64,000 bases of DNA, taken from NCBI RefSeq assembly GCF_032854445.1, contig NC_088297.1, positions 4,277,991-4,341,990 of the forward strand, written 5' to 3'. Below are positions 1 to 64,000 of this stretch, one piece after another. Each line of letters begins with the position of its first letter. The stretch's first letter is position 1. This DNA is from Liolophura sinensis. Taxonomy: Eukaryota > Mollusca > Polyplacophora > Chitonida > Chitonidae. The position numbers and the translations under genes were made by a program. Below the pieces are notes generated by a model. The model was not told the origin of the DNA, did not search any database, and saw only the letters and a program-made list of their open reading frames with translations.

Positions 1-68
1 ATGGCCGCTGTCGTATAAGTGAAAATATTCTTGAATACGGCGTAAAACACCAATCAAATAATAAATGA
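1..68 (+). mobile_element. SINE family 1, 3' tail, cut by the window edge
   Basis: CGTATAAGTG, then TTCTTGAATACGGCGTAAAA and CACCAATCAAATAATAAAT: the conserved tail of the commonest SINE in this window. Confidence 0.85.
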
Positions 69-861
69 AGGAAGCAATAGCTGTATTCGAACCCACGACA
101 TCTGAAGTCAAAGTTCTAGTAGCCGTAGCCAGCCAGCGGCTTAACCGTCCTAGCCAGCGAGAACCATGAACTTTATGTTGTTTATAAGATTAATATTGCT
201 GTGTAATGAGCATTCTGCGTGTTATATGTGACAATAAATGTAACCCTTTATCAAGCTGACTGATTTGACGTTTAGATTGTACGAGCAAGCCATATGGACG
301 TACAGAGCTGATAATTTAAGTAAAGACGTACAGCATAGGGAGTAAGACCACAGCAACGACGACAGTGCGATAGCTGGCAAATGGTCCCACGTAACCGATG
401 AAATACGGCCTTTTGTCAGTTTTACCTTAGTCAGGGTTTTAAGACTTCCGTGTCTTTACGCTGTTTATCCGCCAGTGTGCACACAATCTAACCGACAAAG
501 ATGCTCATCTTAATAAATTATTTAACAGCTGCTAACTAACTAAGCCAAGCTACAGCTCGTTAAAAGACAGGTCCGCATGTAAACAATTCCTGCCAGAGAT
601 CTCGCAATATACAGGCAGCCCCACAAGGTTTGTCCTTCCTGTTCTCCAATCTTCGCTCATTGTCGGCATTGGTTCGTAGGTTCGTTCGTCCGTCCGTCCG
701 TCCGTCTGAACCTCAGTCTGGTCGCCTGTTGTCCTTCCTTTTAAGCACACAATCATTTAACCAACTGGTCTTATAGCCAACAAAATTCTTTCAGGTGTTC
801 AAGGTATTGGACATAATACAATAATCACTCATATGTATAAAAAGACGGCTTAGCCCACTGT
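69..861. other. No gene seen
   Basis: Unique-looking sequence with a short CGTC repeat at about 686-708. No exon-like frame. Confidence 0.6.
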
Positions 862-1042
862 CGTATTTATTTATTTAATTGGTATTTTACGCCAATAACT
901 TAAGAATACTTCACTTATACGACGACTGCCAGTATTATGGTGGAAGGAAACCTGAGTCCGGGGAAACCCAAGACTATCCGCAGGTTAATGGTAGGCCTTC
1001 CCACGTACGGTCGGAGAGGCGTCACATGTGAACAAGTTAGAC
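862..1042 (-). mobile_element. SINE family 1, diverged, tRNA head missing
   Basis: Begins TTTATTTATTTAATTGG, continues with CACTTATACGACG and CAGTATTATGGTGG, then CCGCAGGTTA and CCCACGTACGGTCGGAGAGG. Several changes relative to other copies suggest an old insertion. Confidence 0.8.
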
Positions 1043-1186
1043 AGTTACCTGCCAAAGGTTTGTGGTTTACCCATCATGCTTCCGGTTGCTCTAGCAGGGC
1101 CCATCCCATGGTGTCATTACAATTTCACCCTTCTTCCTAAATAACTCGGGCTGTATAATTTATTGTGTTTTCTTCATTTATTTTTT

Positions 1187-1456
1187 GGGCTCCGTGGCTC
1201 AGTTGGTTAGCGCCCTAGCGCGGCGCAATGACCCAGAAGTCTCTCACCAATGCAGTCGCTGTGAGTTCAAGTCCAACTCATACTGGCTTTCTCTCCGGCC
1301 GTACGTGGGAAGGTCTGCCGCCAACCTGCGGATGGTCGTGGGTTTCCCCCGGCCTCTGCCCGGTTTCCACCCACCATAATGCTGGTCGCCGTCGTATAAG
1401 TGAAATATTCTTGAGTACGGCGTAAAACACCAATCAAATAAATAAATAAATAAATC
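1187..1456 (+). mobile_element. SINE family 1, full length
   Basis: tRNA-like head with A box TGGCTCAGTTGG and B box GAGTTCAAGTCC, body CGGATGGTCGTGGGTTTCCC, tail GAGTACGGCGTAAAACACCA and AAATAAATAAA. It stands tail to tail with the next copy. Confidence 0.95.
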
Positions 1457-1458
1457 AT

Positions 1459-1694
1459 CTATTTATTTATTTGATTGGGGTTTTACGCCGTACTCAAGAA
1501 TATTTCACTTATACAACTGAGGCCAGCACTATGGCATTAAATCCACGACCATTCACAAGTTGCTGGAAGACCTCCTGACATACAGCCGGAGAGGAGGCCG
1601 GTGTGAGTTGAACTCACAGCGACTGCATTGGTGAGAGGCTCCTGGGTCATTGCGCCGCGCTGACGCGTTAAACACCTCGGCCACGCGGAGGCCC
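1459..1694 (-). mobile_element. SINE family 1, near full length, inverted partner
   Basis: Same family in opposite orientation; head ends GGCCACGCGGAGGCCCC. Together with the preceding copy it forms an inverted repeat with arms of over 200 bases and a loop of only a few bases. An internal deletion removed the GGGCAGAGCCCGG part. Confidence 0.93.
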
Positions 1695-2827
1695 CCTTTC
1701 TTCTTTTAGGCAGCTTATGTGACAGTTATATGTCAACCACCATAAGGATATCATATAAGCAAACTACACGTACACGCGAGTATCTAAAATTCAGCTCCCG
1801 TTTTAATGACAAACCGTGAACACTGACAGAACCTAACACGTTTCTCTATCCCGAAATGGGTTGCATATAAATACTTAACCAAGACTCGGCTCGTTTGTAC
1901 CTTGGTGGTGAAAATATAGAGTTGCACGGCTTGTATTACATATACACAAGTCCATTGTCATATCACGCGTGCACATTGTCACATGTACACTTTGTCACGT
2001 GTTCACATTATTACGCGCATAAGCATGCTGTTTTGGCAGCCATGTTGGTTAATTTCTCCACACAATTTTGTTCAAATAAGATTGCGGTAGATTTCGAATT
2101 CCTTGATGACAGCAAAGGCTACGTCAGTTTCAGCTTCTTGGGATAAACTATTTTTTTTTAACATTACACGGCCTGACCAATCAAACAAAGACTCATGCGA
2201 TTCAAATTTGCCTTGTGAAGCTTTGTTTTACACCAAGCCTGATCTCATGAAAGTTCACCCCGATTTGAAATTCTATGATTTGACCCAGTGAAAAAACCTC
2301 CAACAGCAGATACGAAGTGGTGTGTTGAAGCGTAAGCTTATCCATGAACGAAATTAAACTGGACAATGGAGCAAATCTTCCCGCCTTAAGGAAAGAAGCC
2401 CAACCTTTCTACCGCTACATCGTCCTTCCCTGTGACGCACCGCACGTTTGGTGCACGTGATGACCTAGTGAAGTCATTAACTTACAGGGGGAAGAAAGAA
2501 TGAAAATATCTTCATTTGTTATTTTACTAATTTTCAGACTTTTTTTTTTTTACTGAATTCATTCATTTCAAATCATGGTAAGTTGGTCTTTGTAAATCAT
2601 ATTGCTAATACGTGTCGTTAGTGACCTCACAGTGACCTTTCTCTACAGAGGCGATTTAATATCATGTTCACCTTTCCTTGGACACATTCTTGAGATGAGT
2701 AAACCTCACAAGAATATTATTCAGGCCTAAACCTAAATGTGTAGAAAGAGCTGTGTGGCGACCATAAATTAACACACACCTTGTGTGATATACAGTCTTA
2801 GTGGTCGTGCTTATATACATGCTTGAC
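1695..2827. other. No gene seen
   Basis: AT-rich sequence with repeated CACGTG/CACATTGTCACATG words around 1970-2020. No coding signal. Confidence 0.6.
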
Positions 2828-3004
2828 CGCTCCGGTGGCGGAATGCTTAGTACATCCGCCTCGAGTTCCGGACAACTGAGCGCAAACCGGGTCGGGTCAT
2901 GCCAAAGACTTGAAAGTGTCGCTAGGAGCTCAGTACTGAGTGTCAGTGTAACGTGACTTTTGTGGAGTGTCGTGTTTGATGTGGCATGATACTTCAGTTG
3001 CTTA
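2828..3004 (+). mobile_element. SINE family 3 fragment with tRNA-like head
   Basis: GGTGGCGGAATGCTTAGTAC and GCAAACCGGGTCGGGTCATG, then AGTACTGAGTGTCAGTG and GTGGCATGATACTTCAGTTG. Interrupted at its 3' side by a family 1 SINE. Confidence 0.7.
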
Positions 3005-3014
3005 CCAATCACGT

Positions 3015-3233
3015 TTGATTGGTGTTTTACGCTGTACTCAAGAATATTTCGGCCGGCATTATAGTGGGAGAAAACCGGGCAGAGCCCGGAGAAACCCACG
3101 ACCATCCGCAGGTTGTTGCCAGACCTTCCCACCTACGGCCGGAGAGGAAGCCAGCATGAGCTGGAATTGAACTCACAGCGACCGCATTGGTGAAAGGGTC
3201 ATTGCGCTGCGCTAGCTTAGCCACGGAGGCCCC
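3015..3233 (-). mobile_element. SINE family 1, near full length
   Basis: TTGGTGTTTTACGCTGTACTC tail region trimmed, CCATCCGCAGGTTGTTGCC body, CACAGCGACCGCATTGG and GCCACGGAGGCCCCC head. A short deletion removes the ACTTATACGACGG part. Confidence 0.9.
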
Positions 3234-4185
3234 CTGCAGGCATTTGGAAAGCATGTTTATATGTCGATATGGAAAATCACTGACCTTAATTGTATAATTA
3301 CTGACGTCATCACTGATTTTGTTTATGGTATGCGTATAATCAAAATAGGGTTTTAATATAGGGAAGATTGGTGGTCACGCAAAACAAACTCATAAACCTT
3401 ACGTGTTTTTCGGCGATACCTCAAGGACTCGGTAAATACACATCAATTAATAAACATGAAACGGCATGCCGCCGAGGACACAGGCTCGCCAGACTGGGTC
3501 GTTTGTCTTCGACACATGATTAGTTATTTTTCTGTTGTTTTTTTTTTATTGACAGCTTCTTTGAACGCCTGTTTAATAATTCTATCATATGTAAACAGTG
3601 AATCACCTCTCTGGGTCTTTTATCTTTTGCACATGCCTGCAAGTCCATAGTTCAAAAGACTTGTATTTTTTGTTGTGTATTTTTTGTCGATGACAGGAGA
3701 AACTAAACGCCGATTAGACTAAACAGACCGTGCGGAGGCGCTAACAGGAAGTGTTGTTGATCACGTGATAATGACGGGCTACATTAATCTTATAAATACA
3801 TACAAATAAATCCAAGAAACGGAAGAATACTGGGACAATGGTTGCTTAATACCTTCAAACAGACGTTATAGATTGTTGATATACTCCACATTTCTGCATA
3901 TTTTGCAGCTTGTTAAATATATCAGTATTTAGTGTACTTTGGATAAAGCTGCAAACTTTTTGCCCAGTGTTACTACTGGTACCCCTGGAGTAAAAATGGC
4001 GGTTAATTTTTTTTATATGTTGTAGAGAAAATTTTCAAGCTACATGCACGTGATTTTATGGCATGGTACCACGCAAAACTTTTGGGATATATATCTTTTA
4101 GATTGAAGTTGAAAAAAAAAACAAAACAAACTTACTGCTGATACATAAGTAGTAAGGGAAATTTATGCACTCATGTAACCTATAC

Positions 4186-4285
4186 AATGGCGGTCATGTT
4201 TATAGGTGGGAAAAAACTGGAATAAACCACTGATCTTTGACAAGTTACTGGCAAACATTTGTACGTGTGACATACAGATATGAAC
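4186..4285 (+). repeat. Dispersed repeat with ACGTGTGAC core (family 4)
   Basis: ATGGCGGTCATGTTTATAGG, then AAACCACTGATCTTTGACAA and GTACGTGTGACATACAGATA. Related copies occur at about 10400, 34510, 48690 and 60010. Origin unknown; no tRNA-like head seen here. Confidence 0.7.
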
Positions 4286-4598
4286 ACCGAATTGTTGGAA
4301 GATAACGAGATACATTTTCCGGCGCTATGGCGACTCTGGCCTATGCTGAAATGACTATTGTTCTCTGACTATTGAGTAACGCGTTACCGGGTTGCCCACA
4401 AAACGCCATCTGACAGGTAGAAATCGACAACAGACATGCCCGAATTACTGTCGGCGGCAACGATTCCCCTTTGCATCTTCTTCAATGATCGTTGGGCTGG
4501 CCACACAAGAGTGTCATCGACTGCTTGCTAATTGTCACCAAGGCCTCACAGACAGTGAGAGCGGGGGAATCCACAAATTCCCTGTCTAAGGCCGGGGC

Positions 4599-4602
<4 letters not shown>

Positions 4603-4671
<69 letters not shown>
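4603..4671. repeat. TA dinucleotide repeat
   Basis: About 70 bases of TA with one phase break. Confidence 0.98.
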
Positions 4672-4675
<4 letters not shown>

Positions 4676-6059
4676 AAAAAGACATTTTGGAACGTTTGAT
4701 CTTATCAGTGAGACATAAATATCGCCTTACATGGTATACTATCAACAATAATGACGTACAAACCTTGGCGACCCGTGGATTCGAACTCATACCCAAGGTG
4801 TGACGGAAAATTCCCACTGAACAAATCGCACCATTCTAAGCCTGTGTTATAGTACGTGTATAGATAAGGCACTAAGCCGTGTTTTGTAAACCACTTCAGT
4901 TGTGCTTACAAGGATTGGTTTACATGCAAGAAATCAATGCTTTTATCAACCAGAAAGCCAAATGAAATCGGATTTGGAAATCGACTATAAAATCAGATTA
5001 GTCCTGAGTCTTCCAAGTAGGAAGTGGCTAAGATCGTCATGGATCCAACGGTCTAGTGGTTTTGTATAAACCCGATGTCAAACCATGTGCAAATAGCTCG
5101 CCAGGATTGTCTAGGGCACAAAGTACCATTGCAACGGGTCAAAAGAGTTTATTGACAGTTGACAGCCAAATGGACTGGTCCGACAAAAGACGGCTTTACA
5201 CGAGGATGGACAGACATGAGGCGTTTGTGTAGCCGAACAGCTGATTGTCCTGGAAAGCAGCCTGCCATCACGGCACCGTGCCAATTATTTGGCACCGATG
5301 CCTAGTCAGTGGAAGCCGTGTTTGTCACAGGTGGTCGCTTAATAATCCATTGGACGTCATCGTTTGCTGTCTGAAAATCGCACCACTCATACAACCGGAG
5401 ATGTTCAGGCTTAAGACATGCATATAGCACGTGATCTTAAGGCATAAACCACGTAAGGAATTAATAAGCTAACGGAAAGCCCCCCCCCCCCCCAACCGCC
5501 TCCACCCCCAAACCTCTCCAAGCCCCGCGCGTCCGTCCGCACAAGACTATGCCCTTAATGAGCCGTTATTAAGTACCATATACTTCTATATTTAAGACGT
5601 TTAAGAACCGGAAAGTCAACAGTTCAAATCCGATAGCTGCCATTTTTTTCTTGGTCGTTGTAGCGTTATAATTATGTGTAATTCAGCCACTAAAATAACG
5701 TTACAGTTAGATAGCGTTAACACTTGCCAAATTAAATGTCTCGCGTGGAACAGTTCACCAGTTGGTCGTCAAAGGTCAGTGGTTTAATCCAGGCACCCCA
5801 GTTTCCGTAAAACCATCGCATAAATTAAACATTCTTTGCTAAGGCATAAAAACAACAATCCAATAAAGCCAAAAAAAGCACCATATTTCAGAAAACAATT
5901 AAAGAGGAAACGGATACTAGTATAAATCTGTGTCATTGTTTTTTTGTATTTTACAGATAAGCAAATAACATAAACTAAAACAGATAAATTCTGTATCACA
6001 GACTGTGCATATACAACCAAATTCGTGGAATTGTCATACAGAAAACTCCACAGTTCCAC
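4672..6059. other. No gene seen
   Basis: One tRNA-like B box in reverse near 4766-4786 (GTGGATTCGAACTC), probably SINE debris, and a short C run near 5480. Nothing coding. Confidence 0.6.
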
Positions 6060-6530
6060 AGACCACAGTTCCGTTCCTCACCGTGACGAAAAGCTATCAA
6101 CATTCGTCTGTCATAATATAGCATCTGTTTAATTACATTAAAACCACACCTCAGTTTTCTGTCATAAGGCAATGAACAGCGGATTCAGTTTTTCTGTAAT
6201 GTTGCTGTACAGTAACACCAGCTCACAGTTCACTTCCATCAAACTATACCAGTCACATGATACAACTTACATCACAAACTTTAATGTTGCTATCACAGCA
6301 ATGAACACACGTCTTCCTCATCATAGACTATGTTGCTATGCAGTAACACAAACCCAAAGGTTCACTTCTATCACAGACTAAAATATCTGTTGTCATCACA
6401 GTAAAGAACAGGACACACGTCTCACTTATTGTAGACTATGATCTTTCCATACAGTAAAACGAGCCCACAGTTCACCTCCATCACAGACTATAATGTTGTC
6501 ATCACAGTAAAACACAGATTACACAGCTTT
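6060..6530. repeat. Degenerate tandem repeat with ATCACAGACTATAATGTTG motif
   Basis: Several diverged units built from CCACAGTTCACTTCCATCA, TCACAGACTATAATG, CATCACAGTAAA and ACACACGTCT. Unit length roughly 110-150 bases. Not coding. Confidence 0.6.
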
Positions 6531-6589
6531 CCAATTGCAGACCCCTTTATACGGTGTCACATAGCAACATACCAAAGACTTTAGTGCTT

Positions 6590-6838
6590 GCTGCTGCCAC
6601 GCCTGGCGCCCAGCACTGAGAGGTTAGAGTAAGGAAACGTGACTGGTCCGCTCGGTATCAGTGTAATGTGACTAGATGAGGTGCCATGTCTGGTGTCTTC
6701 GGCATGATGCTTCAATGGCAGCAGCACTTTGTAGGCATATTCTCGTTGTCACAAGAAGACACGGTATATCTATACACATCTAATGGCTCCTCGTCGTCAT
6801 ATGATTAAAAAATGGTCACGTGACACGCTACCCCCCCC
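6590..6838 (+). mobile_element. SINE family 3, 5' truncated
   Basis: CAGCACTGAGAGGTTAGAGT, TCAGTGTAATGTGACTAG, GTCTGGTGTCTTCGGCATGA and AATGGCTCCTCGTCGTCATA. The tail runs into C-rich and CATC-rich low complexity. Confidence 0.85.
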
Positions 6839-6868
6839 CCACCCCCCCAAGCATCCATCCATCTGTAT

Positions 6869-6915
6869 GGATGTACATACATACATCCATCCATCCATCC
6901 ATACATACATACATG
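6869..6915. repeat. CATC/CATA tetranucleotide repeat
   Basis: Blocks of CATC and CATA, likely grown from the tail of the SINE family 3 copy to its left, as at 30002-30150. Confidence 0.85.
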
Positions 6916-7595
6916 CAATCCAGTCTCATTTATTCTCGTGTATACCTGAACAGGATCCACTTGCCGAATTTCAAAAAAACAAGTGAGCTTTTCACGGATA
7001 GGGTTACGCATGAGCGAAATGCTTAGAACTGACCAATGCAATGCATGCAAAGATACAGAAGTTTGTTTACAGCCGTGCAATCCCAGAATTCCATGCGTGG
7101 GTTTATCTGCAAAAGGGTCTGTTAAACCATAGAGGTATACATGGATGGTTACACTTCATGGTGAGATAATTTTCAACCATATACGCAAATAAATACTGAA
7201 TGCAAGCAAGTGTCATCAAAAGTATTTTTCAGTTTCGCATGAAAAAAGACTAGTTCAGAACATGTGATAAAACCTAGTATGTTTGACTCTGTTATACGGA
7301 CATCGTCTATTTTGGATGGGAGTTACAACAGTCTTTCTATTCACAAATTAATTCTGTTATAGTTTGGTCAAACGTTTTGAGAAAAGCACTTCACCTACAA
7401 TATGTTATTCGACCAGGTCCTAAGGTCTACATAGGACTAAGGTCAATATGTCACGCTGTTAACTGCTTAAGTGTGAATCACCGCTCATTAAAGATTCTGG
7501 CCAAATCCCAAAACACAGGGTGAAAGAATCTAGACACAACCTCCAAAGCACATCGTGAATCACGGACGACGTTCACGAACCACGCATGCACTGTC

Positions 7596-7795
7596 NNNNN
7601 NNNNNNNNNNNNNNNNNNNNNNNNNNNNNNNNNNNNNNNNNNNNNNNNNNNNNNNNNNNNNNNNNNNNNNNNNNNNNNNNNNNNNNNNNNNNNNNNNNNN
7701 NNNNNNNNNNNNNNNNNNNNNNNNNNNNNNNNNNNNNNNNNNNNNNNNNNNNNNNNNNNNNNNNNNNNNNNNNNNNNNNNNNNNNNNNNNNNNNN
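7596..7795. other. Assembly gap (200 N)
   Basis: Exactly 200 unknown bases, a length usually used as a placeholder, so the true distance is not known. Reading frames that cross it are meaningless. Confidence 0.99.
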
Positions 7796-8022
7796 CATCA
7801 CCACCTGTCTCCTTGTGTCCTCTCGCCCAGAATTTCGAACTTTCGTCATTAAAACTCATACCTGTCCAAAGCTTAGACAATTTCCATCATTTTGATACCA
7901 AGCATGCACCTGTACACCAAAAACGGCAGGCTGGCAGTAAAAAAACACTTTACACCCTAAAAAGCACAGAATTACATTCGTCCCTCCCGAAAAAAGGAAG
8001 TTGTAATGGGGGTGTATGTCCT

Positions 8023-8112
8023 TCTGACTCTCTAGCCAGTCACATTATACTGACACCGGGCCAACCATTCCTGTTTCACTTAGTACCTCTCAGTACTAAG
8101 TGGTAGCAAAAA
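8023..8112 (-). mobile_element. SINE family 3 fragment
   Basis: GCCAGTCACATTATACTGAC, then ACCGGGCCAACCATTCCTGT and ACCTCTCAGTACTAAG: the 5' body of family 3 in reverse. Confidence 0.75.
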
Positions 8113-8644
8113 ATACCAGGTAGCAAAGGTAGCAAAAAATACCATCTTTAGAGTCTTTGGTATGATCTTACAGGCTGGAAATTCCCTTAGGTTCTGGCAA
8201 TGTGACGAGTTTTAAAGTTTGAAGGGATTGAACTTATGTCGTCAACTGGAGAGTGTAGTCGTCAAATCCGACATTTGTATAGCGGTCGTGATCCGGATAA
8301 TAAATCAGTATTCGAAGAGGTCAGTAAAATCTTGTAGGTATCAAAGTTGCGAAATCTAAGTTACACTTCAAACCCGAACTCCTATATATCCCATATATGT
8401 GTAACAGATAACAAGAACAAATGTGCAAAAGCTGCAACATCTCGCTGAATATTGATGTCGTCTTGCACCCAGACCCCATGTTATGTGAATAACACCTGTT
8501 AACAGATAGGATGTAAAACTTCGACCGACCAACCCACTGGCATAGAAAGCAGTGTCAATCATAAGCATTCACGCCAATACAATGACTGGGGCATTAATGT
8601 TTATGAATTAATGAATGTTTGAGGATTAACATTGTGCTTATCAA

Positions 8645-8862
8645 TTTTTCAGTCATATGACGTCGATGAGCCATTGTGTGTGTACATATACCGTGTCTTC
8701 TTGTGGCAGGGTGAGTCCTTGTTTCCAAAGGGTTGCCACCAGTGAAGTATCATGCCGAAGACACCAGACAAGACACCCACCCAGTCACATTATACTGACA
8801 CTGGGCCGACCAGTCATGTTTCCTTGCTCTAACCTTACAGTGCTAAGCACCTTTGGTATGAT
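8645..8862 (-). mobile_element. SINE family 3, partial
   Basis: TTTTTCAGTCATATGACG tail, GTGTACATATACCGTGTCTT, CATGCCGAAGACACCAGAC, CAGTCACATTATACTGACAC and a CTAACCTTACAGTGCTAAGC head side. Confidence 0.85.
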
Positions 8863-8987
8863 CCCACCCATGTTTATTCCCGGGTCTCCCGACTTCGTTA
8901 TGTTTATTCAGTTGATTGTAGTATTGTATTACTGCATAAACCAGGAAACTAGGCATCTCCAAGACCTGGTCCCTTTACATTGTTTTG

Positions 8988-9252
8988 ATTTTTTTTTTTT
9001 TGATTGGTGTTTTACGCCGTACTCAAAAATATTTCACTTATACGACGGCGGCCAGCATTATGGTGGGTGGAAACCGGGCAGAGCCCGGAGGAAACCCACG
9101 ACCATCCGCAGGTTGCTGTCAGACCTTCTCACGTACGGCCGGAGAGGAAGCCAGCATGAGCTGGACTTGAACTCACAGCGACCGCATTGGTGAGAGACTC
9201 CTGGGTCATTACGCTGCGCTAGCGTTTTTAACCGACTGAGCCACGGAGGCTC
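8988..9252 (-). mobile_element. SINE family 1, full length
   Basis: TTGGTGTTTTACGCCGTACT tail, CCATCCGCAGGTTGCTGTC body, TTGAACTCACAGCGACCGCA (B box side) and GACTGAGCCACGGAGGCT (A box side). Confidence 0.94.
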
Positions 9253-9570
9253 CGTAATTGTTTTGATGTTATTGTATAATAAATGTGCTGACAACACAGC
9301 GCGTTGTGTATTTCTAGACCAGCTACGTCCGCTAATTTGCAAGTAAAATCCATGTTTATTTTTTTTACCTAATTCTGCTTTAACCATGGTGCTTGGAGGC
9401 GTGTGCTTTGCTACTATCTGTGCAATTACACGAACAGTTATAATAAAACCCTGACTGACGTAAATTGACAAGAGACCGTATTTCACCGACCGTTTACCAG
9501 CCATCGCACTGCCATCGCTATGTGCTGTACGTCTTTTATAGTATTGTGTAAATAAACTATTGCAGTACTA

Positions 9571-9592
9571 AATTATTATTATTATTATTATT
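9571..9592. repeat. ATT trinucleotide repeat
   Basis: About seven ATT units just before a SINE head. Confidence 0.95.
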
Positions 9593-9613
9593 GTAGCCTA
9601 TTGTCTGTCAAAA

Positions 9614-9880
9614 GGGGCCTCCGTGGCTCAGTTCGTCAACGCGCTAGCGCAGCGTAATGACCCAGGAGGCCCTCATCAGTGCAATCACTGTGAGTTCAAG
9701 TCCAACTCATACTGGCTTCCTGTCCGGCCATACGTGGAAAGGTCTGCCTGCAAGCTGCGAATGGTCGTTGGTTTCCTCCGAGCTGCGCCTGGTTTCCTCC
9801 CACCATAATGCTGGCCGCCGTCGTATAAGTGAAATATTCTTGAGAACGGCATAAAACACCAATCAAATAAATGAATAAAT
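9614..9880 (+). mobile_element. SINE family 1, full length
   Basis: GGGGCCTCCGTGGCTCAGTT head, GAGTTCAAGTCC B box, CATACGTGGAAAGGTCTGCC, tail GAGAACGGCATAAAACACCA. Confidence 0.94.
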
Positions 9881-10399
9881 ATATCTACCACAAGAACTGA
9901 TTACTCGACGCGGTTCAGCCGGAAATGTTACCATAATTGAGGCGTTAACAGTATCAAGGGATAAGGTATTAAAGGGAGATAACTCATGTTTACTTCGACT
10001 GGCAAAAGGGTGCTGGATTAATTATGTCCCGTCGACACCGCTAGTGATACATTTAAGAATGCAATTGACGGCATCGAGATCAGGTGCTGAACAAGCGATA
10101 CACATTCCGCTAAATCTGTCGTTTTTTTTTTACTTACACTGCAACTGTTGTGTGTTTACTGAATGTGAAATTGAAATATTTTCATGCATTAAGGTTTTTT
10201 TTATTCATGATCATCTGGAGACCTGGAATAACTGTTAAAAATTCGTTTGTATTAAAGTTTGATTTGTTAATGTGCATGAGTTTGCAAATATATACCAATT
10301 ACAAATAAGCTTTGCACCAAGTTGATTTATTTATTCTTTCTGTTTGACAATTTTTTAACGCTATACTCTCTAATTTTGCACTTACACGATTGCGGACAG
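9881..10399. other. No gene seen
   Basis: AT-rich single-copy-looking sequence between a SINE and a family 4 repeat. Confidence 0.55.
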
Positions 10400-10490
10400 T
10401 TTTATTATCTGACGAAACTATAGTGCGGTAAACCAGCTACTTTTGTCGAGTTACTGGCGGACTTTACCACGTGTGAGGTACACGTGCGCA
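10400..10490 (+). repeat. Dispersed repeat family 4
   Basis: GTAAACCAGCTACTTTTGTC, GAGTTACTGGCGGACTTTAC and CACGTGTGAGGTACACGTGC. Diverged copy. Confidence 0.6.
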
Positions 10491-10688
10491 CCGTACTGAC
10501 AGAGGGAAGTGGTCCTCAAGCAACTCTGCGCACGAGCGTCGTCAACAGATTATTGTCATCCAAGCCCCAGAAACTGCGACAGCGCGGCAATCTGCTGTCT
10601 AAGACAGTTGCGAACTAGCTCCTCGAGTGTCCTAGCGATTAAATAAATGGCAAGCACCTTAACGCTGTACACCACGGTCCGATTATGT

Positions 10689-10829
10689 GGAACCCCGATA
10701 AGGCCATCATCGCACCATCGCTTAGTGCCATCGTGATATCGCTTAGTGCCATCGTGCCATCGCTTCGCATCATCGTGCAATCGCTTCAACCATAGTGCGA
10801 TGGTACGATGGTGGCCTTATCCGGCTTCC
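10689..10829. repeat. Inverted repeat with 33-bp arms around a CATCGCTTAGTGC repeat
   Basis: Arms 10689-10721 and 10797-10829 pair with four mismatches. The loop contains tandem GCTTAGTGCCATCGTG copies that themselves resemble the arms. It could form a hairpin in DNA or RNA. No known element was recognised. Confidence 0.8.
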
Positions 10830-11273
10830 TAAGCCCGTTATCAGCCGTAATGAATAAACCACCTGTAATATAACAAAAGTCCCTGAGTCCCCCAATAATA
10901 TATATGCGTTCTATTATAGAATGCAACATAACACAGAGCATTTTGAAAAACGCAACACGCTTGCCTTTATTTCAGGTACAAAATTATGAAAATGCAAACT
11001 GTACATAAAACGTATACATGTATGCACTTCCGGAATCCTCTTTATTTCTCAGTTTTAACAGTTGGAGAGCTTTTGTTAAAACTCTGCCTTGCACATACGC
11101 GCGAACATCATTTTTGGGGTGTAAGTCTCGCTCAGCCTTAGCATAGGTCCAAAGGAATAAGTCCAAAACACAGTTTCCCAAAATGTTTATTTTCCACAAG
11201 AGGCAAATTATCACCTGTTTTCGCCTTTCATAAGAGTGATATTATAGTATTCTAATACTTATGATCAAAAGTT

Positions 11274-11373
11274 CATTACCTAGAAGTATGCAACTTCCGT
11301 AGAGCTAGTCTCCATGGCACTTTACACTTTCCTTCCATCCTAATATATTATGTGACATACATGCACAATCATG

Positions 11374-11431
<58 letters not shown>

Positions 11432-11433
11432 CC

Positions 11434-11479
<46 letters not shown>

Positions 11480-11483
11480 CTCG

Positions 11484-11532
<49 letters not shown>

Positions 11533-11668
11533 AATCTCCCATGATTCAGTTAACAATTTCTACCCAAGAGGTTGGCATATTTCTCCACGGGTGGCGTTAC
11601 AGATGACGTAACATGTGTACTGTGTCATGGAGACTAGCTATAGGGAAGTTGCATACTTCTAGGTAATG
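11274..11668. repeat. 47-bp inverted repeat flanking a CT-rich loop
   Basis: Arms 11274-11320 and 11622-11668 match with about three mismatches: ACCTAGAAGTATGCAACTTC and CTAGTCTCCATG blocks. Between them are about 150 bases of CT repeat and unique sequence. It may be a small foldback or MITE-like element whose centre expanded. Confidence 0.85.
11379..11529. repeat. CT dinucleotide repeat
   Basis: About 150 bases of CT with CCTCTC and CGCTC interruptions. Confidence 0.97.
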
Positions 11669-11726
11669 GACTTCTGATATTATACATAACAAATATATAT
11701 AAAAGATATCTATATGTATATAAACA

Positions 11727-12548
11727 GCCAGATGTGCTGTGAATCAAATCACACTGCCAGATGTGAATCAAATCACACTGCCAGATGTGAATCAAATCAC
11801 ACTGCCAGATGTGAATCAAATCACCACTGTCAGAAGTGAATCAAATCACACAGGCAGATGTGAAGTCAAATCACACTGCCAACATGTGAATCAAATCACC
11901 ACTGCCATATGAAAATCATATCACACTGCCAGATGTGAATCAAATCACTCTGCCAGATGTGAATCAAATCACTCTGCCAGATGTGAATCAAATCACACTG
12001 CCAGATGTGAATCAAATCACACTGCCAGATGTGAATCAAATCACACTGCCAGATGTGAATCAAATCACACTGCCAGATGTGAATCAAATCACACTGTCAG
12101 AAGTGAATCAAATCACACAGGCAGATGTGAATCAAATCACACTGCCAAATGTGAATCAAATCACACTGCATATGAAAATCATATCACACTGCCAGATGTG
12201 AATCAAATCACTCTGCCAGATGTGTGAATCAAATCACTCTGCCAGATGTGAATCAAATCACACTGCCAGATGTGAATCAAATCACACTGCCAGATGTGAA
12301 TCAAATCACACTGCCAGAAGTCAATCAAATCACACAGGCAGATGTGAATCAAATCACACTGCCAGAAGTGAATCAAATCACACAGGCAGATGTGAATCAA
12401 ATCACACTGCCAGAAGTGAATCAAATCACACAGCCATATGAAAATCATATCGCAATGGCAGATGTGAATCAAATCACACTGCCAGAAGTAAATCGAATCA
12501 CTCTGCCAGAAGTATATCAAATCACACAGCCAGATGTGAATACGTCGC
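11727..12548. repeat. 24-bp minisatellite downstream of peroxidase A
   Basis: About 33 units of CAGATGTGAATCAAATCACA plus CTGC. Variants with AAGTGAATC and CACAGGCAG alternate in the right half, and two ATATGAAAATCATATC units (palindromic) punctuate the array. Unit length divisible by three gives open frames that are artefacts. Confidence 0.95.
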
Positions 12549-13067
12549 ATTGTCATATGTTAATCAGCGGGAATGTTAAAAAAAAAGTAGATTATATACA
12601 ATTCATGTTCAAAGAAGAACAGGTACATGTTATCTTTTCTTCGCAAAGGTTAACGTTGTTCTTTTTATAATAAGGCATACTGACATATTCTGTATAAAAA
12701 CTATAAACACAATATGAGAATAAACTCGCACTAACTCAGTAGTAACTGAATCTCAAACACTGTTATTCAGTTCTGTCGATGATTGTACATCTATATATTA
12801 TACAACTATTACATCCTTAAAACTGTATAAAACTACAGTTCCATACTGTGTCCATAAAATTATTATTCTGTTGCAATTGTAAAATTATTATTGCAAAGTG
12901 TTACTAAAACCGTTTCCCTTGCCAACTTGTATCCAAGCTGACAAAGACAGGTTTTACCGTTGTCTAATCACGCGGTTGTTTGTTCCTTTGGCTCAGGTGT
13001 CGCTCTAAACATTACACTGGTCTTATCTGGACACTGTTCCCTAGCAGGCCGGGCTTGTATTCATAGC

Positions 13068-13165
13068 GCTGCTTCACTATGCAGAAGACACCAAACATGA
13101 CACCCTCCCCAGCCATAGTGTACTAATACAAAACATGGCAGCTCATTCAGCCACACTATACTGAC
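13068..13165 (-). mobile_element. SINE family 3 fragment, next to the last exon of peroxidase A
   Basis: GCAGAAGACACCAAACATGA and CACCCTCCCCAGCCATAGTG, diverged. It lies 44 bases beyond the stop codon, within the presumed 3' UTR. Confidence 0.65.
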
Positions 13166-13208
13166 ATCTCCATGAAACCACAGTCTTCTTTCAGCATTGA
13201 CTGGACAG

Positions 13209-13269
13209 TCATTCCCTCCACCTGGACAGGTCCACAGACGGTATGTTTCCGCACCTTACCTTCCGATTG
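13209..13269 (-). CDS. Peroxidase A exon 13 (truncated C-terminal exon)
   Basis: Acceptor CTTTCAG. It encodes [20 protein letters not shown] then a TGA stop at 13209-13211. The CGNIPSVDL part matches CSRIPSVDL at the start of gene B exon 13, so the exon is homologous. The frame closes before any TSP1 domain. No TSP1-like frame is seen further downstream. A use of terminal exon 12 with read-through would also end almost immediately. Confidence 0.75.
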
Positions 13270-16200
13270 CTGAAAGTTGAAGAATGAAATATTAGAGAAA
13301 ACGTAATAAAACGTTGTAACTGAACTAACCTTTCTCATCTGTAAAGCAAAATATGAAGGTATACATCAATACCTCCATGAGCCAATTTTTTGTTGCTCTG
13401 ATGTACAGTCATCCATTCGTCCAGTACCAATCGTTAACTGGCCACACAGTACTGGTCAAGCGTACGGTGTCGTGCAATACCGCAAGGTTCGTAAATGTAT
13501 AGCGCTACTGTACAGCAGAAAAGAATCGCCACTCGCGACCACTAACTCTCTCTTTCTCCCACACTATACACATTACAAAGCTGATTTACACCTTCCATCT
13601 GCTCAGCCTACCCTAGAGCATGTAACAACACAAAAAATAGTTTTTCTATTTAATAAGCACTACTTTTAATTCATCCATTTTTAATAACTTCATGTTAAAA
13701 ATCAATAGTTTTGTTATTTTTAGCAAAAGAAAGCACTATTTTTCTATTCAACAGTAAGAAAAAGATCATTTTTAGCTTAAAAGTGGAGAAAACATAAAAA
13801 CTACATAAAGTCCAGATGAAAGAGTACGAAAAGATAGCTGTCAATGTGTTCTTCAATATTTTGTTCCATTTTTCTTTAAAGAGAAATGTTCTATTTACAA
13901 ACAAACAAAAAATATCCGGCTGTTTTTAGTACAGGTAACAGGCTAGAAAATTAAGCTAATTTAGCTGCTAAAAGGACAAAAAACTTTTTGTTCATTTGCT
14001 GGCCAAGAAAAAAGCTTATCTGCCGATATTCAACTTCAGGTTTGTGACAATCATAAACTATACATGTCACGTTTCTCAGTGTTAAGAGCATGTAGTCATT
14101 TGCGCCCCCCCCCCCCCCCCCACCATTCACCAGGCAAACGTACAGCCTAACTACACATTCGCTATTACTCACTTCCTATCTTGAACACGGAACACCTCTC
14201 TCTGCACAGAATTTGTATCCGTGTTATCACAGATGATTCGTGCGAAGGAAGCTTTTCGAATCTGGTCTAGTTGTCCTGAAACAAAATTAAAGACAGTTTA
14301 TTGTAAAGTGACTGACAGAGTGCTCTCCCCTTGGAACAGAAATGGGGCGCCACTTATGTTGTGATCGCTGGGTTCATCATGATGACACATAAAGTGATGT
14401 CAGAAAACACAATCACTGTGTCTCAACCTTTCTTTGTATCTCTAATAGATGCACATGATTTTCTTTGTCTAAAGCATGCGCAACGATTCTAACGGACAGC
14501 TTAAACCATTTTATTGATGAATGCTGACTATAGGTTGACGGGGAGGTCATCAATGGCGATACGTATCTTAAACAGGGTCACATCCGTCTCACCGGCTCCA
14601 AAGGTCAAACATACGCGCTAAAAGGAGTATAATAACACTGTTTAATTACAGTCGGCGCTGTATTATTTGTTGTATAGGCAACTATATTCCCTAATTTTTT
14701 GGCGCACTTTCATTTTGTAAGCATTTGTTGAAAATACTTTTGACCCGTTTTCTTCAAATTTTTCCGACCCGGTTTTACGTTTAATTTCTATTGCGTTTTA
14801 CTTTGCCCAGGTTTGGTGTGCTTTTTGGAGAAATTATTTTTTCTACTGTTCTTGGTTTCACGATTGGCGTGTTGTTTGTCTCAGTTTTTATATCGATTTT
14901 TTGTCTCTTAAAAATAAACAAGGGGCGGGAAAATGTTCACACTTCACTCTGGAAGCTTTCTTGATTTCAATAACAAAGCGTAAGGTTTGACATTTTCTCG
15001 CACTGCTTAAAGTTTACTTACCCAAGGAGAATTTGGCATATTGATCGTTATTCTCGTAGAAGAATCTGTCTCCTTTCTTGAGAAGGAAGAATTGTCTGCT
15101 GACGATACAAGCAATGGTTGGGCCGACGACTGCGCCTCTGATCACCTTCTCCGAAACGGCGCCTGTCCATAGGTCAATGTCGTCCACATGACTGAAAATA
15201 TACACACCCATTGGTCAATGGAATGGTGTAGGTGTTACAGCCAGACATTGTAACTGTTGGGTGCCGGTACAAGAAATACATGTGAAATATTTCCAACACA
15301 TCTGTTCGTTCCTCAGTACCATTTTGTTGCCTCAGAACGAAAGATTACATGTCATGTTATCAGTTTTTTATTTCCAAATTGAAACGAATTCGCCCTACAG
15401 AACCTATAGCATATCGGGCGAACATCACGTGAGTGAGTGAGTGAGTGCTTGGGGTTTAACGTCGTACTCAACAATTTTTCAGTCATATGACGACGAAGGA
15501 ATCATTAGGGTGCATGCACGTGTAATGTGCCACCTTGTTGCAGGACGGATTTCCACCGCTCTTTTATTTAGTGCTGCATCACTGAGACGACTTACCGAAG
15601 GCAAGTAAGCCGCCCCGCCCGAGCCATTATACTGATACGGGTCAACCAGTCGTTGCACTATCCCCTTCATGCTGAACGCCAAGCGAGGAAGTTACAACTT
15701 CCTCTTTTAAAGTCTTAGGTGTGACTCGACCAAGGATTGATCCTGGATCTACCGGTCCGAACATCACGTGTATAAAGAGATACTTTGTCCGTCAGGTCCA
15801 AAATGAAATGACTTGTTTTGTTGCAATGAATAAACAATATGAAACCAATATGTTCACAAATTATTATCGCTAAGCCTGAATTACCTTAGGGGGCTTAACG
15901 TCTGAAATTTTGTTCTCCGTGGAGTAGTGTTACCTGTTAACTCACCTGTAGCTTTGATGTGTATGTTACCTGTTAACTCAATTGTAGCTTTGTTGTGTAT
16001 GTTAATAGTTAACTCACCTGTAGCTTTGATGTGTATGTTACCTGTTAACTCACCTGCAGCTTTAATGTGTATGTTACCTGTTAACTCAACTGTAGCTTTG
16101 TTGTACATGTTACCTGTTAACTCACCTGTAGCTTTGATGTGTATGTTACCTGTTAACTCAATTGTAGGTTTGTTGTACATGTTACCTGTTAACTCACCTG

Positions 16201-19200
16201 TAGCTTTGATGTGTATGTTACCTGTTAACTCAGTTGTAGGTTTGTTGTGTATGTGAATAGTTAACTCACCTGTAGCTTTGATGTGTATGTTACCTGTTAA
16301 CTCACCTGTAGCTTTGATGTGTATGTTACCTGTTAACTCAACTGTAGCTTTGTTGTACATGTTACCTGTTAACTCACCTGTAGTTTTGATGTGTATGTTA
16401 CCTGTTAACTCAACTGTAGCTTTGGTGTGTATGTTACCTTTTAACTCACCTGTAGCTTTGATGTGTATGTTACCTGTTAACTCACCTGCAGCTTTGGTGT
16501 GTATGTTACCTGTTAACTCATCTGTAGCTTTGTTGTACATGTTACCTGTTAACTCACCTGTAGCTTTGATGTGTATGTTACCTGTTAACTCACCTGTAGC
16601 TTTGATGTGTATGTTACCTGTTAACTCACTTGCAGCTTTGGTGTGTATGTTACCTTTTAACTCACCTGTAGCTTTGATGTGTATGTTACCTGTTAACTCA
16701 CCTGCAGCTTTGATGTGTATGTTACCTGTTAACTCATCTGTAGCTTTGATGTGTATGTTACCTGTTAACTCACCTGCAAGCTTTGATGTGCATGTTTTCT
16801 GTTAGCTTACCTGTAGGCTTTTTCCAGGAGGCGGGCAGCCCGGCGGTTGTGGTGTACCAAACCAAAACGACCTCTACCAAAGTTTAGGACCCTCGAGAGT
16901 CCACACCAAACCCGGAAAGCATTGTAAGAGGGTATCCCGAAATCACGCCCTCTCTGGATATTGGTTGCGGCCAAATCAATGCCAGTGCCGGGAACTTTGG
17001 CAAACAAGGTGTTGGTGAGCTGCTCACTGATCAAACGGTCGCATTTCTGCTGTTTTTTGCTAAATAGAGCCTTGATGACAAAACTTGGACCCTTGGATCT
17101 ATCATAAAGAGTTTCTGGTCGGAGAAAATGGTCTTGAAACTTTAGGTTTTTGGCAAAAAATCTTTGAACCAGGCTGTGACCGAATCGGTACCCGGCCGCG
17201 GAAAACGAAGAAGTGATTTGGGCGTTGATGTAAGGGCCGTATTCGCTGTTGTATCCGTGTTTCTTGGCCGGAAAATCGAAAGCTTTAGCGAGTTCTTTGC
17301 CAACGATGACGGGCAGGAACTCGTCATAGACCACGTGCTGGAACTCGGCGGAGACGATTCTGCGGGCCTCTTGGTACAGTTTCTCGTCCTTCCATCTCGG
17401 GTTGAGTCGTTTCAACTGGCGGGCCACCCGGTTATGTTCTCTTAGCCAGAGTGTGTGCATGCTCATGAGGGCAGGCTGCTGATTCACCCGGGGGTCACCT
17501 GGAATGGATTTGTCTTGTTTAGAAAAGGCAAGGTTTTGTTACGGCAAGTTTTAAACCAACGCATGGCTATTCCTTATCAGTACGTCGGGCTTTAACACAG
17601 CATTTTGAGTAATTCTAAACCAGTAACATTTAATAAATTGCAATAAACGTTTTTCTTTTTTATCTCTCTATCGTAAAGTATGTCAGAAGAAAGGCCATTA
17701 ACCACTGTCCATACAAATAGTTCGATTTATTTTATTAAAATTTTTTTAACCAAGTAAAATGCATTTAAATTAAATTTTGGATTCTACGGTAGCTTTTTCT
17801 GATCACATTGGGACCAACGGCGTCACATTTACCAGATTTTACATCGTCATCACTTCTCTATACTCTCTGTACAATCTTTTGTGGATGATCTTACCTGCCT
17901 TAAAGCACACATCATTGCCTTTCGCTTCGCACTCGGCCGGCCTCAGCGATCTGTCCTGCAAGAGCAGGTCTCCGTTTTGGCTTTTAGTCGTCCTCAACAA
18001 ACCTGGGAATACAATCGCAGTTTAGAATACAGGGTAAATTGCTGAGATCTACTGGTCATTATGGCTGGGAGGTATACAATTATTGAATGATATTAATCAT
18101 TGTATCAGCTTATGTTAGAATGCACTGATTACTACAACAACAAAATGGTCGCTGACCGTTCCTTCTAAGGCGTAGATCCCTGGCCAGTTTCTCGGAGCTG
18201 CCGTATATCGCCGAACCGTCCAGGTACGCTGTTTCCTGATTCAGTTGCTGTCGAGGACCTACAAATACAGACGTGAGACTGAATTGTGATTGGCTGGGGA
18301 CTAAACATCTACGTGTACGTATGAGCGTTTCTAGATTCACTTCCATTGTTTTCGGGGCATTGGTGGAAATAAGCATCCCTCAGTGCTTTCTTGTGTGGTC
18401 TTGAATGACACAAAAGAGCTTTATTCCGATTTCCGATTTCTTCCACGCAAAAAAGTAGGCAGCCATCGTATAAGTGAAACGTTCGTACGCATGGCGTAAA
18501 AGAAATATGAAATACGGTAAATAAATAAACAAATAAATAAATGTTGTGAATGGCGATGAACTTTTTCGGTGGACAAATTATTGTTCTCAGGGTTAACAAC
18601 TCAAGACTTTACAAGGTCGACCAAACTGCTAAAGAACCGTATTTGTAATTTCTCCATAGTTACCCAATCGACAGTTCAGAGGTGGGGAAGGCAAAGCTCG
18701 TGCAAACTCCATGCACGTGCGCTGGAATCGACGGAAGAAAGGGTCGTTCTGAGGAATCTCTATTGGAAAGCAGCCAAGTCTACAACATAATATAACAAAT
18801 AGTTTACTATAAAATATAAAAGGCAGCCAAGTCTCGAATACAACACACAAAAACCCCCACAAAACTGAAAGACAGCAACAGTTTACGGTAAGAGCAAAAC
18901 GTCGAATGATTCTAGAATATATTATACACAGAAACAGTTAACATAAAACTGAAAAACAGCCAAGTCTAGGATATGGCAGTATTGAAACCAGCCTGGCTGA
19001 AAACCACACCGTCATGATGTAACAGTAATAATGCTTATATCTAAACATCTTATAAGGTGGCCATAAATGTTTATATCTAACACCTTATAAGGTGGCCATA
19101 AATGTTTAAACACCTTATAAGGTGGCCATAAATTCTATGCCAAAGGTAACCATATGTTCAGAACTTCACAATGTGTCGATCATGGCAGAGTAAATAGCAG

Positions 19201-22200
19201 AGGATGCTGTCTGGAGTTCTTCTGGTGACCGAAATACACGGAATCAAAGCTTAAGTGAAATAATTGTTTGATTACAGTGTTGACATGAAAAAAAAAACAA
19301 TACATTATAAAAAAAAAACATAACTCTGACAGGTTTAAAGCGGTGACTCGTTTTCAATAGGCTTCTGTTTTGGTGATGGAGACAAAAAAGTGAACAAATT
19401 TGATAACTCCAAGAGAAGCGGTTGTACAGATACAATGGTAAGGCAAAAAACTTTCTGAACGGATTGATGGATAACGGCATACAATAATAGAAGCCGTAAC
19501 GCGGGGTAAAAACAACAACAGCAACAAATAAAATAAAACAAAAACGGCAAAACAAACAAATGTTATTAGATACTTCATTCAATCTAAAACAAGCAATTTT
19601 CAAGACGTGTCGCCTATGTCACTTCCTGTACATACAAATGTTCGCGTTTTCGACGACGTGTTACAACAAAAGTAATTACGTAGTACACAAAAATTCAAAT
19701 GTCGTGTGAGAGAACGATGCGCGCAACAACTTGATGCCTAATCGCTTTGGGTGTTATACCGCATCTTGTGAAGGATTAAGTCCAACGTACCTTCTCCGTC
19801 TTGGAGTGAGTCTGTCACAACAGATCAACTCTGACCCATTAGGTTCTAAAAGCAAAAAAAAAAAAAAAAAAAAAAACTGATCAGAGGACGTTTTTAACAT
19901 TTAAAATGAGAAATGCACTATGAAGGTGCAATACACAGTACCTACTCGAAGATAGTGTTACATTATTACAACATTTTACAACAACTGTAAATATTATACC
20001 ATAAATGTTTTCTCTCGTTTATTACTGCCAAAATGTTGGTTTAACATTATTAAAATTACATGTAACATTTCCGTTTTAAGGTTGTAACGGAGAGTTTAAC
20101 TGGATTCGAACTCAGGGGAAGAATTTAAAGCGCAAGAGCTGTGATGCAGTAGCTACATCTCCACCGACCTTGACTAAGGGCCGTTCTCTCGGTGTCATGG
20201 CTGACGAACTGACCAAACTCCATGGTGATCTGTGTGAACCTCATATCTAGTGTCCTCACTCTGCTCGCTTGGTGTATCGTGGTGCTGATCACACGAGGAA
20301 GAGGAAGGTTACCGCCCTGCACGCTACGGGAACGAGGTTCAGACAGACCTGAAACGAAATGGCGACAAACATTGAAAATAGGAATCGGGCTCAGGGATCA
20401 GGAAGCGATCTTAGACTTAAAGTCAAAATTTGAAATCAACTTAAAATTGTTATTTTGTATGTAACTAGGTCAAGATATTACTTTGTCAAAGCAAACAAAT
20501 TTCAGATGAAATAAAGCGAAGGAACACAGACCGACCAAGTATAATGATTAAAACACTATTTTCACTTCCTCTTCTCGGATTTTTATTTAAATTATACACT
20601 TTTTTTTGCTATTAGCTAGCAGTTTTATTGTACGATTGGATTGCATGATTGGTCCAATCCAATCAAATAATATCTTTTAAATTTGGACGATGATTGATTT
20701 TCCTGGCGAGAGTGTAAAAGGTGTCGGATATTGATGAACCGCCGAGTTACGCCCCCTTGACGTTGATAGGTACCCATCCGGTCTGCTTGCAGAGGAAGGT
20801 CCAGATTTGGATGGTCAACCGTGAACCACGGAAAAATGTCAAGGTTTTTTTTATCCACTTTCTTACAAGTTAGACATCATTACTTATTGTGCATGAATAC
20901 CCATTGGGGCTCAGTGACAGCACTATACCTTAACATTCTCGCTTATGGAAAGCTAAAATGCGCCTGAGGCCATATTTTCCTTCTCTTGGAATTCTCGGTA
21001 GATTGCGATTGTTTGCTAAAGGGTCATTACTCTTACCGTCATTGTAGACAGAAGGTAGGCTTCTCTCGAACGGTGTATTGGAACTCCCAAAACGGGGATG
21101 CTGCAGATTATTACAGAGACCAGTAATAGTCCTGTACTTAGCACGTGGATTGCACGTCACTGGTTTTGAGAATGGACAGTTTATTGCATTATTAGTACCG
21201 GGAAATCCCTGTGGATCGGAGCGTTCACCGGCACCAAGTCTGGAAATAAGGATTTAAGGAGCTTTATTCATTCATCTTTATTCACTCTTCCATCATAAAT
21301 ATCCCCGTCACAACATCAATACTCCATCTCTCAAATCAGGAACATTCTTTTCATTATATCCCCACTCACCCTCTCTCCTCCACCGTTATTATCACTATCA
21401 TTACATCCCCACTCACCCGCTCTCCTCCACCGTTATTATCACTGTCATTACATCCCCACTCACCCGCTCTCCTCCACTGTTAATATCACCATCATTACGT
21501 ACCCACTCACCCGCTCTCGTCCACCGTTATTATTACTGTCATTACATCCCCACTCACCCGCTCTCCTCCACCGTTATTATCACTATCATTACATCCCCAC
21601 TCACCCGCTCTCGTCCACCGTTATCATCACTATCATTACATCCCCACTCACCCGCTGTCGTCCACCGTTATCATCACTATCATTACATCCCCACTCACCT
21701 GCTCTCCTCCACCGTTATTATCACTATCATTACATCCCCACTCACCCGCTCTCCTCCACCATTATTATCACCATCATTACATGCCCACTCACCCGCTCTC
21801 CTCCACCGTTATTATTACTATCATTACATCCCCACTCACCCACTCTCCTCCACCGTTATTATCACTATCATTACATCCCCACTCACCCACTCTCATCCAC
21901 CGTTATCATCACTATCATTACATCCCCACTCACCCGCTGTCGTCCACCGTTATCATCACTGTCATTACATCCCCACTCACCCGCTCTCGTCCACCGTTAT
22001 CATCACTATCATTACAACCCCACTCACCCGCTCTCGTCCACCGTTATCATCACTATCATTACATCCCCACTCACCCGCTCTCCTACACCGTTATTATCAC
22101 TACCATTACATCCCCACTCACCGACTCTCCTCCACCATTTTTATCACTACCATTACATCCCCACTCACCCACTTGCCTCCACCATTATTATCTGTCATTA

Positions 22201-25200
22201 CATCCCCACCCACCCACTCTCCTCCACCGTTATCATCACTATCATTACATCCCCACTCACCCACTCTCCTCCACCGTTATTATCACTATCATTACATCCC
22301 CACTCACCCGCTCTCCTCCACCGTTATCATCACTATCATTACATCCCCACTCACCCGCTCTCCTCCACCGTTATTATCACTGTCATTACATCCCCACTCA
22401 CCTGCTCTCCTCCACCGTTATCATCTCTATCATTACATCCCCACTCACCTGCTCTCCTCCACCGTTATTATCACTATCATTACATCCCCACTCACCCGCT
22501 CTCGTCCACCGTTATTATCACTGTCATTACATCCCCACTCACCTGCTCTCCTCCACCGTTATTATCACTACCATTACATCCCCACTCACCCACTCGCCTC
22601 CACCATTATTATCACTGTCATTACATCCCCACTCACCCGCTCTCCTCCACCGTTATCATCACTATCATTACATCCCCACTCACCTGCTCTCCTCCACCGT
22701 TATTATCACTACCATTACATCCCCACTCACCCACTCGCCTCCACCATTATTATCACTGTCATTACATCCCCACTCACCCGCTCTCCTACACCGTTATTAT
22801 CACTACCATTACATCCCCACTCACCTGCTCTCCTCCACCGTTATCATCACTATCATTACATCCCCACTCACCCGCTCTCCTCCACCATTATTATCACTAC
22901 CATTACATCCCCACTCACCCGCTCTCCTCCACCGTTATCATCACTATCATTACATCCCCACTCACCCGCTCTCCTCCACCATTATTATCACTACCAATAC
23001 ATCCCCACTCACCCACTCGCCTCCACCATTATTATTACTGTCATTACATCCCCACTCACCCACTCTCCTCCACCGTTATTATCACTATCATTACATCCCC
23101 ACTCACCCGCTCTCCTCCACCGTTATCATCACTATCATTACATTCCCACTCACCCGCTCTCGTCCACCGTTATCATCACTATCATTACATCCCCACTCAC
23201 CCGCTCTCGTCCACCGTTATCATCACTATCATTACATCCCCACTCACCCGCTCTCCTCCACCGTTATTATCACTACCATTACATCCCCACTCACCCGCTC
23301 TCGTCCACCGTTATCATCACTGTCATTACATCCCCACTCACCCGCTCCCCTCCCCCGTTATTATCACTACCATTACATCCCCACTCACCGACTCTCGTCC
23401 ATTGTTATCATCACTGTCATTACATCCCCACTCACCCGCTCCCCTCCCCGTTATTATCACTACCATTACATCCCCACTCACCCACTCTTGTCCACCGTTA
23501 TCATCATTGTCATTACATCCCCACTCACCCGCTCCCCTCCCCCGTTATTATCACTACCATTACATCCCCACTCACCCGCTCTTCTCCACCGTTATTATCA
23601 CTGTCATTACATCCCCACTCACCCGCTCTCCTCCACCGTTATCATCACTATCATTACATCCCCACTCACCCACTCTCCTCCACCGTTATTATCACTATCA
23701 TTACATCCCAACTCACCGACTCGCCTCCACCGTTATCATCACTATCATTACATCCCCACTCACCCACTCTCCTCCACCGTTATTATCACTATCATTACAT
23801 CCCCACTCACCGACTCTCCTCCACCGTTATCATCACTATCATTACATCCCCACTCACCCGCTCTCCTCCACCATTATTATCACTACCAATACATCCCCAC
23901 TCACCCACTCTCCTCCACCGTTATTATCACTATCATTACATCCTCACTCACCCGCTCTCCTCCACCGTTATCATCACTACCATTACATCCCCACTCACCC
24001 GCTCTCCTCCACCGTTATCATCACTACCATTACATCCCCACTCACTCGCTCTCCTCCACCGTTATCATGACTATCATTACATCCCCACTCACCCGCTCCC
24101 TTCCCCCGTTATTATCACTACCATTACATCCCCACTCACCCGCTCTCTTCCACCGTTATCATCACTGTCATTACATCCCCACTCACCCGCTTCCCTCCCC
24201 CGTTACTATCACTACCATTACATCCCCACTCACCCACTCTCGTCCACCGTTATCATCACTGTCATTACATCCCCACTCACCCGCTCCCCTCCACCGTTAT
24301 TATCACTACCATTACATCCCCACTCACCCACTCTCGTCCACCGTTATCATGACTATCATTACACCCCCACTCACCCGCTCCCCCCCATCGTTATTATCAC
24401 TATCATTACATCCCCACTCACCCACTCTCGTCCACCGTTATCATCATTATCATTACATCCCCACTCACCCGCTCCCCTCCCCCGTTATTATCACTACCAT
24501 TACATCCCCACTCACCCACTTTCGTCCACCGTTATTATCACTACCATTACATCCCCACTCACCCACTCTCGTCCACCGTTATCATCACTATCATTACATC
24601 CCCACTCACCCACTCCCCTCCACCGTTATTATCACTGTCATTACATCCCCACTCACCCACTCTCGTCCACCGTTATCATCACTGTCATTACATCCCCACT
24701 CACCTGCTCCCCTCCCCCGTTATTATCACTACCATTACATCCCCACTCACCCACTCTCGTCCACCGTTATCATTACATCCCCACTCACCCGCTCCCCTCC
24801 ACCATTATTATCACCCACTCTCGTCCACCGTTATCATCACTGTCATTACATCCCCACTCACCCGCTCCCCTCCCCCGTTATTATCACTACCATTACATCC
24901 CCACTCACCCGCTCTCCTCCACCGTTATCATCACTGTCATTACATCCCCACTCACCCGCTCTCCTCCACCATTATTATCACTATCATTACATCCCCACTC
25001 ACCCGCTCTCCTCCACCGTTATCATCACTATCATTACATCCCCACTCACCCGCTCTCCTCCACCGTTATCATCACTATCATTACATCCCCACTCACCGAC
25101 TCTCCTCCACCGTTATCATGACTATCATTACACCCCCACTCACCTGCTCTCCTCCCCCGTTATTATCACTATCATTACATCCCCACTCACTCGCTCTCGT

Positions 25201-28200
25201 CCACCGTTATCATCACTATCATTACTTCCCCACTCACCCGCTCCCCTCCACCGTTATTATCACTACCATTACATCCCCACTCACCGCTCTCGTCCACCGT
25301 TATCATCACTGTCATTACATCCCCACTCACCCGCTCCCCTCCACCGTTATTATCACTACCATTACATCCCACTCACCCGCTCTCGTCCACCGTTATCATA
25401 ACTATCATTACACCCCCAATCACCCACTCGCCTCCACCATTATTATCACTGTCATTACATCCCCACTTAACCGCTCTCTTGCACTGTTATTATCACTATC
25501 ATTACATCCCCACTCACCCGCTCTCCTCCACCGTTATTATCACTGTCATTACATCCCCACTCACCCACTCTCGTCCACCGTTATCATCACTGTCATTACA
25601 TCCCCACTCACCCGCTCTCCTGCACTGTTATTATCACTATCATTACATCCCCACTCACCCGCTCTCGTCCACCATTATTATCACCATCATTACATCCCCA
25701 CTCACCCGCTCTCCTCCACCGTTATTATCACTATCATTACATCCCCACTCACACACTCTCCTCCACCGTTATCATCACTATCATTACATCCCCACTCACC
25801 CGCTCTCCTCCACGGTTATCATCACTATCATTACATCCCCACTCACCCGCTCTCCTCCACCGTTATTATCATTATCATTACATCCCCACTCACCCGCTCT
25901 CCTCCACCGTTATCATCATTATCATTACATCCCCACTCACCCGCTCTCCTCCACCGTTATCATCACTATCATTACATCCCCACTCACCCGCTCTCGTCCA
26001 CCGTTATCATCACTATCAATACATCCTCACTTACCGTGGTTGGAGAACCTTAGATGCGCCGTCGTGCGCGAATCCCGCTTTGCCAATTAACTTAGCCTCA
26101 TTATTTAGTAACAACTGAGGATTAAATGGGAACGTATCAGGCAGATTCGGGGGACGAGCTGAAATACCAAATGTAAAATTGTTCAAATTTTTGCATTTGT
26201 CTGTGATATGCTTCTGTCGGATGTAACGGCGTGACACATTACAGCGGTCACGGTGCCTCATGAATGTACTCCACAGTGGTTGATACCTCTTCCTATTACA
26301 GGCGAGATAAATCCAACTGGAATAGGAAAGTTTCGAGTTGGAACTCTTTTATCGATGAGGGTCGATAAAACTCCAACTGTATCACGTGACTTGTCAAAAA
26401 TGTTAGGCAGCTATTTTTGATAACATTTACTATATCATGGGCGTTTGAAAAAAGTTTCAAAAAAAATAATTTAGAACTGACGACCAGTGATGAAAATTGA
26501 GAAGGTGAACGTTTGTGAACTAGAGAAGTTCCTAAAGGAAGCGGGTGTCATTTGTGTCTCCGGAACAGGGTGAGAGAGGTGATCGGTAAAGGTTGCCTAA
26601 CATTTTTCACGAGTCACATGATACAATTGGACTGTTTTTACCTTTAACGACAAAATCGTTCCAACTGGAAACTCCTCTATAGCAGCGTGTAAAGCAACCA
26701 GAAACTAATCCAATGTATACAAGTAAATATACATAATATTTTCTTCAACTGCGTAACCGTATCTATGAAACAATGCTATTCTTTAAGTGAAGAGAGTTAC
26801 AGTCATCTGTGGATATATCCCCTTGGTTTATAAACTGCAACTTACGCCCAACATCGTCCGCAAACTGTGCAACTGATCTCTCCGCGTTTTGACCAATTTT
26901 CCGCAATTCTGTTCGGCTCACTGACGACGTTCTACTCTGGGTCCGCCGACTTGGCGTCTTCTTGACGCTGACTTTGTTAGCAATGGCCATGACAGTGCTA
27001 GGATTGATTGGAGACTCGTCCTGACTTGACGTCACAGCCACGTGACATAAGGCGAGTAAGGACGAGGTTAGAAGAATTCTGTGTGAAAAACAAAGAACAG
27101 AATTGATTTATCAGAACAACAGCTGAATGGCTTTCCGGGAAGGCCATATTTGTTTTAAATGGGAAACGTGCTGAAAGGGCAAAACGTACATATTTCCACC
27201 AAGACACTGACTTTGTGTCGCCAAATCTTTCGTCGAAATGGGAGTCTTCTGTGGAAGAACCGAGGTTCTTCTTACCAATGCAGTCGCACATGGGAATTTC
27301 TGGCAACAACCTGCCGATGGGCGTGGGTTTTTCTGCGCTCTGCCTAGTTTTCTCCCACCATAAATCTGGTCGCCGTCGTATAAATGATATATGCTTCAGT
27401 GGGACGTAAAACACCGATTAAATAAATGAATAAATAGATAAATAAATATATAATGTAGAAGAAGTGAGAAAAGTTCCAAAGGCAGCAAAAAATGAAAACA
27501 CTGTACGGCCACTTCACACCAGCGGAGGAAAATTAGGTAAATGGTCACTCAGTGACATGAGATGGCTTCAGTGGCCTAATGGTTAGAAGGTCCGCCTTGA
27601 AGTAGGTAGACCAGGGTTCAAACCCGGTTTGGGTCATACCAAAGATCTTAAAAGGGGTACTTGATGCTGACCCAGTTGGCAAGAAAAAATGACTGGTTGG
27701 CCCAGTGTCAGTATAATGTGACTGGGTGAGAAGATATATCTGGTGTCTTTGGCATGATCAGTGGCTGCAGCACATTGGACTCGCCCTGCCATAAGGAGAC
27801 ACATTATATGTGCAAACAACTACAAACAACAACTACAACCTACAAATCAGGGGCCTCCGTGGTTCAGTTGGTTAGCGTGCTAGCGCAGCGTAATGACCCA
27901 GGGGTCTCTCACCAATGTGGTCGCTGTGAGTTCAAGTCCAACTCATGCTGACTTCCTCTCCGGCCGTACGTGGGAAGGTCTGTCAGCCACCTGCGGATGG
28001 TCGTGGGTTTCCCCGGTGTTCTGCCCGGTTTCCTTCCACCATAATGCTGGCCGCCGTCGTGTAAGTGAAACATCGTCGAGTACGGCGTAAAACACCAATC
28101 AAATAAATAAATAAATAAATAAATCACGTTTATGTAATTAGGTGTTACGCAAGACTTTCAGATAATTCGCATCTGCCGATGTGCATGTATGCGTCTTTGT

Positions 28201-30120
28201 CTCAGACTGCTTTTGTGCGCTTCAAGCCATACGTAAATTAATACATCTTTTAACGGGTCACATTTAGCATCATCTCCTGCTGTCAGACGTTTACATTGTT
28301 CAAAAAAGATAACACTGATTGATGCATTAAAACGGAATGAAAATTTACAGGCAATCTAATTAGGGAAGCCAACAAATTAAAGGATGAAAGACTGCTGGCG
28401 ACTAGTGCCATACATTCCTAAGGGTATTTTGTGTGAACGTCACGCTTGGGAATTGGCTATAAATACATGCATGGTTTCCGCAGCATGGATAATTCTAACA
28501 AAGTGAAAAAGGCTTGGTTTCAATTGGTTGTAATTTTTTCACGCGTCAACAAACTACATATAGGCTTCTCATTTCCATTTTGCTTTTTGTTTCTGTTCTA
28601 ACTTCATATCCGGTCCAAAAAGAATGCAGGAAATAAAGACGGAAATACACAAACGGAAAATTACTTTGCTGCAATGCAAATGTAACACAATATCTGCGCT
28701 TCCGTTTCGAAATATCAGTTGGAGATGTCTTAATTTTAAAGCTAAATTTGCGTGAGGCTTCTCAGATTTCTGTATCAATTTTAAAGCCATCGACTTAATT
28801 GTATCATTGTTTTATGCGTACAAATGATATCGCCCCGGGCAGAACGCCGTATAACGCGACACAAATTGCCACAAAATGTATGAGCCATTGATTAACGATT
28901 AAATTTGGTGAATGTATTACTAGGGAATAGGGGTTCATTGCCAAAACGTAACAGGCACTTTTTTCATAAAAAGGAGGCTCAGGAAAACAACTGAGACCTG
29001 ACCACTACAATACACCGGGCTAATCATATAAAACAAGGCAGTGTCGAGGAACAACCCACCAGGTGAGTGTGTTTGTAAATGTTATTTTCAGTTTCGTAAC
29101 ATTACACACATGCCTATGCGAGGGATACATTCACACGTGCACTGACATGCTAGACACCTTGCTTACTCTGAACACCCTCACAACGTTAACGGTTCAAATA
29201 AAAGATTATCAGTTATAAAATAATCCTGGGGACTAAATAATCCTGGAGACTAGTTAGTTTTTATTACTTCATCAAGTAAAATCTCTCCGCTCATATCGTC
29301 AACCACCATGTTGTTTCTACAGAGATCGAAGAATGCCTGAAAATCTGCGATGCACTCTTAAAGCAGATAACCTGATTGGTCACAGTAGCTCTGTCATTTC
29401 ATTGGCTGAACAGTGCTACATGCATTTGAACTGAACTGAAATTAACCCACGTGAAGACGCCTGAGTCAACCCTGAAGAGATGAAAGGATATGATCTCTGA
29501 TACAGGCAGAATAATCCGGGATAAAGAGACGTTGCTTGAGGACATGACATCCAGCACATGCGCTTTAAATGAACTACAGCCGCCAGAGGACACTAATATA
29601 AAGAAAGTTCACGACACTGTTTCTCGAGAAAAAACCGTTGTTATGCACGGTTTGATCGATCATGAAGATTTCTAAAAACTGGTTTGAAGTCGCCTAGAAA
29701 TTAGGAGACCCAGGATCAAACCCGCATCGGGCCATAGCAAAGACCTTAAAAATGGTACTTGTTGCTGCCTCGCTTGGCGCTCAACACTGAGAGCTTAGAG
29801 TAAGGAAAAGACCGGTTGGTTCGGGTTTAGTATAATGTGAATTGGTCGGGTGTCATGTCTGGTGTCTTCAGCATGATTCTTCAGTGGCGGCATTGACTCC
29901 GTCTGTCACAAGAAGATACAATATAGCTACACACACCTAATGACTCCTCGTAATCATATGAATGAAAAAGTGTTAAGTACGACGTTAAACCCCAAACATC
30001 AATACATCCATACATCCATACATACATGTACATACATACATACATACATACATACATACATACATACATACATACATACATACATACATACATACATACA
30101 TACATACATACATACATACA

Positions 30121-30151
<31 letters not shown>

Positions 30152-33105
30152 TAGTTTGTCTGTACGCTACATGGTGGTATCATATTACGGGGACATTTTT
30201 ATTACATAGCATGGTGGGAGTTACATTAGCCGTGTCTCATCGTATAACACAGTGTAACAGGGCGTTTTAACATCCACATAGATATCGCCCAAAGCGGATT
30301 TTTTTCGTGTAGTTCTATTAATCAACGTATGTTCGTTGTTTACATAAGTCGAAAAGTTGAAAAAATCAAAAACAATAGAAACAAACATTGCTAAACAGCA
30401 CTGAGAACTCAAAACTCATTCACAATATAGGCCTGCATTGGGAGGGACTAACACACTTCGTTTAAAGTAACATGGTCGCCCAAATATTAGACATTTTTAC
30501 GTCATTACAAGAATGAGATGAGTATTTGGTAGTTTTCTTAAGACGTAAAAGTCAAAAGCTTTTCGTTAATCCCACCCCCAAGATTGTGCGTTAAGTAAAT
30601 GTTTAAAAATAAGAAAAAAAAAACGAAAACTGTAAATTCTGCCAGAATATTTAGATGAGACGATGTCAATTCAGTGGAAATGGAGCATGCACGCAGCGTC
30701 CGGAAAACCTCATATGAAACAAACATAGCTCATTTTAGGCGTAAAAGAAGGGCTTGAAAAGGCTCGCTCGTGACAGGATCGGTCAAAAAGAGGCGCAAAA
30801 AAAAAAAAGAGCTTGACAGGTTGACAAGCAAGCTGTCAGTTGAAATTGCTGGTCAGTCAGTTTGAATGGTGGAGTACATTAAAAAAAGAAAAGGGTCTTA
30901 CGGAGCACGAAGATATCACAAACTGCTGCTTGATAGGTGAGTGCAAATTTTGTTGTTGTTGTGGGCAGGGGGTGTTACACGTTGAGCACACACACGGATC
31001 TGACTCTTATTTTAATGAAAAGATTATTCGCAGCCTTTTCGCAGTGCTGTTTAAGCTGCTGTACTCTGCATGTATCTATGTGTATCAATATTCGAAATTA
31101 TCCGAGTTCGTCGACTGATCGAAAGCCGGTATCACAGTAAACTTTCCGAACGCTGCGGATATGATTCGGGTCCTTCCGGTTGAATATTAATGAGGCAAAA
31201 TGGCCAACCCTCTTTGTGTTGAATTCGAATAACGACAGGACTTCTCCGGGCTCCTACAAGCTACATACTCAATGAATATTTTTTAATTCAACGTGAGTAA
31301 TTTAGTTTATGAACAAACATTAAAGATTCGTTGAGACGTCGCACTCAGAATTTGTTTGGAAACCCAAATTTTGGGCGACCATATCAGTTTAAACTTATAC
31401 GTGGTTAAATGATCTCACTAAAGTTAGACTACGTGTGCTGGTTTTCGCTAACTCAGATTCAAAAAGGACTATATTTAAAATGTTTAAAATTCCATTGAGA
31501 GGCTTGTAACGGAGGATCGCGTGAAATTACGAGATATATGCACTATTGTTGACTCCGTGCTTGAACTATACATGTATTTGTCAGTACTTAGTAGTCTTTA
31601 TGCGGGAAAACGTATAGTACATTGCACTGTTTAGTGCAAAACGGCGCAGGTTAATTTGTTCTGTTTTGCTTTGCACCGTACTCTGGTTGTATTTCGCTTT
31701 TCATTGATTGGTCATGTTCACGTGAAGAGGAAAATCAGGGTAAAGCCCGGATAAAACCACTGTCGTTTGCATCGTTCAGGTAGCGTAAAGCCAAAGCAGA
31801 AAAGAGGCGGAAGCTGGAATTCTCTACCTCCATGCTACAACGAAAGTGTGTATACACACACGCACTCACACATATGCATGAACTAAGGGTTCATCAATTA
31901 ATCAACAATTAATATATGAAAAACTTTACGAATGAAAAAAAGGAAATAAATGGTGATATAAGCTACCTTATAAACTATTAAGCGAACGAGTAACTCACAC
32001 ACTGTCAGTTATAAATACCCGTACCGGGGAAAATATAAAGACTTTCCTATGTGTCACGATTTGCCTTTAATGTCACGCACGAAAGCCATCAGCAATATTG
32101 CAATCGTCCCAGTGCAGTGAGCGGCGAAAATTTCACGCCTGGGTGATACTGAGGTCACCGTAATATCGAATCTTGTTCTACTGTATTAATTGCCTCATAA
32201 AGGCATATTTCATAAAAATTCAAAGACAAGGATTTTTGGGAATATATTTCTGATTGATGTTTAGCGTTGTATGTGCGCAGGAATTTGTTCTTCATGGACA
32301 CGAAGGCCGTCAGTTTTACGGGTAGTGGACGGTGAATGAGCAGCATAAAAACACCGACCCTCACCAGGCACATGGCAAACATCCTGGCTTAAGGTCTCAG
32401 TGGTAACGGAGAGTACATGTACATGCCGTTTCATTGGTCAAATTCTTATGTATACATCTTATTAACGTACGTATCGTTGTTTACGAAATATACATCATTT
32501 GCTTTTGTAAATGGTCACCAGATTTTTCCCGAGCTCTGCCCGGTTTCTTCCCACCATAATGCTGGCCACCGTTGTATAAGTGAAATATTCTTGAGCACGG
32601 CGTAAACACCAATCAAATAAATACATAAATAAATAAATGGCCACCGTACCTTACAAGCAGTTGTGACCTTGATGTGGTAAATATGAACAATTTTATAAAC
32701 TTTGAAATACCGATCATGCCGAGTTATATAAGGCCACGTTTGCTGTACGTTTACATTTTCCATTTTTTTTTTCATCCTGTATTTCACGTACAAATATGTT
32801 ACGCGTTCAAAACTGTAATCAGAGCACAAACGTTAATATAATCGAGAAAGGTTTAGTCGTTTTCTTTATTCTATTATTTATCAAGAAAAATTAAATTTGT
32901 ATAGGCCTACCTATTACATACATACTATCTGAAGTCTACTGATATAAAAAATAATTTGTCTGATAATTCGTATAATACATAAACATACTGGTATCGAGTA
33001 TTAGTCTGCCTACATACGTACACATACACATTAAGTAGGCCTCAGCGAATAACTATATAACTATACCGTGATACACGTACGTGTATGACTATGTCATTTG
33101 TCTAC

Positions 33106-33184
<79 letters not shown>

Positions 33185-33355
33185 ATATTGCTAGATTTTG
33201 ATTGAAAGGCTTTGAAAAACGGTGAAACTATGTAGCTATCCAACATCCAGAGTTGTTTGTTTCCTTTCGTCCACAGTTATACGTGTATGTATACAATGCA
33301 CATATATACGTACTACACGTAGTCTAGGTACAAAAATCACTTACCTTATAAACAT
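13209..33355 (-). CDS. Peroxidase A: secreted animal haem peroxidase, 13 coding exons, 717 aa
   Basis: Predicted secreted haem peroxidase of the myeloperoxidase/peroxidasin superfamily, which uses hydrogen peroxide to oxidise small substrates. Coding exons from 5' to 3' are 33345-33355, 26846-27078, 26035-26158, 21037-21239, 20169-20348, 19791-19845, 18664-18779, 18157-18258, 17895-18002, 16811-17498, 15022-15191, 14173-14275 and 13209-13269. All junctions are GT-AG and in phase. Residues 1 to about 20 are a hydrophobic signal peptide; about 20-120 is a variable propeptide-like region; the peroxidase domain runs from about 140 to 690. Visible landmarks are distal His241 in GQFVSHD, calcium-loop residues around YLDGS (319-323), catalytic Arg381 in GDPR, and proximal His485 in YRFGHSL. 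Ser240 and Gln384 stand where haem-ester Asp and Glu normally sit. It ends shortly after a Cys, without the C-terminal TSP1 domain found in its tandem neighbour B. Substrate and tissue are unknown. Confidence 0.93.
14105..14121. repeat. C17 homopolymer in intron 12 of peroxidase A
   Basis: Seventeen C on the plus strand, G on the sense strand. Confidence 0.95.
14173..14275 (-). CDS. Peroxidase A exon 12 (end of peroxidase domain)
   Basis: Residues 664-698: [17 protein letters not shown], then SVQREVF. An in-frame TGA follows at once if the donor AGGAA-GTGAGT is not used. The homologous donor position in gene B supports splicing here. One codon shorter than its counterpart. Confidence 0.9.
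15022..15191 (-). CDS. Peroxidase A exon 11
   Basis: Residues 607-664: [14 protein letters not shown], then [15 protein letters not shown] and GDRFFYEN. These are the near-invariant C-terminal blocks of the animal peroxidase domain. Acceptor TTTCAG, donor TTGG then GTAAGT. Confidence 0.95.
15429..15762 (-). mobile_element. SINE family 2, near full length, intron 11 of peroxidase A
   Basis: GAGTGAGTGAGTGCTTGGGG tail, TTTAACGTCGTACTCAACAA, body GAGCCATTATACTGATACGG and GCTGAACGCCAAGCGAGGAA, tRNA-like end AGGATTGATCCTGGATCTAC. Confidence 0.9.
15930..16810. repeat. 36-bp minisatellite at the exon 10/intron 10 junction of peroxidase A
   Basis: About 24 units. On the sense (minus) strand a unit reads AAAGCTACAGGTGAGTTAAC, then AGGTAACATACACATC. 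The authentic junction reads AAAGCCTACAG-GTAAGCTAAC, so the array is a tandem amplification of the exon end plus the start of the intron. The unit is 12 codons and open on both strands. It is not in the exon frame, which meets TAA at the authentic donor. Confidence 0.95.
16811..17498 (-). CDS. Peroxidase A exon 10 (catalytic core)
   Basis: Residues 378-607, the largest exon. It holds [39 protein letters not shown], and [12 protein letters not shown] with proximal His485. It also holds [11 protein letters not shown] and [19 protein letters not shown]. Gln384 replaces the haem-ester Glu. The donor CTACAG-GTAAGC sits at the edge of a 36-bp array made of copies of this junction. 688 bases, as in gene B. 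Confidence 0.95.
17895..18002 (-). CDS. Peroxidase A exon 9
   Basis: Residues 342-378: [16 protein letters not shown], then [15 protein letters not shown]. It ends at the Ala-Gly before the catalytic GDPR motif. Acceptor CCCAG, donor GCAG then GTAAGA. 108 bases, as in gene B. Confidence 0.92.
18157..18258 (-). CDS. Peroxidase A exon 8 (calcium-binding loop)
   Basis: Residues 308-342: [20 protein letters not shown] then SEKLARDLR. The T-A-Y-L-D-G-S segment corresponds to the calcium-binding Thr, Phe, Asp, Ser loop of myeloperoxidase. Acceptor TTGTAG, donor AACG then GTCAGC. 102 bases, as in gene B. Confidence 0.93.
18455..18541 (+). mobile_element. SINE family 1 tail fragment in intron 7 of peroxidase A
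   Basis: GCAGCCATCGTATAAGTGAA, then GCATGGCGTAAAA and an AAATAAATAAAC tail. Diverged. Confidence 0.7.
18664..18779 (-). CDS. Peroxidase A exon 7
   Basis: Residues 269-308: [17 protein letters not shown] and [15 protein letters not shown]. These match the peroxidase signature of an IPxxDP loop followed by CxxFxRS-like residues. Acceptor TTGTAG, donor TTGG then GTAACT. Same length (116 bases) as in gene B. Confidence 0.93.
19045..19133. repeat. Three copies of a palindromic unit in intron 6 of peroxidase A
   Basis: Three tandem copies, two of them with the perfect 14-bp palindrome CACCTTATAAGGTG; the first reads CATCTTATAAGGTG. Each is followed by GCCATAAATGTTTA or a variant. Confidence 0.9.
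19791..19845 (-). CDS. Peroxidase A exon 6 (55-base exon with CC motif)
   Basis: Short exon needed to restore phase between exons 5 and 7. It encodes [18 protein letters not shown]. The Cys-Cys pair is typical of this point in animal peroxidases. The acceptor TTTTAG lies next to a run of about 23 T on the sense strand; the donor is GTACGT. Gene B has the equivalent at 43736-43787. Confidence 0.88.
19854..19876. repeat. A23 homopolymer next to the exon 6 acceptor of peroxidase A
   Basis: On the sense strand this is a run of T that serves as an extreme polypyrimidine tract 8 bases before the acceptor of exon 6. Confidence 0.93.
20169..20348 (-). CDS. Peroxidase A exon 5 (distal haem side)
   Basis: Residues 191-251, from LSEPRSRS through LPLPRVIS to [13 protein letters not shown]. 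His241 is the distal catalytic His and Asp242 a calcium ligand. Ser240 occupies the position of the haem-ester Asp of myeloperoxidase. Acceptor TTTCAG, donor CAAG then GTCGGT, a weaker donor than most here. Confidence 0.93.
21037..21239 (-). CDS. Peroxidase A exon 4 (start of peroxidase domain)
   Basis: Residues 123-191. It contains the classic opening of animal peroxidases: a Cys-containing lead-in, then [18 protein letters not shown], and [14 protein letters not shown]. Acceptor TTCCAG, donor GACG then GTAAGA. The acceptor lies about 115 bases beyond the far end of the satellite. Confidence 0.93.
21353..26034. repeat. 47-bp satellite array, about 100 units, filling intron 3 of peroxidase A
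   Basis: Units on the plus strand read CCCCACTCACCCGCTCTCCT, then CCACCGTTATTATCACTATC, then ATTACAT. Variants swap CTCCTCC, CTCGTCC and CCCCTCC. The array runs from the 5' splice site of exon 3 to about 115 bases before exon 4. On the transcribed sense strand each unit contains GGGTGAGT or a close variant. The plus strand is almost free of G, which leaves all three frames open over thousands of bases; the long frames are an artefact, not a protein. Confidence 0.97.
26035..26158 (-). CDS. Peroxidase A exon 3
   Basis: Acceptor TTTCAG, donor CACG then GTAAGT. It encodes residues 82-123, including [12 protein letters not shown] and KLIGKAGF, matching FPFGPQLI and QQIGRSGM in gene B. The donor abuts the first unit of the 47-bp satellite that fills intron 3. 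Confidence 0.88.
26846..27078 (-). CDS. Peroxidase A exon 2 (signal peptide and N-terminal region)
   Basis: Acceptor CACAG then AATTCTTC. It encodes about residues 4-82. The start, [15 protein letters not shown], completes the signal peptide; the rest is a Ser/Thr/Arg-rich segment containing [15 protein letters not shown]. It aligns loosely with exon 2 of gene B, which is only conserved in hydrophobicity and general composition. The donor is GGGC then GTAAGT. Confidence 0.85.
27268..27448 (+). mobile_element. SINE family 1, diverged, intron 1 of peroxidase A
   Basis: CCAATGCAGTCGCACATGGG, CTGCCTAGTTTTCTCCCACC, CGCCGTCGTATAAATGATAT and AAATAAATGAATAAA. Confidence 0.8.
27562..27806 (+). mobile_element. 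SINE family 3 with complete tRNA-like head
   Basis: Head GTGGCCTAATGGTTAGAAGG (A box) and CAGGGTTCAAACCC (B box), body TCATACCAAAGATCTTAAAA and GTCAGTATAATGTGACTGGG, then GGTGTCTTTGGCATGATCAG. The best evidence in this window that family 3 is tRNA-derived. Confidence 0.88.
27850..28125 (+). mobile_element. SINE family 1, full length
   Basis: GGGGCCTCCGTGGTTCAGTT, GAGTTCAAGTCC, GGATGGTCGTGGGTTTCCC, GAGTACGGCGTAAAACACCA and AAATAAATAAATAAA. Inserted directly behind the family 3 copy. Confidence 0.95.
29688..30000 (+). mobile_element. SINE family 3, near full length
   Basis: AGACCCAGGATCAAACCCGC (B box), GCTCAACACTGAGAGCTTAG, GTCTGGTGTCTTCAGCATGA, and tail GTTAAGTACGACGTTAAACC. The CATA microsatellite that follows probably grew from its 3' end. 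Confidence 0.9.
30002..30150. repeat. CATA tetranucleotide repeat
   Basis: About 150 bases of CATA after a few CATC units, immediately 3' of a SINE. Confidence 0.97.
32515..32638 (+). mobile_element. SINE family 1, 5' truncated
   Basis: GCTCTGCCCGGTTTCTTCCC, GCCACCGTTGTATAAGTGAA, GAGCACGGCGTAAACACCAA and AAATAAATACATAAA. Confidence 0.9.
33110..33180. repeat. TA dinucleotide repeat in intron 1 of peroxidase A
   Basis: About 70 bases of TA, some 160 bases downstream of exon 1 on the sense strand. Confidence 0.98.
33345..33355 (-). CDS. Peroxidase A exon 1 (micro-exon with start codon)
   Basis: Only 11 coding bases: ATG TTT ATA AG, then a GTAAGT donor. It gives M-F-I and two bases of Arg4. 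It was chosen because exon 2 has an open hydrophobic frame with no Met, and because gene B has the same layout (ATG ATC CTG CTA AG then GTAAGA). It lies about 50 bases downstream of a TATA box. Confidence 0.85.
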
Positions 33356-33405
33356 CGTTGGAGGTGGAACGTCACGAGATAATGTTGCGTGTCAGAAGCA
33401 TGCGT

Positions 33406-33413
33406 CTTATATA
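33406..33413 (-). promoter_or_regulatory. TATA box of peroxidase A
   Basis: TATATAAG on the minus strand, about 50 bases before the ATG. The same octamer followed by AC stands at the same place in gene B. A CTAATTAA homeodomain-like site lies about 65 bases further upstream (33478-33485). A short upstream ATG frame (ATG CTT CTG, ending TGA) lies between TATA and the main ATG, so a leaky-scanning or TSS choice question remains. Confidence 0.75.
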
Positions 33414-34507
33414 GTTTTCAGTACCGCCTCCACGGTTTTACATCAGCCATTAGGCCGTGTACGCGCCGACCCATGTCCTAATTAATGTGAAATTTTTGTA
33501 GTGGGCCCTAACAAACCACGCTCTGGCTAGCTGCGTGTGAGTGACAGCTCATCCTCAGCCCACATCTGTCATCTAAGGCTAATGCATGAGGATTATCCGC
33601 CCATTACTAATCCCTACCCATTTGAGAATGCGGAAATATCTATCTGCTTGTAGACTTTTAGCCATTTATGTAAAATCGTTAATGCATAAAGTTAATGCAT
33701 CATAGTTCTTTGACTTTTGAGATGTATAGCCACCGGATGTTAGAGTCAACTCCTCCTACCTTCCACTCTGAATATTGGGGTGTGTTAATCCCATGTAAAT
33801 ACTTGTCTACCCCAAAACGCTATGAGCCCCTCTAGTTGAATAAAGGCTTAGGCTATTGTGAAAAAATAAAATAAACAAACTGACAGTCAGGCAGCAGCAT
33901 ATTTTGCTCTTGTTCTACTGACCACGAAATATTTGAGACTGAGTTTAACGTTAAACGTTAACATTGTCGCCTATGGAAAGTTAATTGTGGCTTGACGCTA
34001 GAAAACTTGACAGATGCCATGTCCATGAAAAGTCATTGAGCACGACGTTAAACTCGAGTCCAAAATGTATTACAGAAAACGCTTCAGTCAGTATAAACTG
34101 TGTTTCTATCCCTACTGTTGCCTGCACTCAGTAAGTCGTTATATAAGAATAAATATTTACCCCACACAAGTGAGGAGTCTTAGAATACTCTTCGCGTTGT
34201 TTTATCTAACTCAGAGAAATATTTAAGTAATGTACTGTGTATGGACGGGAGTATCTTATCCCAATTGAGTAGGCCTAGGGGTACCGGTAGATGAAAACTT
34301 GCGTCTGGAGACAAAATGTACAAAAATATGACCGCATTGTTTCTGATCACAATGACCCTGATTACAATGAAGGCAATCTCTTGAGAAATTGACTATCGAC
34401 AGTCGTGTAAGCATGGCTTTGTTTATAGTGGTCACGTGACATGTCTTTCCCACAAGGCAGACAGTGCTAGCCTCTCTAAAAGCCCACTCAAAGATTTGTT
34501 ACGTATG
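33414..34507. other. Upstream region of peroxidase A
   Basis: Non-coding. CTAATTAA at 33478-33485 and repeated TTAATGCAT words at about 33680-33700. The stop of peroxidase B lies about 2.5 kb upstream of the TATA box. Confidence 0.6.
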
Positions 34508-34630
34508 CGATGGCGGTCAGTTTTATGGGTGGAGAAAGACGGAGTGCTTGAGCTAAACCGCAGACCTTTGGCAAGTTGTGGACAAACTTTCCCACGTGTG
34601 ACGTTCACGTATGCACGCCATGTTGATGGA
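34508..34630 (+). repeat. Dispersed repeat family 4
   Basis: GATGGCGGTCAGTTTTATGG, AGACCTTTGGCAAGTTGTGG, CTTTCCCACGTGTGACGTTC and ATGCACGCCATGTTGATGG. The most complete copy here. Confidence 0.75.
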
Positions 34631-34762
34631 AGGCAAGTGGTCATCTGATTGCGCACATTGCCCACTTGAGTTTCGTCCACCACTCACTGTTATCAGAGCA
34701 GCGCGAACAAAAATAAGCCGGGTTAATCATTGCGCTAATGTGACTATAGTCGAATTGAATTT

Positions 34763-35025
34763 TTTTATTTTTTTTATTTATTTGATTGGGGTTTACGAGG
34801 TACTCAAGAATATTTCGCTTATACGACGGCGGACAGCACACTGGTGGGAGAAAACCGGGCAGAGATCGGGGCAAACCCACTACCATCCGCAAGTTGCTGG
34901 CAGATCTTCCCACGTACGACGAGAGGAAAGCAGCATGAGCTGGACTTGAACTCACAGCGACCGGATTTGTGAGAGGCTTCTGGGTCATTGCGCCGCGCTG
35001 GCGTGCTAACCCACGGATGCCCCCT
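34763..35025 (-). mobile_element. SINE family 1, near full length, between the two peroxidases
   Basis: TTTATTTATTTGATTGGGG tail, CACTTATACGACGG-like GCTTATACGACGGCGGACAG, CACAGCGACCGG and CCACGGATGCCCCC. Confidence 0.92.
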
Positions 35026-35498
35026 TGTGGGCATATAGCTATCTTCAGAACTCTCGTAAGATTGAAATGCGTGAGAATGTATTGTAAACACGTGTTTCAT
35101 TGAAAAAAGAGACATTACAGTATTTTTTAATGTATAAGCATATGGTGATACAAATTCAAGCGTGTTGTTGTCACGGAGTGAATCTATAACATATAAAATT
35201 GCGAACATTTAATTTATACGCCTCAAGGGTTTCAATTCTCTCCCCTATAAAACTTGATAAAAATCAAAACGTTTTAATGACGTAAAAAGCAACATTCTTT
35301 TAATGCTTAGGCCTACATTGTATTATTTAATGATAATAGTTGAAAAGAAAACACTACATAAATTGCTAAGATTCAAATATCTGTAAAGAAAAATGAAACA
35401 ATCTTTCAGTTTAACGAAGTTCATTTAGTATCCAAGAAATAATCTGTTAAAGTTAACCATAATTGTGTCTGAGTGATGATAGAATGTATTCTGTTATT

Positions 35499-35638
35499 GC
35501 AGCAGATTATTCTGTTAACACATAACACATGTATAACACATGTATTCTGTTATTGCAGCAGATTATTCTGTTAACACATAACACATGTATAACACATGTA
35601 TTCTGTTATTGCAGCAGATTATTCTGTTAAATACAGCA
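35499..35638. repeat. Direct repeats of about 57 bp between peroxidases A and B
   Basis: Two and a half copies containing GCAGCAGATTATTCTGTTAA, CACATAACACATGTATAACA and CATGTATTCTGTTATT. The CTGTTAA motifs resemble the MITE-like element at 54973-55374. Confidence 0.85.
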
Positions 35639-35737
35639 CACATATTACTTCATTATAAAGACTCTTTCAGACTAACAGAATGTTTCGTTAAATATGACAG
35701 TATTGTCTTATAATGTATTGCAAATTACCACTATACT

Positions 35738-35747
35738 TTTATTTATT
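35738..35747 (-). promoter_or_regulatory. Overlapping polyadenylation signals of peroxidase B
   Basis: Two overlapping AATAAA hexamers on the minus strand, about 160 bases after the stop codon. No equally good signal was found just downstream of gene A. Confidence 0.55.
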
Positions 35748-35905
35748 TGATAAACTATACAAGTTACTGTATGTACACGAAGCTATATAACAAATAACAG
35801 AGAGACTGACTTTAACTTCTTCCAAGCAATTTATCAACTTCTTCATAATGAGATCATGAACTGAATTATTCTAGGGACCGTCCTAAAATGTCACAGGATT
35901 TAGCA

Positions 35906-50132
<14,227 letters not shown>

Positions 50133-50179
50133 GATGCTGCGTTAGTGCGGTCTGTTAAGGAGTACGAACAATCGGTGGT

Positions 50180-50187
50180 CTTATATA
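50180..50187 (-). promoter_or_regulatory. TATA box of peroxidase B
   Basis: TATATAAG on the minus strand, about 48 bases before the ATG. An inverted CCAAT (GGATTGG) lies just upstream and a CTAATTAA site at 50222-50229. Confidence 0.77.
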
Positions 50188-50889
50188 GCGAAGGGGAAAC
50201 CAATCCTTGAGCGTCTAGTGGCTAATTAACATGCACCGTTAACTTAGCAATATCCAGGTGAACGTTCACCAGTATCCGTTATGATCTAAATGTGTGGGAT
50301 CCGGGTCCTCAGAGGGCCGCTGGTTTAAAAGTGATCTGAATGACCTTGAGTGACAAGTAAGCCCTGGGCGACCTCTTATGCACCTTGCATTACGCAATGA
50401 GTAACACAGGAGGGGGGTTGGAGGGTTGCAGAGAGAGAGCGTGAATTATTGGCGTCTTCCAAACGTCATTAGGTATAATGCATCCCACAACTATATTCCA
50501 AGTAGATCTACAACTAGGCATTATTACCTTCCTATTAAAATTACAAAATATTTCCGCGCTAGCATTTAAAAAAAAAGCTTCTTCTAGAATTTGTTTCTGC
50601 CGTGGACAGAGTGTAGCCTTTAACATGCCCTGACCATGCCGTGGTGAGCTATAGTCTTGCAAACATCTGTATTCGCGCAACAGCGTATCGGGAACATTAC
50701 TATGTGTTCAATTACCAACAATTTTATAAGTATATATGCCTGATATCTACATGTTGTTTTGTTCTGTAAAAATTGACAAACTACGGGTAGCCATGCGTTT
50801 CCTTCCACCACAAACATGTTTAAGGCTCTACTTTTGTGAAACGGACGATACTTGCCTTTTAGCCTTAACATAGAGTGACAAATTGTGAG

Positions 50890-50956
50890 TGAGTGAGTGA
50901 GTGAGTGCTTGGGGTTTAACGTCGTACTCAACAATTTTTCAGTCATATGACGACGA
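50890..50956 (-). mobile_element. SINE family 2, 67-bp tail-only insertion with 13-bp target site duplication
   Basis: GACAAATTGTGAG occurs at 50877-50889 and 50957-50969, exactly flanking the insert. The insert is only the tail (TGCTTGGGGTTTAACGTCGT and TTTTTCAGTCATATGACGAC). Perfect duplication implies a recent event. Confidence 0.93.
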
Positions 50957-51138
50957 GACAAATTGTGAGCCCTTACAGTAGTCAAGCCTTAGCTATTTTA
51001 TTAGCTAAGTTTTTTTAATCTGACCTTACAACTTAATAGGCCTTCCACGATAGCGGATGTATTCGCTCAAAATGTCTGATTTCATGACTGAAATAAATTA
51101 TCCCGTTTGGAGGAAATAAATGAGCCCTTGCATTGAGC

Positions 51139-51223
51139 CTTTGTGGAAAACATGTGGAAAACATGTGGAATACATGTGGACAATGTGGAAAATGTGGACA
51201 ATGTGGAAAATGTGGACAATGTG
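51139..51223. repeat. Short TGTGGA-based repeat
   Basis: Repeated TGTGGAAAACA then TGTGGACAATGTGGAAAA blocks. Region upstream of peroxidase B, not coding. Confidence 0.8.
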
Positions 51224-51392
51224 GGACTCACTGACATTTATGAGATACTGTCGAGAGAAGACGGTTTTGATGTATTTTAGCTTTGAGAAAACACAAACTC
51301 CGCGCTGAAAAATTTGAAATATAAATAAAACAAACAAAAAAAACAACAAAAAGGACAAAGTTTTCCTTCAAGGAATGCCTTCGAAGAGGGCA

Positions 51393-51622
51393 GAAGGATT
51401 TATTTATTTATTTATTTATTTGATTGGTGTTTTAAGCCGTACTCAATAATATTTCACTTATACGACGGCGGCCAGCATTACGGCAGGAGGAAACCAGTCA
51501 GAGCCCGGGAAAAACCCACGACCCTCCGCAGGTTGCTGTCAGACCAGCATGAGCTGGACTTCAGCTCACAGCGACCGCATACGCTGCGCTAACGCGCTAT
51601 TCAACTGAGCCACGGAGGCCCC
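51393..51622 (-). mobile_element. SINE family 1, near full length
   Basis: TTTATTTATTTATTTATTTG, TTTTAAGCCGTACTCAATAA, CCCTCCGCAGGTTGCTGTC, CACAGCGACCGCATACGCTG and GAGCCACGGAGGCCCC. Confidence 0.93.
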
Positions 51623-52070
51623 AGCAGGATTAAGTAGGTGGGGAACGGATGGACAGGATGGGGGTGGGGGTACTCGTCGAATTATTGGAAGTGTAGCAAT
51701 CTTTTAAGTAAATCATTGGTTTATGTTCCTATAACGTGCGGTTAGCTGGTGCCCGTCTTAATGGGCTTACCATCTGTTTCTAGGTAACGTCTCAGTTGCT
51801 GTTGCTTAAACATTAACATGAGCAGTTCGAATAAAACCTTCAGGCAAACCTTAATAAATTCATTTGGGCGGGGCGGGGTGGGTGGGTGGGTGGGGTAATT
51901 TAACTCTTGCTCTTGAAAAGGATATTAATTCTTCAGAAATCAACACTGAGAAAATAAAGCCCGTTCCCCCAAACCCCATATAAAACAAAATCCAAAACGT
52001 TTTGTGCAGAGCTTTTTTTTTCGGCCAATCGGTTGGAATACCCTAAAGAGTATGCTTGTAATGATGGCCT

Positions 52071-52174
52071 AATCAAGGTAAACTAAGAATCATAAGACCG
52101 GATTTGCCGCCAGTCACATGCACTGGCATCACTTCTCTGGTTTTACTCTCTGTAACACAGTCTTATGTATTTCA
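52071..52174. repeat. 104-bp dispersed unit, copy upstream of peroxidase B
   Basis: Same orientation and length as 48939-49042 with about seven substitutions. No tRNA-like boxes or terminal repeats seen. Confidence 0.88.
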
Positions 52175-52329
52175 CATGACTCGATGACTGGGTATCAAAA
52201 AATAACCTTGTTTGACGTTATTTCCTCGCTTCCTTGAATCTGTCGTCATACTACAGCCTGTATTTCTGTCTATAACTTAAAACAGCGTAATTATGTCTTC
52301 CGAGGCGGTTTCGATCACATTGGGTGAGA

Positions 52330-52394
52330 AAGGCTTCTGCCTTATGTTATTACGCTGCGCTAGTGCACTAAACAGCGGAGCCACGGAGGGCCCC
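52330..52394 (-). mobile_element. SINE family 1, tRNA-like head only
   Basis: TTATTACGCTGCGCTAGTGC and GAGCCACGGAGGGCCCC with no body or tail. Confidence 0.75.
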
Positions 52395-53039
52395 GATTAA
52401 TCAGTGTGACCAAACCTTTTAAATAAACACTCCTGGATTTACCTATAAAGGTTTTTTTTCATTTCTATTTTAAAGCTTCCGTGTTATTTTTGCGTGATGT
52501 TCATTAGATGTACATAAAAAGACAGGTATATGAATGCTGTAGCGTGAAAAGATGTGTTTTGATAACCGAGTGGCGTATTTACAAGTAATGATGTTATGTG
52601 CTGTCACTGTTGTTGTAGGTACTTGTCCAGTATAATGTAGGGCTATGTCAAACAAAACATAACGTCAGTAAAGCTATGTTGGGGTACAATCTCTGTTTGA
52701 AGACGACCGTTTTGAGGTTTTAATTAAGGCACCTGATTGGCCTTTACTCCAAGCTCTTTTCAAGCCCCAAGGACATTAATCAGGGTAAACATATAAAATT
52801 ATATTTTTTCGTGATGCTCTGACATTAGCCGTCTCAAGCAATGTAAGTTTCTCTCTACAAACAAAACTGCATAAACCGCAGTGAAACTTGCTCTCTCATA
52901 TGTTAATTCATAGGGGAATGAGGTTGGGCACTTTTTTTTTTTAATACAGCGTTAAAAACCAAAGTAATGCATGAAACCACAAATGAAACAATCAGTCAAT
53001 CTGGCGGTTAACAAATAAATCAAGTAATTCATCAATCAA

Positions 53040-53815
53040 TAAATCAACCAGTCAACCAGTCAAAGGATCAGTTAATCAACCAATCAGTCTAGTAATCCAT
53101 CGAACAATCAATAAACCAGGCACTCAGTCAATCAAAGGATCAGTTAATCAACCAATCAACCAATCAGTCTAGAAATCCATCGAACAATCAATATACCATG
53201 CACTCAGTCAATCAAAGGATCAGTTAATCAACCAATCAACCAATCAATCTAGTAATCCATCGAACAATCAATAAACCAGGCACTCAGTCAATCAAAGGAT
53301 CAGTTAATCAACCAATCAACCAATCAATCTAGTAATCCATTGAACAACCACTAAACCAGGCACTCAGTCAATCAAAGGATCAGTTAATCAACCAATCAAC
53401 CAATCAATCTAGTAATCCATCGAACAATCAATAAACCAGGCACTCAGTCAATCAAAGGATCAGTTAATCAACCAATCAATCTAGTAATCCATTGAACAAC
53501 CACTAAACCAGGCGCTCAGTCAATCAAAGGATCAGTTAATCAACCAATCAACCAATCAATCTAGTAATCCATCGAACAATCAATAAACCAGGCACTCAGT
53601 CAATCAAAGGATCAGTTAACCAACCAATCAATCTAGTAATCCATCGAACAATCAATAAACCAGGCGCTCAGTCAATCAAAGATCAGTTAATCAACCAATC
53701 AACCAATCAATCTAGTAATCCATCGGACAATCAATAAACCAACGATTCAGTTAGTCAAAGGATCAGTTACTCAACCAGTCAATCTAGAAATCCACCAAAC
53801 AATCAACAAGTCATC
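53040..53815. repeat. About 80-bp tandem repeat, CCAAT-rich
   Basis: Roughly nine to ten units containing CAATCAAAGGATCAGTTAAT, CAACCAATCAACCAATCAAT, CTAGTAATCCATCGAACAAT and CAATAAACCAGGCACTCAGT. Some units lack one AACCAATC block. No coding potential. Confidence 0.92.
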
Positions 53816-53854
53816 CAGTCAACCAACCATTGAAAGATAAATATACCTTGAAAG

Positions 53855-54082
53855 GTTATTTCGAACAAATTGTGAACTTCACGACAGGAGTTCAGCACAT
53901 TTGAACACACTTGGCCCTTTTAAATAATATTTCGAGATATGATATTTCCGAAGATTGGTGTAGTTCGGACATAGTAATGCATAATGAAATTCTTCCTCTC
54001 TGTCTTTTAAATTACATAGCTCACATTTTCTTTCTTTACGCTTAACTCTATTTCTACTGTGTCCCTCGGTCTCTATTATCAA
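53855..54082 (-). mobile_element. Non-LTR retrotransposon 3' coding fragment
   Basis: Minus-strand frame with RKCELCNLKDREEEFHYALL, then CPNYTNLRKYHISKYYLKG and PSVFKCAELLS. The C-x2-C-x-H-x-C zinc-knuckle-like pattern followed by CPxYxxLR and an SVFK...LLS ending is the recurrent C-terminus of LINE-type endonuclease/reverse transcriptase polyproteins. It is a short dead fragment; the catalytic domains are absent. Confidence 0.7.
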
Positions 54083-54163
54083 CTTATGCTATGAGGTACT
54101 AATTGTAGTTCTTAGGCTGTGGTGGACTGACCTGTGAGATGCTATCGAAAAAAAAACTGCCGA

Positions 54164-54512
54164 GGGTGAGTGAATGAGTGCTTGGGGTTTAACGTCGTAC
54201 TTAAAAATTTTTCAGTCATATGACGACGAAGGTATCCTTAGAGTGCATGAAATGTGCCTCCTTGTTGCAGGACGGATTTCCAACGCTCTTTTATCTGGTG
54301 ATCCTTCACTGAGACGCCTTGCCGAAGGCAAGTAAGCTGCCCCGCCCGAGCCATTATACTGATACGGGTCAACCAGTCGTTGCACTATTCCCTTCATGCT
54401 GAACGCCAAGCGAGGAAGTTACAACTTCCTCGTTTAAAGTGTTAGGTGTGACTCAACCCAGGATTGACCTGGAGCTACCGCTCCCGAAGCGCACGCTCTA
54501 CCAACAACTACC
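54164..54512 (-). mobile_element. SINE family 2, full length
   Basis: GAGTGCTTGGGGTTTAACGT tail, GAGCCATTATACTGATACGG body, and a tRNA-like end that on the minus strand reads TTGGTAGAGCGTGCGCTTCG. A short GCCGAGGG/ACCGAGGG flanking match suggests a target site duplication. Confidence 0.92.
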
Positions 54513-54972
54513 GAGGGATCATGGTAGTTAAAATTTTAATGCTGAAGAGGGGTGTCAGTTTAACGCCACGTTTTCGCCATGTTTTCACAAACAAACAAAT
54601 TACTTGTACACGCTGTACTTAAACCAGTGCAACAAAATATACCCAACCAAACGGCACGCAGAAGCACACCAGGGTGGGAAAAAATTTCCAACTTGGCTCT
54701 AAATCTAGCTGGAGATATAGCCAGCTAATGCTAATTGTCTTCTGTATCTTACCAGTCAGCTGCTAGCATTTGCTGTTGTCGTCAGTATTGAGAGTTTTTT
54801 GTGCGGAAATACTACAATTTAAATATGGTTATCCGACTGGCCTAGCCAATGAGGAATCAGTACCGTGCATTAGAAAATCAGCGAACCATAAATTGTGAAC
54901 TTGTGAACTGTCAAACTGCGCTGTACATTTGACAAAAGCTCATCATACACGAGAGTTTATGAGCCAACTCTA

Positions 54973-55374
54973 CACTCCAAAAATTAATCTGTTAATTTTA
55001 ACAGAATACTAACACAATACTGTGTCATATTCAACATAACATTCTGTTTGTCCAATAGAATCTTTATTTATTTATTTGATTTGAGTTTCACGCCGTACTC
55101 AAGAATATTTCACTTATACGACGGCCCACCAGCATTGTGGTGGGAGGAAACCCACGACCATCTGCAGGTCGATGCAAGGCCTTCCCACGTACGGAGAGGA
55201 AGCCAGCATGAGCTGGACTTGAACTCACAGCGACCGCATTGGTGAGAGGCTTCTGTGTCATTACGCTATGTGTGTTATATTTAACAGAGTAATATGTTGT
55301 AAAAGCATAATACATTCAACCACCACTTAAACAACAAACGTTCTGTTAAAATTACCGGATTAACTTTTGCAGTG
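54973..55374. mobile_element. MITE-like DNA transposon with TA duplication, split by a SINE
   Basis: Starts CACTCCAAAAATTAATCTGT and ends, on the other strand, CACTGCAAAAGTTAATCCGG, giving about 33-bp terminal inverted repeats with about four mismatches. TA flanks both ends (54971-54972, 55375-55376), as for Tc1/mariner-type elements. No transposase is encoded. Confidence 0.8.
55062..55265 (-). mobile_element. SINE family 1 nested in the MITE-like element
   Basis: TTTATTTATTTGATTTGAGT tail, CACTTATACGACGGCCCACC, CACAGCGACCGCATTGGTGA. Lacks the first part of the tRNA-like head. Confidence 0.9.
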
Positions 55375-55483
55375 TAGTGACACAAATAACTATCACGGCA
55401 TAACATTACAACGCACGTGTATCTGAAAATAACTGGTCAGAAAAAAATGCATTAAAACGGATACATGTATTAGGTTGTAAAGA

Positions 55484-55760
55484 ATGGCTTCAAGGATGTA
55501 TGAACGGTTCTGGGAAATAGAATTAAAAACATATGTAATAACAGTCATCATGACCTGCCATCGTTGTCGTTGGTGCAGGGAACTGGAATGAACCCTAAGC
55601 CGAAGGTCATTCGGCAGTCTCTGAGGAGATAAAAAAACATGACCCAAACTTCATAAGAAAGGCTGAAAAAGGTATTTGTAGGCCTAAATGTTGTTTTCAA
55701 AACTATTTTTTTTATTATTCTTTCTTGAAGGAGAAAAGGACATTTAAAATAATTTTTGTT
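55484..55760 (-). repeat. Left copy of a diverged direct duplication
   Basis: GAATGGCTTCAAGG through a TTGTCGTTGGTGCAGGGAAC block to a TTTCTTGAAGGAGAAAAGGA end. On the minus strand a TCCTCAG acceptor is followed by DCRMTFGLGFIPVPCTNDND and a stop, which could be a small terminal exon, but no partner exons were found. Confidence 0.5.
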
Positions 55761-55764
55761 TTAT

Positions 55765-56331
55765 TTCTGGTATCAACATTTGGTATAATGGACATCTGAC
55801 ACATTTATGCGTGACATGCTGTAAATGAATATGTAATGCATGTTTAATAAATATATTTGTTCTTTCCATTAACAAACAAGTGAAACGAAATCTTTAAATA
55901 CATATATTTTGATATGTTTATAAATACTATCACTTCACACATTTGTTAAATTCGAAGAAATGTATTAGACATGAATTACGTCATCGCTGAGAGCATGTAA
56001 TTGTGTCGGACTATGTAATTATGTCGGACTATGTAATTATGTCGGACTATCATTGTACCAATAGGTAATAACTAATAAATATTACCATACCGACCATACA
56101 AAAATATTTACATATTTACAAAATTCTTTAAAACAAATTCATGACCATATTTCCATATAAATATCATGTTTTTCCCCTCTTTTAAGCTTAGTACGAGCAT
56201 AATCTTAACAGCCGAGTGTAGTATTTACGACCAAATACTGACTTAAAAGTGAGCTGAAATGAAATTCGTAAAGTTAAGCAGTCAGTATAATTAAAATTAC
56301 GGACACATATGTCAGGCTTCGGGATTTAAAG
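55765..56331. other. AT-rich spacer with a short triplication
   Basis: TATGTAATTATGTCGGAC is repeated three times at about 55996-56049. Otherwise nothing recognised. Confidence 0.65.
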
Positions 56332-56630
56332 CAGAATGGCTTCAAGGCGCAGATTCGCTTTTTCAGTGAGGGGATTGGTTAAAAATGTGTAAAACTGGTC
56401 ATTGTGACCTCCTTCAACAGATCTTTGTCAATGGTGCACAGAAGTGGGAAAAACTATAGGCAGTCTTTAATAAAGAAAAACAAAAACAAACAAACAAACA
56501 AAAAAAAAAAACAAAAAAAAAATGATGCAAACTTTAAAAAAAAATACTAAGTTAGTTTTTTGTAAAAGTGTTGTTCAAGCTTTTTTTAAAATTTTTATTT
56601 CAGGAGAGATGGCATTTGAAAATAATATTT
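56332..56630 (-). repeat. Right copy of the diverged direct duplication
   Basis: GAATGGCTTCAAGG, CTTTGTCAATGGTGCACAGA and TTTATTTCAGGAGAGATGGC line up with 55484-55760. The frame seen in the left copy is broken here, and the middle has expanded into A-rich sequence. Confidence 0.5.
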
Positions 56631-57557
56631 GTACGTTTTCCCCTCCCAGAATACATTGCATTTTCTCAACTTATGAATTTCTAATGTCGACCTGACGAGA
56701 CATCTCGGCCTGCCTGAACGAGGACATATCGACATCTTAGCCTTAAAGCTAAATCTCCAGTTTTTTTGAGTTGCGGTTGTTTTGTTGTGCAAAAGCACAT
56801 TAAATAATATTTCGACATCACGTGGCTTGAAAGAACAAATATTTTTTCCATAATAAAAGGGGAGAAATCTCTAGACCGTACAAATGGTTTTTTTTGGGCA
56901 ATTTATATAAAAATTTATGGCAATTTATATAACATGTATTAAGCCCTAAAATCTCACGGGTGTCTGTAATTACGCATATCTGCATCGGTTGTTACTTCCG
57001 GTTCGGCTCTAGGCAGCCAATGAAGGCGCTCTATACTGACGTCACTTTGCGGTCAATTATGTGAGATAAAATCAGTGCATATTACAGATAATGCATCGGT
57101 CAAGTCAGAGTGTCGATCGAGGACTCGTGCACTTTGGCAAGCCGACTGTGGCTGACCAAAATGACCTTTGATCTGAAGGCGTGGTCTGCTGTTACACCTG
57201 CGTTACTCAGACATTGTCGTAGTCGTTACTTTCGAATGTTTCAGATTAAAACCCGGTTCCGGCACCCATGACCTAGAACGTATTTTTTAACCACGTAGAA
57301 CGATTTTTATTTCTTAAAAGATACATGAAACGCTTGGTTTTTACTTTTAATAGGGAATATAGGATGTGGCCTAACATATTACTAAGAAAAGCTTCTGAGC
57401 GTTCTTACTGCGTCGACTTTCTTACTGCGGCGTTAAAAATGGCTTTAAACCACAGCTTAATAAGGTCCCAGCCGTCAATCCGGTAACGGTAGCCTGTTGT
57501 GGTGACCTCAAAGTTGATAGCTGTCAAAACAACGTTATTAGGGAGAAAGCTTGAATT
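56631..57557. other. No gene seen
   Basis: Non-coding; short duplication of GGCAATTTATATAA near 56900-56930. Confidence 0.55.
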
Positions 57558-57577
57558 GGGGGGGGGGGGGGGGGGGG
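57558..57577. repeat. G20 homopolymer
   Basis: Twenty G in a row on the plus strand. Confidence 0.96.
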
Positions 57578-58487
57578 CGCTAAGCTGGCCCTACGTTCCC
57601 AGTATGCTGATCGATGACGTCATTTCCGACCGTTGGCGTAAAACAAGCATATAACAGAGCGGATATTAAGAAATATAAAAAATGCCTCCAAAAAAACATG
57701 GGGATTTTTTGTAATTTTGTTTACATATCTGATTACATTTTCCCCAAAGCCATACACATCGTTTGAAAGTACCTTTCCACGTATGCTTTAAATGATTATA
57801 TTATTTATGGTGAATCTGAATATTTTAACCACTGCGCATGCGCCTTATTCAGCTCTTTTCGGCCCTTTCTATAGTTCAGTGTGGCCTTATTTCGCGGCAG
57901 CTTGTCATCCTATGGCCAATGACGCCAATGCAGATAAATGGAAACTTTGGGAACTTTATTTCAGTAATCTTTTACTCGTGAGTTATTCCAACATTCAGTG
58001 TCGTGATTAGAGTTGAAAAAACTTAATGTGACGTCAGTTCCTGAACTATGATAGCATGGTCCATAAAGCCCACCTTAGAATTAAAATTTTGAACGACTTT
58101 AACTCTTTACACAAAAATCTAACAAAATAAATGAAAATATATTTAGGCATAATTTTAAGTGGCCTATTTAGTGATGTCTACCTCGATTTTTGGAGACCTT
58201 TACTTTTAGATGTGGAGGTTTGTCTGGGGATAGCCGGAGGGCAGTGGTTTACTTCTACCAGCCCGGTTGATCTTGTCCCAAAATATTACCTTTGCGTGAA
58301 TAATTTTTAATAATAATTAATACAATATAATATATAATTGAATTAATAAAAATTCAACTTGCGAATTTTATTGCTATTTAGATTGTATATGTGTCTTAGC
58401 TTGTGTGATAAAAAATGAAAGGTATATATTTGTAGGTGTGTTCCTGGGGTTTCGTTATTGTTTATTTTTTTTTTCTATTTTGAGATG

Positions 58488-59012
58488 CTAATTTGAAAAC
58501 ATGTATATACGCACTGATTTAGAAACTTTGAATTCAGCGTTTGTTAAATTAAATTTTGAAATCAGCTCCAGTAGAACAAAAAAGACCAGAAGAATGCTGG
58601 CCAGAACAAAAACGACAAGAACAAAATCCGTTGGATCGAAGCAGACCAGAACAAAAACGACCAGAATCACAGTGAAGTCCTGTACAAACAATGACGTCTT
58701 AATGTATGCATGGCCTGTTACTTTCAATGACTGACACTGAATACAGAGTTTGGACACACAGTCAGGGCAATTAAACTTCACCGTAGTTCCCAAGTTTGTC
58801 TTGGTGTAGTTAAAGGTCTGTTTGAAGAGTGGCTTGTGCAGTTCTGTGGGTAATGTTAATTTGTCATCAGCCACTTTAACAAGTTGTAACCGGCGAAGTA
58901 GTTGCGCTTTAATCCAGAATGACCTCACCACTGCGCTTCCGCGACAGGAAGCCTGCACGCGACCGTCCAGCAAACCGCAAGTAGTCCCACGCAGTGATCT
59001 ATCCGGGTGCAC
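58488..59012 (-). CDS. Unrecognised open frame, possibly a gene fragment
   Basis: A 174-codon minus-strand frame without an ATG at its upstream end. The first 100 residues are non-repetitive, with DDKLTLPTELHKPLF and VKFNCPDCVSKLCIQCQ (two CxxC pairs). The rest is a hydrophobic translation of GACCAGAACAAAAAC repeats and is unlikely to be protein. It could be an exon, a decayed transposon piece, or chance. I do not recognise a family. Confidence 0.2.
   Translation of the reverse strand: MHPDRSLRGTTCGLLDGRVQASCRGSAVVRSFWIKAQLLRRLQLVKVADDKLTLPTELHKPLFKQTFNYTKTNLGTTVKFNCPDCVSKLCIQCQSLKVTGHAYIKTSLFVQDFTVILVVFVLVCFDPTDFVLVVFVLASILLVFFVLLELISKFNLTNAEFKVSKSVRIYMFSN
58575..58672. repeat. Imperfect GACCAGAACAAAAAC repeats
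   Basis: Five or six imperfect copies of GACCAGAACAAAAAC. They produce the hydrophobic Val/Phe/Leu-rich tail of an open frame on the minus strand, which argues against that part being protein. Confidence 0.7.
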
Positions 59013-59765
59013 AACATTAATTTAACAGGTACATACAGACTTTATAATTCATGCTTAGTTCTTAGTTTTAATTAGAAAACATATACTGTTTATTTGAAAC
59101 CATGTCTAACTTGATAATGAAACTCATTTCAGTTATACCAAGTTATACAGTGAAAGAAAAGTTGCAAGATCTTGCCATTGTGCAAAAGTCCTCAAATCTG
59201 GTTACACTTAGGTCGGGTGGAGATAAATGGTTGTGATAGGCTCATCACTATATGTACCAGTGGAAAATTTGATGTACACGCCTTTGACAAATTGCACCCT
59301 CTACATGGGAGAAGATTCAAATCTATCGATTCTACGCTTTGTAGACAGACACCTGATTTTCTAATACTAGGGCAAAGCCGCGTAATTCATGTAAACGAGT
59401 GAACGCTCTGTAAGAGCACAGTACCTTTACAAACGAGTACAGATTTTCGCTGGTCGTGGAGGTGTGTTTTCATTAATATTCCCATCACAGAAAGAGTGGA
59501 TGTCGACTATACCGAGTCTCGCATTTACAAACGAAATAAAAGCTATTTCAGCAATACCTGCTGTCACCGATCGCCAGTATTCCCCTGCCCGCTTCCTTCG
59601 GTCGTGGCAGCATTACAACGACATGTTACGGTACCTGTGGTACGGTCGTTTCCATTGGTCATTCTGGATTATGTTAATTAACCATCAGTATCAGACTTGT
59701 GAGCCGGTTCAGCAAGAGGAGAGTATCTTATACTATGTGATTTAATTACATATTTGAGACTTTTT

Positions 59766-60005
59766 TGGGACCATACACAAGAATATTTCACTTGAATTAT
59801 TATCCCCTCACATTATGGTGGGACGAATCTGGGCGGAGCCCGGGGTAAACCCATGACCATCGGCAGGTTTTTGACAGACCTTCCCACGTACGGTTGGAGA
59901 GGAAGCCAGAATGAGCTGGACGAACTCACAGCGACCGCATTGGTGAGGGGAGCCTGGGTCATTTCGCTGCGCTAGCGCGCTAACCAACTGAGCGACATAG
60001 GCCCC
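59766..60005 (-). mobile_element. SINE family 1, diverged tail, complete head
   Basis: AAGAATATTTCACTTGAATT, CATTATGGTGGGACGAATCT, CACAGCGACCGCATTGGTGA, GCGCTAACCAACTGAGCGAC. Followed directly by repeat family 4. Confidence 0.9.
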
Positions 60006-60007
60006 CG

Positions 60008-60098
60008 CTCGGATTAAACCACCGACCTTTGGCGAGTTACTGATGAACTGTCACACGTGTCTCGTAAAGGTCTATGTCATGTTGGCGCCAGACAGCAG
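60008..60098 (+). repeat. Dispersed repeat family 4
   Basis: AAACCACCGACCTTTGGCGA, GTTACTGATGAACTGTCACA and CGTGTCTCGTAAAGGTCTAT. Confidence 0.7.
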
Positions 60099-60287
60099 GG
60101 TGTGTTGAGTTAGAACTTTTGTCCTTAGACTAGGTAAAAGCAAAGACACAAATGACTTCTCTGACCTGTAGGAATGCCTCTAGTTCACAAGCGTTCAGTT
60201 CCAAATTTCGTGGGCAAATATACACTTCTGTCGAGCATAGATTCATATTAAAATTAAATTCTTGTCAGACATAAATGTCCATGTGCA

Positions 60288-60538
60288 TATGTTTGGGGTT
60301 TAACGTTATACTTAACAATACTTAACTTAACTTAACAATGACAACGAGGAGTCATTACGTGTGTGTACATATACTGTGTCTTCGTCTATGCCGCCAAAGT
60401 GCTGCCGCCACTAAAGTATCATGCCCAACACACCAGGCATGACACCCCATCCAGTCACATTATACTGACACCGGGCCAACCAGTCTTGATTCCCTCTCTC
60501 TGATTGCTCTAACCTCTCAGTGCTGAGCACCAAGCTCT
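60288..60538 (-). mobile_element. SINE family 3, 3' tail and body
   Basis: TTTGGGGTTTAACGTTATAC, GTGTACATATACTGTGTCTT, TCATGCCCAACACACCAGGC, CAGTCACATTATACTGACAC and CCTCTCAGTGCTGAGCACC. A short ACTTAACTTAACTTAAC expansion sits in the tail. Confidence 0.9.
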
Positions 60539-62252
60539 GTGTTAAAAGATAAGATGTTAAAAACGGTGACAGAAAACGAACCTGCAATCTCTTTTATGTT
60601 ACGGAGTGAACCCTATATTTGTTCAGAGACGGTACATGTACTTTGTACGGAGATTCTAAAGGTTAATAAAGAACAGTAATTTCCTGAAGGCAAATTAGAC
60701 GTGGGTAAGAAACAACATAGACAGCTTAAAAAAACAAAAAACAAAACAAGGAAATCAAATCAATATTTTTTTTTCTTCGCACCTGTGATCACTTTGTCTT
60801 TTAAGCACAGCAGAAAACGACCTCCTTTCGTTTGACGCACTCGTTGTTCGGTGTTATATACCCGGATCTTACTGGACTGAATCTGCCCCCGGCTTCTGTA
60901 AGCTGTATGTAGGCTTATATAACCCGGGTCTGATTAAGTGAAGATACACACAAAAAAACCTGCACTTGGTTATTCACCTGACGTCATAATTACTTTTTCA
61001 GGCTACCGGAAGCAACTCTTTGTATACAGGTGTGTACATGTGCTGACGAGTTAACCAGAGGTGTATCACTTGTTAGTGTGATGGTTTGTTAGCTTGAGGT
61101 TTGACGTCACTTTCCTCATTATCGTTTGATCATAACTTATGTTGTAGATGCTACCTTTAAGACGTTACTAAGACGTGCACAGGTGTGACTTTACCTGACG
61201 TATACATGACGTTACCTGCCGGACCTTTCTGCCGCTAGAATGACCGAGTCGGAAGGGTATGGGTGGGGGGTTTGGGGGTGTTTTATTATTGCAATAATAA
61301 AATATTATTGTTTTTATAACTATACTTCAACTACCGCTATATATACTACTAGGCTGATGATGACGGGTGGTGATGATGATGTTGTTGTTGGTGGATATGA
61401 CGATGACAATGACGACGATGACGAGGATTATAATGATGGCGTAGCCATTCCTCTACAGAAGTAAACAATAATGTTGACCGCTGGCTAAGTATAACTTGCA
61501 ATATTTTCTCTGAATAACATGTAAATCGTGTGAAAAAAAATGTGATCATTCTGTATCAGATGAAAATGTCGACGAAGCATCGTGATATTCAGGAAACGCG
61601 AGGAAATGCTTGGCTGTCGCCCTCATCTTGATCACTGCCTCCATTCTTCGTAGTCATCGCCTTAATCATCATAACTCTCGTCGTTGTCACTATAATTATT
61701 GTCACTATCGTCGGAGCCATCGTCATTATCACCGTAACTATATTATCAGTGATCAGTGTATACAAAATCGAACACTCGAGAAATTCTGAAAGGGAATGCA
61801 CGTATTCTTGCCGCTTTAGTTTCAACCAGTGTTTGTGCCCACCCCCCACCCCACCATCCCCTCCGCAAACGACACGTATGTCAAAGACACTAAATAATTT
61901 ATAGAGGTGTACTTTCAGATCTGCGAGGTTTATCGAAAGCACGATAGTGTGCCCAGGTCAAATGCCAAAACAAAGAATACATGTAGTAAATACTTCCACG
62001 TAATACTTATCCTGAAAATAGGAATGCACCGCTATGAACTTTAGCTTAAATTTAATCATTAACCGTAGACCTGCTATAATACATGTAACTATTTCACATC
62101 CAACCCAGGATACGGACGTTCTAGTTTCATCTCTTCATCCTTGGTGGTCTGGTCATGTTCCAGGGAGAAAAAAAAGAACATCAATATATGTATAGTATAA
62201 AATGTAAAGGGGACATCAGTGAACATATATGTCATTCCTTTATCATGAATTC
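60539..62252. other. No gene seen
   Basis: Non-coding apart from GAT-rich low complexity; two AACCCGGGT-like words near 60870 and 60925. Confidence 0.5.
61340..61450. repeat. GAT/GAC-rich low complexity
   Basis: GATGATGACGGGTGGTGATG and GACGATGACAATGACGACGA runs. A complementary ATCATC/GTCGTC-rich tract lies at 61635-61740, so the two could pair. Confidence 0.75.
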
Positions 62253-62456
62253 CTACAAATAGGCCTCTTTTCTATAGGTCTGAAAATCACAACCGAATTC
62301 ACCGGTTGTTAATGACACTGGCATATTTAAATATTGAATTTCCTTGTTTGCGTACTTGCCAGCGTTCAGTTCTCTGATCAACCGAATTAACTCCCTTTTT
62401 GTCAACGGAAGTCTGGATGTGGAACTCCGTCCAAAGATATAACACAAACAAAACAC
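62253..62456 (-). CDS. Unrecognised open frame near the right edge, possible exon
   Basis: Minus-strand frame of 67 codons with non-repetitive sequence including LPLTKRELIRLIRELNAGKY and EIQYLNMPVSLTTGEFGCDF. It could be the last exon of a gene whose body lies beyond the right edge, but no clear acceptor or poly(A) signal was found and no family is recognised. Confidence 0.2.
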   Translation of the reverse strand: MFCLCYIFGRSSTSRLPLTKRELIRLIRELNAGKYANKEIQYLNMPVSLTTGEFGCDFQTYRKEAYL

Positions 62457-62464
62457 TATTTACC

Positions 62465-62715
62465 TGCACAAATTACTGTATTAAATCCCTAGCAACATTC
62501 TTAAAATTAATTCTTTTAAATTTAACACAGTGTTATTCTTTCTGAGTCATGGTATAGATGTAATGCTATCAACAACACAGTAGCCGGCAACAAACTAACA
62601 GAAATATTCTGTAGGAATAACAGAACAGTTTCCAGCAATAAAATAATCTACCCTGCTACCACTCAGAAAAGAACATTTTCTGTGCAGTTTAACAGATTAG
62701 TGTTTTAGTGTGTAC
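62465..62715. repeat. CTGTTAA/AACAG-rich sequence related to the MITE-like element
   Basis: TTTAAATTTAACACAGTGTT, AACAGAAATATTCTGTAGGA and CAGTTTAACAGATTAGTG recall the interior and ends of 54973-55374. Termini were not defined. Confidence 0.4.
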
Positions 62716-62924
62716 ACAAATATACGCCCGCGAAAAGACTGTTGTACAAAGCCATTCATACTCGACGCCACTGAAGCGGTCTGTCAATACTCAAGGGAGA
62801 TGTCCCTCGTTTTTATGCACATATATGTTGAACAAGAGATCGGTGTGACAACTGCACTTTATACACAACATTTATCCTGCATATATTTTCATTCCCAAAC
62901 CACACTTTGCGTGGAAATACACAG

Positions 62925-63035
62925 CATTGAAAATACATGTAGATGTGTGTTACCCCCCAACAAAAATATGTGTGAAATAAATGTGAAGTACACGTTTGCA
63001 TGTGTTACAAAATACAGTAATAAAACACAAACTTG
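62925..63035. repeat. Dispersed AT-rich unit, copy 2
   Basis: GAAATAAATGTGAAGTACACG, then GTGTTACAAAATACAGTAA and TAAAACACAAAC; matches 44280-44425. Confidence 0.6.
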
Positions 63036-63086
63036 GGCTGAATCAAAATTAGGTAATTTATGCATATCAACCTAAGTTGTGTTGAT

Positions 63087-63093
<7 letters not shown>

Positions 63094-63164
<71 letters not shown>
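63094..63164. repeat. TA dinucleotide repeat
   Basis: About 70 bases of TA preceded by CA repeats. Confidence 0.98.
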
Positions 63165-63167
<3 letters not shown>

Positions 63168-63472
63168 CGACAGACTTTGTCACGCTTTGTTTCACTTTGT
63201 TACGTGCACTGTATCACAATTTGTCAAAACAGAAGTAACTTCTTTGGTCGAAAGTTATTATCGCAACAACTGCGTACGACATTTTTTTATCGTACATGTG
63301 TCATACGATATTTTGTTCGTGACTACTACCGTACCATTGTCCTATATGGGCGATTATCATCGACATTTTCATGAAACTGGGCACTGTTCAGTGTTGATAG
63401 ACTTCTGCTCGTGCTTATATCATTTTTATGTCATTTTTTTTTCATATCTGATTATTTCGCATATCCTTTGTG

Positions 63473-63795
63473 CGAAAACTGCTGTGTGACAAGCCTATTT
63501 GTGAAAACTGCTGTGTGACAAGCCTATTTGTCAAAACTGTTGTGTGACAAGCCTATCCATGAAAACTGTTGTGTGACAAGCCTATATGTGAAAACTATTG
63601 TGTGACAAGCCTATCTGTGAAAACTGTTGTGTGACAAGCCTATCTGTGAAAACTGTCGTGTGACAAGCCTATTTGTGAAAACTGCTGTGTGACAAGCCTA
63701 TCCATGAAAACTGTTGTGTGACAAGCCTATATGTGAAAACTGTTGTGTGACAAGCCTATATGTGAAAACTGCTGTGTGACAAGCCTATCTTTTGC
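63473..63795. repeat. 29-bp minisatellite near the right edge
   Basis: About 11 units of GTGAAAACTGTTGTGTGACA plus AGCCTATCT, with CCATGAAAACTG variants recurring at intervals. No gene is attached to it in this window. Confidence 0.93.
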
Positions 63796-64000
63796 CTGAT
63801 ACAGAAAACTGTTAAGTGTACACGTTCAAAACATAAGACTGAATAAAAAGCTAACTACCAAAAGTTAATACCTTGAACAACTGCTCTGCTTATGCTTTTC
63901 TGTCGATTTCTGTCGAATTGTTATCCATTAAGTGTTTCTATGGTGATTTAATTTCCATTTCAATACTTATTTGTCAGTAATTTAGATATCCGCGATCATT

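Follow-up and report, generated by a model that had tools for sequence, protein, structure and literature searches.

A 47-bp minisatellite at the 5' splice site of intron 3 in a chiton (Liolophura sinensis) peroxidase gene, with a second array at the intron 10 donor

Background

A minisatellite placed directly at a splice donor has been described in the human ABCA7 gene. The available text of De Roeck et al. 2018 (PMC5954066) locates the intron 18 VNTR directly after exon 18, where the first GT of the array is the exon donor; the 25-bp unit starts with GT and is present in about 12 to 427 copies. The same text reports splicing from a cryptic donor one unit further on, which shifts the frame of the transcript and introduces a premature stop, and states that VNTR length raises exon 19 skipping and not the retention of one unit. 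In the accessible part of PMC2812944, internal tandem repeats at exon-intron boundaries and 27 intron modifications are described for paralogues in human segmental duplications. Other intronic minisatellites, taken from extracts of the respective articles, include those of intron 3 of an abalone TSSK1-like gene (PMC6905558), of growth hormone introns in sparids (mentioned in PMC3045353), of intron 1 of earthworm metallothionein (PMC12783039) and CeRep25B of C. elegans (PMC4039745). In the extracts of these four articles no array is said to start at the donor, and the extract of PMC8096271 contains nothing about splice sites. Liolophura RNA-seq from digestive gland, foot, gill, gonad and heart is listed in PMC11068029, which uses the name L. 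japonica and may concern the genome of this window; PMC12441733 is a correction about the species. No survey of donor-anchored minisatellites was present among the matches listed from the open-licence literature, which is weak evidence of absence.

Results

The window, which is the whole stretch of 64,000 nucleotides that was analysed, contains, on its minus strand, a tandem pair of animal haem peroxidase genes. The longest open stretches of the two genes matched Pfam PF03098 with E values of 5.7e-72 and 5e-71. The array-bearing gene (gene 2) was assembled by chaining 11 exons on the basis of splice signals and open frame, and the chain forms one open frame of 693 residues. The product is contained, all 693 residues from residue 5, in a 698-residue L. 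sinensis database protein named 'chorion peroxidase-like'. The database protein begins with four additional residues (MFIR) that precede the chained product, so at least one further short coding exon lies upstream of the chain. Given one such exon, the numbering as exon 3 and intron 3 in the sequence-only reading, an earlier interpretation of this DNA, fits and is retained here. The exons needed below are as follows.

26035..26158, minus strand: coding exon 3 (exon 2 of the 11 chained), with an open frame across its junctions and identical to the database protein P0001
21037..21239, minus strand: coding exon 4, from the exon chain
16811..17498, minus strand: coding exon 10, which encodes a portion of the haem peroxidase domain, ending in ...AAAGCCTACAG (exon chain; PF03098 E 5.7e-72 for a 243-aa open stretch)
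15022..15191, minus strand: coding exon 11, from the exon chain

In the database protein, coding sequence ends with exon 11 of the chain, and therefore the GT that follows this exon, like its gene 1 counterpart, is not a donor there. The GTs after the last coding exons are counted among the 22 donors of the U1-pairing and exon-side comparisons and lie outside the 20 introns of the position and close-copy tests.

The intron between exons 3 and 4 runs from 26034 to 21240 (4795 nt) and is occupied as follows.

21351..26035, minus strand: array 1, a 47-bp minisatellite with 100 unit starts, 97 of them an intact GTRAGT (TRF; unit alignment)
26029..26034, minus strand: the genuine donor of intron 3, GTAAGT, which is the first unit of array 1 (sequence, exon chain, unit alignment)
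21240..21350, minus strand: the remainder of intron 3 outside array 1, 111 nt including the acceptor end (exon chain, intron comparison)

TRF reported a single array of period 47 with 100.4 copies and 88% matches. The sequence-only reading had proposed a 47-bp satellite of about 100 units starting at the intron 3 donor, with the real donor as its boundary unit and nearly all of the intron filled, and each of these points was upheld. The edge of the array lies at most 1 nt from exon 3, the true donor GTAAGT stands in the first unit, and the array covers 4684 of the 4795 nt (97.7%). The sequences quoted for the junction were also borne out, with the exon reading ...CCACG/GTAAGTGAGGATG at 26035/26034 and the units ...GCGG/GTGAGTGGGGATG. 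On the sense strand the 100 unit starts comprise 96 GTGAGT, the single GTAAGT of the true donor and three broken forms (TTAAGT, GTGATT and GTGGGT). The motif CAG/GTGAGT was found in eight units (25143, 24703, 22824, 22683, 22542, 22448, 22401 and 21698), at the eight places indicated earlier. Between 27078 and 14173, GTRAGT on the sense strand occurs 97 times in array 1 versus three times in the other 7326 nt.

The exon side of array 1 showed no homology to the unit, with 88 of 192 control GTRAG sites scoring equally high; the edge of the array is thus the junction itself, to 1 nt. At the far end the final unit is a 19-nt partial copy that repeats the donor block with a few differences, so that the array opens and closes with this block, which is the pattern expected from recombination between two copies 47 nt apart. 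Higher-order likeness among the units was slight (0.920, 0.918 and 0.915 at lags of 2, 18 and 16 units, against 0.906 with sd 0.003 in shuffles).

The second array of this gene, which the same reading had described as a further amplified 5' splice site, was found to be real.

15928..16821, minus strand: array 2, a 36-bp minisatellite spanning the intron 10 donor (TRF; unit list; exon-side match)

The first copy of array 2 is the true donor GTAAGC and is followed by 24 later unit starts, of which 16 read GTGAGT (15 of these as CAG/GTGAGT) and eight have the +1 G changed. A second donor-like motif, CAG/GTAACA, occurs 20 times in the array. The unit end (AAAGCTACAG) resembles the end of exon 10 (AAAGCCTACAG) with a score of 8.5, which was reached by none of 56 control AG/GTRA sites (highest 8.0). 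This match indicates that array 2 copied the junction together with about 11 nt of exon; the array starts about 11 nt inside exon 10 and includes the whole junction. At the +3 position, the working donor of both arrays has A, and G is present in 98 of the 99 later copies of array 1 and in 24 of 24 of array 2.

The tandem paralogue (gene 1) lies about 11 kb upstream of gene 2 and is 64% identical to it. Its ten introns have the same order and phases as those of gene 2, and its protein was absent among the 120 listed of 308 database matches.

37777..47531, minus strand: gene 1, a 696-residue open frame with ten introns (exon chain)
45442..46410, minus strand: the gene 1 intron matching intron 3, 969 nt, free of the 47-bp array (TRF; intron comparison)
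39006..39309, minus strand: the gene 1 intron matching intron 10, 304 nt, free of the 36-bp array (TRF; intron comparison)

Intron gain by tandem duplication was rejected, since the paralogue keeps both introns in the same order and phases. Another account of the array 1 junction is that the array was born just inside the intron and the end of the exon then slid a few nucleotides to the first donor-like unit. Exon 3 measures 124 nt in gene 2 against 118 nt in gene 1; the 6-nt difference lies by eye at the 3' end of the exon and keeps the phase, and the absence of exon homology in array 1 also agrees with such a capture of the donor. However, the stretch homologous to this difference varies too much among 12 other aligned database proteins to distinguish an insertion from a loss, and the capture model misfits array 2, which holds exon sequence; it is regarded as unlikely.

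The position of tandem arrays relative to splice sites was analysed by reducing 46 TRF rows to 21 intervals with units of at least 10 bp, overlapping rows being merged; eight of the 21 intervals fall in the 20 introns of both genes, and these eight were tested. Nearness to the donor gave a Fisher combined p of 0.0015 for the five arrays of at least 150 bp and a p of 0.013 for all eight, in a post hoc test on a small set that assumes uniform placement. The corresponding values for nearness to the acceptor were 0.21 and 0.25. Gene 1 intron 7 contains two of the arrays, with distances of 34 nt to the donor and 12 nt to the acceptor.

The sequence-only reading had further argued for a shared mechanism behind the two arrays rather than coincidence. 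The argument was supported in part: the post hoc position test favours donor edges, and a common sequence or structural mechanism was not supported. The arrays are unlike in unit length, sequence and composition; the GC skew is 0.81 for array 1 versus -0.03 for array 2, the mean G4Hunter score is 0.93 versus 0.06, and array 2 is A-rich without skew. A structure-driven expansion common to both was rejected in view of these differences in skew and G4 score. Array 1 halts at the junction and array 2 enters the exon, and six of the eight intronic arrays are without any GTRAGT. An ungapped scan did not find the units of either array elsewhere in the window (best 21/47 and 15/36 mismatches).

General seeding of arrays from donors within the window was likewise rejected, as none of the 18 donors besides the two array donors has a copy of its first 14 nt (at most 4 mismatches, within 150 nt). 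A close downstream copy was thus present for two of 20 donors, compared with 13% of 574 control points. Since both of these are array donors, nascent donor duplications are not common in the two genes.

The donor-like look of the units and their place at the junction might also be accidental, array 1 being an ordinary purine-rich, G-rich minisatellite, prone to G-quadruplexes or R-loops, that expanded. The strong G skew and the G4Hunter mean of array 1 fit this explanation, the window is rich in tandem arrays according to TRF, and a donor such as GTGAGTGGGG is G-rich by itself. Evidence against it comes from the array edge lying within 1 nt of the junction, from array 2, which also contains a donor and is A-rich and unskewed, and from the donor position test. 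Accident of this kind has a low probability, similar to that of donor capture.

The use of the donor copies was then considered. The first-unit donors are the annotated ones in both introns, and the database protein and the reading frame make them probably the donors in use. The frame analysis revealed a stop directly past the junction in both cases (CGG TAA for intron 3 and AGG TAA for intron 10), and each sense frame of array 1 contains more than 200 stops. Owing to the immediate TAA, transcripts that use later copies or retain the intron would yield no full-length protein. RNA structure hiding the decoys was rejected, the end of the exon together with the first units (25900-26060) being no better folded than shuffles (z 1.01; 171 of 200 at least as stable). 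The ratchet point of recursive splicing is a 3' splice site with a pyrimidine tract directly before the GT. Recursive splicing was also rejected here, as the stretch before the GT is purine-rich by eye, typically GGTGGAGGAGAGCGG, with no pyrimidine tract; CAG/GTGAGT occurs in only eight units of array 1.

The repeated 5' splice sites could instead bind U1 snRNP and be kept by selection to regulate intron 3 through retention, slow splicing or protection from premature polyadenylation. The 97 intact unit starts out of 100 speak for such a selected decoy array. With wobble pairs counted, pairing to the 5' end of U1 favours it as well, 92 of the 96 array 1 copies being stronger than the true donor (mean -12.1 versus -10.1 kcal/mol). 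With Watson-Crick pairs only, however, the true donor (-9.6) is favoured over the four copy types scored (-5.1 to -8.3), which represent 89 of the 96 copies. The ranking of copies and true donor hence depends on the weighting of G-U pairs.

The variation among the units can be read in both directions. Common variants (minor count of at least 5) are present in 12 columns, every one of them outside columns 1-18, the donor-holding part of the 47-nt unit, in agreement with selection on the decoys (P 0.001 with block limits set post hoc; P 0.15 for columns 1-6 alone). Recombination within the repeated block may be the source of this variant-free block. Private variants, in contrast, are as frequent inside the donor hexamer (3 of 600 cells) as outside it (21 of 4067, odds ratio 0.97), and the donors of array 2 decay, the +1 G being lost in eight of 24 unit starts. 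Private variants and array 2 decay together show little sign of selection for donor copies, and none on single copies. No AATAAA was found on the sense strand of array 1, as protection from polyadenylation would favour, but its lack follows anyway from the repetition of one sequence. The paralogue moreover manages without an array. Overall, a selected decoy array is considered quite improbable, slightly more so than the donor-capture and accidental readings.

Discussion

The best explanation of both arrays, with a probability of about two in three, is that a segment starting at or spanning the 5' splice site underwent tandem duplication and expansion, with the first copy working as the donor and the rest being bystander decoys. 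Each array would have begun as a short tandem duplication with its upstream end at or just before the 5' splice site, and slippage or unequal exchange would then have expanded it. As no other copy borders on the exon, the first would remain the functional donor and the others would be passive decoys, and most of the array DNA would be a neutral or slightly harmful bystander. Effects on splicing would be expected only through length or through leaky use of the nearest decoys, as has been measured in ABCA7. This anchoring at the donor is supported by the edge at the junction, the 97.7% filling of intron 3, the array-free introns of the paralogue and the position test. The exon-side match of array 2, the annotated first donors, the immediate stops, the undepleted private variants, the decay of array 2 and the precedent of ABCA7 also favour the explanation. 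Three observations go against it: the absence of common variants in columns 1-18 is not needed by passive decoys, two such arrays in one gene exceed what chance would easily produce, and the position test is weaker when all eight arrays are counted.

A wider idea is that minisatellites arise again and again at 5' splice sites, so that ABCA7 and the chiton gene would reflect one general process. This generalisation is speculative and rather doubtful. The candidate causes would be co-transcriptional binding of U1, an R-loop or a replication conflict at the exon-intron boundary, or the fact that duplications copying the donor are tolerated. If true, dozens to hundreds of decoy donors would be placed into introns by this route.

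The architecture known from the risk VNTR of human ABCA7 is thus shared by another gene, being present in a chiton twice in one gene, with two different breakpoints, at the junction for array 1 and across it for array 2. The simple genome-wide question of whether minisatellite edges are enriched at donors is now worthwhile. The locus is also a natural test case for the way in which the spliceosome chooses a single donor among about 100 near-copies.

In comparison with known systems, the kind of array described here is already known, and the present case extends it to a mollusc, with two independent arrays in a single gene, one of which carries exon sequence in its unit. As far as the available text of the ABCA7 study describes it, the intron 18 VNTR has the same geometry as array 1, with the array at the donor and the donor supplied by the first unit. 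Array 1 starts at the 5' splice site in the same manner, and 96 of its 99 later unit starts read GTGAGT. The ABCA7 VNTR, according to that text (PMC5954066), is human, lies in a C-rich region, is polymorphic in length and is linked to disease, whereas the chiton array 1 has a 47-bp unit that is G-rich on the sense strand, belongs to a mollusc, is accompanied by a second independent array and is known from one sequence. The intronic minisatellites of abalone, sparids, earthworm and C. elegans are in some cases polymorphic or linked to alternative splicing, as given in the extracts. The repeats of PMC2812944, in its accessible part, are like the chiton arrays in being minisatellites at exon-intron boundaries that differ between paralogues. 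Their units average 30 bp with ~4 copies and can form novel introns, whereas the chiton gene shows the enlargement of an intron whose position is old.

Sequence variation and open frames of the arrays

The distribution of variants along the 47-nt unit of the minisatellite that starts at the intron 3 donor of the haem peroxidase gene (21351-26035, minus strand) was analysed. Common variants were found in none of the 18 donor-side columns (1-18), whereas 12 of the remaining 29 columns carried them; private variants showed no such split between the two blocks. On the plus strand, antisense to this array, six long open stretches of 215 to 1305 codons lie within 21258-26118, which is due to the fact that most stops of the unit sit on the sense strand. 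The 36-bp minisatellite spanning the intron 10 donor of the same gene is crossed on its sense strand by an open frame of 306 codons (15881-16801, minus strand), which encodes a 12-residue repeat. This frame differs from that of exon 10, which hits a stop at the junction.

Paralogue and other repeats

The product of the tandem paralogue (37777-47531, minus strand) aligned with 64% identity to the query protein and was absent among the 120 of 308 database matches listed. The paralogue may be unannotated or misjoined. A run of 200 N at 7596-7795 is probably an assembly gap.

Repeats of the paralogue detected by TRF
45530-45689, 72-bp unit in 2.2 tandem copies, intron 2
41236-41843, 36-bp minisatellite, intron 7 (41877-40711)
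40723-40890, 32-bp minisatellite, intron 7

The 72-bp unit gives the impression of an interspersed repeat. Intron 7 holds two further minisatellites together. Motif counts revealed no GTRAGT donor motif in either and five GTAAAT in the 32-bp array. The 36-bp array begins 34 nt downstream of the donor; the 32-bp array ends 12 nt upstream of the acceptor and therefore adjoins the 3' splice site region.
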